This document shows positions 1 through 64,000 of a stretch of 64,000 nucleotides of DNA, piece by piece (position 1 is the first letter of the stretch; each line of letters opens with the position of its first letter). Below the pieces are notes generated by a model. That model was not told where the DNA came from and searched no databases. It saw only the letters and a list, made by a program, of their open reading frames with translations. Both the position numbers and the translations under genes were made by a program. This DNA is from Candidatus Tectomicrobia bacterium (lineage in GTDB: Bacteria; UBA8248), in NCBI GenBank assembly GCA_016192135.1, contig JACPUR010000037.1:1-64000 (forward strand), written 5' to 3'.

Positions 1-1
1 C

Positions 2-23
2 GGGGGCGCCCGGAGGCGCCCCC
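2..23 (-). terminator. Stem-loop downstream of flaG
   Basis: A perfect inverted repeat GGGGGCGCC / GGCGCCCCC with a 4-nt loop begins 18 nt after the flaG stop. It fits the hairpin of an intrinsic terminator, but any U-tract would lie beyond the window edge, so the call is provisional. Confidence 0.5.
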
Positions 24-41
24 GCCACTCCGGAGTCTCGA

Positions 42-413
42 TCAGACCTGCTCGTCCAGCAAAACGCCGCTCGGGCTGGCCGCCTTGAGCTGCTCGGCCA
101 TGAACAAAATTCCCTCGGGCGGGAACTGGCGGATCAATTTGCCCGTCCCGCTGTGATAGATCGAGAAAACGAAGGAGCGCGTCTCCTCGTCCACCGAAAC
201 CTCGACCCGGAATCGGTTCACGTCCAGCCGCTCGCTCAGTTCCCTGGCCAGGGCCTTCGCCTCCGTCCCGGAGATCTGGACGGGAGGAGCCGGATTCTGC
301 TGAACGGGAGGGCCCGCCTGCGGCCCTCCCCCGGTGGAGAGTGGAGCAACGACCGTGGGTGCCGGTCTGGGCTCGCCGGAGGCAACCGGGGCAATCACGT
401 TGCCTTCTATCAT
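42..413 (-). CDS. flaG: Flagellar protein FlaG
   Basis: This 123-aa protein has a disordered Pro/Ala-rich N-terminal half. Its C-terminal half (about residues 50-123) matches the FlaG family: a basic-acidic helix, then a strand pattern ending in the hallmark GKLIRQFPPEG, then a closing helix. FlaG proteins influence filament length and are usually encoded beside flagellin. It follows fliC on the same strand after about 100 nt and probably shares its transcript. The ATG at 413 is preceded by a G-rich ribosome binding site (GGGGGGA, 7-nt spacing). In many genomes fliD and fliS come next; that position lies outside the window. Confidence 0.88.
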   Translation of the reverse strand: MIEGNVIAPVASGEPRPAPTVVAPLSTGGGPQAGPPVQQNPAPPVQISGTEAKALARELSERLDVNRFRVEVSVDEETRSFVFSIYHSGTGKLIRQFPPEGILFMAEQLKAASPSGVLLDEQV

Positions 414-433
414 GATGTATCCCCCCGGATGTC

Positions 434-482
434 CGCCTCCCGGGGGCCGGGACCTCCCTGGCCCCGGCCCCCCGCGGAGGCG
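434..482 (-). terminator. Large GC hairpin between fliC and flaG
   Basis: CGCCTCC (434-440) pairs with GGAGGCG (476-482), and GGGGGCCGGG (442-451) pairs with CCCGGCCCCC (463-472). Seventeen base pairs flank an 11-nt loop with a small internal bulge. No U-tract follows, so it may act as a partial terminator or an mRNA-stabilising stem that keeps flagellin message in excess over flaG. Confidence 0.45.
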
Positions 483-517
483 CTGTTACTGCCTTCTGCT
501 AGATGCGGCCTCTCTCC

Positions 518-2878
518 TTACCGGAGGAGCTGGAGCACCGCCTGCGGGATGGCGTTGGCCTGCGTCAGGATGGCCGTGCCCGCCTGCAGGAGGATCTGGT
601 TCCGGGTGAACTGCACGGTCTCGTCCGCGAAGTCCGCGTCCCGGATGGAGCTCTCGGCGGCCGCCAGGTTCTCCTGGGCCACGCCCAGGCTCGCGATGTT
701 CGACTCGAGGACGTTCGCCTGGAAGGCGCCCAAGTTGCCGCGCAGTGTGGTGATCTGGTTGATGGCGTCGTCCACCAGCTTCAGCGCGTCGTTCGCCCCG
801 TCCACCGTGGTCACGTCGATGTCGGAGATGCTCTTGGCCGTGGTCAGGAGCCCCGTGGCCTTGAGGCCCAGCTTGTTGGCCCGCACGTCGTCGAGGGCCT
901 GCTTGACGGTCTGGCCCGAGTTGGCGCCCACCTGGAAGACGAGCGAGTCCTGGGTCGCGGTGACCTTGATCCCCGTCTTGGTGGCCGTGCCCGTGAACTT
1001 GACCTGAATCCCGTCGGCGTTGTCGCCGGCCGAGGTCAACGTCAGGAACTGGCCCGAGCCCGAAGCGGTCACGCCGTTGATGGTGCCGGCCACGTCCTTC
1101 CCGGTGACGGAGACGTTGCTCGTCCCGATCCCCAGGTGGAAGGGCAGCGCGGCCGCCTTGGTGGACTTGACCTTGGTCGTGACCGAGCCGAACTCGTTGT
1201 TGGTGACGGTGAGCTCGTTCTTGTCGCTCGAGGCGGTGTCGGCCTTGAAGGCGGCCTTGGCCTCGATCTCCTCGGCCGTCAAGGACGAGTTGATCAGGGA
1301 CACGACCGAGGTCAGCGCCGTGCCGCTCGCGATCTCGACCACGGTGCTGTCGTTGACCGTGAGGGTCTCGCCCAGCACCTTGATGTCGGCCGCGGCCAGC
1401 CCCTGCGCGCTGCCCAGGGTGGCCCGCTCGGTCGAGGCCAGGTCCACCGGCGCGTTGAAGGTCGCGAGGGTGTTGAAGCCGAACTGACCGGCGGCGCCGC
1501 CACTCTGGACGGTCGCGCCGCCGATGGAGGCGATCACGTCGAGCTTGCCGGCGTTGTCGGCGAAGTGGACGAACCGGCCGACGGTCGTGCCGGCCAGGGC
1601 CGCGACGAGGTCCGCCGCGTTGACCGCGCCGTTGGCTGTCACGGTGATGACGGCGGTCGCCGTGGCCTCGGTGAACGCCACGTCGAGGTCGGAGATGTCG
1701 GTTCCCGTCAGGTTGTTCTGGGTGGCCAGGCCGGCCGCGGCGAGGGCCGCGCCCAGGGCCGCGCTCTGGGCCGAATCCAGCGTGCCGGAGGCGAACGCCG
1801 CGGCGAAGTCGATGGTGAGGGTCCCGGTCTCAGTGTTGGCGAACGCGACGGCCGCGTTGCCCTGAAGCGTGTTGGTGTTGGCCGTGAAGCCCCCGTCGCC
1901 GCCCACGGCGCCCGCGGTGGAGCTGTTGATGGTGAGGTCCCGGACGTCGAACACCAGGCCCGCGAAGAGGCCCGAGAGCTTGAACTTCTCGGCGTCGGCC
2001 GAGTCCTCGTTGAACTCGATGGCCTTGCCCAGCTTGGTCCCGTTCAGGGCGTCGGTGAGCTTCGAGTCGATGGCGTTGGCCGTGAAGTTGCCCGCCGCCT
2101 GGTCGATGGCCACGCTGGCCGTGGCGGTCGTCTTGTCGAACTTGACCGTGACGCCCGAGACGGTCGAGTCGTCCCCCACGCCGGCGTCGGCGAGGGACTG
2201 CCCCAGCGCGGCCCGCTCGGCGTCGGTCAGGGTGGAGGCCCCGAACTCGACCTGGAACGAGGCGAACTCGCTCGCGGCCAGGTTGATGTCGGCGTTGGCG
2301 GTTCCGGTCTCGAACTCGTTCTTGATGGTGAAGGTCTGGGTTCCCTTGGTCGCGGCCTGGGAGATGGCCACGTCGAAGGTGCCGGCCACGGTCTTGGTGG
2401 TGCCCTTGACGAACTGGAGCTCCACGTCGTTCGTGGAGCCCCGCACCCCCGAGGAGCCGTTCAGGAGCTTGATCTTGCCGAACTGGGTGGTGTTCGCGAT
2501 ACGGTTGATGGACTCGACCGAGGAGGCGATCTGCGTCTGGTCGGCGGCCCGGGCCACGGCGTCGGAGGCGCCGGTGTTCAGGGCGTCCAGCGCCAGGGTG
2601 CGGATGGAGCGGACCTGCTTGAGCAACTCGTCCAGCGCGGCCTCAGCGGTCTTGACCAGGTTGACGGCGTTGTTGGAGTTCCGGATGGCCTGGCCGAGGC
2701 CGGCGACCTGGGCGCGCAGGTTCTCGCTGATGATCAGGCCGGCCGGGTCGTCGGCGGCCCGGTTGATCCGGAAGCCCGAGGAGAGCCGCTCGAGGGATTT
2801 GGACATCGAGCCGTCCGTGATCCGCAGGTTCCGGGCCGCGTTCAGCGCGGCGATGTTCTGGTTGATCCGAAGGCCCAT
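518..2878 (-). CDS. fliC: Flagellin with an expanded, repeat-bearing central domain
   Basis: This 786-aa flagellin has canonical D0/D1 ends. The N-terminus (1-145) starts MGLRINQNIAALNA and contains the LSSGFRINRAADDPAGL signature. The C-terminus (about 690-786) ends ILTQANAIPQAVLQLLR, the helix bound by FliS and exported to form the filament core. Between them lie about 540 residues of hypervariable domain in Ala/Thr/Asp-rich repeats; copies near 207-295 and 353-445 align with a 147-residue offset (LTDAERAALGQSLADAG versus LDSAQSAALGAALAAAG). Many flagellins are 270-500 aa, so this is large. The start is set by AAGGAGGA seven nt before ATG. A sigma-28 promoter and CsrA-type leader lie upstream. 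It is the only flagellin gene in the window. Confidence 0.97.
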   Translation of the reverse strand: MGLRINQNIAALNAARNLRITDGSMSKSLERLSSGFRINRAADDPAGLIISENLRAQVAGLGQAIRNSNNAVNLVKTAEAALDELLKQVRSIRTLALDALNTGASDAVARAADQTQIASSVESINRIANTTQFGKIKLLNGSSGVRGSTNDVELQFVKGTTKTVAGTFDVAISQAATKGTQTFTIKNEFETGTANADINLAASEFASFQVEFGASTLTDAERAALGQSLADAGVGDDSTVSGVTVKFDKTTATASVAIDQAAGNFTANAIDSKLTDALNGTKLGKAIEFNEDSADAEKFKLSGLFAGLVFDVRDLTINSSTAGAVGGDGGFTANTNTLQGNAAVAFANTETGTLTIDFAAAFASGTLDSAQSAALGAALAAAGLATQNNLTGTDISDLDVAFTEATATAVITVTANGAVNAADLVAALAGTTVGRFVHFADNAGKLDVIASIGGATVQSGGAAGQFGFNTLATFNAPVDLASTERATLGSAQGLAAADIKVLGETLTVNDSTVVEIASGTALTSVVSLINSSLTAEEIEAKAAFKADTASSDKNELTVTNNEFGSVTTKVKSTKAAALPFHLGIGTSNVSVTGKDVAGTINGVTASGSGQFLTLTSAGDNADGIQVKFTGTATKTGIKVTATQDSLVFQVGANSGQTVKQALDDVRANKLGLKATGLLTTAKSISDIDVTTVDGANDALKLVDDAINQITTLRGNLGAFQANVLESNIASLGVAQENLAAAESSIRDADFADETVQFTRNQILLQAGTAILTQANAIPQAVLQLLR

Positions 2879-2925
2879 CTACCTATCCTCCTTGATGGTG
2901 GTGAGGGCGGGCTTCCTTGCCCGCC
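2879..2925 (-). promoter_or_regulatory. Candidate CsrA-binding fliC leader (hairpin plus Shine-Dalgarno)
   Basis: Read on the minus strand, a stem GGCGGGC/GCCCGCC (2906-2925) presents the loop AAGGAA. Twenty-five nt downstream the Shine-Dalgarno is AAGGAGGAT. CsrA prefers ANGGA with GGA in a hairpin loop and commonly uses a second GGA at the ribosome site, as in the Bacillus hag leader. Both elements are visible here and csrA-fliW lie 3 kb away. CsrA binding itself is inferred. Confidence 0.7.
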
Positions 2926-3029
2926 GTCCGGGATGTTTCCGGTTCTTCCAGCTGATTCCTACGCCGAACGTCACCTCTTTCTCGCCTTCCTCCTCTTTGG
3001 GTGGGACCGCATACAAGATTACGGGTCCC

Positions 3030-3057
3030 TTATCGCCACGCTGGGGTTCAACCTTTA
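3030..3057 (-). promoter_or_regulatory. Sigma-28 (FliA) promoter of fliC
   Basis: On the minus strand the motif is TAAA-N16-GGCGATAA (-35 at 3054-3057, -10 at 3030-3037). The FliA consensus is TAAA-N15-GCCGATAA. Transcription would start near 3022 and give a leader of roughly 145 nt. fliA lies in the same cluster. Confidence 0.75.
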
Positions 3058-3129
3058 GGGGAGGAGGCAAGATTTCTGCGGAAAAGGCGCTGCCGGGCCG
3101 GTAGCAGTCCCAATCCGCGGCGGATTCAT

Positions 3130-3160
3130 CTTGTCATTCCGAGCCCTTCGGAATAACAAG
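3130..3160. repeat. Imperfect inverted repeat CTTGTCATTCCGA / TTCGGAATAACAAG
   Basis: Two 13-14-nt arms with one mismatch flank a GCCC loop. It lies between divergent promoters, so it is unlikely to be a terminator. It resembles the start of a dispersed REP-type palindrome; a lone related half (TTGTCATTCCG) occurs near 49,225. Confidence 0.5.
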
Positions 3161-3352
3161 AACAGGGCCGGGATGAAGGGATTTGGGCCGGAAAAGGCTC
3201 ATGGCGGCAGGGCCATCCACCGTAGAGATTTTGGGAAGGGGAGACAACCAGAAGACGATAATAAGACGAATACCCGATGCGCTCTCGTGGCAAAAATTTC
3301 CGGGTTTCGCTGACTATTTGTTAGGAAAATCGGGTCATTTTCCAGAAAATTC

Positions 3353-3369
3353 TCGGCACCAAAATTGCT
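3353..3369 (+). promoter_or_regulatory. Sigma-54-type promoter of the TPR-methyltransferase gene
   Basis: CGGCACCAAAATTGCT (3354-3369) matches TGGCACG-N4-TTGCT with the obligatory GG-N10-GC spacing. It sits about 60 nt before the GTG start, in an AT-rich stretch, and faces the only plus-strand gene of the flagellar island. Confidence 0.65.
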
Positions 3370-3431
3370 TGAAAATTCATGGATTATGAAATAAGAGGAC
3401 CTTCCGCTCCCCCATCGTGAAGGAGCACTTT

Positions 3432-5387
3432 GTGACCGGGAAGCAGGCCACCTTGACCCCGCGGACCAGCCCCCAGGCAGGCTCGCAGCCTTCGCCCGCC
3501 CCCTCCCCCGCGAAGCTGGAGGAGGACGCCCAGAGCCTTCTCCGGGCCGGGGATCTCGATGGGGCCGAGCGCCTTCTCCGCAGGATTCTAGAGGCCCAGC
3601 CGGACAGCGCGTTCGCGCTGCACCATCTGGGGGTCGCCGCCTTCCTGCGGCGGGACCTTGAAACGGCACTCTCTCTCCAGAGCCGATCCGTCGCGCGGAA
3701 TCCCCACGTCCCCGACTACCTCTACAACCTGGGGCTGGTCTTCCTGCATATGGGCCGCCGCGACGAGGCGGGCCAGTGCTTCGAAAAAGCGCTCCAACTG
3801 CAGCCCGGCCACGCGGCCGCGCTCAACAACATGGGCGTGCTCCACCTCGATTCGGGCCGCTTCCGGGAGGCGGAGGGCTATTTCCGCAAAGCCCTCGCCG
3901 CGGACTCCGGCTATTTCCACTCCCTCAAGAACATGGGCACTGTCTTGAAGCGCCTGGGCCGCCACGCCGAAGCCATCGAGGCCTACGAGGCCCTCCTCCG
4001 CATCCGGCCGGACGACCCGGACGCTTCACACGTCCTCGCGGCCCTGCGGGGGGAGGCCACCCAGACGGCGCCCAAGGCGTACGTCGCCAGCCTCTTCGAC
4101 AGCTACGCCGACCGTTTCGAGGAGCATCTGATCGGGAGCCTGCGCTACCGTACGCCCGCGCTGCTGCGGGAGGCCGTTGGAAGAGTGGCCAAGGTGGAGA
4201 AGGCTTCCTGGCGGGTGCTGGACATGGGTTGCGGGACGGGCCTGTGCGGCCCCCTGTTCCGGGGCCTGGCCGCCCGGCTGGACGGCGTGGACCTCTCCCC
4301 CCGCATGATCGAGAAGGCGCGCGAGAAGGGCGTGTATGACCATCTCTCGGCGGGCGACCTCGTGGACGCGCTCCGCGCCGAAAGGGGAGCCTTGGACCTG
4401 GCGTGCGCCGCGGACGTTCTCATCTATGCCGGCGACCTGGCGCCTGTTTTCGGGGCCGCTCACGGCGCCCTCAAGGACGGGGGGCTGCTCGCATTCTCGG
4501 TCGAATCGTTCGCCGGCGAGGGCTTCTTCCTCCGCTCGTCTGGACGCTATTCGCACTCGAAAGGATACATCGGCTGCCTGGCGGAAAAGCATGGCTTCTC
4601 CGTGGCTCTCTGCGAGGAGTGTGTCATCCGCGTCGAGGGCAAGCATCCCGTCGCGGGCCACATTTATGTCCTCCGAAAAGGCGCGGGAGCCCACGGGGAG
4701 GCGGAGGTGCAGGTGGACTTCGACCCCTCGAACATCCCGGAAGCTCTCAAAGCCGCCCTTCTCCATCATCAAGCCGGCCAGCTCGCGCACGCGGAGGCGC
4801 TCTTGAGACTCATCCTCCGCCATGAGCCCCAGCATCCGGACGCACTCCATTCCCTGGGCCTCATCGCCTATCAGACGGGGCACTTCGACGCGGCGCATGA
4901 TCTGATGAGCCAAGCCATCGCCCTCAAGCCGGCCTCCGCTCCCTGCTACGCCCACCTGGGCCTCGTTCTCCACGCCCAGGGGAAGATGGGGCAAGCCGAG
5001 GCGTCCCTGCTCAAGGCACTGGAGATCAATCCCTTCTCCGGGGACGCGATGAACAACCTGGGCAACCTGCTGACCGCTCAGGGCCAGCTGGAAGAGGCTG
5101 AAAGGCTCTACCTGCGTGCGGTCTCCGTTCACCCGGCATTCACCGAGGCCCACAACAACCTGGGCGTCGTTCAGGCGGCGCTGGGCAAGGGCGAGAAGGC
5201 CGAGGCGAGCTACCGCCAGGCCGCCGAGCTGAACCCGGAGTACCCAGAGGCCCACCGCAACCTGGCCGCCCTCTTCCAGGGGCAGGGGCGGCACGAAGAG
5301 GCGGCGGCTTGCTGGCGGCGGCTCCTCAAGCTCCGGCCCGATGACGCAGGCGCCCGGGCGCAGCTGGCCGAATGCGAGGGGAAATAG
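3432..5387 (+). CDS. TPR - SAM methyltransferase - TPR protein (putative flagellin modification)
   Basis: Residue numbers count from GTG 3432, which has AAGGAG six nt upstream; a GTG at 3417 in the same frame has no such site. Order of domains: TPR repeats (about 30-205); a class I SAM-dependent methyltransferase (about 215-415) with motif I VLDMGCGTGLCGPL and the acidic segment LDGVDLSPRMIE; then a second TPR array (about 430-650). TPR blocks often dock a protein substrate. The gene diverges from fliC with a sigma-54-type promoter, so methylation or other modification of flagellin or an axial protein is a reasonable inference. It is not proved, and small-molecule methylation remains possible. 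Confidence 0.8.
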   Translation: MTGKQATLTPRTSPQAGSQPSPAPSPAKLEEDAQSLLRAGDLDGAERLLRRILEAQPDSAFALHHLGVAAFLRRDLETALSLQSRSVARNPHVPDYLYNLGLVFLHMGRRDEAGQCFEKALQLQPGHAAALNNMGVLHLDSGRFREAEGYFRKALAADSGYFHSLKNMGTVLKRLGRHAEAIEAYEALLRIRPDDPDASHVLAALRGEATQTAPKAYVASLFDSYADRFEEHLIGSLRYRTPALLREAVGRVAKVEKASWRVLDMGCGTGLCGPLFRGLAARLDGVDLSPRMIEKAREKGVYDHLSAGDLVDALRAERGALDLACAADVLIYAGDLAPVFGAAHGALKDGGLLAFSVESFAGEGFFLRSSGRYSHSKGYIGCLAEKHGFSVALCEECVIRVEGKHPVAGHIYVLRKGAGAHGEAEVQVDFDPSNIPEALKAALLHHQAGQLAHAEALLRLILRHEPQHPDALHSLGLIAYQTGHFDAAHDLMSQAIALKPASAPCYAHLGLVLHAQGKMGQAEASLLKALEINPFSGDAMNNLGNLLTAQGQLEEAERLYLRAVSVHPAFTEAHNNLGVVQAALGKGEKAEASYRQAAELNPEYPEAHRNLAALFQGQGRHEEAAACWRRLLKLRPDDAGARAQLAECEGK

Positions 5388-5438
5388 CGCGGCGATTGGC
5401 GGGCCGCCCCTACGGATCCCGTCGTCCGCTTTTCATCT

Positions 5439-5466
5439 GTAGGGGCGAGGCATGCCTCGCCCCTAC
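5439..5466. repeat. Perfect 28-bp palindrome, TAGGGGCG family
   Basis: GTAGGGGCGAGGCA joined to its exact reverse complement. An identical copy lies at 6381-6408, and a decayed relative (GTAGGGGCATATCGCACCTAC with one arm eroded) lies at 5508-5528. The palindrome sits in the 170-bp gap between the convergent TPR-methyltransferase gene and fliW, where it could also terminate transcription from both sides. Confidence 0.9.
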
Positions 5467-5557
5467 GTATTTTCAGGGACAATCCATCGAATGGACGAAG
5501 GGAATTCGTAGGGGCATATCGCACCTACAGAGCAGGGCCTATTGGTCTGTTCTTGAT

Positions 5558-5995
5558 CTACCGCTTCGAGAGGGAGGGCAGGATCGGGTGGCGCAGGGCG
5601 AAGCGCTCCTCGTCCAGGACGAGCTGCACGCCCTGGCGGGTCTTGGGGTGGAACAGGAGCGGGCCCTTGAGGTTGGCGCTCATCTCCTGGGGGTCGTCGG
5701 GGATGGTGACGATGGCCAGGGCCTCCGCCTCGCCCGGCGCGGCGCCCAGCCGCTCGAAGGCGGCCGCGGGCAGCTCCGCCCGGTAGCCCGGCACGAGCCA
5801 CTCGGGGTCCAGGACGATGAAGGCGAGCGAGGGCTCGTCCACCGACTGGAACCACTTGAAGGGGGGACCCCCCTCCCCGCTCTCGATGAGCAGGAAGCGC
5901 TTGAGCAAGGGGAAGCCCACCAGGCCCTCGGCGAGGCGGTAGAGCCTCTCCTCGGCCAGGTCGAGGGCGCCGAAGCGCGTCGTCTCAACCCGCAT
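5558..5995 (-). CDS. fliW: Flagellar assembly factor FliW
   Basis: This 145-aa protein is FliW, the CsrA antagonist: it binds CsrA until flagellin accumulates and titrates it away. The family pattern is clear: MRVETTRFGALDLAEERLYRLAEGLVGFP at the N-terminus, then the WFQSVDEPSLAFIV-type core and a C-terminal RQGVQLV segment. The start was set at ATG 5995, where homology begins; an upstream in-frame ATG at 6052 would add 19 unrelated residues. The start overlaps the csrA stop by 11 nt, so the two are translationally coupled, as expected for a partner pair controlling fliC. Confidence 0.93.
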   Translation of the reverse strand: MRVETTRFGALDLAEERLYRLAEGLVGFPLLKRFLLIESGEGGPPFKWFQSVDEPSLAFIVLDPEWLVPGYRAELPAAAFERLGAAPGEAEALAIVTIPDDPQEMSANLKGPLLFHPKTRQGVQLVLDEERFALRHPILPSLSKR

Positions 5996-6242
5996 CCCCG
6001 CCCCCTCCGGAGCGGATGCGGGACCAAAGGCTGGAGACTTTACTGAGGGCATCGGCCGGCACCTGAGAGGCGCGGCGGTTCTCCTCCTGGATGCGCTCGA
6101 AGATCTCGCCGCGGTAGATCTTCGTGTCGCCGGGCGCCTCGACCCCGAGGCGCACCTGCCGTCCCTTCACCTCGACGACGACCACGCGAACCTGGTCGCC
6201 GACCATGATGCTTTCCCCGATCTTGCGGGTCAGGATGAGCAC
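5985..6242 (-). CDS. csrA: Carbon storage / translational regulator CsrA
   Basis: CsrA is a small dimeric RNA-binding protein that represses translation by covering GGA motifs at ribosome sites. The N-terminal sequence MLILTRKIGESIMVGDQV and the core VRLGVEAP are diagnostic. At 85 aa it is longer than the 60-75 aa usual for the family; the extra C-terminal tail (about residues 62-85, basic then Gly-rich) resembles the extended form found where FliW is the antagonist. The GTG start has AGAGGGG five nt upstream. It ends the flgF-to-fliW gene series. Confidence 0.96.
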   Translation of the reverse strand: MLILTRKIGESIMVGDQVRVVVVEVKGRQVRLGVEAPGDTKIYRGEIFERIQEENRRASQVPADALSKVSSLWSRIRSGGGGDAG

Positions 6243-6380
6243 GCGGCCCCTCTTCCGCCGGCCGGCGGGCGCCTGCCCCGAGCCTGGAAGCCGGCGGAAC
6301 CGCGCTCAAAGATGACACAACGCCCTCTCCCGGCACAAGGCGGCCGGCCGGACCCAAGCGGCGGACCTGCTCTTTGTTCC

Positions 6381-6408
6381 GTAGGGGCGAGGCATGCCTC
6401 GCCCCTAC
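6381..6408. repeat. Perfect 28-bp palindrome, TAGGGGCG family (second identical copy)
   Basis: Identical to the copy at 5439-5466. It lies in the 208-bp gap between flgL and csrA, 42 nt after the flgL stop. Nothing else was recognised in that gap. Confidence 0.9.
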
Positions 6409-6450
6409 ATAGGTGAACGACAGGAAATGGCCAATCAAGGCGTCATCCCC

Positions 6451-9400
6451 CTATCGCAGGAAGTCGAGGAGCTGCACCTGGAGGATCTGCGCGCTCGAGG
6501 CCAGGGCCGCCTGGAGGGTGTTCTGGAAGATCGAGAACCTCGTCATGGCCTCGACGATGTCCGCGTCCTCGACGCTGGAGAGGACCTCGGTGAAGGAGAC
6601 CTGCACCTCCTCCTGCTGCGCCTTGAAGCGGTCGAACTGCTGGGTCACCTGCCCCACCTTGACCTGGGCCAGTCCCACCCGCTCCAGCCCGTCGGTGAAC
6701 ACGTCGAGGGTGCGGGCGATGGTCTCGCCGTCGTTCCGCAGGAGGGCCTCCTCGAGCGTCTGGAGCAGGCCCAGGAGGTTGTTCGCCCCCTGGAAGCCGA
6801 GCTCCTGGGCCGAGCGCCCCGACACGTCGGTGATGAGCGCGCTCTTGGAGGAATCGAGCGAGCGGAACCGCAGGTGCTGCCCGTCCGCGCTGATGGAGGC
6901 CTCGGCCGTCCCCGCCGCTCCGGTATTGATGGCCGAGAGGAGGTCCGCGACCGTGATCTTCCCGCCGAGCGCCAGATTCACCTCGGCTCCCCCCACATCC
7001 ACCGTGCCGAGGAGGATGCCCGCCCCGTCCCGCGTCGCGGAGACGAGGGTGCGGGAGGAGACGGCGGGGTCGACGTCCAGCCCCACGATGTCGCCCGGCA
7101 CGTCCGCCTTGATGCCCAGGTCCGAGGCCGTGGTGGAGGTCCCCACCTCGCGGACGATGAGGTTCGACACCTGGGGCGAGTTGGTGTCCTTGAGGACGAT
7201 GCGCTTCCCGTCCGCCGAGACGGAGGCCTTCACCCCGGTCGCCGTGGCTTCGATCTTGGTGAAGACATCGTCCACGGTCACCGCCGTCGAGAGGTCCACG
7301 GTGAAGGTCTGGCCGGCCCGGTTGGTGATGGAGATGGAGCCCGCCGCGACGCCCCGCCCGCCGTTCAGGTCCGCCAGCCGGGTGGAGTCGGCCGCCGCGC
7401 CCGCCCCGGCCGCCAGGTTGAGGGTGCCCAGGATGTCGGTGCCCCCAGCGGCGAGGGTGATGGAGGAGGCCGCGCCGAGGGCGGGCGAGGACACGGTGAA
7501 GGAGTCCTTGAAGGAAACGTTGAAATCCACCTTGGCCCCCGTCCGCGCGGCGTCGGAGGTGACCGTGGCGGCGAAGGGGCTCGCCGCCGTGAAACCCATC
7601 AGCGCCGCCAGCCCGCCCTGCGCGATGTCCACCCCGACGTTGGCGCCGGGGGAGCCCACCTGGATGGAGAACTTGTCGGCCACGGCGTTGTAGGTGACGG
7701 TGTAGCCCGCGCCCGGGGGAGTGGCCGAGGTGGACCCCGTGAGAACCGTGGAGGCGTTGATGGCGGCCTGGAGCTCGGTGGCGAGGGCGAAGCCGCTCTT
7801 GGTGCCCGCCGCGATGCTCACGGTGGCGGAGCGCACCCCCCCATCCTCCAGGATGCGGATGGAGGTGGCGCCCGCGGCCACCTGCTTGATCTGGTTGTTG
7901 ACCCGCAGCTCGAGGATGCCCGCGAGGTCCTCGCCCGTGAACACCTTCTTCCCCGTCGCCGTCCCCAGGGCGCGCTGGCCCGCCTGCTGGGCCTGGCCCG
8001 TGTCGAGGAAGGTGTAGCTGGCCGGGCCGGCGTTCCCGAGGTCGTTGACCGTGCCGATCAGGCTGTCCTGCTGCTCGAAGTCCGTCCCCTCGAGGCCCGC
8101 CGCGCCGGTCGCCGCGTATTCGGTGTCGTCCAGCCGGTAGATCCGGTAGGAAACCGCTCCCGGCACCCGGTCGAAAGTGAAGTTGATGGCATTGTTGCCG
8201 GCGGTGACGGTGCGGGTGACGGGCGCGCTGTGGATGCTCTCCCCCGTCACGTCCACGGCGGAAACGGCGTACGCGTATTGCCGGCCCACCACAAGCGAGC
8301 CGCCGGGGGAGTTCAGCTCGGCCGTCGCCAGGCCCGACGCGGGCGCCGCCATGTTGGCGAGGATGGTGATGGAGGTGTTCGTCCCCCCGTCCACCTGGGC
8401 GGAGAAGGTGTCGTTCGTCCCCGAGATGATGTTGAAGGCGGTCTTGACGTTGGAGGTCACTTCCGCCGCCTGGGCCGAGTCCACCGTGAAGCCCAGGATG
8501 CCCGCCGCCGTGCTGAGCGGGTTCGTCGCGGCGCTCAAGACCTGGATCTTGTCCGGGGCCGTGCCCGAGGCCCGGAAGCTGAAGATGTCCTTGGCGGTGT
8601 CGTAGGCGACTTTCACGCCGGTGGCCGTGGCGTCCGAGGTGACCGAGGCGGCCGCCGCCCCGGAGGCCGTGAAGCCCATCAGCCCGGCGAGGCCGCCCTG
8701 GGCGGTGTCCACCTGCATCTCGGTGACGGGCGAGCCGGCCGTGATGGTGAATTTGTCGGCGAAGGGATCGTAGGCCACCGTGTAGCCCGCGCCGCCCCCC
8801 GCCGTGGAGCCCGAGAGGGCCGCCGAGGCGTTGATGGCCGTCTGGAGCTCGGAGGCGAGCGCGAGGCCCGTCTTGAGGCCGGTGGCGACGGTGATATCCG
8901 CCGAGCGCAGGCCGTTGCCCTCGACGATGCGGATGGTCCGGGTAGCGTTCGTGACCTCCTTCAGGCTGTTGTTGACGCGGAGCTGGACCAGGCTGGCCAG
9001 CTGCGTCCCGCTGAAGGTCCGCGAGGCGCTCGACGTGCCGAGCGCCCGCTGCCCCGCCTGCTGGGCCTGGCCGGTGTCGGTAAAGGTGTAGCTGGCGGGC
9101 CCCGAGGGGCCCTGGTCGAACACGGTCCCGATGAGGCTGTCCTGCTGCTCGAAGTCGGTGCCTTCGAGGCCCGCCGCTCCGGTCGCCGCGTACTCAGTGT
9201 CGTCCAGCCGGTAGATGCGGTAGGAGACCGCCCCGGCCACGCGGTCGAAGGAGAAGTTGACCGCGTTGTTCCCGGCTCCCACCGGGCGGGTGACGGGGGC
9301 GCTGTGGATGCTCTCCCCCGTCGAGTCCACCGCCGAGACGACATAGGCGTACTCGCGCCCCACAGTGAGACCTCCCCCCGCCACGTTCAGGTCCACGGCG

Positions 9401-10134
9401 CCCAGGCCGGCCGCCGGCGCCCCCATGTCGGCGGCGAAGGTGACGGGGATGACCGTCCCGGAGGGGGAGGATTTGACGGCGATGGCGTTGTTCGCGTCGG
9501 CGCCCGCGGTGTCGATGAGATAGCGGTCGCTGACGGCCGCCGTGCTCTTGGAAAGGGCCGAGATGCGGTAGAGGTCCGGGTTCAGGCCGGTCGTCAGGAA
9601 TTCCGTCCCCGCCACGTTGAGGGCGCTCGGGTTGGCGATGCCCAGGTTGATGAGGAGGGCCGCGTCGTTCCCGAGATAGGCGCCGTCCGCGGTGAAGGGA
9701 CGGGTGGTGACGGCCGTGCCGGCGAAGATGAAGCGCCCGCCCACCTGGGTGTTCGCGAGCTCGAGGATGCTGTCCCGGATGCGCGCCACCTGGGCGGCCG
9801 TGGCCGCGCGCGTGGTGGCGTCGGCCGGGGCGCCCGCCTGGCCGATGGCCAGGGTGCGCGCCTCTCCCACGAGGGAGCGGATGCTGGCGAGCGTCTGGTC
9901 GGTGACGTTCAGGGCGCCCTTCGAGGCGTCGATGTTCTTGCGGAACTGGACGCTGTCGCTGATCAGGGCGCGCAGGCTCGTCACCTTGGAGAAGCCCGCC
10001 GGGTCGTCCGAGGGCCGGAGGAGCTGCTTGCCGGTGACAATCTGCTCCTGGACCCTCTGCACGCGGTCCAGGCTGGTCAGGATGTTACGCAGCGCTACAG
10101 AAAAGCGCTGCGCCGCCGTCACCCGAGCCACCAT
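6451..10134 (-). CDS. flgL: Giant hook-filament junction protein FlgL with duplicated modules
   Basis: FlgL (HAP3) joins the hook to the filament. Residues 1-180 are canonical (VTAAQRFSVALRNILTSL, TGKQLLRPSDDPAGF, GGRFIFAGT), and the C-terminus ends with a flagellin-like helix (ALASSAQILQVQLLDFLR). Typical FlgL is 300-450 aa; this one is 1,227 aa. The excess is a module of about 270 residues (an Fn3-like sandwich followed by a flagellin-hook-like repeat) present twice, near 231-505 and 588-865, with long identical stretches. A GVKASVSADGKRIVLKD-type flagellin hook motif follows. It lies 21 nt after flgK. Frame is open throughout, so assembly collapse or frameshift is not suggested. Confidence 0.92.
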   Translation of the reverse strand: MVARVTAAQRFSVALRNILTSLDRVQRVQEQIVTGKQLLRPSDDPAGFSKVTSLRALISDSVQFRKNIDASKGALNVTDQTLASIRSLVGEARTLAIGQAGAPADATTRAATAAQVARIRDSILELANTQVGGRFIFAGTAVTTRPFTADGAYLGNDAALLINLGIANPSALNVAGTEFLTTGLNPDLYRISALSKSTAAVSDRYLIDTAGADANNAIAVKSSPSGTVIPVTFAADMGAPAAGLGAVDLNVAGGGLTVGREYAYVVSAVDSTGESIHSAPVTRPVGAGNNAVNFSFDRVAGAVSYRIYRLDDTEYAATGAAGLEGTDFEQQDSLIGTVFDQGPSGPASYTFTDTGQAQQAGQRALGTSSASRTFSGTQLASLVQLRVNNSLKEVTNATRTIRIVEGNGLRSADITVATGLKTGLALASELQTAINASAALSGSTAGGGAGYTVAYDPFADKFTITAGSPVTEMQVDTAQGGLAGLMGFTASGAAAASVTSDATATGVKVAYDTAKDIFSFRASGTAPDKIQVLSAATNPLSTAAGILGFTVDSAQAAEVTSNVKTAFNIISGTNDTFSAQVDGGTNTSITILANMAAPASGLATAELNSPGGSLVVGRQYAYAVSAVDVTGESIHSAPVTRTVTAGNNAINFTFDRVPGAVSYRIYRLDDTEYAATGAAGLEGTDFEQQDSLIGTVNDLGNAGPASYTFLDTGQAQQAGQRALGTATGKKVFTGEDLAGILELRVNNQIKQVAAGATSIRILEDGGVRSATVSIAAGTKSGFALATELQAAINASTVLTGSTSATPPGAGYTVTYNAVADKFSIQVGSPGANVGVDIAQGGLAALMGFTAASPFAATVTSDAARTGAKVDFNVSFKDSFTVSSPALGAASSITLAAGGTDILGTLNLAAGAGAAADSTRLADLNGGRGVAAGSISITNRAGQTFTVDLSTAVTVDDVFTKIEATATGVKASVSADGKRIVLKDTNSPQVSNLIVREVGTSTTASDLGIKADVPGDIVGLDVDPAVSSRTLVSATRDGAGILLGTVDVGGAEVNLALGGKITVADLLSAINTGAAGTAEASISADGQHLRFRSLDSSKSALITDVSGRSAQELGFQGANNLLGLLQTLEEALLRNDGETIARTLDVFTDGLERVGLAQVKVGQVTQQFDRFKAQQEEVQVSFTEVLSSVEDADIVEAMTRFSIFQNTLQAALASSAQILQVQLLDFLR
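7540..8373 (-). repeat. Internal repeat unit 2 of flgL
   Basis: Encodes residues 588-865 of FlgL. It aligns with unit 1 at an offset of 358-360 residues; shared segments include ESIHSAPVTR, SYRIYRLDDTEYAATGAAG and DTGQAQQAGQRALGT. Confidence 0.85.
8620..9444 (-). repeat. Internal repeat unit 1 of flgL
   Basis: Encodes residues 231-505 of FlgL, the first copy of the Fn3-like plus hook-like module. Its N-terminal half is nearly identical to unit 2, and its C-terminal half is clearly diverged. Confidence 0.85.
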
Positions 10135-10155
10135 GCCTCAGCCTCCCGCGATGCG

Positions 10156-11931
10156 CTAGACGATCTCGATGATGTCCTGGAGAAGCTGCGAGGTGATGGA
10201 CATCATCCGGGCCGTCGCGCCGAAGTTCTGCTGGTAACGGACGATGTTCGACAGCTCCTCGTCGATGGACACTCCGGCCACGCTCTCGCGGGCCTCCTTC
10301 AGGGTGTCGGCGAACTGCTCCGTCAGGTTCTCCCGCCCCCGCACGTCCCGGGCCTCGGTGCCGAAGGTCGAGAGGATGGAGCTCAGGTTGTCGCCGAGGG
10401 TCGAGGAGCGGCGCTGCGCCACCGCGCGCCCCCGCAGGTCGGCCACGGCCAGGATGTTCGTGTTGTCGGCCGGGAAGCCCGGCATGCCCGCCGCCGCCAC
10501 CTTGCTGATGTCGCCCAGGACGACGGGGTTGACCGCGATGGTCCGCGCCACGTCCTTCCGGACCGAGACGGTGAAGGAGTCGTCCTTCTGGGGTGTGCCC
10601 GCGAAGTTCTGGATGGTCACCCGGAGCCCCTCGAACTCCACCGAAACCTGGGTGCCCGAGTAGGCGAAGTCCACCACCGAGGCGTCGGTTCCGAAGGGCC
10701 CGCCGTTGAGCGAGACCTTCGTCGCGTCGAGCTTGAGGCCGGTCTCGGCGTCGATGACGTTGAAGCTGGTCGAGGAGGTGAACTTGATGGTGTACTTCGC
10801 CCCTGTGAGCGCCGTGGGGTCGAAGATGCGCGAGTCCGAGAGCACGGCCTGGGCCATCGGGTTGTTCGAGGCCTGGTCGCGGCTGTTCGTGCCCGAGGGG
10901 TCCACGCTGATCTTGAGCGGGTTGAAGAGGTCGAGATTGGTGCTGCCGTCCAGGCCGAAGCCCTGGCGGTGGATGATGTTGACCTCGTTGGTGATGGTCG
11001 CGGCGATGTTGTTGAGGTCGTCGAGGAGGCGCCCGATGGTGCCGTCCCGGAACTGGAGCAGGCCGCCGATCTGCCCGGTCGTGATGCGCGACGTGATGTC
11101 GGTGAGCTCCCCGCCCAGGCTCTCGAACTGCACCTGCTTCAGGGCGACGGGGGGGATGGTGCCCACCACGTTGTCGGGGTTCTCCACCGCCTTGAGCTTG
11201 GCCCCCTCGCCCTTCTGGACGATCGGGAAGCTCCGGCCCGCGATGACGAGGAAGGAGCCGTCCTGATCCTCGATGGCGGTGACGCCGACCAGCTCGCTCA
11301 TGCGCTCCAGGACCCGCTGGCGCTCGTCGCGCAAGTCGTTGGCCGAGTGCTGCCCGGCCTCGGCCACCTGGATGCGCGCGTTCAGGTCGGCCATGCGCCC
11401 GACGAGGTCGTTCACCTCGGCGATGTTCCGGACGATGTCGCGGTCGGCCTGCACCTGGAGCTCCTGGAGGGAGCTGGCCGTGGTGTTGAACACCTGGGCG
11501 AGGTTGGAGGCCGCGTTCAGGAAGTCCGTCCGCTCGGGCGAGCCCTCGGGCCGCGCCGCGAGGGCCTCCGCCGTCGTGAAGAAGCGCACGAGGGCGCTGC
11601 TGATGCCCGTGCCCGAGGTGCCCTCGTTCAGGAAGGTCTCGGCCAGCCGCATGGCCTCGCCCCGGGCGCGGAAGGCCTCCAGCTCGGCCTTGATGTTCAC
11701 GATCTGCCCGTTCAGGAAGCGGTCGGCCGCCTGCCGGATGGTCTCCACCCGGACGCCGGTGCCCAGGAAGCCGAAGCTGTGCTGGGTGGGCGGGGTGTTC
11801 GCGGAGATGGCCTCCTGGCGCGAGTATCCCTCCACGCCCGCGTTGGCGATGTTGTGGGCGATGGTCTGAAGGGCCACCTGATTCTGGCTCAGCGCGTTCT
11901 TCCCCAGGTTCAGGATGGATTGAAGGCCCAT
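10156..11931 (-). CDS. flgK: Flagellar hook-associated protein FlgK
   Basis: FlgK (HAP1) caps the hook and starts the hook-filament junction. The 591-aa protein begins MGLQSILNLGKNALSQNQVALQTIAHNIANAGVEGYSRQ, the rod-hook family N-terminal helix, and ends with the matching C-terminal helix (VSIDEELSNIVRYQQNFGATARMMSITSQLLQDI). Size is normal, unlike FlgL. The ATG at 11931 has GGAGGAG upstream. A 222-bp gap with palindromic repeats separates it from flgN, and flgL follows after 21 nt. No clear sigma-28 site was found in front of it. Confidence 0.97.
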   Translation of the reverse strand: MGLQSILNLGKNALSQNQVALQTIAHNIANAGVEGYSRQEAISANTPPTQHSFGFLGTGVRVETIRQAADRFLNGQIVNIKAELEAFRARGEAMRLAETFLNEGTSGTGISSALVRFFTTAEALAARPEGSPERTDFLNAASNLAQVFNTTASSLQELQVQADRDIVRNIAEVNDLVGRMADLNARIQVAEAGQHSANDLRDERQRVLERMSELVGVTAIEDQDGSFLVIAGRSFPIVQKGEGAKLKAVENPDNVVGTIPPVALKQVQFESLGGELTDITSRITTGQIGGLLQFRDGTIGRLLDDLNNIAATITNEVNIIHRQGFGLDGSTNLDLFNPLKISVDPSGTNSRDQASNNPMAQAVLSDSRIFDPTALTGAKYTIKFTSSTSFNVIDAETGLKLDATKVSLNGGPFGTDASVVDFAYSGTQVSVEFEGLRVTIQNFAGTPQKDDSFTVSVRKDVARTIAVNPVVLGDISKVAAAGMPGFPADNTNILAVADLRGRAVAQRRSSTLGDNLSSILSTFGTEARDVRGRENLTEQFADTLKEARESVAGVSIDEELSNIVRYQQNFGATARMMSITSQLLQDIIEIV

Positions 11932-12011
11932 CGGCTCCTCCGCTTCCCCAAGACCGAACCAAATTGCGGATTCACGCCCCCGCCCAAAAGGCTGCCAGGG
12001 AATTCACGATG

Positions 12012-12110
12012 CCCCTTCCCCTCTCCCCTCGGGAGAGGGGAAGGGGGTGAGGGAAGTTGCTCGCGCCGCCTCGTCCACCCTCACCCCGGCCCTCTCCCAG
12101 AGGGAGAGGG
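12012..12110. repeat. Pair of CCCTCTCCC/GGGAGAGGG palindromes
   Basis: A 16-bp perfect stem (12012-12027 with 12031-12046, loop CTC) is followed by a 9-bp stem CCCTCTCCC/GGGAGAGGG (12090-12110, loop AGA). Related palindromes occur at 17926-17946. This is a second REP-like family, distinct from the TAGGGGCG one. It occupies the flgN-flgK gap. Confidence 0.8.
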
Positions 12111-12153
12111 AGAACTGCCTCCGGCCCTGAGGAGAAGGGGCCGGGATTCCCCC

Positions 12154-12660
12154 CTAGATGGCTTGCCGGAGGAAATCCCCCGGGGCCTTGCTGGGCGCGC
12201 CCTTGCGGCCGCCGCGCCCGTAGACCGAAGGCCCGGAGATGATCTCCTTGAGGTGCTCCATGATCCCGTTCATCGTGCCGAGGAGGCCCTCGGCGAGGAA
12301 CCGGTTGCCCTCGTTGTGCTCGTTCGCGCGCTCCACCGCCTCACGGAGCTGCAGGCGGACCTCCATGATCCGCCCCGCCCAGGGGGCAGGAGCCCGGCGC
12401 ACCAGGTCGAGGAGGCGGAACTCCGCTCCGCCCGCGATGCCCTGCTCCCGGCCGATGGTGGCCGCGAGGCTCCCCCGCTCGATCTCGAGCTTCTGGATCC
12501 GCCCGATGAGGATGGCCTTGGCGCCGAGCTGCTCCTCGAGGCGGCTCATGTCCAGCGCCCGGATGGCCTCCCGCTCCTTCTCCAGCAGGACCGTGAGCTC
12601 CCCGTACAGGCGGGCCTCCTGCTCCAGGATCTCGACCAGGCGCGAAATCGCCTTCGTCAT
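12154..12660 (-). CDS. flgN: FlgN-type export chaperone
   Basis: A 168-aa, mostly helical protein (MTKAISRLVEILEQEARLYGELTVLLEKEREAIRA) with the FlgN coiled-coil pattern and a basic, disordered tail. FlgN binds FlgK and FlgL and delivers them to the export gate, which matches its position directly before flgK-flgL. The start was set at ATG 12660, which overlaps the flgJ stop by 4 nt; a longer in-frame reading from 12846 runs inside flgJ and is not homologous. flgM, often found next to flgN, is absent. FlgN is poorly conserved, so the call rests on shape and context. Confidence 0.8.
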   Translation of the reverse strand: MTKAISRLVEILEQEARLYGELTVLLEKEREAIRALDMSRLEEQLGAKAILIGRIQKLEIERGSLAATIGREQGIAGGAEFRLLDLVRRAPAPWAGRIMEVRLQLREAVERANEHNEGNRFLAEGLLGTMNGIMEHLKEIISGPSVYGRGGRKGAPSKAPGDFLRQAI

Positions 12661-13073
12661 GGCTCCTTCTCCTCGCTCTCCGGCCCGGCCGGGGCCAAGG
12701 TCTTCGGGGGCTGGGCGCCCGCCGCCCGGGCGGCCGCCTTCTCGCCCGCCTGCCGCATCTGCTCGAAGAGGGGCCCCGCCAGGCCGATGCCCGGACCCTT
12801 GACCACTTCCTTGGACACGGCCTCGTCCAGCATCCCCTCGAACCACTCCCGCGCCATGCTCCGCTCGAAGACGCCGCCCTTGGGCATGGACTTCCGCATC
12901 TCCTTCAAGAGCAGGTTCACGAAGATGGCCTCGAACTCCTGGCTCGCCTTCCGCAGGGCCCGCTCGTCCCCCCCCTTCGCCGCCCGCCGCGCGAGCTCCG
13001 GCGCGCCGTCCCCCGGCTGGGGCATGGCCTGCTGGAGCTTGAGGCCGCTGAGGTTTGGGAATTCGGCCGGCAT
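12657..13073 (-). CDS. flgJ: Rod assembly protein FlgJ, N-terminal domain only
   Basis: This 138-aa protein carries the rod-binding FlgJ domain (about residues 35-110: ALRKASQEFEAIFVNLLLKEMRKSMPKGG...SMAREWFEGMLDEAVSKEV) and then a short Ala/Pro-rich tail. The C-terminal glucosaminidase found in enterobacterial FlgJ is missing, as is common in other phyla, so a separate muralytic enzyme must open the cell wall for the rod. It follows flgI after 15 nt. Confidence 0.92.
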   Translation of the reverse strand: MPAEFPNLSGLKLQQAMPQPGDGAPELARRAAKGGDERALRKASQEFEAIFVNLLLKEMRKSMPKGGVFERSMAREWFEGMLDEAVSKEVVKGPGIGLAGPLFEQMRQAGEKAAARAAGAQPPKTLAPAGPESEEKEP

Positions 13074-13088
13074 CCTGTCCTCCCGCCC

Positions 13089-14213
13089 CTAGAGGAGCGC
13101 GATCTCCGCGTCGAGAGCGCCCGCCGCCTTGAGCGCCTGCAGGATGGCGATCAGGTCGCGCGGGGCGACGCCGATGGCGTTGAGCCCCCGCACCACGTCG
13201 CCGATGCTCACCGTCCGGGCCAGGACGACCATGTTCCGCTTCTCCTGCTTGACCGTGACCTCCGAGCGGGGCACCACCACCGTGGCGGCCCCCTCGGGCG
13301 CGAACGCCCCCGGCTGGGAGACCTGGGACTCCTCCCGGATCACGATGTTCAGGTTTCCGTGGCTGATGGCCACGGTGGAGATGCGCACGCTCTCGCCCAT
13401 GACGATGGTGCCCGTCCGCTCGTTGATCACCACCCGCGCCCGCTGGTCGGTGGCCACCTCGATGCGCTCGAGCTGGGCCATGGCGTTCACCGCGCCGCCC
13501 GAGACCTTGGCGACGTCGACGTCCACGGTGCCGGAGTCGCGGGCGACGGCCGCGCCCTCGCCGAACGTCTGGTTGATGGCGGTCACCACACGGGCCACCG
13601 TGGTGAAGTCGGGCTGATGGAGGGCGAGCCGGATGCTCTTCTGCGCGGCGAAGTTCACCGGGATCTCCCGCTCCACCGAGGCGCCGCCGCTGATGGTGCC
13701 CACGGTGGGATGATTCCGCTTGACGGCCGTGCCGGTCCCGCCCTCGAAGGCGAAGCCGCCGCCGAGCGACACCGGGCCCTGGGCCACCGCGTACACCTCC
13801 CCATCCGCCCCCCGCAGGGGCGTGAGCAGGAGGGTGCCGCCGAGCAGGCTCTTGGCGTCGCCCACGGCCGAGACCGTCACGTCCAGGCGGGAGCCGCTCC
13901 GCGCGAAGGGCGGGAAGTCCGCCGTCACCATCACGGCCGCCACGTTCTTCACCTTGAAGGCGGTCGCCGGGATGTTGATTCCCAGCTTCTTGAGAAGGTT
14001 CGCCAGGCTCTGCGCCGTGAAGGAGGGGTCGTTGCCGTCGCCCGTGCCGTCCAGGCCCACGATCAGGCCGTAGCCGAGGAGCTGGTTGGAGCGCACCCCC
14101 GAGACGGAGGCCACGTCCTTCAACCGCGCCGCCCGGGCGCCGGCCGGCGCCGCCAGGGAGAGGGCGAGGAAGGCCGCGAGCAGCAGGCTCGCCCGGGTCA
14201 TGGTTTTCCGCAT
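13089..14213 (-). CDS. flgI: Flagellar P-ring protein FlgI
   Basis: FlgI forms the periplasmic P ring around the rod. After a signal peptide (about residues 1-28, MRKTMTRASLLLAAFLALSLA) comes the canonical RLKDVASVSGVRSNQLLGYGLIVGLDGTGD, and the protein ends in the typical ALKAAGALDAEIALL helix. Its 374 aa are typical. ATG 14213 was chosen because it begins a normal signal peptide and has GGGG upstream; an in-frame start at 14237 adds eight residues. It overlaps neither neighbour: flgH ends 11 nt upstream. Confidence 0.97.
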   Translation of the reverse strand: MRKTMTRASLLLAAFLALSLAAPAGARAARLKDVASVSGVRSNQLLGYGLIVGLDGTGDGNDPSFTAQSLANLLKKLGINIPATAFKVKNVAAVMVTADFPPFARSGSRLDVTVSAVGDAKSLLGGTLLLTPLRGADGEVYAVAQGPVSLGGGFAFEGGTGTAVKRNHPTVGTISGGASVEREIPVNFAAQKSIRLALHQPDFTTVARVVTAINQTFGEGAAVARDSGTVDVDVAKVSGGAVNAMAQLERIEVATDQRARVVINERTGTIVMGESVRISTVAISHGNLNIVIREESQVSQPGAFAPEGAATVVVPRSEVTVKQEKRNMVVLARTVSIGDVVRGLNAIGVAPRDLIAILQALKAAGALDAEIALL

Positions 14214-14224
14214 CGAATCATCCC

Positions 14225-15007
14225 CTAGAAAGGCCAAAGGATGTTCACCGCCCGGCCGAGCCAGCCGGGCTGCTGGGCCTCGGCGAGAATGCCGTCGCCG
14301 GTGTAGACGATCCGGGCGTCCGCCAGATTCTTCGATTGGACGGTGTTGTTGGTGTCGATGTCCTCGGGGCGCACGATGCCGCTCACCGTCACGATGAGTG
14401 TCTCTTTGTGGGTGGTCAGCTCGCGGCGCCCCTCGATCAGAAGGTTTCCGTTCGGAAAGATCTCGACCACGCGGGCCCCGATGGTGGCGTTCATGGTGTC
14501 GGTGCGCTCGATCTCGCTCTCGCTCGTGAGGTCGTTCCGCGAGGTGGCGCGCAGGGTGTCGTCCTGGTTGAAGCGCCGCCCCCGGCCGCCGCTGGGGGTG
14601 GCCAGGATCTTCCCGTAGCCCGGGAGCGACGGGACCGTGAAAGCCAGGTCGGAGGAGCGCTTGTTCTCGGTGTCCGCCTCTTTCTTGGCGTTGGAGGACT
14701 CGTTGATCACCACCGTGAGCACGTCCCCGACCCGCATGGCCCGGCGGTCATGGAAGAGGAAGGGGCTCGTATCGCTCCAGAGGGAGGCCCGGCTGGCGGC
14801 GGCCGTCTCGGTGGGCGCGGCGGAGGGCGGAGCCGTCACCCCGCGGCGGAAGGTCTCGACCCGGCGCACGGGCGCGCCCGGCGCCGCGGGATCGGTGCGG
14901 GCGGGCGGGGCGGGCTCTCCACCGCCGGCCGAGAACATGCCCCCGCATCCCCCGAAGGGGGCCGCCACCGCGAGAATCAGAAGCGCCTTCCCCAACCGGC
15001 TCCGCAT
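14225..15007 (-). CDS. flgH: Flagellar L-ring lipoprotein FlgH
   Basis: FlgH forms the outer-membrane L ring. The 260-aa precursor has a lipoprotein signal with a probable lipobox ending at Cys21 (AAPFGGC), a Pro/Ala-rich linker (about 30-75), then the conserved SLWSDTSPFLFHDRRAMRVGDVLTVVINES and C-terminal IRPEDI-like (IVRPEDIDTNNTVQSKNLADARI) segment and W-x-ILWPF end. Presence of flgH with flgI implies an outer membrane. It is preceded by flgA and followed by flgI in the usual order. Confidence 0.97.
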   Translation of the reverse strand: MRSRLGKALLILAVAAPFGGCGGMFSAGGGEPAPPARTDPAAPGAPVRRVETFRRGVTAPPSAAPTETAAASRASLWSDTSPFLFHDRRAMRVGDVLTVVINESSNAKKEADTENKRSSDLAFTVPSLPGYGKILATPSGGRGRRFNQDDTLRATSRNDLTSESEIERTDTMNATIGARVVEIFPNGNLLIEGRRELTTHKETLIVTVSGIVRPEDIDTNNTVQSKNLADARIVYTGDGILAEAQQPGWLGRAVNILWPF

Positions 15008-15019
15008 ATCCTCCCCCGC

Positions 15020-15742
15020 TCAGAAAAGAACTTCCACGGCCGCCTTTTCCACCACGCGGCCCTGGACCATCTTGTTGGAGTCGACGTTCAAGATGCGGAT
15101 CGCCTCGCCCTTGCGGCCCGAATCGAGCGCCTTGCCCACCGCCGTCATCATCAGGCCGCCCCGGCGGGCGACGATCCGCACCAGGCTGCCCTGGCGGACG
15201 AGGTAGGGAAGCTCCACTTCGGCGGCGCGCACGGCCTCGCCCGGCGCCAGCGCCCGGCGCAGGCGCGCGCCCTCGAGATCCTCCATCCGGGTCAGGGCGT
15301 CCGGGGGCAGCGAGGCCAGGTCCTTGCGGCGCATCTCGAAGAAGGAGGCGTCCACCACCTGGTTCGCGCCGAGGGGCACGCGGGCCACGGGGACGCCGGC
15401 GTAGACCGCAATCTCGGCCGTCACCCAGAGCCTGCGCACCTCCGCGCCGGCCTCGTTCCGCACCACCACCATCAGCGGGGTGCGGCCCAGGAGCCGCCCC
15501 TGGGGCGGCAGCTCCGCCTCGAGCGAAACCCGCCCGGGAGGCAGGAGGACCCGCTGCCCCTGGAGCTGGACCGAGCGCACCTCGGCCCGGTCCGGGCCCG
15601 TGCCGAGCTGGGCCGCGACGAAGCGGCGCACCTCGGCCGCCACGTCCCCGGCGTCGAGAAAGCGCGGGGCCCCCTGGCCCTCCGCCGGCAGCGGGAGCGC
15701 CATCGAGAGGACGAGAGCGGCTGCGAGCAGCGTCTGGCGCAT
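15020..15742 (-). CDS. flgA: P-ring chaperone FlgA
   Basis: FlgA is a periplasmic SAF-domain chaperone for P-ring assembly. From ATG 15742 the 240-aa precursor has a signal peptide (MRQTLLAAALVLSMALPLPAEG), a variable N-terminal region, and the C-terminal SAF part (about 130-240: DLASLPPDALTRMEDLEGARLRRALAPGEAV...VRIVARRGGLMMTAVGKALDSG). A longer frame to 15916 lies within flgG and was rejected. It starts 11 nt after the flgG stop. Confidence 0.95.
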   Translation of the reverse strand: MRQTLLAAALVLSMALPLPAEGQGAPRFLDAGDVAAEVRRFVAAQLGTGPDRAEVRSVQLQGQRVLLPPGRVSLEAELPPQGRLLGRTPLMVVVRNEAGAEVRRLWVTAEIAVYAGVPVARVPLGANQVVDASFFEMRRKDLASLPPDALTRMEDLEGARLRRALAPGEAVRAAEVELPYLVRQGSLVRIVARRGGLMMTAVGKALDSGRKGEAIRILNVDSNKMVQGRVVEKAAVEVLF

Positions 15743-15752
15743 GATCCGTCCC

Positions 15753-16541
15753 TTACCGCTTGAGGTTGGCCACGACCTGGAGCATCTCGTCGCTGGTCTG
15801 GATGGCCTTGCTGTTGATCTCGTAGGCGCGCTGGGCCTCGATGAGGGCCACCAGCTCATCCACCACGCTGACGTTGGAGTTCTCGAGGAAGCCCTGGACG
15901 AGCGTCCCCAGGCCATTGACGCCCGGGTTGCCCGTGGTGGGGGCGCCCGAGGCCACTGTCTCGCCGAAGAGGTTGCGCCCCAGGGAGTTGAGGCCGCCCG
16001 GGTTGGGGAAACGGGCGAGCGTGATCTGGCCCGCCTGGGTCGGGGTGGTGGCCCCCGCCGTGAGGACGGAGACGGTGCCGTCCGTCCCCACGGTGATCTT
16101 GAGGGCGGTGGTCGGGATGGTGATGTTCGGCGAGAGGAGGAAGCCCTCGCTCGTCACGAGCCGGCCCGTGCTGTCGAGCTTGAAGGCGCCCGAGCGGGTG
16201 TAGGCCGTCTCGCCGCTGGGCCGGGTGATGACGAAGAAGCCCTCTCCCTCGACGGCGAGATCGAGCTCGTTGTCGGTGCGCTTGAACTCGCCCTCGGTGA
16301 AGATCTTCTGCGTGGCCGCGGGGCGCACGCCGGTGCCGATCTGGAGGCCGGTCGGGATCTGGTTGCCCTGCGCGGAGGGCGAGCCGGGAGGGATGATGGT
16401 CTCGTAGAGGAGCTCCTGGAAGTCCGCCCGGTGCTTCTTGAAGCCTACGGTGCTGACGTTCGCCAGGTTGTTGGCGATGACGTCGATGTTGATCTGCTGG
16501 GCCTGCATTCCGGTGGCGGCGGTGAACAGGGCGCGGATCAA
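15753..16541 (-). CDS. flgG: Distal rod protein FlgG
   Basis: This 262-aa protein shows the rod family ends ([47 protein letters not shown] and [36 protein letters not shown]) and the FlgG-specific DFQELLYET...QIGTGV region. FlgG forms the distal rod that passes through the P and L rings encoded next. Size is exactly the family norm. Confidence 0.98.
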
Positions 16542-16566
16542 GGTTCTGCCTCCTCAGGGGGCTGGA

Positions 16567-17322
16567 TCAGGCGATCGACTGGGTCCGCCCCAGATCGTTG
16601 ACTGCCCGGTCGCTCATGGAATCGAAGGACTGGAAGATCTTCTGGTATGCCTCGTACAGCCGGGCGGTTTCGATGAGGGCGACCATCTCCGAGATGGGCG
16701 AGACGTTCGAGAGCTCGAGCGAGCCCTGGACCAGCTGCGGCGCCGCCACGGGGGTGCCCTCTTCCCGGGGATCGATGGTGGAGAAGGCGGCCCCGTTCTG
16801 CTTGAACAGCTTGTAGGGCTTGGGGAAGTCCACCACTCGGATCCGGCCCGCCACCGCGTTCCCCACCATGACCTCGCCGGTCTGGCCGATGACGATCTTG
16901 TCCCCGGCCGGAAGGCGGATGGCCCTTCCCTCAACGCCGAGAACCGGGAAGCCATCGGCCGAGACGATCTCCCGGCTGCCGTTCAGGGCGAACTGCCCGG
17001 CCCGGGTGTAGCGGCGGCCCTCCGGGGTCTGGAGCACGAAAAAGCCGTCGCCGACGATGGAGACGTCAAGCGGGTTGGCCGTGTGCTGTGTCTTTCCGCC
17101 GGAATAGTTAATGAGGGTGGCCGCCCAGCGGGACTGCCGGACGAGGTCGCCGCCGAGGGGACGGATCTCGTCCGCCGGGGCTTCGGTCTGGTGAAGATCG
17201 AAGACGGGCCGCTCGGCCTTGAAGCCGACGGTGCTGGCGTTGGCCAGGTTGTTGGTCGCGATCTCGAGGTGGCGCTGCCGCAGGAGGGCGGCCGCGATCA
17301 CGCTGTAGGCCCCTGGCTGCAC
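16567..17322 (-). CDS. flgF: Proximal rod protein FlgF
   Basis: A 251-aa rod protein with N-terminal NNLANASTVGFKAERP and C-terminal ISEMVALIETARLYEAYQKIFQSFD. It lacks the FlgG-specific QELLYET segment, and its place before flgG fits FlgF. It is the first gene of the flgF-flgG-flgA-flgH-flgI-flgJ-flgN series and lies about 60 nt downstream of a strong sigma-54-type promoter. Confidence 0.94.
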   Translation of the reverse strand: MQPGAYSVIAAALLRQRHLEIATNNLANASTVGFKAERPVFDLHQTEAPADEIRPLGGDLVRQSRWAATLINYSGGKTQHTANPLDVSIVGDGFFVLQTPEGRRYTRAGQFALNGSREIVSADGFPVLGVEGRAIRLPAGDKIVIGQTGEVMVGNAVAGRIRVVDFPKPYKLFKQNGAAFSTIDPREEGTPVAAPQLVQGSLELSNVSPISEMVALIETARLYEAYQKIFQSFDSMSDRAVNDLGRTQSIA

Positions 17323-17395
17323 CGCTCTCTCCTCCTCAAGCCCGCGACAGAGCCTTCGTCCCGGGGGCGGCCCGGGTGCTTTGCCTGGTGCTCAG

Positions 17396-17411
17396 AGCAA
17401 GAGATGTGCCA
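17396..17411 (-). promoter_or_regulatory. Sigma-54 promoter of the flgF operon
   Basis: On the minus strand TGGCACATCTCTTGCT matches TGGCACG-N4-TTGCT almost fully, with GG-N10-GC spacing. It lies 74 nt before the flgF start codon with no gene in between. Confidence 0.8.
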
Positions 17412-17494
17412 GGAGGGGCGCTTGGATCTGATGCCGGGAAATGCATTCAAATACAATTGGTTGTTACATTTGATTGATGTTGTTTCTAGGTCAT

Positions 17495-17519
17495 GTCCGG
17501 CCCGACCGGCGGGCCCGGA
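17495..17519 (-). terminator. GC-rich stem-loop after the FlhB-like gene
   Basis: TCCGGGCCCG and CGGGCCGGA arms form an imperfect hairpin about 30 nt after the stop of the FlhB-like gene. No U-tract follows. It separates that operon from the flgF promoter region. Confidence 0.4.
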
Positions 17520-17547
17520 ACGATTTACCTATCCGAAACTTGACGGA

Positions 17548-17850
17548 TTATGCAGCTTTTTCCTTCTTCCACTTTTCATTGACGAAGTACACGAAGGCCA
17601 GGATCTCGGCGATCACCTTGTACAGATCGGGCGGAATTTCGGCTTCCAGGTCGAGCTTTCCGAGGAGGCGGACCAGGTCCGAGTCCTCCCGGATGGGGAT
17701 GTTGTGGATGCGGGCCAGCTCCAGGATGCGCTCGGCCACCTCTCCCCGGCCCTTGGCCACGAGGCGGGGGGCCTGCTCGAGCCGGGGCTCGTAGCGCAGG
17801 GCCACCGCCTCCATCGGGATGACCGGCAGCGGCCGGCGATGGGGCTCCAT
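17548..17850 (-). CDS. FlhB C-terminal-domain-like protein
   Basis: This 100-aa protein corresponds to the cytoplasmic FlhB-C region after the autocleavage site (AVALRYEPRLEQAPRLVAKGRGEVAERILELA...IPPDLYKVIAEILAFVYFVNEK). It aligns with residues near the end of the full-length FlhB in this window (AVAVLYVRGEMEAPMVVAKGRG...IPAEFYKAVAEILAYVYTLK). It has no NPTH and no membrane part. FlhB-C-like orphans are known in several phyla, often paired with a FliK-like protein as here. They may tune export substrate switching. The ATG at 17850 was chosen; an upstream extension runs through repeat DNA. Confidence 0.88.
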   Translation of the reverse strand: MEPHRRPLPVIPMEAVALRYEPRLEQAPRLVAKGRGEVAERILELARIHNIPIREDSDLVRLLGKLDLEAEIPPDLYKVIAEILAFVYFVNEKWKKEKAA

Positions 17851-17925
17851 GAGAAAATCTCCTATTCCCTCAATCAGAAGCAGACGCGGAAGAAACCAAC
17901 CCTTCCTAGCCGGGAAAATTGTCTT

Positions 17926-17946
17926 CCCCCTCCCCTCGGGAGGGGG
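17926..17946. repeat. CCCCCTCCC/GGGAGGGGG palindrome
   Basis: Nine-bp arms with a CTC loop, related to the palindromes at 12012-12110. A weaker partial copy follows near 17980-18000. It fills the 207-bp gap between the FliK-like and FlhB-like genes. Confidence 0.7.
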
Positions 17947-18057
17947 AGGGAGCCACCCATGGGCTTTCCCCACCCCACACTCCCCGGAGGGGGAGGGAGA
18001 AGGCGGATGCTCTCCCCGGCTAATGTGCTCCCGGGGCCTCTTGGCCCCGATGAAACC

Positions 18058-19893
18058 TCACACCTTGAGGTCGATGAAGGGAGCGGCCCCCTCGGGGCCC
18101 GCCGCCTCGGGCGGCGCGGGGACGGCCGGCTCGGGCGTCACCTTCCCCTGGGCCCACGACACCCTCTCCACCTGGATCTGCTGGCTCTCGATGGCCTCCC
18201 GGAGCTTGGGCAGCTCGCCGTTCAGGAAGCGCCCTACGGGCTCGCTCGGGGTGGTGAAGCGCACCGAGGCCCGGCCGCGGGCCAGGGAGGCGTCCACCCG
18301 GAGGGGGCCCAGCCCCTCCAGCTCCAGGAGGAGGACGGCCGAGTAATTCTCCTTCCGGCCGCCCTTTTTCCCGGCCCCCCGATCCCCCCGCACCACCACG
18401 TCCATTGTCCCCCGCTCCCCGCCCAGGACATAGGGAATCTGGAGAAAGCTCCCCTGGTCCACGTGCTGGCGCAGGGCGTTGGCGGCGTTCAGGAAATCCA
18501 GCGAGGCCGCCGCCCGCCCGGCCCCCGCCCCCAGGGAAGCCAGGGCCGGGTCGTTCCGCCCGATCTCCCGCGCCGCCTGGAGGAAGCGCTGGAGGCTCTC
18601 CCGCAGCGATCCCTCCTCGGGCGCCCGGCCCGGGGCGTCCGCCTCCCGGCGGCCCGGCTCCCGCAGCGAGGTCTCGAACGCCTCCCGGACCCGCTCGGGC
18701 GTCAGCTCTCCCTCCCGCAGGACGAGCCGCTCGAGGGCCGCGTGGAGGCGCCCCGCCTCCCGGACGAGGGCGGGCTCCTCGCCGGGCGCCTCCCGAAGCT
18801 GGGCCAGTCCCTCGGCGAGCTGGAGGAGCCGGGGTCCGAAGCTGCGCTCCCCGGCCCCGCCCGAGGGGACCCACCTCCCCTCCCCTCCCCGGCTCCCCCA
18901 GGCGGGCGGGAGAAGCTGGAGGTCCAGCCGGGGCGCCGTCCCCCGCACCCAGAGCCGGACCGGATCGCCCGGCGAGAAGGCCCCCGAGGCCTCCTGGGGC
19001 CAGGGGACCTCCATCTCGAAGCCCGGGAAGCGGAGAAGGGCCGTCCGGGCGGGCGCCGCCACGGGTGGAGGGACTCCTTCCCGGCCTCCGCCCGGGAGCG
19101 CCTGGCCCGCCGCCCGCCCGCTGGCCTCGGGTTTCCCGTGGAACGCGGGATTGGGAGTCTCGGATGCGCGGGGGACGGCCTGGGGGAGCACCCGGAGGAG
19201 CACCCCTTCCAGCACGTTCCCCGGCTGGAGGGCTTGGAGGACCTGCTGGGAGGAAACCGGCGCCGCCCGGAAGGGCCCCGCCCGCAGGATGGCGGCCAGC
19301 CCCCCCTCCGCCGGGGGCGTGGACGCCCGGGGTCCCCCCCGCCCCAGCACCTGGAGGGAGAAGACGCCGCCGCCGTCCTGCCCCCGGACGAAGATGCGGT
19401 CCCCCGGCCGGGCGGGTGGATCGAGCTGGAAGGGCAGCGCCACCCCACCCAGGTTCACCCCGGCCGCCAGCCGGTTCGCGAAGGGGAGAACCTCCCCCGC
19501 CAGCACGCCCTTGCCCAGGAGCAGGCGCAGCGCGGGCGGGATCTCGGCCCCGGGCGCCAGCCGGATGGCCCCCGGGGAGGGAAGCTCCAGCTTGCCGCTC
19601 CCCTCGCCCGAGCGGGCGAGGATGCGGATCAGCGGGGCTTCATCCCCCCGACGGGGCACCAGCTCGGCCAGCACCCCCTCGCCCGGAAGGAGCTCGAGCC
19701 GGAGCTGCACGAGAATGTCGAGGCTTCCGGCGCTGAGCTGCACCGCGCCCGGCGGGGCGCCGGGCGGAGCGGCCCCGGCCACGGCCGCGAAAATCTCCCC
19801 CGGCGCGAACGGGAGCGCCTCCCCGGGCGGGACCGCCCCCGCCGGGGCGGGGGCGCCCTGGGGCGTGATCGGGATGGGGATGTCCGGCGTCAT
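18058..19893 (-). CDS. FliK-like protein with C-terminal hook-length-control-type domain
   Basis: A 611-aa protein with a long Gly/Pro/Ala-rich body. Residues about 480-595 resemble the Flg_hook (FliK C-terminal) fold: a membrane-free beta region (YVLGGERGTMDVVVRGD), then LRVDASLARGRASVRFTTPSEPVGRFLNGELPKLREAIESQQIQVERVSW, the same strand-helix-strand pattern as FliK. It lies directly before an FlhB-C-like gene, a pairing seen for other orphan FliK-like proteins. The true hook-length FliK is probably the 37.7-39.3 kb gene, so this is a second, possibly accessory, substrate-switch factor. Composition is even more GC-rich than the neighbours. Confidence 0.75.
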   Translation of the reverse strand: MTPDIPIPITPQGAPAPAGAVPPGEALPFAPGEIFAAVAGAAPPGAPPGAVQLSAGSLDILVQLRLELLPGEGVLAELVPRRGDEAPLIRILARSGEGSGKLELPSPGAIRLAPGAEIPPALRLLLGKGVLAGEVLPFANRLAAGVNLGGVALPFQLDPPARPGDRIFVRGQDGGGVFSLQVLGRGGPRASTPPAEGGLAAILRAGPFRAAPVSSQQVLQALQPGNVLEGVLLRVLPQAVPRASETPNPAFHGKPEASGRAAGQALPGGGREGVPPPVAAPARTALLRFPGFEMEVPWPQEASGAFSPGDPVRLWVRGTAPRLDLQLLPPAWGSRGGEGRWVPSGGAGERSFGPRLLQLAEGLAQLREAPGEEPALVREAGRLHAALERLVLREGELTPERVREAFETSLREPGRREADAPGRAPEEGSLRESLQRFLQAAREIGRNDPALASLGAGAGRAAASLDFLNAANALRQHVDQGSFLQIPYVLGGERGTMDVVVRGDRGAGKKGGRKENYSAVLLLELEGLGPLRVDASLARGRASVRFTTPSEPVGRFLNGELPKLREAIESQQIQVERVSWAQGKVTPEPAVPAPPEAAGPEGAAPFIDLKV

Positions 19894-19911
19894 CGGCTGG
19901 AGAGGAAGGGG

Positions 19912-20238
19912 TCAGACGACCACATTGATGAACCGGCCCTGGAAGTCCTCCTCGCCCGGGGACGAGGGCGCGGGAGGGGCCTCCTCGGGCGGGGCGGCCT
20001 CGTCGCCCTCGCGCTTGCGGGCGTGGTACTCGGCCCCGAAGTGGCCCTCCTGGTCCACGTTTGGGTTCTCCGCCTCCCGCGCCTCGACCACCGTCTCCGC
20101 CTGGACGCGGCGCTGGCGGTCGTGCTCGGCCATCTGGGCGTGGAGGAGGTTGGCCGCCTGATGGGCCTGCTGGTTCACCACCCGCTCGGCCGCCTGGGTC
20201 TGCGGGGTGGCCATCGGGAAATGGATGGATTCGGCCAT
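19912..20238 (-). CDS. Small hydrophilic protein of unknown function in flagellar cluster
   Basis: I do not recognise a family. The 108-aa product is soluble and polar, with a Gln/His-rich amphipathic N-terminal half (TPQTQAAERVVNQQAHQAANLLHAQMAEHD) followed by RRVQAETVVEAREAENPNV and a Pro/Glu-rich tail ending DFQGRFINVVV. It has no signal peptide or membrane segment. It is the first gene of a three-gene unit with the FliK-like and FlhB-like proteins, behind a FliA-type promoter, which points to a late flagellar role. Coding is supported by 18-nt spacing to its neighbour and by a normal amino-acid make-up. Confidence 0.7.
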   Translation of the reverse strand: MAESIHFPMATPQTQAAERVVNQQAHQAANLLHAQMAEHDRQRRVQAETVVEAREAENPNVDQEGHFGAEYHARKREGDEAAPPEEAPPAPSSPGEEDFQGRFINVVV

Positions 20239-20277
20239 TTTCGGACCTTTCTCCGGGGCGCCTGTTTTCCCCTTTTC

Positions 20278-20305
20278 TTATCGGCGGAAAAGGGCGAATC
20301 CTTGA
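20278..20305 (-). promoter_or_regulatory. Sigma-28 (FliA)-type promoter
   Basis: On the minus strand TCAA-N16-GCCGATAA: the -10 element (20278-20285) is a perfect match to the FliA consensus and the -35 differs by one base with one extra spacer nt. It lies 40 nt before the 108-aa gene that heads the FliK-like/FlhB-like unit. Confidence 0.7.
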
Positions 20306-20439
20306 ATTTCCCCTAATATTTCCATTCTTTTCGGCTGTCAAGGGACCCATTTTCGAATAAGCCCATCCGGACCGCCTCTCCCCCCGTGCAGGGGCATTCA
20401 ATGAGCGCCCTTACGGGATGAACGGCGGGGTTTCTGTCC

Positions 20440-20564
20440 GTAGGGGCGAATCTTGTATTCGCCCCGCGTCCGCGGACCGACCCAAGAGGGCGAACACGAG
20501 GTTCGCCCCTACAGACAATTTACGGGATTCGGGTCCGCAGGGGCGCGCGGCCGTGCGCCCCTGC
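20440..20564. repeat. Cluster of three TAGGGGCG-family hairpins
   Basis: Hairpin 1 (20440-20465) has stem GGGGCGAAT/ATTCGCCCC. Hairpin 2 (20488-20512) has stem GGGCGAAC/GTTCGCCC and ends CTACAGA. Hairpin 3 (20537-20564) is a palindrome, GCAGGGGCGCGC with its near-complement. The outer ends of 1 and 2 form a terminal inverted repeat. The hairpin 1 + 2 arrangement recurs at 25721-25791 and 33596-33655. Confidence 0.9.
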
Positions 20565-20598
20565 AACAAAAAAGGGGAATCGCGGGTTTAGAAAGGCC

Positions 20599-21342
20599 CT
20601 AGGGCTTCTCGCCGACGAGGCGCTTGAGCTTCACCTTGATGCGCGCGATGGCCTTGGAGTGGAGCTGGGAGACGCGGGATTCGGTCACGTCGAGGATCTG
20701 CCCGACTTCCTTCATGGTCAGCTCCTCGTGGTAGTAAAGCGAGAGCACGAGGCGCTCGCGCTGGGGCAGGGCGTCGATGGACTGCCCGAGGATGCGCTTG
20801 AGCTCCTCGAAGGCGAGCTTGGCCTGGGGGTCGTCCTCGTCCAGCGAGGCCAGGTGATCGAGGAGGGAGCGGTTGTCCTCCGGGTGGGTGGGGTCGATCA
20901 GGTCGTCCAGGCTCAGGAGGGCCATGCCGGCGGACTGAGAGAGGAACTTCTGGAACTCCTCCATGTTCATGCCCAGCTCGCGGGCCACCTCCTCGTCCGA
21001 GGCGGCGCGGCCCATCTCCTGCTCGATCTTGGCGAAGGCGCCCTCCAGGATGTTCGCCTTCTGGCGCACCGAGCGGGGGATCCAATCCATCGCGCGCAGC
21101 TCGTCCAGCATGGAGCCCCGGATGCGGAACTCGGCATAGGTCTTGAACTGGGCCTCGCGCGTGGGGTCGTACTTGTCGATGGCGTCCATCAGCCCCAGCA
21201 CGCCCGCGTTGATCAGGTCGTTCACGTCGATGTGGGGCGGCAGCCGGATGGCCAGCCGGTTGGCGATGAACTTGATCAGGGGCGTGTAGCGGAGGACGAG
21301 CCCCTCGCGGTCGCTCGGATCGAAATGCACGTCGGGGGCCAC
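20599..21342 (-). CDS. fliA: Flagellar sigma factor FliA (sigma-28)
   Basis: This 247-aa sigma-70-family protein of the FliA/WhiG type has region 2 (LRYTPLIKFIANRLAIRLPPHIDVNDLINAGVLGLMDAIDKYDP...KTYAEFRIRGSMLDELRAMDWIPRSVRQ), region 3, and region 4 (LPQRERLVLSLYYHEELTMKEVGQILDVTESRVSQLHSKA). It should direct transcription from the two TAAA-GCCGATAA-type promoters found here. The start is GTG at 21342 with a GGGGGGA site upstream. The usual partner anti-sigma gene flgM is not visible anywhere in the window. Confidence 0.97.
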   Translation of the reverse strand: MAPDVHFDPSDREGLVLRYTPLIKFIANRLAIRLPPHIDVNDLINAGVLGLMDAIDKYDPTREAQFKTYAEFRIRGSMLDELRAMDWIPRSVRQKANILEGAFAKIEQEMGRAASDEEVARELGMNMEEFQKFLSQSAGMALLSLDDLIDPTHPEDNRSLLDHLASLDEDDPQAKLAFEELKRILGQSIDALPQRERLVLSLYYHEELTMKEVGQILDVTESRVSQLHSKAIARIKVKLKRLVGEKP

Positions 21343-21355
21343 GGCCGATTCCCCC

Positions 21356-21562
21356 CTACTTCTCCGCGAGGAACAGAAGGAGCAGATAGCTCAGGAAGCC
21401 GCCCAGGACGGTGAAGATCGCCGCCCCCACGGCGGCCCGCCACAGGGCGAGCCCCAATCCTACCCCGGAGACCATCGCCGCGCCCAGCGCCACGCCGAAG
21501 GCCATGACGCCGAAGGCGATGGCGACGCGGGGCAGGGCCTCCATCCACTGGTTGCGGCTCAT
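21356..21562 (-). CDS. Small two-helix membrane protein
   Basis: A 68-aa protein with two predicted transmembrane helices (about residues 12-37 and 41-65) and a short polar N-terminus. No family recognised. It lies between flhG and fliA with 9-nt and 13-nt gaps and is therefore probably cotranscribed with them. Unnamed small membrane proteins occur at this place in several flagellar operons. Confidence 0.75.
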   Translation of the reverse strand: MSRNQWMEALPRVAIAFGVMAFGVALGAAMVSGVGLGLALWRAAVGAAIFTVLGGFLSYLLLLFLAEK

Positions 21563-21571
21563 GGCTCCGCC

Positions 21572-22399
21572 TCAGGCCTTCTGGGCCGCGAGCTTCCGCC
21601 AGAAGAACTGCATGTGGCCCGCGGGGAAAACGTCGGGAGGGAGGTTGTGGAGCCGGTCCGCGAGCGCCCGCAGGCACCGCACGGCCGGGATCTTCGGGAA
21701 GAGCACCGAAGCCGCCTGCTGCCTCCGCACGGCCTGGGGCATGCCCGGATCGATCACGACGTGGCCGAGGTAGCTCAGGGAGATGTTCAGGAACTTGTCC
21801 GCCACCGCGCTCAGCCGGGCGAAGACGCCCTTGCCCTCGCGCTCGTCGGCCACCATGTTGGCCAGCACCCGGAACCGGTAGCCCCGCCCCTTCTCGCTCA
21901 GCACCTTCATCAGCGCGTAGGCGTCGGTGAGCGAGGTGGGCTCGGGCGTGGCGACCACGATGACGTCCTGGACCGCCGAGTTGAAGTAGAGGACGTTCCG
22001 GCTGATGCCGGCGCCGGTGTCCACGATGAGGTAGTCGAAGGGATCGGCGAGGGCGTCGAACTCCTGGAAGACCTGCATGCGGTCCTCCTCGCCGAGCTCG
22101 ACGAGGCGGGCCACGCCGGAGCCGGCCGGCAGGACCCGTACCCCGCCCGGGCCGTCCATCATGATCTCGGGGAGGGTCTTCTCTCCCGAGAGGACGTGCT
22201 CGAGGGTGAAGGCGGGCCGGAGCCCCAGGACGACGTCCACGTTGGCGAGGCCGAGGTCCGCGTCCAGGAGCAGCACGCGGGCCCCCATCTTGGAGAGCCA
22301 ATAGGCGAGATTGACGGCGACGCAGGTCTTCCCGACCCCGCCCTTCCCGCTGGTGACGGACAGGACCCGCATCCGCCGGTTGTCCTGACTGAGTGTCAT
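21572..22399 (-). CDS. flhG: FlhG/FleN, MinD-family flagellar number ATPase
   Basis: FlhG limits flagellar number and acts with FlhF at the pole. The deviant Walker A motif SVTSGKGGVGKTCVAVNLAYWLSK is at about residues 8-31, and DADLGLANVDVVLGL follows, with VDTGAGIS as switch II. A C-terminal amphipathic helix (about 250-275) would be the membrane-targeting sequence. ATG 22399 was chosen; a TTG at 22420 overlapping the flhF stop would add 7 residues. The N-terminus is too short to hold the DQAxxLR helix that activates FlhF in Bacillus, so it resembles Pseudomonas FleN. Confidence 0.95.
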   Translation of the reverse strand: MTLSQDNRRMRVLSVTSGKGGVGKTCVAVNLAYWLSKMGARVLLLDADLGLANVDVVLGLRPAFTLEHVLSGEKTLPEIMMDGPGGVRVLPAGSGVARLVELGEEDRMQVFQEFDALADPFDYLIVDTGAGISRNVLYFNSAVQDVIVVATPEPTSLTDAYALMKVLSEKGRGYRFRVLANMVADEREGKGVFARLSAVADKFLNISLSYLGHVVIDPGMPQAVRRQQAASVLFPKIPAVRCLRALADRLHNLPPDVFPAGHMQFFWRKLAAQKA

Positions 22400-22416
22400 G
22401 CTGCCCCCCGCGCCCC

Positions 22417-23529
22417 TCAAGCCGGCGCCCCCACGGCCGTCCCCTGGCGGTGGGCCGCGGGCAGGATCAGGCGGGCCATCCGGGCGGGTGAGGCCACCTC
22501 TAGGTCCTGCGGCACCCTCTGGCCCGTCGTGAAGTACGCCACGCGGACCCCCAATTCCATGTGCCTTTCGAAGATTACACCAAACCGGCTGCTTTCATCC
22601 AGTTTCGTGAAAATGAGCCTGTGGAGCGGCACGCAGGAGAACCGCCCCGCCATCCGGGCCATGTCGTCGGGGTGCGTGTTGGCGGCCAGCACCAGGTAGT
22701 TCTGCCCGCGGCGGCCTTCACCGAAAAAGGACTGAAGCGCCGAGACGCCCGAAGGATTGCCCAGCACCGTGCCGGGGGAATCCACCAGCACCACGTCCGC
22801 CTTGGCGAAGCGCTCGGCGGCGTCGTCCACCTCGGCCGGGGAGCCGGCGGCGAGGAAGGGCAGCTTGAGGGAGGCACTGAAGGCGCGCAGGCGCTCCACG
22901 GCCCCGGTGCCCGGGACCTCGATCCCGACGAGGCCCACCTTCAGGCGGCGCCGGCGCGTGCACTCGGCCGCGATCTTGGCCACGGTCGTGGTCTTCCCCA
23001 CCCCGGTCGGGCCGATGAAGTTCGCCAGGGCCGGCCCCGCCTCCTCCGGGCGCCTCGCGCGGACGGGCCCGCCCGCCTCGAACAGGAAGGTCAGCAGCCC
23101 CGCCACGCGCTCGCGCAGGGGCTCGGCCGAATCCTTCTCCGAGAGGGCGAGGCTCCCCGCCGCCTGGGCGATGAGCTCGCGAGCGGTCTCCTCCCCCAGC
23201 CCGCTCTCGACGAGCTCGGTGTAGACCGAGGAGACGATGAGCGGGGAGAGTCCGTTCGCCGGCTCCGGGGCCGCGGGCGCCGCCTTGGGGGCGCGGGCGG
23301 GGGGCGCGGGCGCGCGGGGGGCCTGGAGCTCGGGCTCCGGGCGCGGGACCGCCGCGCCGCCGCCGCCGGGCATGGACTCGCTCCACTCGGCGGCCTCCAC
23401 CTCGAAGTGGTCCCCCTCCGCCCCCCGCACCCGCCGGGTGGCGAAGATGACGGCTTCGGAGCCGAGGGCCTCCCTCACCTTGCCGAGGGTTTCGCGCAGA
23501 TCCTTTCCGCGGAACAGGTGTCGTTTCAT
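22417..23529 (-). CDS. flhF: Flagellar biosynthesis GTPase FlhF
   Basis: FlhF is an SRP-type GTPase that sets the pole for flagellar assembly. The N-terminal B region (1-55, MKRHLFRGKDLRETLGKVREALGSEAVI) is followed by a Pro/Ala-rich linker (60-105), the N domain, and the G domain with P-loop GPTGVGKTTTVAKIAAE (near 172-188), DSPGT switch and TKLDE at the guanine-binding site. Its ATG overlaps the flhA stop by 4 nt, giving coupled translation. The length is normal. Confidence 0.97.
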   Translation of the reverse strand: MKRHLFRGKDLRETLGKVREALGSEAVIFATRRVRGAEGDHFEVEAAEWSESMPGGGGAAVPRPEPELQAPRAPAPPARAPKAAPAAPEPANGLSPLIVSSVYTELVESGLGEETARELIAQAAGSLALSEKDSAEPLRERVAGLLTFLFEAGGPVRARRPEEAGPALANFIGPTGVGKTTTVAKIAAECTRRRRLKVGLVGIEVPGTGAVERLRAFSASLKLPFLAAGSPAEVDDAAERFAKADVVLVDSPGTVLGNPSGVSALQSFFGEGRRGQNYLVLAANTHPDDMARMAGRFSCVPLHRLIFTKLDESSRFGVIFERHMELGVRVAYFTTGQRVPQDLEVASPARMARLILPAAHRQGTAVGAPA

Positions 23530-25613
23530 GCCAACCTCACGCTTCCGAGACTCTGGATACGGACTCCAGGGGCGATTTCGTTGTGGCTAAGGATCGCGAG
23601 CTGCGGGATGAAGCGCTCGACGAACTTCCTCAGGTGGCCCCGGACGGCCGGCGAGGCCAGCAGGACCGGGGGCGTGCTCGAGGTCTCGAACCGCTCCATC
23701 TGGCCCTGGATGCCGCGCAGGAGGCGGTCCGCCAGGGCGGGGTCGAGGGCCAGGTAGCTGCCGTGCTCGGTGTGCTGGAGGGAGCCCACCACCGAGCGCT
23801 CCACCTCGGGGTCGAGGGTGATGACGCTGATCGAGCCCGTCTCGCCCGCGTGCTGGGAGGTCAGGTTCCGGGCCAGGCGGCTGCGCACGTACTCGGTCAG
23901 GACGTCGGGGTCCTGGGAGATGACGGCGTAGTCCGCCAGGGCCTCCAGGATCGAGACCAGGTCGCGCACGCTCACGCCCTCGCGCACGAGGTTCTGGAGC
24001 ACCTTCTGCACCTTCCCTAGCGAGAGGAGGTTGGGCACCAGCTCCTCCACCACCTTGGCGTGGGTCTGGCCCACCTTGTCGAGGAGGCGCTGCACCTCGC
24101 TGCGGGTGAGGAGCTCGTGGCCGTGCTTCTTGACCACCTCGGTGAGGTGGGTGGCCACCACCGTGGCGGGCTCCACCACGGTGTAGCCCGCGAGCTGGGC
24201 CCGCTCCCTGTTGGCCGGCGTGATCCAGATGGCCGGGAGGCCGAAGGCGGGCTCCGTGGTCGGGATGCCGGGTACGGGGCTCTCGACCGCCCCCGTGTCC
24301 ATGGCCATGAAGTGGTCCATCATGATCTCGCCCCGAGCCACGTCCACCCCCTTGAGGAGAATCGCGTACTCGCCGGGCTTGAGCTGGAGGTTGTCGCGGA
24401 TGTGCAGCGGCGGCACCACCAGCCCCACGTCGTGGGCGAACTGCCGGCGGATGGACCGGATGCGGTCCAGGAGCTCGCCGTTCTGCCGCGCGTCCACGAG
24501 GGGTATGAGGCTGTAGCCCACGTCGAGCTCCATCAGGTCCACCTGGAGCAGGGCGTCCACGTTCTCGGGCGCGGAGACGGCCGGGTGCGCGGCCTTGGCG
24601 GCCACATCCTCTTCCTCCTGGCGCTGGACGTCGGCGGCCTTGGCCTGGTTGAGGTAGTAGGCCAGCCCGCCGGTGACGCCCGCGAGCAGGAAGAAGGGGA
24701 GCTGCGGCAGCCCGGGGAACATCCCCAGCACGAACAGAAGCCCCGAGGCCACCCCGATGGCCCGGGTGTGGCCGAGGAGCTGGGCACTCATGGTGGCGCC
24801 CAGGTGGGTGCTCTCGCCCGAGCGGGTCACCACGATGCCCGCCGCCGTCGAGATGAGGAGCGCGGGGATCTGGGCCACGAGGCCGTCGCCCACCGTCAGG
24901 ATGGCGTAGGTCGCGGCCGCCCGGGCGAGCGGCATCCCCTGTTGGAATACGCCGATGGCCAGGCCGCCGAGGAGGTTGATAAAGGTGATGACGAGGCCGG
25001 CCACGGCGTCGCCGCGGACGAACTTGCTGGCGCCGTCCATCGCGCCGAAGAAATCCGCCTCCCTGCTGATCTGGGAGCGGCGGCGGCGGGCCTCCGCCTC
25101 GTTGATGAGGCCGGCGTTCAGGTCCGCGTCGATGGCCATCTGCTTGCCCGGGATGGCGTCCAGGGTGAACCGCGCGGCCACCTCGGCCACGCGCCCGGCG
25201 CCCTTGGTGATGACCACGAAGTTGATGATGACGAGGATGAGGAAGACGACGAGGCCGACGACGTAGTTCCCCCCGACGACGAAGTTGCCGAACGCCTGGA
25301 TCACCTGCCCCGCCGCCCCCGGCCCCTCGGAGCCCTGCGTGAGGATAAGGCGGGTCGAGGCCACGTTGAGGGAGAGGCGGAAGAGCGTCGTGACCAGCAG
25401 GAGCGAGGGGAAGACGCTGAACTCCAGGGGCTCCGTCGTGTAGAGGGAGACGAGGAGCACCACGATGCCGAAGGTGATGCTGAACGAGAGCAGCGCGTCC
25501 AGCATGGGCGCGGGCACGGGGATGATCATGACGACCAGGATCCCCACGATCCCGAGGGCCATGGCGATGTCGCTGTTCCGCGTCAGCCTCGCGATTCCAG
25601 CCGCCTCGTTCAT
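23526..25613 (-). CDS. flhA: Flagellar export gate protein FlhA
   Basis: FlhA is the nonameric gate of the flagellar type III export apparatus. The 695-aa protein has eight membrane helices in residues 1-330 with the conserved FHIPEP-type loop (GAGRVAEVAARFTLDAIPGKQMAIDADLNAGLI) and a C-terminal cytoplasmic domain (about 345-695) that docks substrate-chaperone pairs. Size and motif order are standard. It begins the flhA-flhF-flhG-small membrane protein-fliA series; a 224-bp repeat-bearing gap separates it from flhB. Confidence 0.98.
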   Translation of the reverse strand: MNEAAGIARLTRNSDIAMALGIVGILVVMIIPVPAPMLDALLSFSITFGIVVLLVSLYTTEPLEFSVFPSLLLVTTLFRLSLNVASTRLILTQGSEGPGAAGQVIQAFGNFVVGGNYVVGLVVFLILVIINFVVITKGAGRVAEVAARFTLDAIPGKQMAIDADLNAGLINEAEARRRRSQISREADFFGAMDGASKFVRGDAVAGLVITFINLLGGLAIGVFQQGMPLARAAATYAILTVGDGLVAQIPALLISTAAGIVVTRSGESTHLGATMSAQLLGHTRAIGVASGLLFVLGMFPGLPQLPFFLLAGVTGGLAYYLNQAKAADVQRQEEEDVAAKAAHPAVSAPENVDALLQVDLMELDVGYSLIPLVDARQNGELLDRIRSIRRQFAHDVGLVVPPLHIRDNLQLKPGEYAILLKGVDVARGEIMMDHFMAMDTGAVESPVPGIPTTEPAFGLPAIWITPANRERAQLAGYTVVEPATVVATHLTEVVKKHGHELLTRSEVQRLLDKVGQTHAKVVEELVPNLLSLGKVQKVLQNLVREGVSVRDLVSILEALADYAVISQDPDVLTEYVRSRLARNLTSQHAGETGSISVITLDPEVERSVVGSLQHTEHGSYLALDPALADRLLRGIQGQMERFETSSTPPVLLASPAVRGHLRKFVERFIPQLAILSHNEIAPGVRIQSLGSVRLA

Positions 25614-25720
25614 TCTCCCCTCTCCCGGGCCGGTTTCATGCGCAATTCACGCCTTTCGACCTCGAGCCCCGTGCGGCCGGCGGCGCCCCTTGCGCCCTCA
25701 CCCCGGCCTCCGATCGGTCT

Positions 25721-25791
25721 GTAGGGGCGATGCTTGTCATCGCCCTCTTCAACCGGCGCCCGCTTGGGGCGAACACGAGGTTCGCCCCTAC
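25721..25791. repeat. TAGGGGCG-family paired hairpin element
   Basis: GTAGGGGCGATGCTTGTCATCGCCC starts a first hairpin; after about 20 nt a second hairpin GGGGCGAACACGAGGTTCGCCCC ends in CTAC. The outer 11 nt of the element are inverted repeats of each other. It lies in the flhB-flhA gap (25614-25837), where nothing else was recognised. Confidence 0.9.
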
Positions 25792-25837
25792 AGGGGCCGC
25801 CCTCATCCCGGCGAATGCGCCTTCCGTCCCTCGTCAT

Positions 25838-26902
25838 CTAGGCCGCCTCGCGCTTGAGCGTATAGACGTAGGCCAGGATCTCGGCCACGGCCTTGTAGAA
25901 CTCCGCCGGGATGGCCTGGCCGATCTGGACGGCGCGGTAGAGGCCGCGCGCCAGGGGCTTGTTCTCGATCTGGGGGACTCCGTGCTCCTCGGCGATCTCG
26001 CGGATGCGCTGGGCGATGAAGCCCCGGCCCTTGGCCACGACCATGGGCGCCTCCATCTCGCCGCGCACGTAGAGCACCGCCACGGCGTAGTGCGTGGGGT
26101 TGGTGATGATCACGTCGGCCTTGGGGACGGCGGCCATCATGCGCCGGCGGCTCATGTCCCGCTGCACCTGGCGGACGCGCGCCTTGACCAGGGGGTCGCC
26201 CTCGCGCTGCTTGTACTCCTGCTTCACCTCGTCCTTGCTCATCTTGATGTTCTGCTCGAAGGCGTAGCGCTGGAAGGCGTAGTCCACGGCGGCGAGGAAG
26301 AGCAGCACCATCGTGGAGCGCACGATGATCTTCGTCGCGAAGTCGAGCAGGAAAGCGAGGATCTCCGCCGGGGGCGTCTGCGAGAGCTTGGGAAGCCCGG
26401 GCCAGGCCTCGGACACCGTCAGGTAGCCCACGTAGCCCACCAGGGCGACCTTCCCCAGCGACTTGAAGAGGTCCATCCAGCCCTGCTTCCCGACGAGGCG
26501 CTTCAGGCCCTCGAGGGGGTTCATGCGGCTCATCTTGGGCGCGAGGGCCTCGGGGGCGAAGAGCAGGCCGAACTGGACGACGTGCGCTAAGACGGAGAAG
26601 ACCGCGACGAAGCCCAGCAGCGGCAGGAGGGCCCAGGCGGCCGACTCCACCGCGATGATGAGGAGCGAGAGGAAGTCGTCCGGCGTCTCCAGCCGCACCG
26701 AGGCCGCCTGGAAGAAGTGCCGCGTCATCCGGGCGACGGACTCCCCGGTCGCGCCCGTGAAGAAGTAGAAGTAGACGACGGCGGCGGCGAGGATGGCCAC
26801 CGAGGCGACCTCGCGGCTCTTGGCCACCTGGCCCTTCTCGCGAACCTCCTCGCGCCTGCGCTGTGTCGCGGGCTCTGTCTTGTCGTCTTTCTCGGCCGCC
26901 AT
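25838..26902 (-). CDS. flhB: Flagellar export switch protein FlhB
   Basis: FlhB is the substrate-specificity switch of the export gate. The 354-aa protein has four membrane helices (about 30-215) and the FlhB-C domain with the self-cleaving NPTH motif (IITNPTHYAVAVLYVRG, near residue 266). It ends YKAVAEILAYVYTLKREAA. The order fliO-fliP-fliQ-fliR-flhB is the canonical gate operon. A FlhB-C-only relative is encoded at 17.5-17.9 kb. Confidence 0.98.
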   Translation of the reverse strand: MAAEKDDKTEPATQRRREEVREKGQVAKSREVASVAILAAAVVYFYFFTGATGESVARMTRHFFQAASVRLETPDDFLSLLIIAVESAAWALLPLLGFVAVFSVLAHVVQFGLLFAPEALAPKMSRMNPLEGLKRLVGKQGWMDLFKSLGKVALVGYVGYLTVSEAWPGLPKLSQTPPAEILAFLLDFATKIIVRSTMVLLFLAAVDYAFQRYAFEQNIKMSKDEVKQEYKQREGDPLVKARVRQVQRDMSRRRMMAAVPKADVIITNPTHYAVAVLYVRGEMEAPMVVAKGRGFIAQRIREIAEEHGVPQIENKPLARGLYRAVQIGQAIPAEFYKAVAEILAYVYTLKREAA

Positions 26903-26911
26903 CGCCTTCCC

Positions 26912-27688
26912 CTAGAAGGACCGCACCAGGCGGAGGAGGCTCCCCCCCATCGCCGTGAAGACCTGCCCGTAGAGCAGGCCCATCATCGAGAGCGAGACGA
27001 ACAGCGCCCCGAAGCCCACCGCCACCTGCACGGAGATGCCCACGATGAAGATGTTCATCTGGGGCACGGTGCGGGCCACGATGCCCAGCGCGAGGCTCGT
27101 CAGCAGGAGCACCACGGTGGCCGGCGCGGCGAACTGAACGGCGACGATGAAGATGTCGCGCGACACCTGAAGAAAGAGCAGGTAGAAGTCCCGGTTCGCG
27201 TGGAACCCCATGAGGGGAATGCGTCCGAAGCTGTCCGAGATGGCCCGGAAGAAGTAGTAGTGGGCGTCGGTCGCCAGGAAGATGAGGGCCGTGATCGCGC
27301 TTTGGAACTGCGAGAGCAGCGCCGTGTGGGCCTGGGTGGTGGGGTCCACCGAGGTCGCGATGCCGAAGCCCATCTGGAAGCCGATGGCCTCGGCCCCCAC
27401 CTCCATGGCGGCGAGGAACAGCCGCGCCAGCAGGCCCGCCGCCAGCCCCAGCATCACCTCCCCCAGCGCCAGCCCCGCGAGCTCGTAGAAAGGCATCTCC
27501 TTGAGGAGCATCGTCGCGCCCACGGTCGGGAAGAGCGCCATGGACACCGCCGCCGCCGCCGCGACCTTCACGGCCGAGGGCACGATGGGCGACCCGATGA
27601 CCGGCGCGGAGAAGAGCATGGACCCCACCCGCACCAGGATCAGGATGAAGCGCTCGAACTCGATCGTCGTGACGTTGAGGTACTCCAC
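26912..27688 (-). CDS. fliR: Flagellar export protein FliR
   Basis: A 258-aa integral membrane protein with six hydrophobic segments and the FliR pattern (FERFILILVRVGSMLFSAPVIGSPIVPSAVKVAAAAAVSMALFP). It belongs to the FliPQR core of the export gate. The GTG start lies 9 nt after the fliQ stop. Confidence 0.96.
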   Translation of the reverse strand: MEYLNVTTIEFERFILILVRVGSMLFSAPVIGSPIVPSAVKVAAAAAVSMALFPTVGATMLLKEMPFYELAGLALGEVMLGLAAGLLARLFLAAMEVGAEAIGFQMGFGIATSVDPTTQAHTALLSQFQSAITALIFLATDAHYYFFRAISDSFGRIPLMGFHANRDFYLLFLQVSRDIFIVAVQFAAPATVVLLLTSLALGIVARTVPQMNIFIVGISVQVAVGFGALFVSLSMMGLLYGQVFTAMGGSLLRLVRSF

Positions 27689-27697
27689 GCCCCTCTC

Positions 27698-27967
27698 CTA
27701 CCGGACCAGCTTCGGAATGGCCTGGAACAGGTTGGTCGTGTAATCCATCATCAGGTTGAGCATCCAGGGGAATGCCACCAGGGCGATGAGCACCGTCACC
27801 AGGATCTTGGGGATGAAGGTGAGGGTCATCTCCTGGATCTGCGTCACGGCCTGGATGATGCCCACCAGGATGCCCACCACCAGGCCTCCGATGAGGATCG
27901 GGCCCGCGAGCTTGAGCATCACCTCGAGGGCGGTCTGCACCAGGGTCAGGACGGTATCGGGGCCCAT
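27698..27967 (-). CDS. fliQ: Flagellar export protein FliQ
   Basis: An 89-aa protein with two membrane helices (ALEVMLKLAGPILIGGLVVGILVGIIQAVTQIQE and a C-terminal helix), the FliQ norm. Four FliQ subunits wrap FliP5R1 in the export gate. Confidence 0.96.
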   Translation of the reverse strand: MGPDTVLTLVQTALEVMLKLAGPILIGGLVVGILVGIIQAVTQIQEMTLTFIPKILVTVLIALVAFPWMLNLMMDYTTNLFQAIPKLVR

Positions 27968-27983
27968 TGCCGCTCCTCCGCGC

Positions 27984-28766
27984 TCAGCCGAAGCTCTGCA
28001 TGAGCGAGCCCACGAGCAGGGCCCACCCGTCCACCATCACGAACAGCATCAGCTTGAAGGGCAGCGACACGAGGACCGGCGGCAGCATCATCATGCCGAG
28101 CGAGAGGAGGATCGACGCGATCACCATGTCCACGATCAGGAACGGGATGAACAGCATGAAGCCGATCTGGAAGGCCGTCTTGAGCTCGCTGATCAGGAAG
28201 GCCGGGATGATGGTGGTGGTCGGCACGTCCGCCGGGGTGGCCGGCCGCTCCTGCTTCGAGAGGCTCACGAAGAGGGCGAGGTCCTTTTCGCGCGTTTGGT
28301 GGAGCATGAACTTGCGCAGCGGCCCCTCCGCCCGCCGGAGCGCCGTCATGTAGTCGATCTGGTCGCTCAGGTAAGGCTGGAGGGCCTCGGCGTGGATGCG
28401 GGTCCCGACCGGGGCCATGGAGAAGAAGGTCAGGAAAAGCGCCAGCCCGATGAGCACGGGGTTGGGAGGCGTCTGCTGCATCCCGAGGGCCTGCCGCATG
28501 AACGCCAGCACGATCACGATCCGCGTGAAGGAGGTCATCATCACCAGAATCGAGGGCGCCAGCGTCAGCACCGTGAGCAGCGCCAGGATCTGGAGCCCCG
28601 TCGCGACCTCGCCCGAGGAGGCCGGCGCGCCGAAACCGAGCTGCAGCCGGGGCAGCACAAGGGGAGCCCCCCCCTGGGCCTGCGCCCACGCCGCGCCCGG
28701 AACCGCGAGCAGGGCCGCTGCCGCGAAGGCGGGGATGCGGCGGTTCACGAGGCGGCCCCCGTCCAC
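27984..28766 (-). CDS. fliP: Flagellar export protein FliP
   Basis: FliP forms the pentameric core of the export channel. It has an N-terminal signal peptide, then MTSFTRIVIVLAFMRQALGMQQTPPNPVLIGLALFLTFF, the family signature, and C-terminal membrane helices ending near LVGSLMQSFG. Two starts are possible: ATG 28766, overlapping fliO by 22 nt, or GTG 28748, which overlaps the fliO stop by 4 nt (GTGA) and gives a cleaner signal peptide (MNRRIPAFAAAALLAVPGAAWA). The longer form is listed; the shorter is at least as likely. Confidence 0.96.
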   Translation of the reverse strand: MDGGRLVNRRIPAFAAAALLAVPGAAWAQAQGGAPLVLPRLQLGFGAPASSGEVATGLQILALLTVLTLAPSILVMMTSFTRIVIVLAFMRQALGMQQTPPNPVLIGLALFLTFFSMAPVGTRIHAEALQPYLSDQIDYMTALRRAEGPLRKFMLHQTREKDLALFVSLSKQERPATPADVPTTTIIPAFLISELKTAFQIGFMLFIPFLIVDMVIASILLSLGMMMLPPVLVSLPFKLMLFVMVDGWALLVGSLMQSFG

Positions 28767-30127
28767 TGGGGCGCGCGGCCCAGCCGCTCGCGGAGCCGCA
28801 CCACCGCCTTCCCCGCCCCGGCGTCCGGGAGGGGAGGGAGGCCGTCCGGGGCGGGCCTGGCCGGAAGGGCCTTGGCCGGAGCCGCGTGCCCGTTCGAGGC
28901 GGAGCGGCCGTTAGAATGGCCGTTCGCGCGCCCGCCCGGGCGGCCGTTCTCCTTGGCCGCCAGGTTCTCGGCATAGGCCTTGATGGCGGCGAGGGAGGCG
29001 GCGGGGTTCTTCTCCAGGGCCTCAGGCAGGGCCGGGGCCTTCTCCTTCCCTCCCATGAGCCGGGAGAGCTGCTCGACGAAGGAAGCCTCCCCGCCGTCGC
29101 GGAGCTTGGCGAGCGCGTCCCCGTCCTCGATCTTGGTCAGCATGGAGATGCTCTGGCCGCTGATGCCGACGACCAGGATCTCGCCCGCCACCTCGACCAC
29201 GGCGATGGACTGCTTGGGGGCGAGGTAGACGCGATGGAGGGTGCGCACCACCTTCGCGCCCGCGCCCAGCCTCTTGGCCGCGGAGCCGCCCCATTTCTTG
29301 AAGGCCGCCAGCCCGCCCGCGAGCAGGATCAGCAAACCGCCCAGCAGCCCTCCCATCCGGGCCATGAGACCCGCGAGGCTGGGGGCGCCCGCGCCCAGGT
29401 CGGCCGGGGTCAGGGGCGCCTGGACGCGCGGCACCGCCTCGGCCTCGCCGGGGCCGAAGGCGGAGGGGGATGCGGGCTTGGCAGGGACCATCGGCGGGGC
29501 GGCGGGCGCGCGGGGGGCCGGCACGGGCGCGGCCGGGATTTCGGTCTTGGGGGCGCCGGGGGACAGGGAGCGGCGGAGGACGCTCTCGGGCGTCAGGGGC
29601 TCGGTCTTCCCGCGGGGAGCGGCGGGCGCGGGCGTGACGATGTCGCTCTCGCGCCCCGCCTCCCGCCCGGCGGCCGGCCGGAGGCTGTCTCCGGCGAGGG
29701 AGGGAAGCGTGAGGGTGAAGGCGTTCCCGCTGGCGGTCACGCCCATGCGGTTCTTGAGATGGGCGATGGCTTGGCCGGCCCGGACGGTGAGGCGGAGGCC
29801 GTCCGGCTCCTCCTCGGCCTCGACCCGGCGGTATCCGCCCTGCCCCACCACGAAGTGGCGAAGCTCGCGGCCCCCGCGGGCGCCCCTCAGGAAGAAGGCG
29901 ACGCCGTCGCCCTCGGCCAGGGGCTCGGGGGCGGGGGAGCTCAGCGCCTGATCGAAAACGGCCACCAGGCGGATGCGATCCTCGCCCGCGTAGACAAACA
30001 CCTTCTGGAGGACCGGGGCGCCCTGGGCCGGCCACGCCCCGAGGAGGAGAGAGAGAAGGGCCAGGAGGAGGATCACCCCCCGGGCGGCATCACTGCCTCT
30101 CGCCAATTTCCCGACGATCCTCTCCAT
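28745..30127 (-). CDS. fliO: FliO-like protein with an extra periplasmic AMIN-like domain
   Basis: FliO assists FliP assembly and is usually 100-150 aa with one membrane helix. This 460-aa version has a signal peptide (about 1-36, ending PAQGA) and a beta-rich periplasmic region (about 38-150: VLQKVFVYAGEDRIRLVAVFDQALSS...) that resembles an AMIN domain. A Pro/Ala-rich linker follows, then the single helix (about 263-283, GGLLGGLLILLAGGLAAF), and the FliO domain (VVRTLHRVYLAPKQSIAVVEVAGEILVVGISGQSISML, about 292-345). The tail is low-complexity. Promoter and position before fliP support the call. Confidence 0.85.
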   Translation of the reverse strand: MERIVGKLARGSDAARGVILLLALLSLLLGAWPAQGAPVLQKVFVYAGEDRIRLVAVFDQALSSPAPEPLAEGDGVAFFLRGARGGRELRHFVVGQGGYRRVEAEEEPDGLRLTVRAGQAIAHLKNRMGVTASGNAFTLTLPSLAGDSLRPAAGREAGRESDIVTPAPAAPRGKTEPLTPESVLRRSLSPGAPKTEIPAAPVPAPRAPAAPPMVPAKPASPSAFGPGEAEAVPRVQAPLTPADLGAGAPSLAGLMARMGGLLGGLLILLAGGLAAFKKWGGSAAKRLGAGAKVVRTLHRVYLAPKQSIAVVEVAGEILVVGISGQSISMLTKIEDGDALAKLRDGGEASFVEQLSRLMGGKEKAPALPEALEKNPAASLAAIKAYAENLAAKENGRPGGRANGHSNGRSASNGHAAPAKALPARPAPDGLPPLPDAGAGKAVVRLRERLGRAPQWTGAAS

Positions 30128-30198
30128 GCGGCGTCTCCAAAAAGCCTTTCGTTCCGGGCCATTTCCATCGGAATGCCTGCGTCTTGCCCGGAGTGAAA

Positions 30199-30214
30199 AG
30201 CAAAGAGCGTACCA
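30199..30214 (-). promoter_or_regulatory. Sigma-54 promoter of the fliO-fliP-fliQ-fliR-flhB operon
   Basis: On the minus strand TGGTACGCTCTTTGCT is one base from TGGCACG-N4-TTGCT and keeps GG-N10-GC spacing. It lies 71 nt before the fliO ATG. Confidence 0.8.
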
Positions 30215-30466
30215 GGAGGAGAAAATTCGGCGCGGAGGAGGAAGGCCGGATGAAACGCGAGGAAAATTTTTTGTTACACCTTCATAATCAATATGTTACT
30301 TGAACATTAAGAAAATTCATCCTGAGAAAATATGGGCCCGGGGAGGCGCCGGAGCGCCAAATAAGCCGCGATTCCCAAGCATCGGGCAAGTCAGAGGGTT
30401 GGCGCGGCCAAGGGAACCGGCGGAGCGGGACATGCGGGAAAACCAGCGCGAGGGACAGGGCCGGAA

Positions 30467-30494
30467 CCCCGCCCGGAGGAGCCTCCGGACGGGG
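30467..30494 (-). terminator. Stem-loop after fliN
   Basis: CCCCGTCCGGAGG and CCTCCGGGCGGGG arms (twelve pairs, one mismatch) lie 3 nt after the stop of the last gene of the fliL-fliM-fliN-fliN operon. There is no U-tract, which is common in such GC-rich DNA. Confidence 0.55.
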
Positions 30495-30496
30495 AG

Positions 30497-30928
30497 CTAG
30501 CCCAGCTGCTTGATGCGCTCGATGGGGCTGATGACGTCGGTGATGCGGATGCCGAACTTCTCGCGGACCACCACCACCTCGCCCCGGGCAACGAGCTTGC
30601 CGTTCACCAGGATATCGAGGGGCTCGCCCACCTGCTTGTTGAGCTCGATGACGGAGCCCTGGCCGATCTGCAGGAGATCGTTGATGAGCATCTTCGTGCG
30701 GCCGAGCTCGACCACCACCTGGAGCGGGAGGTCCATGATGAGGTCGATGTTGATGGGGCCGGCCTCGTCCATGCCGGCCGCCACCCCGCCGCCCTCGCCC
30801 GCCCAGCCGGGCTCGCCGGCCTCCTCGGTCCCCACGGCCGCCATGATGGCGCCCGGGTCCATGCCCGCGCCCGGATCCGCCGCCGGATCCGCGCCCGGGT
30901 CCAGCTCCTTGTCGCCCCCTTCGCTCAT
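30497..30928 (-). CDS. fliN: Flagellar switch protein FliN (copy 2)
   Basis: FliN is a C-ring component. This 143-aa version has a long acidic, Gly/Pro/Ala-rich N-terminus (1-57) and a SpoA domain (62-143: [58 protein letters not shown]). It follows the other FliN after a 70-nt gap. The two share the core pattern but differ throughout, so they are old paralogues rather than a recent duplication. Confidence 0.95.
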
Positions 30929-30998
30929 GACGCCCCTTCCTCCGATTCTCCCGGGCGGGAGGACGGCCCCCGGATGCCCGGGGCCGTCTCGCGTTGTA

Positions 30999-31355
30999 TC
31001 AGCGCTGGGCAGTGTTCTCCAGCGGGCTGACGATGTCCGTCAGGCGGATGCCGAACTTATCGTTGATGACCACGACCTCGCCCCTGGCCACGAGCTGATC
31101 GTTGATGAAGATCTCGAGCGGCTCGCCGACCAGCTTGTCCATCTCCATCACCTGGTTGGACGAGAGGCGGATGAGGTCCTTCACCAGGATGTTCGTCCGG
31201 GCCAGCTCCACCGACACCCGCATCGGGATGTCGCGGATGAAGTCGAGCTCCGGCGGGATCTGCGGCCGCTGCTCCTCGATCTCCTCGAAGGAGCGCTCCT
31301 GCCGGTCGACATCGTCGTCCATCAACCCCATATCCATACGGTCGTCGCGTGCCAT
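30999..31355 (-). CDS. fliN: Flagellar switch protein FliN (copy 1)
   Basis: A 118-aa FliN with a short charged N-terminus and a SpoA domain (about 35-118: [72 protein letters not shown]). It lies 21 nt after fliM, the usual FliN position. Two fliN genes in a row suggest a C ring with two FliN types, comparable to FliN/FliY arrangements, but neither copy has a CheC-like domain. Confidence 0.95.
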
Positions 31356-31376
31356 GCTGACGCCTCCGGCTCTCGC

Positions 31377-32363
31377 CTAGCTGTTCGTGGGGGCCACCAG
31401 GGAAGTCACCTCGATGGCCGCCTGGCCCTTGATGGCGCCGGGCCTGCCCCGGAATTTCACGACCCCCTCGACCATGATGTCGATCTCGTCGGTTTCGTCC
31501 GTCTCGAGCGTGATGATGTCGCCCGCCCGCAGCCGCACCAGGTCGCCCGCCTTGATCTTGGCCTTGCCCAGGGTGGACACGAGGGCCACCTCCGAGTCCA
31601 TGATCCGCTCCTGCAGCCGGCTCAGCCACACCTGGTCCACCTCGAGGCGGTCCGACTGGAAGCCCGCGTGCAGCTTGGCGCGGATGGGCTCGATCATGGA
31701 GTACGGGATGCAGAAGGAGAGGTTCGCCTGCTGGTCCTCGATCTCCATCTCGAAGGTCACGACGACCACCAGGTCGCTGGGGGGCACGATGCCCGCGAAC
31801 TGCGGGTTCACCTCCGAGCGCGAATATTCGATGTTCAGCTCGTGCACGGGCCGCCAGGCCGTGCGCAGCTCGTCGAGGAGCTTCAGCACGATGCGCTTGA
31901 TGATGTAGGTCTCGATGGGGGTGAAGTCCCGGCCCTCCACCTTGACCTGGGTGCGGGCCGTGCCCCCGAAGAGGACGTCGATCAGCGAGAAGACGAGCTT
32001 CGTCTCCAGCACCAGCAGGGCGAAGCCGCGCAGGGGCTCCATCTTGTAGATGTGGAGGCTCGTGGGCACGGGGAGCGTCTTCAGGAACTCGCCGAACTTG
32101 ATCATGTCGGTCGAGACGAGGGCGACGTCCACCACCCGGCGCAGCATGGCGCTGATGGCGCTCCGGAAGAGCCGGCTGAACCGCTGGTGGATGATTTCCA
32201 GCGTCGGCATCCGGCCGCGGATGATCCGCTCCTGGCTGGTCAGGTCGTAGGGGACGACCCCTTCCCCGGCGGCGGCCTCGTCGCCGGCGGCGGTGTCGAT
32301 CTCCCCCTCGGTCACGCCCTGCAGCAGAGCATCCACTTCCTCTTGCGACAGGATCTGGTTCAT
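31377..32363 (-). CDS. fliM: Flagellar motor switch protein FliM
   Basis: FliM forms the middle of the C ring and binds phospho-CheY. The 328-aa protein starts with the CheY-binding peptide MNQILSQEEVDALLQG, has the CheC-like middle domain (about 45-230) and a SpoA C-terminal domain (about 250-322). An intact N-terminal peptide implies that chemotaxis genes exist elsewhere in the genome, since none are in the window. Confidence 0.98.
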   Translation of the reverse strand: MNQILSQEEVDALLQGVTEGEIDTAAGDEAAAGEGVVPYDLTSQERIIRGRMPTLEIIHQRFSRLFRSAISAMLRRVVDVALVSTDMIKFGEFLKTLPVPTSLHIYKMEPLRGFALLVLETKLVFSLIDVLFGGTARTQVKVEGRDFTPIETYIIKRIVLKLLDELRTAWRPVHELNIEYSRSEVNPQFAGIVPPSDLVVVVTFEMEIEDQQANLSFCIPYSMIEPIRAKLHAGFQSDRLEVDQVWLSRLQERIMDSEVALVSTLGKAKIKAGDLVRLRAGDIITLETDETDEIDIMVEGVVKFRGRPGAIKGQAAIEVTSLVAPTNS

Positions 32364-32394
32364 CGCTCCACCTCGGCCGGAACCCCGGCGCCCG

Positions 32395-32940
32395 CTACTG
32401 GACCACGAACTCGGTGAAGAAGACGTTCTTCACCTTGGCGGTCTTGAGAATGGTGTTCAGCCGGGCCGTCAGCTCTTCCTTCAGCACTTGCTTGCCGGCC
32501 CCCCCCAGCACCTGCTGGGAGGTCTTGGTGCTCAGGGCGGAATTGATCTGGTCCTTGATCTCGGGGAGGCGCCCCTTGAACTCGCCCTCGCCCTCTTTCT
32601 TGTCCAGCTCCAGCTCGATGGTCGCCTTGAGGTAGCGCCGACCGCCCGGGTCCGCCAGGTTCACGATGAAGGGCGCCAGCGGGAGAATGGGGCCCGCCAT
32701 CCCGGCGCCCCCGGCCGCCGGCTCCCCCGGCTTCCCGTGCGCGTCCACCTTGGCGGCCGCGGGCACGGGGCTCCGCATGAAGAACCACCAGCCGGCGAAG
32801 CCGCCCCCGCCGAGCACCACGAGGGCCACGGCGCCGATGATGATAAGCTTCATCAGCCCGCCGCCGCCCTTGGCGGGGGCGCCTTCGCCCTCTTGCGCGT
32901 GTTCCGCCGCTCCCTCTTCCGCCTCGGGGGCCTTGGCCAT
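32395..32940 (-). CDS. fliL: Flagellar basal body-associated protein FliL
   Basis: FliL supports stator function. The 181-aa protein has a charged cytoplasmic N-terminus (1-28), one membrane helix (about 31-54), and a periplasmic FliL domain (ILPLAPFIVNLADPGGRRYLKATIELELDKK...ILKTAKVKNVFFTEFVVQ). It is the first gene of fliL-fliM-fliN-fliN. Confidence 0.95.
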   Translation of the reverse strand: MAKAPEAEEGAAEHAQEGEGAPAKGGGGLMKLIIIGAVALVVLGGGGFAGWWFFMRSPVPAAAKVDAHGKPGEPAAGGAGMAGPILPLAPFIVNLADPGGRRYLKATIELELDKKEGEGEFKGRLPEIKDQINSALSTKTSQQVLGGAGKQVLKEELTARLNTILKTAKVKNVFFTEFVVQ

Positions 32941-33040
32941 CGCTCCCTCTCGTCAGCCTCGCTTCGCGCCGCGCCACGGGCCGCGCCGGCTCGGGGATCG
33001 CCTCTCGTCCAGGGGCGGCCGCACCGCGGCCAAATCCGTC

Positions 33041-33056
33041 AGCAAACTGGCGCCCC
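33041..33056 (-). promoter_or_regulatory. Weak sigma-54-type site upstream of fliL
   Basis: On the minus strand GGGGCGCCAGTTTGCT keeps GG-N10-GC and TTTGCT, but the -24 box is a poor match. It lies about 100 nt before fliL. Confidence 0.4.
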
Positions 33057-33595
33057 TGGGCAATTTCAAATATTAAACCGCCGTTAACGTGACTTCAATC
33101 ACTTTCCCCGGAATCCCTCAAAACCATCTTATTTAAAAGATTTTCCGCCTCCTCCGGCCCTCCGGGAGAGCCGTCCGGTGGAAAATGAGCAATTCCCATG
33201 CCCTGCCCGTCCCCCGCCCGGCCGCCCCTCCCTCCCCCGGCCAGGCCCGCCCCTCCCCGGGCGGCGGACTTTTTGGGCTGGAATATCGTGAAATATCGTG
33301 AACAAGCCTTCCCCCAAGGCCGGTTTCAGCTCATTCCGAAACCGCCCCGCCCCTCCCCACCCAGGAGCCCGGGCGATTTTTTCAGCTCGAAAAACCTCGA
33401 ATATCGGTGAAATTCGAGGAAAGGGGGCCTTTTTCACGGCCTCGACTTCTCCTCCGGACCCCCGGGCGCCTCCCCTCCGCGGTCCCCGGCCAGCCCCGCC
33501 CCGGGACAGGCCAGCCCCGCCCCAGGACAAGATACGCCCGGCGGAAGAAGGAGCCGTTACCCCAATTTCGCGCACGTTCATGGATGGGGAGGTCT

Positions 33596-33655
33596 GTAGG
33601 GGCGAATCTTGTATTCGCCCCAGCAAAATCGGGCGAACACGAGGTTCGCCCCTAC
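33596..33655. repeat. TAGGGGCG-family paired hairpin element
   Basis: The most compact copy: first hairpin stem GGGGCGAAT/ATTCGCCCC, a 9-nt spacer, second hairpin GGGCGAAC/GTTCGCCC, and matching ends GTAGGGGCGAA... and ...TTCGCCCCTAC. The sequence of each hairpin is identical to the copy at 20440-20512, while the spacer differs. Confidence 0.9.
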
Positions 33656-33789
33656 GGATAGGCGCGTCACCCGCACAGCGAGCCCCCAAAAAACAACGCC
33701 GCCCCCTCCCCGGCGGGAAAGGGGCGGCGCGCAGGGCGGGACTGCCAGCCCTGCCCGGGGGTTACGTGCCAGATTGACCATCCCGCTCT

Positions 33790-33885
33790 GTAGGGGCGGC
33801 CCCCCCCACCCCGCGCGGCAGGCCGCGCGGGGACCCCGAAATTGGCCGCCCTCTCGGCGGGGCAGGCACGGGGGCCTGCCCCTAC
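33790..33885. repeat. Variant TAGGGGCG-family element with longer interior
   Basis: It begins GTAGGGGCGGCC and ends GGGCCTGCCCCTAC, with internal palindromes CCGCGCGGCAGGCCGCGCGG and a GGC-rich stem. It lies immediately after the flgE stop, so it may double as the flgE terminator. Confidence 0.75.
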
Positions 33886-33907
33886 GGGTGGACCCCTGCG
33901 GCGGATG

Positions 33908-36433
33908 TTACCGCGTCAGGTTCACCACCTCGTCCAGCAGCCGGCTGGTCGTGGAGATGACCCGCGCGTTCGCCTGGAAGGCCTGCTGGTCGCGGATGAG
34001 CCGCACGAACTCCTCGGCGATGTCCACGTTCGAGATCTCGACCGAGTTGGCCAGCACGACGCCGAAGCCGGCCGTCGTGGCCTGCCCGAGGATGGGCTGG
34101 CCCGAGCCCTGGGTCTCGGCGAAGAGCGAGTTGCCCACGTTCGAGAGGCCGCCCGGCGCGTTGAAGTTGGCCAGGATGATCCGGGCCAGGTCGCGCGTCT
34201 GGCCGTTGGTGAACTGGCCGGTGATGTTGCCGTTCCGGTTCACCGAAACGGAGATCAGGGTGCCCGTCGTGAACCCGTCCTGGGTCTGGTTGATGACCGC
34301 CGAGGAGCCGGCGAACTGCGTTACCCCGTCCAGGCCGCCCTGGAGCGAGGCGTCGGTGGTGATCGAGTTGCCGAAGTCGAAGTCGACGAGCTGGTTCTGC
34401 ACGGCGCCGCCCGAGAAGTTGAAGCGGTTGGCGCGCGGGAAGGTCACCCCGTTGATGAGGTTCCCGGTGAACTTGTCCTCGATGTCGAGGCCGCCCGTGT
34501 TGTTGAACCAGAGCCGCCCGTAGAGCGCCTGCTCGTTCGAGCCGTCGGGGGTGGGGCCCACGAGGTCCCGGCCGAGCATGATGCCGTTGTACTCCCACAT
34601 GTTCTCCCCGATCTTCCGGAAGAAGACGTTCAGGGAGTGCGACGACCCCAGGCTGTCGAACAGGATGATCGAGGTCGAGAAGGTGGAGCTCTGGAGGTTC
34701 GAGGGGTCGTTCACCGTGAACTCCCCGCTCCCGTTCACGTTGAGCGAGCTCACCTGGGACAGGGCCGTGGTGAGGGAGGTGTCGCTGGTGGTACTGCCGG
34801 CGACCGCGATCAAGTCGTCAGCCGCGGTGGAAAATCCAAGTGTCGCGGCCGCCGTGCTGGCCGCCTGAGTCCACCTCAAGTTCAGCGTCTGGACGTTTCC
34901 CGCGTTGTTCGTGACGGTAAACCGATCAGTGGCGCTGTCATAAGTCACGGCATAGACATCCAAAGTACCGTTCTGCAATTCAAGACCCGCCTTGATGGCG
35001 CTTGCCACCTGCTGGGCCGTGACAACTGTGCCGTTCGTCAAGCCGCCGTGTGTGATAAGACTAACGTTGGTGTCGGCACCACCGCCGAAGCTGGCCACGA
35101 TATTGTCATTCAGCCCCAGGGTGAAGGCGAAGGTCTCGCTCACCGAGAGGTTGGTGGTGCCCAGGACGCCGAGGGTGCCCTCCGTCACCGAGATGGAGCT
35201 GGGCGGGATGGTGAAGGAGTTGGAGTCGGAGGGGATGTTGATTGTCCGCTCCCCTCCCGTGGACTGTGAGACGATCTGGAAGCGGTTCACGTTGGAGCCC
35301 GAGTTGTAGGTCACCCGGACCGAGCGGATGCGGTTCACCTGATCGGACTGGTCGGCGTTGTTGATCGCCGCCTCGATGGCCTGGGCCAGGCCGTCCCCGG
35401 TGAAGCCCCCGGCCGTGACCGTGACGGTCCGCGCGGGGACATAGAAGGCGCCGTCCAGGGTGATGGTGAACTGGTTGCGGCCCGTCACCACGTTGAACTG
35501 CACCTGGTTGTCGCTCGTGGTCGAGGAACCTTTGGCGATGGCGTCGTTGGAGGCCGTCGAGAAGCCCAGGTCGTCCGAGGCGGTGCTGGTCGCGACCGAG
35601 TGCCTCAGGGTGATCCCTAGACCGCTGCCCCCTGTGTCGTTCGTTATGGTGAACTTTTTGGTCGTGGTGCTGTAGGAGACGGTGTAGGTGTCGGCGAGCG
35701 CCGCGCCGCCGTTGGTGGCCTCGAGGGCCGTCTTGATGGCCGTGGCGACCGCCGTCGCGTCGTTCTGCGCGCCGCTGATCAGGCCGCCGTTCGTGATGAG
35801 GCTCGCCGTCCGGTCGGCCACGCCGTCGTTCCATTCGATGACGTCGTTCACGCCCGTGAGGAACTGGAAGCGCGTCTCCACCCCGCTCCCGCTGGTGGCC
35901 GTCCCGGCCGCGCCGAGGGAGGCCGCGCGGGCGTCGAGGTTGGCGACGAAGCCCGCCTTGGTGGTGGCCTTGGGCGGGTTGTTGGTGACGGTGAGGTTCA
36001 GGTCCTGCAGCGTGCCGCTCGGGTTGCCGGAGGCGTCCAGGGTCACGCCCTGCACCTTGTCGGCCCGGCCGTTCACGAGGAAGCCCTCGGAGTCGATGCT
36101 GAAGAGGCCCGCGCGGGTGTAGAAGATGCCGTCCGGGTTGCTCACGATGAAGAAGCCCCGGCCGTCGATGGCGAGGTCGGTGCCGCTCGAGGTGGTCTCG
36201 AAGGACCCCTGGGTGAACTGCTGGGTGACGCCGGCCAGCTGCACGCCGCGGCCGATCTGGTTGCCGCCCGCCGAGCCGGTGAGGCTCCGGGCGAGGATGT
36301 CGGCGAACTCGGCCCGGCTCCCCTTGAAGCCGGGCGAGTTGGCGTTCGCGATGTTGTTGCCGATGACCTCGATGGCCTGCGAGTAAACGTCCAAGCCGCT
36401 GACGCCTGCGAAGAGGGCTCCCAAGACGCCCAT
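33908..36433 (-). CDS. flgE: Enlarged flagellar hook protein FlgE
   Basis: FlgE polymerises into the hook. The 841-aa protein has canonical ends (MGVLGALFAGVSGLDVYSQAIEVIGNNIANANSPGFKGSRAEFADI and VDIAEEFVRLIRDQQAFQANARVISTTSRLLDEVVNLTR). The norm is 400-450 aa. Extra sequence lies between about 185 and 560 and contains a module of about 120 residues twice, near 188-310 and 434-552 (TFAFTLGLND.../RFQFLTGVND..., TYTVSYSTTTKKFTITND / VYAVTYDSATDRFTVTNN). It is the last gene of fliK-flgD-operon protein-flgE and starts 30 nt after the preceding gene. Confidence 0.96.
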   Translation of the reverse strand: MGVLGALFAGVSGLDVYSQAIEVIGNNIANANSPGFKGSRAEFADILARSLTGSAGGNQIGRGVQLAGVTQQFTQGSFETTSSGTDLAIDGRGFFIVSNPDGIFYTRAGLFSIDSEGFLVNGRADKVQGVTLDASGNPSGTLQDLNLTVTNNPPKATTKAGFVANLDARAASLGAAGTATSGSGVETRFQFLTGVNDVIEWNDGVADRTASLITNGGLISGAQNDATAVATAIKTALEATNGGAALADTYTVSYSTTTKKFTITNDTGGSGLGITLRHSVATSTASDDLGFSTASNDAIAKGSSTTSDNQVQFNVVTGRNQFTITLDGAFYVPARTVTVTAGGFTGDGLAQAIEAAINNADQSDQVNRIRSVRVTYNSGSNVNRFQIVSQSTGGERTINIPSDSNSFTIPPSSISVTEGTLGVLGTTNLSVSETFAFTLGLNDNIVASFGGGADTNVSLITHGGLTNGTVVTAQQVASAIKAGLELQNGTLDVYAVTYDSATDRFTVTNNAGNVQTLNLRWTQAASTAAATLGFSTAADDLIAVAGSTTSDTSLTTALSQVSSLNVNGSGEFTVNDPSNLQSSTFSTSIILFDSLGSSHSLNVFFRKIGENMWEYNGIMLGRDLVGPTPDGSNEQALYGRLWFNNTGGLDIEDKFTGNLINGVTFPRANRFNFSGGAVQNQLVDFDFGNSITTDASLQGGLDGVTQFAGSSAVINQTQDGFTTGTLISVSVNRNGNITGQFTNGQTRDLARIILANFNAPGGLSNVGNSLFAETQGSGQPILGQATTAGFGVVLANSVEISNVDIAEEFVRLIRDQQAFQANARVISTTSRLLDEVVNLTR
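34778..35134 (-). repeat. Internal repeat unit 2 of flgE
   Basis: Encodes about residues 434-552. It aligns with unit 1 at an offset of 242-246 residues; shared features are the LGFSTA-DD/ND core and the TVTNN/TITND strand. This stretch is visibly less GC-rich than the flanks, notably 34,860-35,100. Confidence 0.75.
35504..35872 (-). repeat. Internal repeat unit 1 of flgE
   Basis: Encodes about residues 188-310 of FlgE, the first copy of the inserted module. Confidence 0.75.
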
Positions 36434-36463
36434 TTCCTGCCTCCTTCCCCCCCCGGGGGGTGT

Positions 36464-36916
36464 CTAGGATTTCGCCTCCACCACGGCGTCGACCCTCAGG
36501 TCGCCGAGGCCGGCCAGGCGGTTTTTGTCTTCCACGTTGACGACGGTGCGATCCCCGAGATCCACGACGTAGGCCATGCCGTCCATGAGGACGAGGGCCC
36601 GCTGCGCGCCCTTGAGCGAGGCCTCCTCGGCGGCCGCCGAGAGCCGGTTGAGCTGCGCCCCGTCCAGCCGCGTCCCCCTCTGGGCCAGCTTCTGCGCCGC
36701 CTCGGGGGCGAACTGAACGGGCATGGCCTTCTCCTTCCGCCCCGCCATCTCGGTGCGCAGGATTTCCTCGAAGCCGTCCCTGCGCTGGGGGGCGGAGAGG
36801 GCGCCGCCCCGGAGCTTGCCCCCGGCGGGCGGCAGCGGAGGGGCGGGCGGGGCCGTGAGGCTCGAGACGAGCGATCCGACCGACTGGACCGCCGCGAGCG
36901 CGAGAAGCGGGTTCAT
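36464..36916 (-). CDS. Flagellar operon protein of the TIGR02530 type
   Basis: A 150-aa protein found between flgD and flgE in many non-enteric flagellar operons. Its conserved second half (about 67-145: VQFAPEAAQKLAQRGTRLDGAQLNRLSAAAEEASLKGAQRALVLMDGMAYVVDLGDRTVVNVEDKNR) fits that family. The N-terminus is Ala/Pro-rich. The role is not well established; it probably assists hook assembly. Confidence 0.85.
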   Translation of the reverse strand: MNPLLALAAVQSVGSLVSSLTAPPAPPLPPAGGKLRGGALSAPQRRDGFEEILRTEMAGRKEKAMPVQFAPEAAQKLAQRGTRLDGAQLNRLSAAAEEASLKGAQRALVLMDGMAYVVDLGDRTVVNVEDKNRLAGLGDLRVDAVVEAKS

Positions 36917-36929
36917 GAAGTCCTCCTGC

Positions 36930-37673
36930 CTAGATGCCCGGGGCGGCCGGGGGCGCTTCGCCGGCGGGCGGCGCGACCTGGGCGGCCGGCGCGGGCTCGG
37001 TGATCTGGACCACGCTCGAGAGGGGGATGTCCTTCGCCCCCACGGTGAGCAGGGTGCCGTCCTGCGCGAACTTGACGCTCTGGACGATGCCGCTCGAGAA
37101 GGTCTTCGCCTGGACGGGCTGGCCGTCGGCGCCGAAGGCGAGGATCGAGAAGGTGTAGACGCCGTCCTTCATCGGGTTGCCCTGCTGGTCCCTGGCCGGG
37201 AAGGCGATGGTGTGCAGCCCGGCGCCCCGGTTCCCCGCGTCGAAGACCCCGACGAGCGCCCCCGACTGGTCGAAGATGTTGACCACCGTGTCGTCGGTGG
37301 CCCCCTCCAGGGAGAAGGCCAGGTTCGAGGCCGCCCCGCCCGAGACGGTGACGGTGTTGCCCTCGGCGAGGACCTGCTTGCCCAGCATCCCCACCGCCTG
37401 GCCCTGGGAGAAAGCGCTCTGGAGGTTCCCGAGGCCCTCGAGCGACTTGTTGATGTTGATGAGCTGCTCGAGCGAGGAGAACATGGCGAGCTGCTGGGTG
37501 AACTCCGTGCCCTGCATCGGGTTCATCGGGTCCTGGTAGCGGAGCTGCGTCACCAGCAGGGTCAAGAACTGCGCCTTCTGCTCCTCGGCGCTCGTCTTGC
37601 CGGCGGGCGCGCCGATGCCCGTGTTGTTCGTCACCGTGACGGTGGGGTTGGAGACTGCCGAGGTGCCCGCCAT
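36930..37673 (-). CDS. flgD: Hook capping protein FlgD
   Basis: FlgD caps the growing hook. Residues about 28-75 hold the conserved QFLTLLVTQLRYQDPMNPMQGTEFTQQLAMFSSLEQL motif, followed by Tudor-like and FlgD Ig-like domains. Length 247 aa is normal. It starts 12 nt after fliK. Confidence 0.96.
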   Translation of the reverse strand: MAGTSAVSNPTVTVTNNTGIGAPAGKTSAEEQKAQFLTLLVTQLRYQDPMNPMQGTEFTQQLAMFSSLEQLININKSLEGLGNLQSAFSQGQAVGMLGKQVLAEGNTVTVSGGAASNLAFSLEGATDDTVVNIFDQSGALVGVFDAGNRGAGLHTIAFPARDQQGNPMKDGVYTFSILAFGADGQPVQAKTFSSGIVQSVKFAQDGTLLTVGAKDIPLSSVVQITEPAPAAQVAPPAGEAPPAAPGI

Positions 37674-37685
37674 GACGCCCTCCCG

Positions 37686-39344
37686 CTAGGCGAAGATGTT
37701 GATTGAGCCGTCGCCCGAGAGGGACGGCGAGGCGAAGACCGGGCCGCGCTCGGCCGGGCGGCCGGCTTCATCCTCCGGCCCCGCTTCGAGGTAGAGCGCG
37801 GTCTCGCCCTGGTTTCCGGCGCGGTCCTGGCCGAAGCTGCCGGGGTTCAGGTTGGCCCGCACGTCCACCGAGAAATTCTCGAGAGAGACGCCCTGCCGCT
37901 GGAGGGCCTCCCGGAGCTCCCTCAGGCCGGACATCACCGCGTCCTTGGCCCACGCGGTCTCGACCGTGAGCTTGGCGCTCATGGCCCCGTCCTGCATCCG
38001 GAGATCTATGTGGAGCCGCCCCAGCGAGGGCGGGTCGAGCTGGATGCGCGCCTGGGCCATCCCCTCCCGCACGGCGATGCTCATGCGCGAGAGGGCGGCC
38101 TCCAGCACCTGGCGGTGAACCTCGGTCCGCATGAACGGGTCCCGGACCGCCGCCTGGACGGCGGGAGGGTCGGCCTTGGCGTTCTCACCGGAGGCCTGCA
38201 CTCCCTGGCGCTCCGCGAGGAGCTGCCCGCCCGGCTTGTCTCCTTCCGCCGGCTGGCCGAAATCCCCCTCGCCGGAGGGCGGGGCCGCGGCGGCCATCTG
38301 AGCCGGCGCGTCCGGCGCATCCGCGCCATCCGCGTCGGCGGGGCGGGCCCAGTCCGTCCACTCGGCATCCCCGGGCTCGGCCTCTTCCTGGGCCGCGGCC
38401 GCGGGGCGGGGAGCGGATTCCTCGGCCGTCTCCTCGGGGGCGGCTTCCGCGAAAAGGCGCCCCTCCTCCCGCGCGGGCGCGGCCTCATCGGAGGAAAGGC
38501 CATCCTCGACGGGCGGGAGGGCCGCCTGCGGTTCTCCCTCCTCCGCGAGGGCGGGGAGGTCCTCGCCCCCGGCGGGGGCAACCCGCGGGGCGGCCGGCGC
38601 CTCTTCCGGGTCCACCGGGGCCAATCCACCGGAAACGGCGCTGGTTTCCTCCGTCTCCTGGGTGAAGGCGGCCCCAGCCGGCGCGGCGGCCACGGCGACG
38701 GGCTTCTCCGCCGCCAGCGGCGCGGCCTGGGCCTCCTCGCCTTCGCCCTGGGACAGCGCCACGTCCGCCAGCGCCAGGCCCAGCGCGTTCGCCTGGATCC
38801 GCTCCCGCGGCCCTTCTCCCTGGGTCCCTTCCCCCTTGGAGGCGGCCGCGCCCAGCTTCAGGCCGTTCTCCCCGTCGGGCGCGACCGGGGCCCCGCCCGT
38901 CAGCCGGGAGAGGCCGAGCACCGCCGCCGCGACGAGCTGGGAGATGACGCCGGCCGCCTTCTCCTGGCCGGGGGGAACGGCGTTCTCCCCGTCCTCGGAA
39001 GATGCGGGGGTATCCTCGCCTTCCTCGGACTCCGGCGCGGCCGGTTTCCCGGGTTGCGCCTCGGAAGAAGCGGAGGCGGGCTTTCCCTCGCCGGAATTGG
39101 AGGCGCCCCCGCGCGGCGCCTCCTCCGGGCCTTTCCCCTTGGGAGCGGCGGCGGCCTGCGGTTCTTTTCCCTTGCCCGAGGACGGGGGAGCCGGGCTCGG
39201 CCCCTCGGGCCCCCGGCCCTGGCTCGCCCCCGCCAGCATCTCCGCGAAGCGGTCTCCATTGGAGCCGGAATCGCCGCGCGGCGAAGAAGGCGCCGCCACC
39301 ACGTCGAGAATCTCGCCCGATGAAACCGCCGGAACACTCGGCAT
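37686..39344 (-). CDS. fliK: Hook-length control protein FliK
   Basis: FliK measures the hook and triggers the FlhB switch. From ATG 39344 (GGGAGG seven nt upstream) it is 552 aa: a very Ala/Glu/Pro/Gly-rich, probably unfolded N-terminal 400 residues (the ruler) and the Flg_hook domain (about 415-510: GMAQARIQLDPPSLGRLHIDLRMQDGAMSAKLTVETAWAKDAVMSGLRELREALQRQGVSLENFSVDV). It precedes flgD-flgE. The long ruler matches neither a known hook length nor a simple repeat. A 16-residue longer reading to 39392 lacks a ribosome site. Confidence 0.9.
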   Translation of the reverse strand: MPSVPAVSSGEILDVVAAPSSPRGDSGSNGDRFAEMLAGASQGRGPEGPSPAPPSSGKGKEPQAAAAPKGKGPEEAPRGGASNSGEGKPASASSEAQPGKPAAPESEEGEDTPASSEDGENAVPPGQEKAAGVISQLVAAAVLGLSRLTGGAPVAPDGENGLKLGAAASKGEGTQGEGPRERIQANALGLALADVALSQGEGEEAQAAPLAAEKPVAVAAAPAGAAFTQETEETSAVSGGLAPVDPEEAPAAPRVAPAGGEDLPALAEEGEPQAALPPVEDGLSSDEAAPAREEGRLFAEAAPEETAEESAPRPAAAAQEEAEPGDAEWTDWARPADADGADAPDAPAQMAAAAPPSGEGDFGQPAEGDKPGGQLLAERQGVQASGENAKADPPAVQAAVRDPFMRTEVHRQVLEAALSRMSIAVREGMAQARIQLDPPSLGRLHIDLRMQDGAMSAKLTVETAWAKDAVMSGLRELREALQRQGVSLENFSVDVRANLNPGSFGQDRAGNQGETALYLEAGPEDEAGRPAERGPVFASPSLSGDGSINIFA

Positions 39345-39854
39345 GACTTTCCTCCCAGACGATTCCGATAGGCCTGGGCCCGGTGGGGGCATCAGGCTGG
39401 GCGCCTCCTATTCACAAGCCATGCCAAAATCACATATTTGTTAATTCGCAATGATTTCAATCGGTTAAGAAGGGCACGAGGGCGCCGCGAGATGACGCGG
39501 GAGGCGTTCGAGGGGGAAAAAGATTCCGGAGGGAGGAAGGGATGGGCCGGCTCATGGGGGACGGACAGAAAGGCTGGGGGAGGGGTGCGGGGGTCCGCAG
39601 AGGGCGATGCTTGGCATCGCCCTCTGCGGATGATTGCCCGCCCGGGGCGAACACGAGGTTCGCCCCTACAGACCCATCGCGATCTCCGTCGCCTTCTGTA
39701 GGGGCGGTTCGCGAACCGCCCCTACGCAAACACCTCGATGCCGCCCGCCCCTGCGGATGGAATTTCCCTATTGAAACTGATTTTCCGTAGGCCGGCTGGC
39801 CGTCCCTGCGGACGGACCATGCCGTAGGTTCAGCGGGTGAGAGAAAACGGGGTC
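39345..39854. other. Intergenic region motE / fliK
   Basis: No gene seen. The stretch has an AT-rich segment (about 39,410-39,465) just upstream of fliK, where a promoter is likely but no sigma-54 or FliA motif could be found. A cluster of palindromic repeats (39594-39725) and a degenerate GC-rich hairpin near 39,786-39,812 follow. Confidence 0.75.
39594..39725. repeat. TAGGGGCG-family repeat cluster
   Basis: Three hairpins. The first (39594-39630) is a perfect inverted repeat starting TCCGCAGAGGGCGATGC with a TTG loop. The second (39644-39669) is GGGGCGAAC/GTTCGCCCC ending CTAC. The third (39698-39725) is a perfect 28-bp palindrome starting GTAGGGGCGGTTCG. The second matches the right half of the paired elements elsewhere. 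Confidence 0.9.
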
Positions 39855-40412
39855 CTACTTCACCTGGGCTTTGGCGAGGAGCTCGCTGATGCGGGCGGCG
39901 CGCTCGGGCTGCACCACGGCCAGGATGGCGCCCGCCCGCTTCACCTGCATGTTCCGCAGGATCTGGACCGCGAGGCCGATGTCGAGGGTGTTGATGAGCT
40001 GGGCGGCGGCGTCCGGCGCCATGGCGGTGTAGGCCCGCACGAGGTGCTCCATGCGGTCGTCCTTGGTGGACGCGGTCTTCTCGAGGGCTTTCTGGATGCG
40101 CGTCTCGATCTCGGTCAGGGTGTCGATGCGCTTCTTGATGTCGGCCCGGAGCTCCTGGAGCCGGCTCTCCTCCCGGCGGAGCTCGGTTTCGCGCTGGTCG
40201 AGCTCGCGGCGCTTCTTCTCCAGCTCCTGGAGGAGTTGATCGCTCAGCCGCGCCTCGATGGCAGCGGGGGTCTCCTGCTTGCCCTTGTCGTCCTTTTTCT
40301 GGCCCTGGGCGGGAGGCTTGGCCGGCGCGGCGGGCTGGGCGCCGTAGGCCGGGGCGAGGAGCGCCCACAGGAGAAGAACGAGGCTTCCCGCGACTCCGAG
40401 CATCCTAGGCAA
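39855..40412 (-). CDS. motE: MotE-like periplasmic/membrane-anchored coiled-coil protein
   Basis: A 185-aa protein with an N-terminal hydrophobic signal or anchor (about 1-24), a charged coiled coil (about 55-115, LEKKRRELDQRETELRREESRLQELRADIKKRIDTL) and a C-terminal MgtE-N-like helical domain (ERMEHLVRAYTAMAPDAAAQLINTLD...RMQVKRAGAILAVVQPERAARISELLA). This layout fits the MotE/FliJ-adjacent family, thought to act as chaperone for motor proteins. A TTG at 40412 with GGGGAGG seven nt upstream, overlapping the fliJ stop, is the better start; ATG 40403 is the alternative. Confidence 0.75.
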   Translation of the reverse strand: MPRMLGVAGSLVLLLWALLAPAYGAQPAAPAKPPAQGQKKDDKGKQETPAAIEARLSDQLLQELEKKRRELDQRETELRREESRLQELRADIKKRIDTLTEIETRIQKALEKTASTKDDRMEHLVRAYTAMAPDAAAQLINTLDIGLAVQILRNMQVKRAGAILAVVQPERAARISELLAKAQVK

Positions 40413-40869
40413 CGCCGAACCTCCCCTTCGAGCGGGCGATGAAGCGCACCGACGCGATATCGTCCACCTGCCGCGCTTCCTTGCGGTTCATTTCCTTCTC
40501 CTGCGCCTCCACGAAGCGCTCCCTCAGCCGGTCGTAGATTTTCCGCCGGGCGATGGCCATGGACATCTCGGCGCGCTTGCGCCGGACCTCGGCCTGCACC
40601 TTGCGGAGGAGATCCTGCTGGTAGCGGATGCGGGCGGTCTGGGCGCCGAAGAAGGCCAGGTAGAGCTGGGCCTTCTGGCTCGGGAGCCCCTCCCCCGCGA
40701 CCCGTTCGGCCAGATCGTGCCGGGCGCCGTCCAGGTGCCGCTCCAGGGACTGGAGCTGCTCCGTCTCGCGCGCCCGGACCCGCTCGAAGGAGGCGAACTC
40801 CTTCATCTTGTTCTGCTCCTCCATCCTCCGGAGCCGGAGGACGGCGTCGAGCGGGAACTTCCGGGGCAC
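40405..40869 (-). CDS. fliJ: Flagellar export protein FliJ
   Basis: A 154-aa two-helix coiled-coil protein (FPLDAVLRLRRMEEQNKMKEFASFERVRARETEQLQSLERHL...QAKEMNRKEARQVDDI-type end). FliJ forms the central stalk of the FliI ATPase and escorts export chaperones. The GTG start follows fliI by 3 nt. FliJ is weakly conserved, but shape and context are clear. Confidence 0.92.
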   Translation of the reverse strand: MPRKFPLDAVLRLRRMEEQNKMKEFASFERVRARETEQLQSLERHLDGARHDLAERVAGEGLPSQKAQLYLAFFGAQTARIRYQQDLLRKVQAEVRRKRAEMSMAIARRKIYDRLRERFVEAQEKEMNRKEARQVDDIASVRFIARSKGRFGVA

Positions 40870-40872
40870 GGC

Positions 40873-42276
40873 CTAGGCCCTCCGGGGGGAGACGGGCGCC
40901 GCGGGGCGCGGAGCCGGGGCGCCCGGCCGGGACGGGGCGGACGGGCGGGCCGGGGTGGCGGAGGCCAGCACCTCGTCCCGGAGGCCGGCGACGGCCGCCT
41001 CGTACGGGACGCCCTCCCGCACCCCCTGGCGCAGGTAGTCCAGGATCTTGGGGCGGAGCTCGACGGCGCGGTCCACCCGGGCGTCGGAGCCCCGCACGTA
41101 GGCGCCCACCTGGATCAGGTCGGCCGACTCGTCGTAGGCCGCCGCCAGCGAGACGAACTCCCCCGCCGCCTGCAGGTGCTCGGCCGGCACGATCTCGATC
41201 ATCACGCGGCTCTTGCTCGCCAGCACGTCGATGGAGGGATAGATGTTCTGCGAGGCCATGCGCCGCGAGAGCACGATGTGGCCGTCCAGCAGCCCCCGCG
41301 CGGCGTCCGACACCGGGTCGGCCATGTCGTCCCCCTCGACGAGGACGGTGTAGAAGCCCGTGATGGAGCCGCGCTCGGTCGCCCCCGCGCGCTCGAGCAG
41401 GCGGGGCATGAGCGCGAAGACCGAGGGGGTGTAGCCCTTGGTGGCGGGCGGCTCGCCCACCGAGAGCCCCACCTCGCGCTGGGCCATGGCGAAGCGGGTC
41501 ATCGAGTCCATGAGGAGCAGGACGTCCAGCCCCTGGTCGCGGAAGTGCTCGGCGATGGTGGTGGCCAGGAAGGCGCCCCGCAGGCGCACGAGCGGCGGCT
41601 GATCCGAGGTCGCGGCGACCACCACGCTCCGCGCCAGGCCCTCGGGCCCCAGCACCCGGTCGACGAACTCCTTCACCTCGCGCCCGCGCTCCCCCACCAG
41701 GGCCACCACGGTCACGTCGGCCTTGGTGTGGCGGGCCATCATGGAGAGGAGCGTGCTCTTGCCCACGCCGCTGCCCGAGAAGATGCCCATGCGCTGGCCC
41801 TTACCGATGGTGAGCAGGCCGTTGATGGCGCGCACGCCCACGTCCATCACCTGGGTGATGATGGGCCGGGAGAGCGGATTGAGAGGCTCGGCGTAGAGGG
41901 GCCGGGTTTCCAGGCCCTCGAGGGGGCCGCCGCCGTCCAGCGGCTGGCCGAGGCCGTTGAGGATGCGCCCCAGCATGGAGGAGCCCACCTGGGCCGTGGC
42001 CTGGCTCGACACCGCCCGGATGACGCTGCCCGGCGCGATGCCCCTCGCCTGGCCCAGAGGCATGAACAGCACGCGCGAGTCGCGGAAGCCGACGATCTCG
42101 ACGGGCACGGGCTCTCCGCCGTGCAGGGGCTCCACCTGGCACACCGCGCCCACCGGCAGGCCGGGGCCGCTGCCCTCGACCAGGAGCCCGACGACCTGGA
42201 TCACCTTGCCGAGCGCGCGGGAGGTCTCGACCTTCTCGAGCCGGCCCAGGTAATGGGTCAGGGTCACCGGGTTCAC
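40873..42276 (-). CDS. fliI: Flagellum-specific export ATPase FliI
   Basis: FliI energises the export apparatus. The 467-aa protein has the F1-beta-like fold: an N-terminal barrel (about 1-90), P-loop GIFSGSGVGKSTLLSMMARH (about 167-186), LVGERGREVKEFV, Walker B VLLLMDSMTRFAMAQREV and the arginine-finger region. A Pro/Ala-rich tail is added at the C-terminus. The GTG start overlaps the fliH stop by 4 nt. Confidence 0.97.
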   Translation of the reverse strand: MNPVTLTHYLGRLEKVETSRALGKVIQVVGLLVEGSGPGLPVGAVCQVEPLHGGEPVPVEIVGFRDSRVLFMPLGQARGIAPGSVIRAVSSQATAQVGSSMLGRILNGLGQPLDGGGPLEGLETRPLYAEPLNPLSRPIITQVMDVGVRAINGLLTIGKGQRMGIFSGSGVGKSTLLSMMARHTKADVTVVALVGERGREVKEFVDRVLGPEGLARSVVVAATSDQPPLVRLRGAFLATTIAEHFRDQGLDVLLLMDSMTRFAMAQREVGLSVGEPPATKGYTPSVFALMPRLLERAGATERGSITGFYTVLVEGDDMADPVSDAARGLLDGHIVLSRRMASQNIYPSIDVLASKSRVMIEIVPAEHLQAAGEFVSLAAAYDESADLIQVGAYVRGSDARVDRAVELRPKILDYLRQGVREGVPYEAAVAGLRDEVLASATPARPSAPSRPGAPAPRPAAPVSPRRA

Positions 42277-43553
42277 GCCGCGCCCTCCGGCTTCGGGGGA
42301 CGATCGCCCAGCTCCCGCGGGCGGTAGGGCTGCGCCTGGACCTCATCCGGCGCCTTTTGCGCTTCAGGCCGGGGCGGCCCGGCGGGGGCCTCCCCGCCGG
42401 CGGGCTGAGAAGGCTCGGAGGGAGTTTGGGCGGCCGGCTCTGCCTCCGCCCTCAGCCTCTCATCGAGGGCCTGGCGGAGCGCTCTCTCGACTTCGCCGAG
42501 CTGGAGCTCCAGCCGGACGTCCACCTCCCCCAGGTTCGACTCCAGGGTGCAGCCGCCCCGCGCGACGGAGGGAGAGGGCACGAATTCGGCGATGGTCACG
42601 CCTTCCACCTGGGCCGAGAGGGAGTCCTTCACCTCTTCCAGGAGGGCGGCGTCCTCGGGATTCACGCGGACGCGCACGCTCCCCCAGCCGATGGCCCGCC
42701 CCAGGGCGTGCCGCACCACCTGGGCCACGGCCTCGGGATGGAGCCGGAGCTCGGCGTGGAGCACCTTCTTCCCGATGAGCAGGGTGAGCTCGAGTATCTC
42801 CCGCTCGGAGGCGCGGAGGATCCCCGCTCGCTGGTTCAGCATGTCCTGCGTGGCGGCGGCGAACTTCTGGAGGACCGGCATGAGCTCCGCCCGGACCTCC
42901 TCGCGCGCCTTGGCCAGCCCCTGGGCGTAGCCCTGCTGCTGGCCCTCGGCCTGGGCCCGCTGCTTGAGCGCCGCCGCCTCGGCCTGGGCCTGGGCCATGA
43001 GTTCCGCGCGTTTTTCGGCGGCGGTCTTCTCGGCCTCCTCCTCGGCCTCGCGCTCGTGATCGAGGATGAGGGTGCGGACGCCGCCGGGCTCCGCCTTGGA
43101 GGAGGTGGCGAAGCCGGTGAAGGAGCCCTTGGGGCGCTCCTCCGCGCTGACCATGCGCTTGAAGCCGGGGCGGTCCGGCTTGCGGGGCCGAAGGTTGAGC
43201 TTGGGCGGGGGGGGGAGCTCCGCCTCGGCCGGGGCCTCCCCTTCCGCGGGGACGGCGGGCGCCTTGGCGGCCTTGGACTCCAGGTTGGGCTCCGGGGCCT
43301 TGCCTTTGGGCTCGGGGGGCTTGACGGGGGGATACTTCGGGCCCCGCGCGGCGGCGACCTTCGCGGCGGCCGCCGCCTCGGCGGCATCCTTGACGGCCTG
43401 CTCGGCGGCCAGCTCGGCGGATTTCGCGTCCTCCACCTCCCGCATCTTGCGCCAGATGGAGATGACCCGCCGTTCCTCGGGGATGTCCGTCTTCTCCAGG
43501 CGGTTGAAGGAGAAGGGCTTGACTTCTTCGGCGTTGAAGGTCAGCGCGGCCAA
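42273..43553 (-). CDS. fliH: FliI regulator FliH with a long disordered N-terminus
   Basis: FliH binds and inhibits FliI and links it to the C ring. The FliH-type region lies at about 165-370: an Ala/Glu-rich helix (EREAEEEAEKTAAEKRAELMAQAQAEAAALKQRAQAEGQQQGYAQGLAKAREEV) and the E-peripheral-stalk-like domain (LLIGKKVLHAELRLHPEAVAQVVRHALGRAIGWGSVRVRVNPEDAALLEEV). At 426 aa it is longer than the 230-300 aa norm; the excess is a Lys/Pro/Ala-rich N-terminus (45-150) and a Pro-rich tail. Confidence 0.9.
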   Translation of the reverse strand: MAALTFNAEEVKPFSFNRLEKTDIPEERRVISIWRKMREVEDAKSAELAAEQAVKDAAEAAAAAKVAAARGPKYPPVKPPEPKGKAPEPNLESKAAKAPAVPAEGEAPAEAELPPPPKLNLRPRKPDRPGFKRMVSAEERPKGSFTGFATSSKAEPGGVRTLILDHEREAEEEAEKTAAEKRAELMAQAQAEAAALKQRAQAEGQQQGYAQGLAKAREEVRAELMPVLQKFAAATQDMLNQRAGILRASEREILELTLLIGKKVLHAELRLHPEAVAQVVRHALGRAIGWGSVRVRVNPEDAALLEEVKDSLSAQVEGVTIAEFVPSPSVARGGCTLESNLGEVDVRLELQLGEVERALRQALDERLRAEAEPAAQTPSEPSQPAGGEAPAGPPRPEAQKAPDEVQAQPYRPRELGDRPPKPEGAA

Positions 43554-43568
43554 GGAACCGGCCCCCGG

Positions 43569-44594
43569 TTAGAGGAACACATCGCCGCCGCCGCCGCGGG
43601 CGATGATGATCTTGCCCTCGTCCTCGAGCCGCTTGGCGATGCGGACGATGTTCTGCTGGGCCTTCTCGACGTCGCTCAGGCGCACCGGGCCCATCGATTC
43701 GAGGTCTTCCTTGATCATGGCCGCCGCGCGCTCGGAGAGGTTCTTGAAGAGCTTCTCCTTCACCTCGTCGCCCGCGCCCTTGAGGCCGATGGTCAGCTCC
43801 TCGTTGCTCACCTCGCGGAGGATGAGCTGGATGCCGCGGTCGTCCACGAAGATGAGGTCGTCGAAGGTGAACATGAGCTGCCGGATGTTGTCCGCGAGCT
43901 CGGGATTGAGCTCTTCGATCTTCGAGATGATGAGGTTCTCGTTCGCCTTGTCCACGTGGTTCAGCAGCTCCGCGACCGAGGCCACGCCGCCCACCATCTG
44001 GCTCTGGCCGCTGCCGCTCGCCGCGAGCTCGTTGCCCAGGATGGTGTCGAGGTCGTTGATGATGCCGGGAGGGATGCGGTCCAGCGTGGCCATGCGGTAG
44101 GCCACCTCGCCCCGGATGGCCTCGGAGAGGTAGCTGAGCACGTCGCTCGACTTCTCCGACTCCAGGTGGGCGAGGATGAGGGCGATGGTCTGGGGGTGTT
44201 CGTTCTTGAGGAAGTTGGCGATGGTCTTGGCGTCGAGGATCCGCAGGGTCTCGATGCCCGCCTCCTCGGTGGGCACGCTCAGGTTGGAGATCACGCTCTC
44301 GGCCTGATCGGCGCCGAGGGCGGCCTCCAAGAGCTTCCGGACGCTCGCGACGTTGCCCACGTTGAAGCCCTTGGTGGGTCCGCCGGCGAGCCGCGCGAGG
44401 AACTCCTGGTTCACCTTCTTGGCGGCGTCGGGGGCCACGACGCCGATGCTGGCCATGTAGTTGCCCAGGTGCTGGATCTCGTCCTCGGCCATCTTCTGGA
44501 GGACCTTGGCCGCCAGCTCCTCCCCGATGTTGAGCAGTAGGATGGCCGCCTTCTCCGACCCGTTAAGCTTGTCTACGGAAGCCGCCCTGACCAT
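43569..44594 (-). CDS. fliG: Flagellar motor switch protein FliG
   Basis: FliG couples stator force to rotor rotation. The 341-aa protein has the N-domain that binds FliF (LNGSEKAAILLLNIGEELAAKVLQKM), the armadillo middle domain with EHPQTIALILAHL, and the C-domain with charged torque helix (DLIFVDDRGIQLILREVSNEELTIGLKGAGDEVKEKLFKNLSERAA). All family landmarks are present and the length is standard. Confidence 0.98.
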   Translation of the reverse strand: MVRAASVDKLNGSEKAAILLLNIGEELAAKVLQKMAEDEIQHLGNYMASIGVVAPDAAKKVNQEFLARLAGGPTKGFNVGNVASVRKLLEAALGADQAESVISNLSVPTEEAGIETLRILDAKTIANFLKNEHPQTIALILAHLESEKSSDVLSYLSEAIRGEVAYRMATLDRIPPGIINDLDTILGNELAASGSGQSQMVGGVASVAELLNHVDKANENLIISKIEELNPELADNIRQLMFTFDDLIFVDDRGIQLILREVSNEELTIGLKGAGDEVKEKLFKNLSERAAAMIKEDLESMGPVRLSDVEKAQQNIVRIAKRLEDEGKIIIARGGGGDVFL

Positions 44595-44659
44595 GAATCC
44601 CGTTCCCCCGTTGTGGTCGAAGCCCGCCCTTTGCCGGAGGGCCGCCCTCTATGCGCCCG

Positions 44660-46312
44660 CTAGGGCCGCTCTTTCACCCAGCCGCGAAGAATGTCCGCCG
44701 TCTTCTCGGGGTTCTCCGAGACGAAGGAGTAGACCTCCTCGTAGATCCGGCGCCCCTCCTCGATCTCGAGCTGCTGCGGCGTCTTCTCGGGCTCGGGCTG
44801 GGGCCCCTGGAGGGCCGCCATCATCCCGCCCGGAAGCGCCATCCCCTCGTGCCCGGCGGCCAAGCCCTCGCGGGCCGGGCGCGCCCTCAGCTCCAGGGCG
44901 GCGACCCAGGCCAGCAGCGGGCGGATGACGAAGAAGAAGATCAGCGCCAAGGCGATCACGCCCAGGACGTACTTCACCAGCGTCAGGATGAACTCCTGCT
45001 GGGCCGAGACGCCCAGGTCGGCTCCTTCCGGCACGGCCGGCTGGAACGGGACTGACACCACCTGCACCGTGTCGCCGCGCTGCTGGTTGATGCCGATGGC
45101 CGCGCTCACGAGCTGGGTGAAGTTGGTGAGCTCGGCCTGGCCGCGGGGCTGGAACTGGGGGGCCCCGCCGCCCGCGGGCGTGGTGTAGGTGCCGTCCACC
45201 ATGACGGCGACCGAGACGCGGCGGACGTCGCCCGTGGGCTCGACCACCCGCTCGATCGTCTTGTCGATCTCGTAGTTGACGGTCTCGGTGACCCGGTTGC
45301 TCTTCTGGGTGGAGCGGCCCCCGGCGCCCTGGGAGGCGGGGGAGGCCTGCTCGCTGGCGGTGACGTTGGACTGGACGCCGGGAACGCCGCCCGCCGCGGC
45401 CTGCCCGCTCTCGGAGGCTTCCTTGATCCGGCGCTCGCTCCGCACGACCTGCTTTTCCGGATCGTAAAGCTCGCGCGTGCGCTCCACCCGCCGCATGTTC
45501 AGGTCCACATCCACACGGGCGACCGCTCGTCCGGAGCCGACCACCTTGGCCAGCATGGACTCGACGCGGCCCTCCAGCCGGCGCTCCAGCTGGGTCTTGA
45601 ATTCCATCTGGGTGGCGGTGAGCTGCTGATCCTCCGCCTCGGGCCTGCCCCCGGCGAGGATGTTGCCCCGCGCGTCGACCACCGTGACGCTCTTGGACTC
45701 CATGCCCTCGACCGCGCTGGCCACCAAGTGAACTATAGCTTTCACCTGCCCGGCGGGCAAGACGGCGCCTCCGGCCAGCTTCACGATGACCGAGGCGCTG
45801 GGCTTGCGCTGCTGCTCTGCGAACAAAGAGCGATCCGGCATCACGATGTGCACCCGGGCCGACTCGACCCCCCGGATCTGGCCGATGGTGCGGGCCAGCT
45901 CTCCCTGGAGGGCGCGCTGGTAGTTCACCCGCTGGACGAAGTCCGTCACCCCGAGGGTGGAGCGGTCGAAAATCTCGAAGCCGATCCCGCCGCCGGAGGG
46001 GATGCCCTCCTCCGCCAGGGCGAGGCGGGCCTCGTGGACGTGCTCGCTGGGGACCAGAACGGCCGCGCCGCCCGACTGGAGCTCGTAGGGCACCTTCTTC
46101 TCGCGCAGGCGCGTGACGATGGAGGCCGAGTCCGCCTGGGAGAGCCCGGCGAAGAGGACCTGGAACTCGGGCTGGCGCGCCCACATCATCAGGGCCGTCA
46201 TCGAGGAGATGATCAGGCCCATGAAGATGAGCACGGCCGTCCGCCGGGAGGCGGGCATGTCCGCGATCACGTCGCGGAACTGGCTGGCCAAACGAGCTAG
46301 CGTGGGTCCCAT
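44660..46312 (-). CDS. fliF: MS-ring protein FliF
   Basis: FliF forms the MS ring, the base of the flagellum. The 550-aa protein has two membrane helices (about 27-46 and 436-456), the ring-building motifs between them (FAGLSQADSASIVTRLREKKVPYEL..., RALQGELARTIGQIRGVESARVHIVMPDRSLF) and a C-terminal tail (KTADILRGWVKERP) that binds FliG. A 65-nt gap separates it from fliG. Confidence 0.98.
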   Translation of the reverse strand: MGPTLARLASQFRDVIADMPASRRTAVLIFMGLIISSMTALMMWARQPEFQVLFAGLSQADSASIVTRLREKKVPYELQSGGAAVLVPSEHVHEARLALAEEGIPSGGGIGFEIFDRSTLGVTDFVQRVNYQRALQGELARTIGQIRGVESARVHIVMPDRSLFAEQQRKPSASVIVKLAGGAVLPAGQVKAIVHLVASAVEGMESKSVTVVDARGNILAGGRPEAEDQQLTATQMEFKTQLERRLEGRVESMLAKVVGSGRAVARVDVDLNMRRVERTRELYDPEKQVVRSERRIKEASESGQAAAGGVPGVQSNVTASEQASPASQGAGGRSTQKSNRVTETVNYEIDKTIERVVEPTGDVRRVSVAVMVDGTYTTPAGGGAPQFQPRGQAELTNFTQLVSAAIGINQQRGDTVQVVSVPFQPAVPEGADLGVSAQQEFILTLVKYVLGVIALALIFFFVIRPLLAWVAALELRARPAREGLAAGHEGMALPGGMMAALQGPQPEPEKTPQQLEIEEGRRIYEEVYSFVSENPEKTADILRGWVKERP

Positions 46313-46345
46313 CGATCTCTCCTCGTGGCGGGCGCCCGCGCGCCG

Positions 46346-46672
46346 CTACATCTGCATCCGCTGGATTTCGCGGTAGGCCTCGAGCGCCTTGTTCCGGACC
46401 TGGCTCAGGAAGCGGAACGAGATGTTCGCCTTCTCCAGGGCGATCATGGTCTCGTGAATGTTCTTGCTCTCGCCGGAGAGCATCGCCTGGCTCTGCTCGC
46501 CCGCCCGGATCTGCATGTCGTTGGTCGTTCCGAGCAGGTTCGAGAGGAGCTGCCCGAAGCCCTCCCCCTCTTTCACCTGGCTGGGCGGCGGGGCGCCGGC
46601 GCCGGGCAGGCGGAGGGAGGCGCTGCCCGCCACCGGGGGCTGGGAGACCGGGATGAGATCGATGCGGGCCAC
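46346..46672 (-). CDS. fliE: Hook-basal body protein FliE
   Basis: FliE links the MS ring to the rod. The 108-aa protein has the conserved C-terminal half (QAMLSGESKNIHETMIALEKANISFRFLSQVRNKALEAYREIQRMQM). It lies between flgC and fliF, the standard position. Confidence 0.95.
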   Translation of the reverse strand: MARIDLIPVSQPPVAGSASLRLPGAGAPPPSQVKEGEGFGQLLSNLLGTTNDMQIRAGEQSQAMLSGESKNIHETMIALEKANISFRFLSQVRNKALEAYREIQRMQM

Positions 46673-46697
46673 GTTCCTCTCCTTCTCCGCTTGGGGG

Positions 46698-47153
46698 TTA
46701 CTTCCCGATCGTCAAGGCCTTGTTCACCATGGCCTTGCCCGCGTTGATGGCGGTGATCCCGGCCTCGTAGGAGCGCTGGGAGTTCATCATGCTGACCATC
46801 TCGGTGATGACGTTGATGTTCGGCATGGCGACGTAGCCGTCCTTGTTGGCGTCGGGATGGCTGGGGTCGTAGACGAGCCGCGGATCGCGGGTATCGCGCA
46901 CGATCTGGCTCACCTGCACCCCCTGGAGCTGCCGGTCGAGCTCGCCCTCGAAGCCGGTGGGCGGGCCGTCCGGGCGGGAGCCCAGCTGCGAGAGGCCCAC
47001 GTTCTGGAAAAAGACGTCCTTCCGGCGGAAGGGCCCCCCCTCGGGGGTCTTGGTGGTGTTGGCGTTGGCCAGGTTGGAGGCCAGGATGTTCATCCGGATC
47101 CTCTGGGCGGTCAGCCCCGAGGCGCTGATCTGCATGGCCTGGAAGAGATCCAT
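46698..47153 (-). CDS. flgC: Proximal rod protein FlgC
   Basis: A 151-aa rod protein with MDLFQAMQISASGLTAQRIRMNILASNLANANTTKTPEGGPFRRKDVFF and the C-terminal INVITEMVSMMNSQRSYEAGITAINAGKAMVNKALTIGK. The ATG overlaps the flgB stop by one nt (TAATG), so translation is coupled. Confidence 0.97.
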   Translation of the reverse strand: MDLFQAMQISASGLTAQRIRMNILASNLANANTTKTPEGGPFRRKDVFFQNVGLSQLGSRPDGPPTGFEGELDRQLQGVQVSQIVRDTRDPRLVYDPSHPDANKDGYVAMPNINVITEMVSMMNSQRSYEAGITAINAGKAMVNKALTIGK

Positions 47154-47581
47154 TAGATGTTTCCTCCCTCGCTCACGGCGTACCGCAGGCCGGAGAAGAG
47201 CCGGGCCAGCACGTCCGTCTCGGCCTGATAGAGCAGGCTGTTCTCGGAGAGCTTGGCCATCTCGGCGTCCACGGAGACGGTGTTCCCGTCAAAGGAAGCG
47301 ACGGGGGAATCGGTCTTGACGATGTCGGGCGCGGCCGTGGAGAGGATGTCCACCCCGCTCCCGCCCTCGATGTGGCTGGGGTTGGTGCGCGCCAGGGCGA
47401 TGCCGCGGTCCTTCTCGAGGGCGCGCTTCAGCACGCTCTCGAAGCGGACGTCCTTGGCCTTGAAGCCGGGCGTGTCGGCGTTCGAGATGTTCGTGGTGAC
47501 GATGTTGTGGCGCACCGAGCGGAAGTCGAGCGAGCGCTCGAAGGCATACATGGTGTCGCTGAAGAGGTTCGGCCCCGACAT
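47153..47581 (-). CDS. flgB: Proximal rod protein FlgB
   Basis: FlgB begins the rod. The start was set at ATG 47581, which has GGAGG and begins the conserved MSGPNLFSDTMYAFERSLDFRSVRHNIVTTNISNADTPGFKAKDVRFE; a frame to 47668 adds an unrelated 29 residues. Length 142 aa is typical. It heads the flgB-flgC-fliE-fliF series behind a sigma-54-type site. Confidence 0.96.
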   Translation of the reverse strand: MSGPNLFSDTMYAFERSLDFRSVRHNIVTTNISNADTPGFKAKDVRFESVLKRALEKDRGIALARTNPSHIEGGSGVDILSTAAPDIVKTDSPVASFDGNTVSVDAEMAKLSENSLLYQAETDVLARLFSGLRYAVSEGGNI

Positions 47582-47651
47582 TGGCGCTCCTCCATCCATA
47601 CCGAAACGGGCCCGCTCCCCGGGAGCGGGGGCTTGGGACGGGCATAGGGGA

Positions 47652-47667
47652 AGCAAATCCGATACCA
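47652..47667 (-). promoter_or_regulatory. Sigma-54-type promoter of the flgB operon
   Basis: On the minus strand TGGTATCGGATTTGCT has GG-N10-GC and TTTGCT; the -24 box matches TGGYA. It lies 71 nt before the flgB ATG, the same spacing as the fliO and flgF promoters. Confidence 0.6.
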
Positions 47668-47811
47668 ACCTGAAATCGGCCTCAGGTGAATCCTCAACTT
47701 TTTCAATATCAACGAAATATCAAGGGATTCTCAACGGAAAAATGATGGGGAGCGGACGGCGGAAAGGTCTGCGGCACCGGATCCGGCGCCAGGAAGTTGA
47801 CTCTTTCCCGG

Positions 47812-49191
47812 CTATCCCTGCTGGATCCGGGACTCGTACTCCTTCAGCTTGTTCCGCAGGGTGCGGATGCTGATTCCGAGCATTTCGGCGGCCCGGGTGC
47901 GGTTGTCGCTCACTTTTTCCAGGGTGGAGAGGATGAGGCGCCGCTCCACTTCCCCCACCGTCAGTCCCGCCAGGGAGCCTTCCGGGCCGGGCGGATGGGA
48001 CGCGGGGACGGCCCCACCTGCCCCTGAAGCCGCCCCAGCCCCCGGCACCTCCTCCAGGAGCAGATGTTCCACGCGCAACTCCTCCCCCGGGGCAAGCACC
48101 ACCGCCCGCTCGATGGTATTCTCGAGCTCGCGGACGTTCCCCTTCCAGGGCAGGCCCCGCAAAATCTCATGTACCTCCTTGGATACCTTAGTTATTTTTT
48201 TGTTATTACGAACATTATGCTTCTTGACGAAATGCTCGACCAGGGGCGGGATGTCCCCCAGCCTCTCCCGGAGAGGGGGCACGTGGAGGGGAATGACGTT
48301 CAGCCGGTAGAACAAATCCTCCCGGAACTTCCCCCCCTCGATGAACGGCTTGAGGGGCCGGTTGGTGGTGGCCACGATCCGCACGTCCACCTGGACCGGG
48401 CTCTGCCCCCCGAGGCGGTCCACCGTCTGCTCCTGGAGCACCCGGAGGAGCTTGGCCTGGAGATGCACCTCCATCTCCGAAACCTCGTCCAGCAGGAGGG
48501 TCCCGCCGTGGGCCAGCTCGAAACGGCCCAGTTTTCGCGTGATCGCGCCCGTGAAGGCCCCCTTTTCGTGGCCGAAAAGCTCGCTTTCGAGGAGGGTTTC
48601 GGGCAGGGCCGCGCAGTTGACGGCGACGAAGGGCTTGTCCCGGCGGGGGCTCTTCTGGTGGATGTAGCGGGCCAGCATCTCCTTGCCGGTTCCGCTCTCG
48701 CCCTGGATGAGGACCGAGGCCTTGCCTGCCGCGGCCCGGTCCGCGATGTCCAGGACCTGGAGAAACCGGGGATCGGCGGTGATGAGGGCTTGCCGGCCGT
48801 CCACCTCCGCCTTGGAGGGGACGGGCACGCCCTCTCCGGCGGCCTTCCCCGCCAGGAGGGCGAGGCGCTCGGGGTCCAGCGGCCCCTGGAGGACGTCCCA
48901 GGCCCCTTCCTTCATGGCCTCGACGGCCAGGGCGAGGGAGGCCTCCTCCGACACCAGCACCACCCGGGCCCCGGGCTGGCGCGAGGCCACCTTGCGCAGC
49001 ACGTCCAGGGCGTCGAGATGGGCCGAGCCCGCCTCGACGAGGATGAGGGAGCCCGCCCCCGCCTCCCCCAGCCGCATCAGGAGCTGGGCCGGGGCCTGGA
49101 GCCGGAGGACCGGGCGCCCTTCCCCGCGCGCGGCCGCGTCCAGGCCGACCGGAAACACCTTCTCCCGGCCCAGGAGAAACACCTCAGCCAC
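47812..49191 (-). CDS. NtrC-family sigma-54 activator with a degenerate receiver
   Basis: Residues count from GTG 49191 (AAGAGGGGG upstream). The protein has an N-terminal receiver-like domain (1-115), an AAA+ domain (about 133-370) with P-loop [14 protein letters not shown] loop ([10 protein letters not shown]) for sigma-54 contact and NVRELENTIERAVVL, then a Fis-type helix-turn-helix (NRTRAAEMLGISIRTLRNKLKEY). In the receiver the phospho-acceptor Asp is replaced by Glu53 (LILVEAGSAH), the acidic pair is absent and the usual KP is GP. It may act without phosphorylation. It sits by fleQ-like, and is a good candidate for the flagellar class III activator (FlgR/FleR-like). Confidence 0.9.
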   Translation of the reverse strand: MAEVFLLGREKVFPVGLDAAARGEGRPVLRLQAPAQLLMRLGEAGAGSLILVEAGSAHLDALDVLRKVASRQPGARVVLVSEEASLALAVEAMKEGAWDVLQGPLDPERLALLAGKAAGEGVPVPSKAEVDGRQALITADPRFLQVLDIADRAAAGKASVLIQGESGTGKEMLARYIHQKSPRRDKPFVAVNCAALPETLLESELFGHEKGAFTGAITRKLGRFELAHGGTLLLDEVSEMEVHLQAKLLRVLQEQTVDRLGGQSPVQVDVRIVATTNRPLKPFIEGGKFREDLFYRLNVIPLHVPPLRERLGDIPPLVEHFVKKHNVRNNKKITKVSKEVHEILRGLPWKGNVRELENTIERAVVLAPGEELRVEHLLLEEVPGAGAASGAGGAVPASHPPGPEGSLAGLTVGEVERRLILSTLEKVSDNRTRAAEMLGISIRTLRNKLKEYESRIQQG

Positions 49192-49356
49192 GCGACCCCC
49201 TCTTGAGCGGTGGGCGTCTTTCCTTGTCATTCCGGGTGCGGCGCGAAACCCGCTTCCCAAGCCGGGAACCGGATTCCCCGGTCGCTTCGCCCCCTCGGGA
49301 TGCCAGGAAGACCCGCGCCAACCCCGGCCCCTTTTCGAGCGGATTCGGGCGCGGGA

Positions 49357-51537
49357 TCAGTTCTGGGGCGAACCCTTCAGAAGCTGCTCCAGCTTGGAGA
49401 GGTTGCGGTCGTCCCACAGGCGGCTCTCCGATCGGATGCGGTTCACGTCGCGCCAGAAGGCGTCCCCCTCCTGCCCCCGCGGCTGCCCCGGCCGCCCTTG
49501 CGCCGGGCCCGGCCCCCCCGAGACGGGGCGCGCGCCGCCCCGGCCGGCCAGCTCGAGCTGGTCCTGGATTCGGCCAATGCGGTGCTGGGCCCAGCCGACG
49601 AGGCGGCCCCTCGGGAACAGCTCGATCGCGTTCTGGTAGGCCACCATGGCGCTCAGCCAGCCCCGGCCCTCGTAGAGGATGTCCCCCAGCCGGAAGTGCG
49701 CCATCTCGAGGGAGAAGGGCTTCACCTCTCCCGGGATGCGGGCGTGGAGGCTGATGGCCTTCCGCATGGCGTCCGCCGCCTGGGCGTAACGGCCGTCCTG
49801 GAAATCCGCCTCCGCCAGGAAGAACAGGGAGCGCCCCCGGATCTCGTCGTCGAGCTCCCCGCCGAGAGCCTGGGTGAAGAGCGCCGAGGCCCCCCGCAGG
49901 TCGCGCGCGTCGTAGGCGATCTCCCCCAGGAGGGCGAGCACCGAGCCCCGCCGCTTGCTGCGGGGGAAGGTTTCGAGGAAGCGGCCGGCCACCTCCTTCG
50001 CCCGCTTGCGATCGCCCGCGAGCAGGTGGGCGTGGGCCAGGCGGAAAAGGGCCTCGTCCCCCAGGGCCACCACCGCCTCGGCGTCGGCCAGGATCAGCTC
50101 GAACATCCTCGCGGCCTGGCCGTAGAGGCCCAGCCGCATGTAGCTTTCCCCCACCACGAGCATGGACTTGTAGGGGCGCGCCTGACGGCTCACCTGGTCC
50201 GGCACCGTGGCCCGGAAATGCTCGTAGGTGCGGATCGCCCGGAGGAAGTACCCCCGCTCGAAGTAGAACGCCACCTGATCCATATAGGTTTCGGCCTGGA
50301 GGAACTGGGCGTTCTGGGTGAGCTGGGAGGCGGGATACTTCTTGTAAAACTCCTGGAGGGTGTCCAGTGCCTTCTGAAACTCCCCCCGCTTCTTGTGATA
50401 GGCCGCGATCCGGAGGTAGGCCACCTCGGCGAGCTGGTTGGTGGGCGCGAGCTCGATCACCTTTCGATACGCGGCGAGAGCGTCGGAGACGAAGTCCATC
50501 GGGAAGATATAGGGCTCATCCAGCTTGATCTTCTCCTCCGAGACCAGGTCCCCCAGCCGGATGAGGGAAACCATGGCCCCCTCGGAGAGCGGATACCGCC
50601 GGATGACGCGCGTGTAGACCTTAACCGCCTCGTCCCGCCGCTTCTCCTGGAGATACAAGTCGCCCAGGCGGGCGAGGGCCCGGTGGGCATACTCCGCCGA
50701 GGGATCGATGTTGACCATCTGGAGATAGGCCTGCTTCGCCTGCTCCTGGCGGCGGGCCTGGAAGAGGGTTTCGGCGTAGTTGTAGAGGGAGCCCGGGTTC
50801 ACCTTGAGGAAGGCGGGCCAGCGCCGGTTGCCGACCTCGTAGCGCACCAGGGCCTGGCTGTAGAGCCCCTGGCTGACCATCGCGTCCGCCACGCCGAAGT
50901 GGGCCTCCTGCTCGGCGGGGGAGTCGGGGTAGTTCCGCAGGATTTTCTCGAACTCGATGATGGCGTTGCGGGGGTCCCCCAGCTCCATGTAGCGCTTGGC
51001 GATCTCGACCTGGGCGCGGGGGGCGAGGGGGCTGGCCGGCACCTTCTGGATCAGCGTCCGGAAGGCGACCTGCGCCTCCGCGGGCTTCCCCTGGGTCTGA
51101 AGGGACTGGCCCAGGCGGAAGTAGGCCATCGGCATCTGGGGGGCGTCGGGATAGCGCTTGAGGGCCGCCTCGTAGACCTGGCTGGCCTTCAGGTGCTCGG
51201 CCGGCACCCCCGTGCTCGCCACGAAGAAGTGGGAGTCCGCCAGCATGTAGAAGGCGCGCTGGTGCTCGCTGTGGTCGGGGAACTTCTCGACGAAGCGCGC
51301 GAGGAGCGGTATCGCACGGAGGTAGAGGCCGCGCTGGAACTCGCGGATGGCGAAGCGGAACAGGAGCGTGGGGTCGCCCTCGAGCTGCTGATCGAGCGAG
51401 GGCTCTCCCTGGCCGGCCGGCGCGGGAGGCGGGGATGGAGCCGCCGCCCAGGCGGACGCTGCGAGCGCGGAGGCGAGGAGCAGCGCGAGCGCCCCTCCCG
51501 CCCAACGGCCTCTCGTTCCGATGCAGCCTTCGCCCAT
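49357..51537 (-). CDS. Exported TPR-repeat protein
   Basis: A 726-aa protein with a signal peptide (MGEGCIGTRGRWAGGALALLLASALAASAWAA) and then TPR repeats covering almost all of residues 55-690, of the YbgF/CpoB- and BamD-like type (LFRFAIREFQRGLYLRAIPLLARFVEKFPDHSEHQRAFYMLADSHFF). It is predicted periplasmic or surface-anchored; no lipobox Cys follows the signal. It lies between two sigma-54 activators, 19 nt after the fleQ-like gene, so it is likely cotranscribed. Function unknown; scaffolding of cell-envelope or motility complexes is inferred. The start is ATG 51537 with GGGGG upstream. Confidence 0.85.
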   Translation of the reverse strand: MGEGCIGTRGRWAGGALALLLASALAASAWAAAPSPPPAPAGQGEPSLDQQLEGDPTLLFRFAIREFQRGLYLRAIPLLARFVEKFPDHSEHQRAFYMLADSHFFVASTGVPAEHLKASQVYEAALKRYPDAPQMPMAYFRLGQSLQTQGKPAEAQVAFRTLIQKVPASPLAPRAQVEIAKRYMELGDPRNAIIEFEKILRNYPDSPAEQEAHFGVADAMVSQGLYSQALVRYEVGNRRWPAFLKVNPGSLYNYAETLFQARRQEQAKQAYLQMVNIDPSAEYAHRALARLGDLYLQEKRRDEAVKVYTRVIRRYPLSEGAMVSLIRLGDLVSEEKIKLDEPYIFPMDFVSDALAAYRKVIELAPTNQLAEVAYLRIAAYHKKRGEFQKALDTLQEFYKKYPASQLTQNAQFLQAETYMDQVAFYFERGYFLRAIRTYEHFRATVPDQVSRQARPYKSMLVVGESYMRLGLYGQAARMFELILADAEAVVALGDEALFRLAHAHLLAGDRKRAKEVAGRFLETFPRSKRRGSVLALLGEIAYDARDLRGASALFTQALGGELDDEIRGRSLFFLAEADFQDGRYAQAADAMRKAISLHARIPGEVKPFSLEMAHFRLGDILYEGRGWLSAMVAYQNAIELFPRGRLVGWAQHRIGRIQDQLELAGRGGARPVSGGPGPAQGRPGQPRGQEGDAFWRDVNRIRSESRLWDDRNLSKLEQLLKGSPQN

Positions 51538-51556
51538 GTCCACCCCCGCCCCGGGC

Positions 51557-52948
<1,392 letters not shown>

Positions 52949-53024
52949 GGGGAATCGGCCTCCCAAAATAAATATAAATTCTATAACATCAATCCTTTCA
53001 ATGTACATGATTTACCTGAAGGAT

Positions 53025-53038
53025 GTCAAAAAAATGAC
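53025..53038. promoter_or_regulatory. FleQ-type box upstream of fleQ-like gene
   Basis: GTCAAAAAAATGAC is a 14-bp inverted repeat with GTCA/TGAC half-sites. It matches the published FleQ consensus GTCA-N-TAAAT-TGAC in half-sites and spacing. It lies 77 nt before the fleQ-like start, which suggests autoregulation. Confidence 0.55.
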
Positions 53039-53414
53039 CTGAACCAATTCCCGACCCAATGCGGGCCTACCGGCCAATATGGCCATTAAAATACATATAA
53101 TCAAATGTTTGTATATTTTTGGCCCTCAGTCAAAAATCAATCATCCGAGCCAGATAGAGCAAGCCTCGGGCCAAAACCCGGGCGCCATGGCGCCGGCTTC
53201 CCCTCAAGGCCGACCCGTCAAAAGGCAGGTCCTCGGCGCGCCTTATCGCCCCACCCCCTCCCACGGGCCCCTGGAGGCCAAAAGCGCCGGGCCCCGTCCC
53301 GGCTGCCGGGGGTCTTTCATGCTTCGCCCGGGGGCGTGCGCGGCCCGCCGCGCCCGATTCTCTTTTGCCGCCTTCCGCCGCTTGTTTCCGCCCCGCTCGA
53401 TTTCCGGTTTTGGC

Positions 53415-53443
53415 TTGACACCCCCGGAAGGGGTTGATAGGTT
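53415..53443 (+). promoter_or_regulatory. Sigma-70-type promoter of the atp operon
   Basis: TTGACA, 17-nt spacer, TAGGTT. The -35 is perfect and the -10 poor. It lies about 50 nt before the atpZ GTG. Confidence 0.5.
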
Positions 53444-53491
53444 TCCGGCCCGTAACGAATGGCAGGAGGGGCGAGCGGTGGAGGTTTCCCT

Positions 53492-53752
53492 GTGACCTCT
53501 CGCACCCCCCCGGACGACCCCGCCTCCACTCCCAATGGCTCCGGCGCGGCGGCGCGTAAGAAAGTCGCCGAGCGCTTGCGGCAGTTGCGGGCCGCCTCGG
53601 CCGGGTGGAATTTCGTGACGGCGCCCTTGGTGGGCGGGGCGATGGGCTACGGGTTGGACTGGCTCTTCGGCACCTACCCCTGGCTGATGCTCGTGGGCAT
53701 GGCTTTCGGGTTCGTGGCCGCTTTCATCGAAGTCCTCAGGAGCGCGCGCTGA
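53492..53752 (+). CDS. atpZ: AtpZ-type F0F1-ATPase assembly/ion protein
   Basis: This 86-aa protein has two membrane helices (about 40-60 and 64-82) in WNFVTAPLVGGAMGYGLDWLFGTYPWLMLVGMAFGFVAAFIEVLRS, the AtpZ/AtpI family pattern. GTG 53492 was chosen: GGTGGAGG lies seven nt upstream, whereas ATG 53459 has no ribosome site and adds a disordered 11 residues. It heads atpZ-atpI-atpB-atpE. Confidence 0.85.
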   Translation: MTSRTPPDDPASTPNGSGAAARKKVAERLRQLRAASAGWNFVTAPLVGGAMGYGLDWLFGTYPWLMLVGMAFGFVAAFIEVLRSAR

Positions 53753-53754
53753 AC

Positions 53755-54162
53755 GTGCAGCCCTTCCCTCCGCTTCAGGAGCCCCAGCGCGTGCTCAGGC
53801 GCATCGAGCGGCTCGGCTGGCTGGTCCTGGGCGGCTCGACCCTGGCGGCGGCGCTCTTCTCGGCCAGCCTGGCGCTGGGCCTGGGCCTGGGAGGGCTGCT
53901 CGCGCTGGGGAACTTCCGCTGCATGGACCTCTACTTCGCCCGCGTATTCCACAGAGGGGCCTCGGCCCGCGTCCGCTGGTGGCACCACGCGCTCTACGCC
54001 GCCCGCTTCCTCGGCCTGATGGCCGCCGTGACGGGCGCCATCGTCTGGCTGAAGGCGTCGGCGGTAGGCGTCGCCGCGGGGCTGTCCGTCCCCCTCCTGG
54101 CCATCTCGCTCTACGGGGCGGCCGCCGCCCTGCGCGGGAAGCCGGCCTCGGCGGGAATCTGA
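53755..54162 (+). CDS. atpI: ATP synthase subunit I-like protein AtpI
   Basis: A 135-aa protein with four membrane helices (GWLVLGGSTLAAALFSASLALGLGLGGLLALGNFRCMDLYFARVF, then two more) typical of AtpI. It has been proposed to help c-ring assembly. The GTG starts 3 nt after the atpZ stop; a longer frame from 53605 runs in the shadow of atpZ. Membrane topology and position support the call more than sequence identity. Confidence 0.8.
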   Translation: MQPFPPLQEPQRVLRRIERLGWLVLGGSTLAAALFSASLALGLGLGGLLALGNFRCMDLYFARVFHRGASARVRWWHHALYAARFLGLMAAVTGAIVWLKASAVGVAAGLSVPLLAISLYGAAAALRGKPASAGI

Positions 54163-54165
54163 CGA

Positions 54166-54882
54166 ATGGAAAAATTCCACCCGTTCCTGTACCTGAGCTT
54201 CATCCCGGCCTTCGAGGAATACCCCGGCGTCCTCTACACCTGGGTGGTGATGGCGTTCCTCATCGCCGTCGCGGTCGCCGCCACCCGCGCGCTCCAGACC
54301 ATCCCCTACGGGACGCAGAACGTGCTCGAAACCCTCTTCGAGGGCGTCAACGGCTTCATGCAGGGGGCCCTCGGGCCGCAGGGGAAGCCTTACTTCCCCC
54401 TCATCTTCACCCTGGCCGTCTACCTCTACCTGAACAACGTCATCGGCATCCTGCCCGGCGCCATGGCGCCCACCAGCAACGTCAACACCAACATCGGCTG
54501 CGCCCTGACCGTCTTCTTCGCCACCCACTACATCGGCTTCAAGAAGAGCGGGCTGGGCTACTTCAAGCACTTCACCGGCCCCATCATCTGGCTCGCCCCC
54601 CTGATGGTGCCCATCGAGCTCATCTCGCACCTCGCCCGGCCCCTCTCCCTCACGCTGCGGCTGTTCGGGAACATCACGGGAGAGGAGCTCGTCCTCGGCG
54701 TCCTCATGCTGCTGTGCCTGCAGATCTTCCTCCCGCTGCCCTGGGCCATGCAGCTTTTCGCCATGTTCGGAAGCTTCATCCAGGCCTTTGTTTTCGTCCT
54801 CCTGTCCATGATATACATCGCCGGTTCGCTGGAAGGCCACGAACACGATGAGCACGGGCATGAGGGCGCGCACGCCCACTAG
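54166..54882 (+). CDS. atpB: ATP synthase Fo subunit a
   Basis: Subunit a carries ions past the c-ring. The 238-aa protein has six membrane helices and the essential Arg in SLTLRLFGNITGEELVL, plus the LNNVIGILPG motif. The C-terminus is an unusual His-rich tail (EGHEHDEHGHEG). It is followed by atpE. Subunits b, delta, alpha, gamma, beta and epsilon are not here, so the F1 part is encoded elsewhere. Confidence 0.97.
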   Translation: MEKFHPFLYLSFIPAFEEYPGVLYTWVVMAFLIAVAVAATRALQTIPYGTQNVLETLFEGVNGFMQGALGPQGKPYFPLIFTLAVYLYLNNVIGILPGAMAPTSNVNTNIGCALTVFFATHYIGFKKSGLGYFKHFTGPIIWLAPLMVPIELISHLARPLSLTLRLFGNITGEELVLGVLMLLCLQIFLPLPWAMQLFAMFGSFIQAFVFVLLSMIYIAGSLEGHEHDEHGHEGAHAH

Positions 54883-54925
54883 CATCGGCGCCCGGCCGAA
54901 AAACCAGCACAAGGAGAAGAAACGG

Positions 54926-55249
54926 ATGAAACTGCTGACGAGTCTCGGACTTGCGCTCACCGCCCTGGCGGTCCTGGCTGGCGACGCCCTCGCTGCCGCA
55001 GCGGCGGACGCCGCTTCCGGGGCCCAGGTCCTGCAGTGGAGGATCATCTCCTCCTCCTTCGCCCTGGCCATCGCCGCCGCCGCGGGCGCCTTCGCCCAGA
55101 GCCGGAGCATCGCCTCCGCCCTCGAGGGCTCGGCCCGCAACCCCGGCGCGGCCGGCGACCTGCGCGTTTCGATGATCATCGGTCTGGCCCTCATCGAGTC
55201 GCTGGTCATCTACACGTTCGTCATCTGCCTCATCATCATCCTCGGCTAG
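54926..55249 (+). CDS. atpE: ATP synthase Fo subunit c with N-terminal leader
   Basis: A 107-aa c-subunit. Residues 1-30 (MKLLTSLGLALTALAVLAGDALAAA) look like a signal peptide. The hairpin follows: helix 1 about 40-67 and helix 2 about 78-106, with loop ARNP. The ion-binding residue is Glu91 in ALIESLVIYTFVI. Gln58, Glu91, Ser92 and Tyr96 align with sodium-binding positions of the Ilyobacter c-ring, but the T67-type residue is Leu, and many proton enzymes share Gln and Glu-Ser. The ATG at 54926 has AAGGAG upstream (AAGGAGAAGAAACGGATG). Confidence 0.95.
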   Translation: MKLLTSLGLALTALAVLAGDALAAAAADAASGAQVLQWRIISSSFALAIAAAAGAFAQSRSIASALEGSARNPGAAGDLRVSMIIGLALIESLVIYTFVICLIIILG

Positions 55250-55266
55250 GCGGTTTCCGGAGGATC

Positions 55267-55292
55267 GGGGGGAGGCGCCGCCGCCTCCCCCC
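55267..55292 (+). terminator. Strong stem-loop after atpE
   Basis: GGGGGGAGGCG and CGCCTCCCCCC form an 11-bp perfect stem with a 4-nt loop, 17 nt after the atpE stop. There is no U-tract. It may end the atp transcript or set the ratio with rex. Confidence 0.55.
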
Positions 55293-55315
55293 GGCCTCCC
55301 GCCGGCGGCGCCCCC

Positions 55316-56257
55316 ATGGCAGGCAAGCGGAAGAAGGCGAGCCCGGCCCGGCGGGGCCGGGGAGCGCCCTCCGCGCGCCCCAAGGGCCCGCCGAAGCCCT
55401 CCCGCGACCTCCATCAGCGCCTCGCCGCCTACGCCTCGGCTCTGCGCGCCCTCGCGAAAGACGCCTCCGCCCGCGCCCTCCCCGCCGAGGTCGCCCGCCG
55501 CGCGGGCGTCCGCGTGGAGCGGTTCCTCGATGACCTGGGCTATTCCCCGGCCGCGGCCGGGCGCAAGGGGGGTATCCCCCTCCGGCAGCTCCAGGAGCGG
55601 CTGGGGCGCCTCCGCGAGCCGAGGTCCCGGATACCCGGCGTCACCGTGGGGCGGCTCTCCACCTACGCCCGGGTGCTGAACCGCATCGAGGAGGAAGGAA
55701 GCCGCGTCGTCTCCTCGGCCGAGCTCGCCCGCCGCTGCGGCCTGAACCCCGCCCAGATCCGCAAGGACCTGGCCTACTTCGGCGAGTTCGGGGTGCGCGG
55801 CAAGGGCTACGAGGTGCGCGACCTGAAGGCCAACCTGCGCAGCATCCTGGGCGTCACCCGGGTCTGGAAGGTGGCGCTCGTCGGGGCGGGCAACCTGGGG
55901 CTGGCGCTGCTCTCCTATCGGGGGTTCCTCGCCCACGGCTTCACCATCGATGCCGTGTTCGACAAGTTCCCGGACCAGGTCGCGCCGCTCAAGCCGGGCT
56001 GGCCGGCCGTGCGCCCGATGGAGGAGCTGGCGAAGGTGATCCGCGAGACGGGCATCCGCATCGGCATCGTTGCCGTGCCGAGCGAGAGCGCCCAGACGGT
56101 GGCGAACCAGCTCGTCGAGGCGGGGGTGAAGGGCATCCTCAACTTCGCCCCCACGCAGATCACCGCGCCGCCCCACATCAAGGTGCAGACGGTCGAGCTC
56201 GGCAGCGAGCTCGAGCGGCTGGCCTTCTACGTCTCCCAGGAGCCGGGGGCCCATTGA
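55316..56257 (+). CDS. rex: Redox-sensing repressor Rex with a duplicated winged-helix domain
   Basis: Rex represses respiratory and fermentation genes when NADH is low. Residues 113-313 are a complete Rex: winged helix (RLSTYARVLNRIEEEGSRVVSSAELARRCGLNPAQIRKDLAYFGEFGVRGKGYEV), Rossmann motif VALVGAGNLGLALL and C-terminal swapped helix. Typical Rex has 210-230 aa; here 313. Residues 35-95 align without gaps to 113-173 (about 20 of 61 identical, e.g. RLAAYASAL, AEVARRAG, DLGY), so the winged helix is doubled. The first copy has lost the RKD of the recognition helix (LDD). The neighbours are the atp operon and tsaB. Confidence 0.93.
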   Translation: MAGKRKKASPARRGRGAPSARPKGPPKPSRDLHQRLAAYASALRALAKDASARALPAEVARRAGVRVERFLDDLGYSPAAAGRKGGIPLRQLQERLGRLREPRSRIPGVTVGRLSTYARVLNRIEEEGSRVVSSAELARRCGLNPAQIRKDLAYFGEFGVRGKGYEVRDLKANLRSILGVTRVWKVALVGAGNLGLALLSYRGFLAHGFTIDAVFDKFPDQVAPLKPGWPAVRPMEELAKVIRETGIRIGIVAVPSESAQTVANQLVEAGVKGILNFAPTQITAPPHIKVQTVELGSELERLAFYVSQEPGAH

Positions 56258-57021
56258 GAGAGGACGCCGTGGCCTCCCCCGCCCGCTCCTGGATCCTGGG
56301 GATCGACACCTCCGGGGCGGCCGGGGGGCTCGCCCTGCTCGCCGTGGAGGGAGAGAGGCTCGCCGCGCGGCAGCTCGAGACGCGCGCGCGCGGGGCGCGG
56401 GCCCTTCTCCCGGCGCTCGACGCGCTCCTCCGCGAAGCCGGTGTCCGCCGGGAGGATTTGGCCGCCATCGGCGCGGCGATCGGGCCCGGGACCTTCACCG
56501 GCCTGCGGATCGGCCTCTCCACCGCCAAGGGGCTCGCGCTGGGCTTGGGGATTCCGCTCTACGGCGTCCCCTCTCTCGATGCGCTCGCGCTCGAGGCCTG
56601 GCTCGAATGGAGGGGCGCGCCGGAGGGGGAAGCTCCGCGCTGGATACTCGCTTTCCGGGACGCCCGGCAAGGGGAGCTCTTTTGGGCGTTGTTCGCCGCG
56701 CCGGCCCGGCCGGACCGCCTCCCCCGCCGCGAGAGCGAGGACGGCGTGGATGCGCCCCCGAAAATCCCGCTCCCCGCTGGGGGCCCCATCCTGGCGGCGG
56801 GGTCGGATGCGCCGTTCCCGTCGGCGTGGGAGGATGCCCGGGTCCGGCACGCGGCGTTCTCGACGGCCGCCCCGGCGGCGGCCCGGCTGGCCCGGGAGGC
56901 GCTGCGGCGGGGGGATCCGCCCGCCCCGCCGGGCCTCGAGCCGCGCTATGGGCGGTTGCCCCGCGCCATGACTCAATGGGGGCCTCCGCCGGGTATTGAC
57001 CCCGGGCGCACTTTGGCCTAG
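56254..57021 (+). CDS. tsaB: tRNA threonylcarbamoyladenosine biosynthesis protein TsaB
   Basis: TsaB partners TsaD in making t6A in ANN-decoding tRNAs. The 255-aa protein has ILGIDTSGAAGGLALL, the ASKHA fold and the AAIGPGTFTGLRIGLSTAKGLALGLGIPLYGVPSLDALA signature. The first start is TTG 56254, which overlaps the rex stop by 4 nt; GTG 56269 (five codons later) is equally plausible. The remainder (about 130-255) is variable. Confidence 0.92.
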   Translation: MREDAVASPARSWILGIDTSGAAGGLALLAVEGERLAARQLETRARGARALLPALDALLREAGVRREDLAAIGAAIGPGTFTGLRIGLSTAKGLALGLGIPLYGVPSLDALALEAWLEWRGAPEGEAPRWILAFRDARQGELFWALFAAPARPDRLPRRESEDGVDAPPKIPLPAGGPILAAGSDAPFPSAWEDARVRHAAFSTAAPAAARLAREALRRGDPPAPPGLEPRYGRLPRAMTQWGPPPGIDPGRTLA

Positions 57022-57055
57022 TTTCAGACATGGAGTACCGAAAACCCCTTTCTTA

Positions 57056-57079
57056 GCGGCGGCTCAGCGGTTCCGCCGC
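57056..57079 (+). terminator. Stem-loop after tsaB
   Basis: GCGGCGG and CCGCCGC with a 10-nt loop, 34 nt after the tsaB stop and 33 nt before the DUF465 gene. No U-tract. Confidence 0.4.
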
Positions 57080-57111
57080 GCAGACTGTCTTCCTAGCAGG
57101 GAGGGCGCGCC

Positions 57112-57327
57112 ATGCAGACCGGGCAGATGCAGGCTTCCGGGCAATGCAAAGCATCATCCGCCGACGAACTCAGCCGCCTGAAGAACGAGCACCACGATCT
57201 GGACGAGAAGATTGCCCGCCTCGAAAGCGTTCGATTCCCTACCCCCGAGGAAGAGCGGGAGATCAAGGAGCTCAAGAAACAGAAGCTGTCCCTGAAGGAC
57301 CGGATCGAGTGCCTGGCAAAGACCTAA
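57112..57327 (+). CDS. DUF465 (YdcH-like) small protein
   Basis: A 71-aa protein with the DUF465 helical-hairpin pattern (ELSRLKNEHHDLDEKIARLESVRFPTPEEEREIKELKKQKLSLKDRIECL): two helices that pair as a coiled coil. ATG 57112 has GGGAGG seven nt upstream. Function unknown across the family; it is common in Proteobacteria. Confidence 0.85.
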   Translation: MQTGQMQASGQCKASSADELSRLKNEHHDLDEKIARLESVRFPTPEEEREIKELKKQKLSLKDRIECLAKT

Positions 57328-57371
57328 AGTCCGGAACCCGGCGGGCCGACAAGCCATTGGAATGAGGGCGC

Positions 57372-57400
57372 TTGACCGCGAACCCTCCATTCAGTAGACT
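57372..57400 (+). promoter_or_regulatory. Candidate sigma-70 promoter of the ilv operon
   Basis: TTGACC, 17-nt spacer, TAGACT. It would give a leader of about 240 nt before the chosen ilvB start. Confidence 0.5.
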
Positions 57401-57485
57401 TCCGCGGTTGCCGTCACCGCCCTGGGGGGGGCATTGAGGAGCTACCCTCTTGGCGGATTTCTCCTCCCATAAGGATCAAGGCCAG

Positions 57486-57575
57486 ATGGATCCGAGGGCC
57501 GTTTCGAGGGTTAGGGAGTCTATCGTAGGGAGGGGATGGAGCGCCCGTGTGCTCCGTCCCCTGATCATCCCCTAG
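57486..57575 (+). CDS. Possible branched-chain-rich leader peptide
   Basis: ATG 57486 has AAGG upstream and opens a 29-codon frame ending at TAG 57573-57575. Nine of 29 residues are Val, Leu or Ile, and VLRPLIIP ends the peptide. It overlaps the stem-loop at 57532-57561, as a ribosome-stalling attenuator would. No U-rich terminator follows, so this remains a suggestion. Confidence 0.35.
   Translation: MDPRAVSRVRESIVGRGWSARVLRPLIIP
57532..57561 (+). other. Stem-loop in the ilv leader
   Basis: GGGGATGGAGC and GCTCCGTCCCC pair over eleven positions (one G-U) with an 8-nt loop. A smaller palindrome GAAACCGGTTTC follows at 57582-57593. Neither has a U-tract. Confidence 0.6.
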
Positions 57576-57648
57576 CGCATCGAAACCGGTTTCCCGGATT
57601 CACCCCATCGCCCGCGGCCACCAGATGCCCTGGCGTGGAGGAAAGGCC

Positions 57649-59409
57649 TTGAGCACCAAAGCGAAGCAACCCATTCCCATCAAATCGTCCAGGATCTCGG
57701 GCGCCGAGATCATCTACCGCTCCCTCGAGCGCGAGGGCGTGAAGTACGTCTTCGGCCATCCGGGGGCGGTTCTCCTGACCCTGCTGGATCTCTTTCTCAA
57801 GAAGCACGACGTCCGGCACATCCTCACCCGCCACGAGCAATGCGCCGCCCACATGGCCGAGGGCTACGCCCGGGCGAGCGGCGGGGTGGGCGTCTGCCTC
57901 GTCACCTCGGGGCCCGGCGCGACCAACCTCATCACCGGCATCACCGACGCCTACATGGACTCCATCCCCATCGTCTGCCTGACGGGCCAGGTGTCCACCG
58001 CCATGGTGGGCAACGACGCCTTCCAGGAAGCCGACATCGTGGGGATGACCCGCACCGTCACGAAGCACAGCTACCTCGTGAGGCGCACGGCGGACCTCCC
58101 CCGGGCGCTCCAGGAGGCCTTCTACATCGCCCGCACGGGGCGGCCCGGGCCCGTCCTCGTGGACATCCCCAAGGACGTGCTCCTGGGCGAGGCCGCCTTC
58201 GATCTGCCCGAGGAGCCGGACATCCGGGGCTACAAGCCCACCACGCGCGGGCACCCGCGCCAGATCGAAAAGGTGGCGGCGGCCATCGCCGAGGCGAAGC
58301 AGCCCATCCTCTACGTGGGCGGGGGGGCCATCCACGCCGAAGCCCACGTGGAGATACTGAAGCTCGCCGAGACGGCGGACATCCCCGTGACCTACACCCT
58401 GCTGGGCGCGGGCTCCTTCCCCAGCGCGCACCCGCTCTCGCTCGGCATGCTCGGGATGCACGGCACGGCCTACGCCAACTTCGCCGTGTGCGAATGCGAC
58501 CTGCTCATCGCCGTCGGGGCCCGCTTCGACGACCGGGTGACGGGCAAGCTCTCGGAATTCGCCTCCCGGGCCAAGATCATCCACATCGACATCGACCCCA
58601 CCGCCATCGGCAAGAACAAGCACGCCGACATCCCCGTGGTGGGCGACGCCCGCCTGGTGCTCCACGAGCTCAACAAGCTCCTGAAGGCGCAGGAGCGCCC
58701 CCTCTGGCGCAAGCGCGTCGACAAGCTCAAGGAAGACTACCCCCTCGTCTTCGACGAGCAGCGCTCGCCCATCAAGCCCCAGGACGCCATCCTCACCCTG
58801 AGCCAGGAGGTGGGCGACCGGGCCATCATCACGACCGAGGTGGGCCAGCACCAGATGTGGGCGGCCCAGTTCTATAACTTCACCTTCCCCCGCCAGTTCA
58901 TCTCCTCGGGCGGGCTCGGCACCATGGGCTTCGGCTTCCCGGCCGCCATCGGCGCCGCCCTGGCGCGGCCCGACAAGCTGGCCATCGACATCGCCGGGGA
59001 CGGGAGTTTCCAGATGGTGATGCAGGAGTTGGCGACGGCGATGCAGTACGGCATCCCGGCCAAGGTCTTCCTGCTGAACAACGCCTCGCTCGGCATGGTC
59101 CGGCAGTGGCAGGACCTCTTCATGGATCGCCGCTTCAGCGAGGTGGGCCTGGAGGTCTCGCCCGACTACGTCAAGCTGGCCGAGGCCTTCGGCGCCTCGG
59201 GCCTGCGCATCACCGACCGGGAGGAGCTGCGCCCCGCCATCCGGAAGATGATCGAGACGCCGGGCCCCTTCATCCTCGACGTGGTGGTGGACCCGGACGA
59301 GCTGGTCTTCCCGATGGTGCCCGCCGGTGCGGCGCTCAAGGACATGATCGTCCGCGACGGCCGCAAGCCGAGCCTCAGCGGCAAGCTCAGCGCCCTGCCG
59401 GACAACTAG
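57649..59409 (+). CDS. ilvB: Acetolactate synthase large subunit, copy 1
   Basis: Acetolactate synthase (ThDP- and FAD-dependent) makes the precursors of valine, leucine and isoleucine. Domains: Pyr domain with catalytic Glu (HEQCAAHMAEGYARASGGVG), FAD-binding middle domain, and ThDP-binding end (GDGSFQMVMQELATAMQYGIPAKVFLLNNASLGMVRQWQDL). Length 586 aa. TTG 57649 follows GTGGAGGAAAGGCC with ideal spacing, while ATG 57625 has no ribosome site and would add 8 residues. It is the first gene of ilvB-ilvB-ilvN-ilvN-psd-pssA. Confidence 0.95.
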   Translation: MSTKAKQPIPIKSSRISGAEIIYRSLEREGVKYVFGHPGAVLLTLLDLFLKKHDVRHILTRHEQCAAHMAEGYARASGGVGVCLVTSGPGATNLITGITDAYMDSIPIVCLTGQVSTAMVGNDAFQEADIVGMTRTVTKHSYLVRRTADLPRALQEAFYIARTGRPGPVLVDIPKDVLLGEAAFDLPEEPDIRGYKPTTRGHPRQIEKVAAAIAEAKQPILYVGGGAIHAEAHVEILKLAETADIPVTYTLLGAGSFPSAHPLSLGMLGMHGTAYANFAVCECDLLIAVGARFDDRVTGKLSEFASRAKIIHIDIDPTAIGKNKHADIPVVGDARLVLHELNKLLKAQERPLWRKRVDKLKEDYPLVFDEQRSPIKPQDAILTLSQEVGDRAIITTEVGQHQMWAAQFYNFTFPRQFISSGGLGTMGFGFPAAIGAALARPDKLAIDIAGDGSFQMVMQELATAMQYGIPAKVFLLNNASLGMVRQWQDLFMDRRFSEVGLEVSPDYVKLAEAFGASGLRITDREELRPAIRKMIETPGPFILDVVVDPDELVFPMVPAGAALKDMIVRDGRKPSLSGKLSALPDN

Positions 59410-59420
59410 GAGAAACGGAC

Positions 59421-61111
<1,691 letters not shown>

Positions 61112-61115
<4 letters not shown>

Positions 61116-61615
61116 GGCAGATCTACTCGATCCTCGTGAACAACCACCCGGGCGTCCTCTCCCACGTGGCGGGGCTGTTCACGCGCCGGGGCTACAACAT
61201 CGAGAGCATCGCGGCCGGGCCCACGGAGAACACCAGCGTCACCCGAATCGTCATCGTCGCGTTCGGCGAGCAGCACGAGCTCGAGCAGATCGCCAAGCAG
61301 CTCCGCAAGCTCTACGACGTCCGCGACGTCCAGCAGGTGCCCTACAACCGCTCGGTCACGCGGGAGCTCCTGCTGGCCACGATCAACGCCGGCCCGGAGA
61401 GGCGGGGCGAAGTGTTCCAGCTCGCCACCGCCTTCGGGGCCCACGTCGTCAGCGTCTCGGACGAGAGCGTCACCCTCGAGGCGAGCGGCAACGACCACAA
61501 GATCCGCACCCTGCTCAAGAGTTTCGAGCGCTACGGCATCGCCCAGGTGGCGCGGACGGGCATGATCGCCCTCCCCTACACCGGCATGCCTTCCGATTGG
61601 GAGCCCCCGGCCTGA
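61112..61615 (+). CDS. ilvN: Acetolactate synthase small subunit, copy 1
   Basis: The regulatory subunit carries valine feedback. The 167-aa protein has an N-terminal ACT domain ([47 protein letters not shown]) and the C-terminal domain ([45 protein letters not shown]). The ATG overlaps the ilvB copy 2 stop by 4 nt (ATGA). Confidence 0.95.
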
Positions 61616-62142
61616 TGAGCGAGGAAGAGAAGAACGGCGGCCCGAGCCACACCATCGCCGTCCTCGTGGAGAACAAGTTCGGCGTCCTGGCCAAGGTGGC
61701 CAGCCTGTTCAGCGCCCGCGGCTACAACATCGACAGCCTCTCGGTGGGCACGACGCAGGACCCGACCGTCTCCCGCATCACCCTGGTGACGCGCGGCGAC
61801 GAGCGCGTCCTCGAGCAGATCCGCAAGCAGCTCAGCAAGCTCATCGACACCATCAAGGTGATGGACATGGTGAAGGAGGACACCGTCCAGCGCGAGATGA
61901 TGCTGGTCAAGGTGTCCGCCCCCCGGACCGCGCGGGCCGAGATTCTCCAGATCGTCGAGGTGTTCCGGGCGCGCATCGTGGATCTCTCGGCCGAGACGCT
62001 CATCATCGAGATCACCGGCGACGACGGGAAGATCGGCGCCTTCCTCGAGCTCCTCGCCCCGTTCGGCATCAAGGAGATCGCCCGGACGGGCAAGGCGGCG
62101 CTCAGCCGGGGGCCCAAGACCCTCAAGAGCGCCAAAGGTTGA
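61615..62142 (+). CDS. ilvN: Acetolactate synthase small subunit, copy 2
   Basis: A 175-aa paralogue with ACT domain ([47 protein letters not shown]) and the IlvN C-terminal domain ([49 protein letters not shown]). It is the closer match to ordinary IlvN ([22 protein letters not shown]). The ATG overlaps the previous stop by one nt (TGATG). Which small subunit partners which large subunit cannot be told here. Confidence 0.95.
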
Positions 62143-62147
62143 CCGCC

Positions 62148-62801
62148 GTGGCCGAACCGAAGCAGGCGCGCAAGCGCCCCCCCATCGCGCGCGAGGGGTG
62201 GGGCTATCTCATCGCGTTCACCCTGCTCGCCCTCATCTCGGCCTACTGGGAAGGGTGGATCTGGTCGGCCGCCTTCGCCGCGGCGGCCCTGCTCATCGCC
62301 GGCTTCTTCCGCGACCCCGAGCGGACCCCTCCCCGGGAGCCGGGGGCCGTCCTCGCCCCGGCGGACGGGCGGGTCGTGGCGGTCGAAAGGCTGGAGGGGG
62401 GCGGGAGCGCCGTCGCCATCTTCCTCTCGCCCCTGGACGTGCACATCAATCGCTCCCCCGTCGCCGGCCGCATCCTCTGCGCGGAGCACCAAAGGGGGCG
62501 CTTCCTGGCCGCGTACAACCCGGAGTGCAAGGACGTCAACGAGCGGAACACGCTCGACATCGGGACCGCTTCGGGGGAGAATTTCCAGGTGGTGCAGATC
62601 GCCGGCGTCCTCGCCCGCCGGATCGTCACCTGGTGCCGGGTCGGCGACGAGCTCGAGGCGGGCGAGCGCTTCGGCCTCATCCAGTTCGGCTCGCGGACGG
62701 ACCTGCACCTCCCCCCGGGCTACGCACCTTGCATCGAGCCAGGGGCGAAGGTCCGCGGAGGAGAGACCATCGTTGCAAGAAAACGTCCGCATCCGGGATA
62801 G
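62148..62801 (+). CDS. psd: Phosphatidylserine decarboxylase, short type
   Basis: PSD makes phosphatidylethanolamine from phosphatidylserine with a self-generated pyruvoyl cofactor. The 217-aa protein has two hydrophobic segments near its start, the FFRDPERTPP motif, VLAPADGRVV, DVHINRSPVAGRI and the cleavage site FGS in IQFGSRTDLHLP (the Ser becomes pyruvoyl). This is the short PSD-A form. GTG 62148 (AAAGG upstream) is preferred to TTG 62139, which overlaps the ilvN stop. Confidence 0.95.
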   Translation: MAEPKQARKRPPIAREGWGYLIAFTLLALISAYWEGWIWSAAFAAAALLIAGFFRDPERTPPREPGAVLAPADGRVVAVERLEGGGSAVAIFLSPLDVHINRSPVAGRILCAEHQRGRFLAAYNPECKDVNERNTLDIGTASGENFQVVQIAGVLARRIVTWCRVGDELEAGERFGLIQFGSRTDLHLPPGYAPCIEPGAKVRGGETIVARKRPHPG

Positions 62802-63594
62802 GTTCCGCGGGCGGTTCCGCCGCAGGAGGCGCCGGGGCCGGGGCTCCTTCAAGCGCGGCGTCTTCCTGCTCCCGAACCTCCTGACGACGGGGAGCCTGTT
62901 CATCGGCTTCTACGCCATCATCGCGTCCATCCAGGGGAACTACTGGCACGCCTCCCTGGCCATCCTCGGCGCCATCATCCTCGACGGGATGGACGGCACT
63001 GTCGCGCGCCTCACGAAGAGCGCGAGCCCCTTCGGGCTTCAGTACGACTCCCTGTGCGACCTCACCGCCTTCGGCGTCGCGCCCGCCATCCTCATCTACA
63101 ACTGGGCGCTGGCCCCCTTCGGCCGCTTCGGCTGGCTGGCCGCCTTCGTCTTCGTCGCCTGCGGCGCCCTCCGCCTGGCGCGCTTCAACGTGCTGGCCCA
63201 GAGCGGCGAGGGCGCGAGCGACTTCCGGGGCCTGCCGATCCCGGCGGCGGCGGGCGTGCTGGCCTCCACGATCTACCTCACGGAGGACTTCCGCCTTCAC
63301 GCGCTCGTCCCTCATGCCCTCGTGGCGGCCGCCGCCTATGCACTCGCCTTCCTCATGGTGAGCACCGTCCGCTACCGGAGCTTCAAGAAGCTCGACGGCC
63401 CGCTGCGGCGGCCCTTCCGCGTCCTGGTCGGGGCCGTGCTGGCCCTCTTCGTCGCCGCGGCGGCGCCCCAGGTGGTGGCCTTCGCGGTCATGACGGGCTA
63501 TGCGGCCTCCGGGCCCCTGCTGGTTCTCCTGCGGATGCGCCGCCCCCGGGAGGGCGCCTCCCAGCCGGAAGAGGCCTCCCCCCCCGGCCCCTGA
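62773..63594 (+). CDS. pssA: Phosphatidylserine synthase PssA
   Basis: PssA joins CDP-diacylglycerol and serine. The CDP-alcohol phosphotransferase motif is intact, DGTVARLTKSASPFGLQYD followed three residues later by D (DG-x2-AR-x8-G-x3-D-x3-D). Several membrane helices follow. The 273-aa protein has a very basic N-terminus (RFRGRFRRRRRRGRGSF). The TTG start at 62773 overlaps psd by 29 nt and has GGAGGAG upstream. Together with psd it makes the PE pathway. Confidence 0.95.
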   Translation: MQENVRIRDRFRGRFRRRRRRGRGSFKRGVFLLPNLLTTGSLFIGFYAIIASIQGNYWHASLAILGAIILDGMDGTVARLTKSASPFGLQYDSLCDLTAFGVAPAILIYNWALAPFGRFGWLAAFVFVACGALRLARFNVLAQSGEGASDFRGLPIPAAAGVLASTIYLTEDFRLHALVPHALVAAAAYALAFLMVSTVRYRSFKKLDGPLRRPFRVLVGAVLALFVAAAAPQVVAFAVMTGYAASGPLLVLLRMRRPREGASQPEEASPPGP

Positions 63595-63639
63595 GCTTTT
63601 TGGCCCCTCGCGCTTCGGGCCCACCCTCGGCTGCGCATC

Positions 63640-63668
63640 TTGACAAGGCTTCCGCCCCTGCCATATTT
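63640..63668 (+). promoter_or_regulatory. Candidate sigma-70 promoter of the UDP-glucose dehydrogenase gene
   Basis: TTGACA (63640-63645), then a 17-nt spacer and ATATTT (an 18-nt spacer gives TATTTG). It lies about 70 nt before the ATG. Confidence 0.5.
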
Positions 63669-63739
63669 GGCAGCGGCTTTATGGAGAGGAAAACACTCCC
63701 TCTCAGGTATTTCCCTGAGCAGGAAAGGATTTTATACAA

Positions 63740-64000
63740 ATGAATATATGCGTCATCGGCTCCGGCTACGTGGGTCTGGTCACCGGAGCCGTATTCGCCG
63801 ACATGGGCAACGATGTCATTTGCGTGGACGTCGACGAGAACCGGATCAGGACCCTCCAGAAGGGCGAATGCCCCATCTACGAACCCCGCCTCCCCGAGAT
63901 GATCTCCCACAACCGCCGCGAGGGCCGGCTCGAATTCACCACCTCGACCGCCTTCGCCGTCCGCCGCAGCGAGATTGTCTTCATCTGCGTGGGCACCCCG
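63740..64000 (+). CDS. ugd: UDP-glucose/GDP-mannose-type 6-dehydrogenase (5' part, cut by window edge)
   Basis: The window ends inside this gene; 87 residues are visible. They show the Rossmann start MNICVIGSGYVGLVTGAVFADMG, DVDENRIRTLQKGECPIYEPRLPEM and VFICVGTP, all typical of UDP-glucose 6-dehydrogenase, which makes UDP-glucuronate for surface polysaccharides. The substrate cannot be fixed from the N-terminus; GDP-mannose dehydrogenase is the alternative. AGGAAAGGA lies 11 nt upstream of ATG. Confidence 0.85.
   Translation, partial: MNICVIGSGYVGLVTGAVFADMGNDVICVDVDENRIRTLQKGECPIYEPRLPEMISHNRREGRLEFTTSTAFAVRRSEIVFICVGTP

Follow-up and report, generated by a model that had tools for sequence, protein, structure and literature searches.

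Rex is a redox sensor of near-invariant architecture, known for its NADH-sensitive binding to TTGTGA-type operators. One winged helix-turn-helix (wHTH) domain per subunit and a length of about 210–230 amino acids (aa) are usual in the family but do not define it. How such a domain meets its target has been described in the T. maritima Rex-NAD+-DNA complex, in which DNA is recognized through Arg48 and Lys49 of the recognition helix, Lys49 touching the bases, and in which Arg12 contacts the phosphate backbone, wing Arg60 the minor groove, and helix 9 of the partner subunit rests against helices 1 and 4 of the N-domain (PMC8836258).

The stretch of DNA analysed here (the window; 64,000 nucleotides of a Candidatus Tectomicrobia bacterium) carries a rex gene that encodes a normal Rex plus a second, degenerate copy of the wHTH domain in front of it (Table 1). 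This layout had been proposed in an initial annotation made from the letters of the DNA, which knew of no described Rex of the kind, and a search of open-licence papers likewise found no description of a tandem Rex.

Table 1. Features of the rex locus (positions in the window)
Feature	Position	Strand	Remark
atpE (ATP synthase subunit c), directly upstream of rex	54926..55249	+	atpI-atpB-atpE-rex order
GC-rich hairpin between atpE stop and rex ATG, 13-bp stem	55265..55294	+	three species
rex, 313 aa, tandem wHTH layout	55316..56257	+	NF003993 264.7 bits, residues 104-308
Basic Pro/Ala-rich N-terminal tail, residues 1-30	55316..55405	+	
Extra degenerate Rex-type winged-helix domain, residues 31-100	55406..55615	+	
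Recognition-helix equivalent of extra copy, residues 67-74	55514..55537	+	Arg-Lys replaced by L71-D72
Wing of extra copy, residues 83-87, RKGGI (RRRGF in sister species)	55562..55576	+	wing Arg retained
Canonical Rex wHTH, residues 105-180, QIRKDLAYFGEFGVRGKGY intact	55628..55855	+	
Rossmann NAD(H)-binding / dimerisation domain, residues 184-309 (GAGNLG)	55865..56242	+	

A canonical Rex core behind an N-terminal extension

Residues 104–308 matched the NCBIfam model NF003993 at E 5e-79 (264.7 bits, cut-off 217), and in Pfam residues 106–152 matched PF06971 and residues 184–279 PF02629, the Rossmann domain being recognized at E 2e-17 with its GxGxxG motif present as GAGNLG at 190–195. The match to T. 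maritima Rex in the PDB reached 5e-47. This part of the protein is alignable end to end with canonical Rex (NF003993; PF06971 plus PF02629; 7wb3, 5zz5, 3ikt) and shares with it an intact recognition helix (QIRKDLAYFG, with R149, K150 and D151), a glycine-rich wing (GVRGKGY, with G159, R161, G162 and Y165) and the NAD-binding domain; all four DNA-contact residues of T. maritima Rex (the equivalents of Arg48, Lys49, Arg12 and Arg60) are retained. Because the C-terminal wHTH and the Rossmann domain keep every family feature that was tested, the protein should, by analogy with other Rex proteins, bind its operator in dependence on NAD+ and let go of it in response to NADH.

Whereas canonical Rex has one wHTH per subunit, the window's Rex holds a second one within 104 additional residues ahead of the core, so that with 313 aa and two wHTH domains it departs from the usual form of one wHTH in about 210–230 aa. 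The extension opens with a basic tail whose first residues, MAGKRK, are shared by all three species of the genus and whose net charge (residues 1 to about 31–33) is +10 in the window and +6 in the other two.

Evidence for a second winged-helix copy

Residues 35–95 and 113–173 align without gaps at an offset of 78 with 19 identities in 61 positions, where the initial annotation had given about 20, and the two copies share the motifs RL..YA, AE.ARR.G and DL.Y much as it had stated. Local BLOSUM62 scores of extension against core were 76, 75 and 82 in the three species and were never reached in 5000 shuffles per species (Gumbel p 7e-7, 2e-7 and 1e-8). When the three extensions were aligned by hhalign with 11 diverse Rex wHTH domains, the result was 97.4% (E 1.4e-11), against 10.8% at most in 200 column-shuffled controls. 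Chance similarity arising from an Ala/Arg-rich composition is ruled out by these sequence and column shuffles. In the profile search proposed for the extension, PF06971 matched in two of the three species, though just under its cut-off of 27 bits (G001 and G002, E 8e-6 and 3e-5, 26.2 and 24.3 bits), and gave 13 bits, E 0.5 per genome, on the window's own extension; the extra copy of the window is more decayed than those of its two sister species. A Rex wHTH profile applied to the frames upstream of every retrieved Rex gene gave matches in this genus only (3e-8, 4e-8 and 3e-4).

Modelled alone from three rows by AlphaFold2, the extension reached pLDDT 85.3 and pTM 0.73. In a Foldseek search of this model against the PDB, ranks 1–34 were all Rex chains and were followed by a sharp drop; the top matches had TM up to 0.74 and probability up to 1.00 at E 0.09–1.3, values that are weak one by one, so that it is the unanimity of the Rex matches that carries the evidence. 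The predicted fold is a Rex-type winged helix, nearest to the N-domains of solved Rex structures, and not one of the other folds that would have spoken against the initial annotation. The full-length model, also built from three rows, was poor (pLDDT 53), too poor for domain packing or quaternary structure to be judged.

Translation start and selective constraint

The first ATG is the sole in-frame start ahead of the core that is common to all three species, no ATG, GTG or TTG between it and the core being shared in frame, and a GTG common to them at 120/121 would remove part of helix 1. A start near residue 105 in the relatives had been named as an observation that would undo the tandem layout; the two other species keep the same ATG (MAGKRK...), at a matching place behind atpE, and a late start is rejected, there being no shared in-frame start and the window's GTG111 reading GTC in G001. 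GC3 of the extension domain is 0.88–0.92, of coding type. A sequencing or frameshift artefact is ruled out by the three species, their separate assemblies and a dN/dS below 1.

Pooled dN/dS was 0.52 in the extension (95% 0.31–0.80), 0.06 in the core wHTH (0.01–0.14) and 0.10 in the rest of the gene; as the first value lies below 1, the extension is under selection, though far weaker than that on the core. A ratio about nine times as high as in the core wHTH, where dS is similar, also fits little function. It would suit a remnant of a duplication in the course of decay, still translated, folded and tolerated but hardly affecting repression, if at all; the loss of the recognition residues and the greater divergence of the window's own copy would speak for this too. 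This explanation is possible but rather doubtful: the ratio is significantly lower than 1, a value reached or exceeded in 0.2% of bootstraps, the domain, the start of the tail and the frame are kept in all three species with indels of codon size only, and a confident fold is still predicted.

Distribution

The same fusion was sought in relatives, as had been suggested, and was present in both other species of the genus, so that three of three species of one Ca. Tectomicrobia genus, each from a separate assembly, have the tandem layout. Two public records, both labelled Candidatus Tectomicrobia bacterium, contain it: MGDP01000132.1 (RIFCSPLOWO2_12_FULL_69_37) and JACPCT010000290.1. The layout was not seen in the other 15 genomes of the phylum sample (18 genomes, all of one family); eight of these 15 have a Rex N-domain above the Pfam cut-off, always single, and the remaining seven, in which there is no such match, are uninformative either way. 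The single-wHTH Rex proteins of other genera in the phylum (G006–G016), about 62% identical in the core, differ from those of this genus in that the second wHTH is absent, and the tails of G008 and G014 are short and without the domain.

Beyond the phylum, a PF06971 survey of six other phyla (586 genomes) yielded about 361 genomes with a match, among which there was no tandem in one frame. Where a genome had several matches, these lay at separate places and not in one frame, as checked in the largest set, and a second domain was present in none of 18 Rex genes with unusually long open frames that were read. That the layout is unique to the genus holds for the phyla surveyed and within the sensitivity of the search, since a copy decayed like that of the window (E 0.5) would escape it.

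Homology, the fold prediction, the conserved start and the restriction to one genus among the genomes checked together indicate that the ancestor of the genus gained a second Rex N-terminal wHTH, which sits in front of the existing one and behind the basic tail.

DNA-contact residues and proposed role

As the initial annotation had noted, the first copy lacks the RKD of the recognition helix, the corresponding positions being L-D-D in the window and A-E-D in both sister species; the equivalent of Arg48 is thus L/A/A and that of Lys49 D/E/E (window first). The equivalents of Arg12, on helix 1, and of Arg60 are still Arg in all three. Invariant residues occupy 1 of 10 positions in the recognition-helix equivalent and 30 of 59 in the remaining extension, a comparison that rests on three sequences and in which variable loops equal the recognition helix in variability. 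They fall mainly in helices 1, 2 and 4, and the helical hydrophobic core persists.

The loss of the recognition Arg-Lys pair and the scarcity of invariants around it speak against the extra copy reading the same operator as the core does. An altered reader is conceivable: a four-headed Rex dimer might recognize a longer operator or a second half-site, or bridge two sites. For this, the domain is homologous to a DNA-binding domain, its net charge is positive in all three species (+7, +7 and +2), and the basic wing and tail are kept, but of its helices the recognition helix is the least conserved, an acidic residue stands where Rex has its base-reading Lys, and no extended operator was found. 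Such a reader is considered unlikely, and the same low weight is given to a four-wHTH dimer whose additional pair contacts DNA next to the operator or spans two operators; were it true, binding by this redox repressor would be longer or looped and its response to NADH would differ. Judged from the residues, a module that does not read bases is favoured over a reader of a longer operator.

The clustering of invariant residues in helices 1, 2 and 4 could also point to protein interaction, either a contact within a dimer or tetramer or the docking of a regulator, and in T. maritima Rex it is on helices 1 and 4 that the partner's helix 9 packs (PMC8836258). Because these residues also make up the core of the domain itself, their clustering lacks specificity, and no partner is known; this role is regarded as improbable.

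The preferred reading, to which a probability of about one half may be assigned, is that of a normal NADH-sensing Rex with an accessory or scaffold wHTH that lacks base-specific recognition and is not a second operator reader. The extra copy would pack on the main DNA-binding domain and, together with the Lys/Arg-rich tail, might add weak, sequence-independent contacts to the DNA flanking the operator, with the tail as a further nonspecific anchor.

Operator search, locus and origin

In the window there was no Rex-type site above chance, and no convincing Rex operator emerged from the three genomes. TTGTGA-N6-TCACAA sites outnumbered those of a reversed control 23:1, 28:6 and 19:4; many, however, have no A/T next to the half-sites and look CRP/FNR-type, and a regulon built on them was rejected, the genes beside the sites giving no clear picture. 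The shorter palindromes TGTGA-N6-TCACA exceed the reversed control by about 5 to 23 fold in the genomes G000, G001 and G002 and resemble operators of CRP/FNR type more than Rex sites.

The gene order is atpI-atpB-atpE-rex-tsaB-like, with two ilvB-type genes and then ilvN further on. In G014, which belongs to another genus of the family, rex likewise follows atpE directly but has a single wHTH, and the same holds for G038 and for L052 and L062 of another phylum; the position of rex is thus old, and the gain of the extra domain came afterwards. The distance between the atpE stop and the core RKD is 507–510 bases in the genus, compared with 319 in G014. As for the arrangement atpI-atpB-atpE-rex itself (53459–56257), rex directly behind atpE was also observed in L024, L011, L052 and L062, of at least two other phyla, which suggests that Rex and the ATP synthase F0 operon have long been linked.

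A 70-column tree could not trace where the extra copy came from. On average the extension is closest to the genus's own core (20–23 identities), with G026 and G038 nearly as close, and internal duplication is the simplest origin, though not a proven one. The basic tail is probably older than the extra domain because basic tails that lack the domain are also present in the family, as in G008. An internal duplication of the Rex wHTH confined to one lineage, with the base-reading residues lost in one copy, would offer a natural experiment in accessory-domain gain by repressors, its reach being limited to one uncultured genus, and direct comparison is possible with a sister genus, whose gene at this locus has a single wHTH.

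Several further features of the neighbourhood were recorded. The hairpin ahead of rex, present in all three species, has no T-run and a z of only -1.35 for its composition, and is possibly an RNA-stability or attenuation element. On the minus strand, 51557–53008 encodes a Sigma-54 activator with an AAA+ domain and a Fis-type HTH, the N-terminal ~160 residues of which have no Pfam match at E 0.001. Downstream, 57625–61115 holds two consecutive large subunits of acetolactate-synthase type (TPP enzymes), with the small subunit at 61597–62142.
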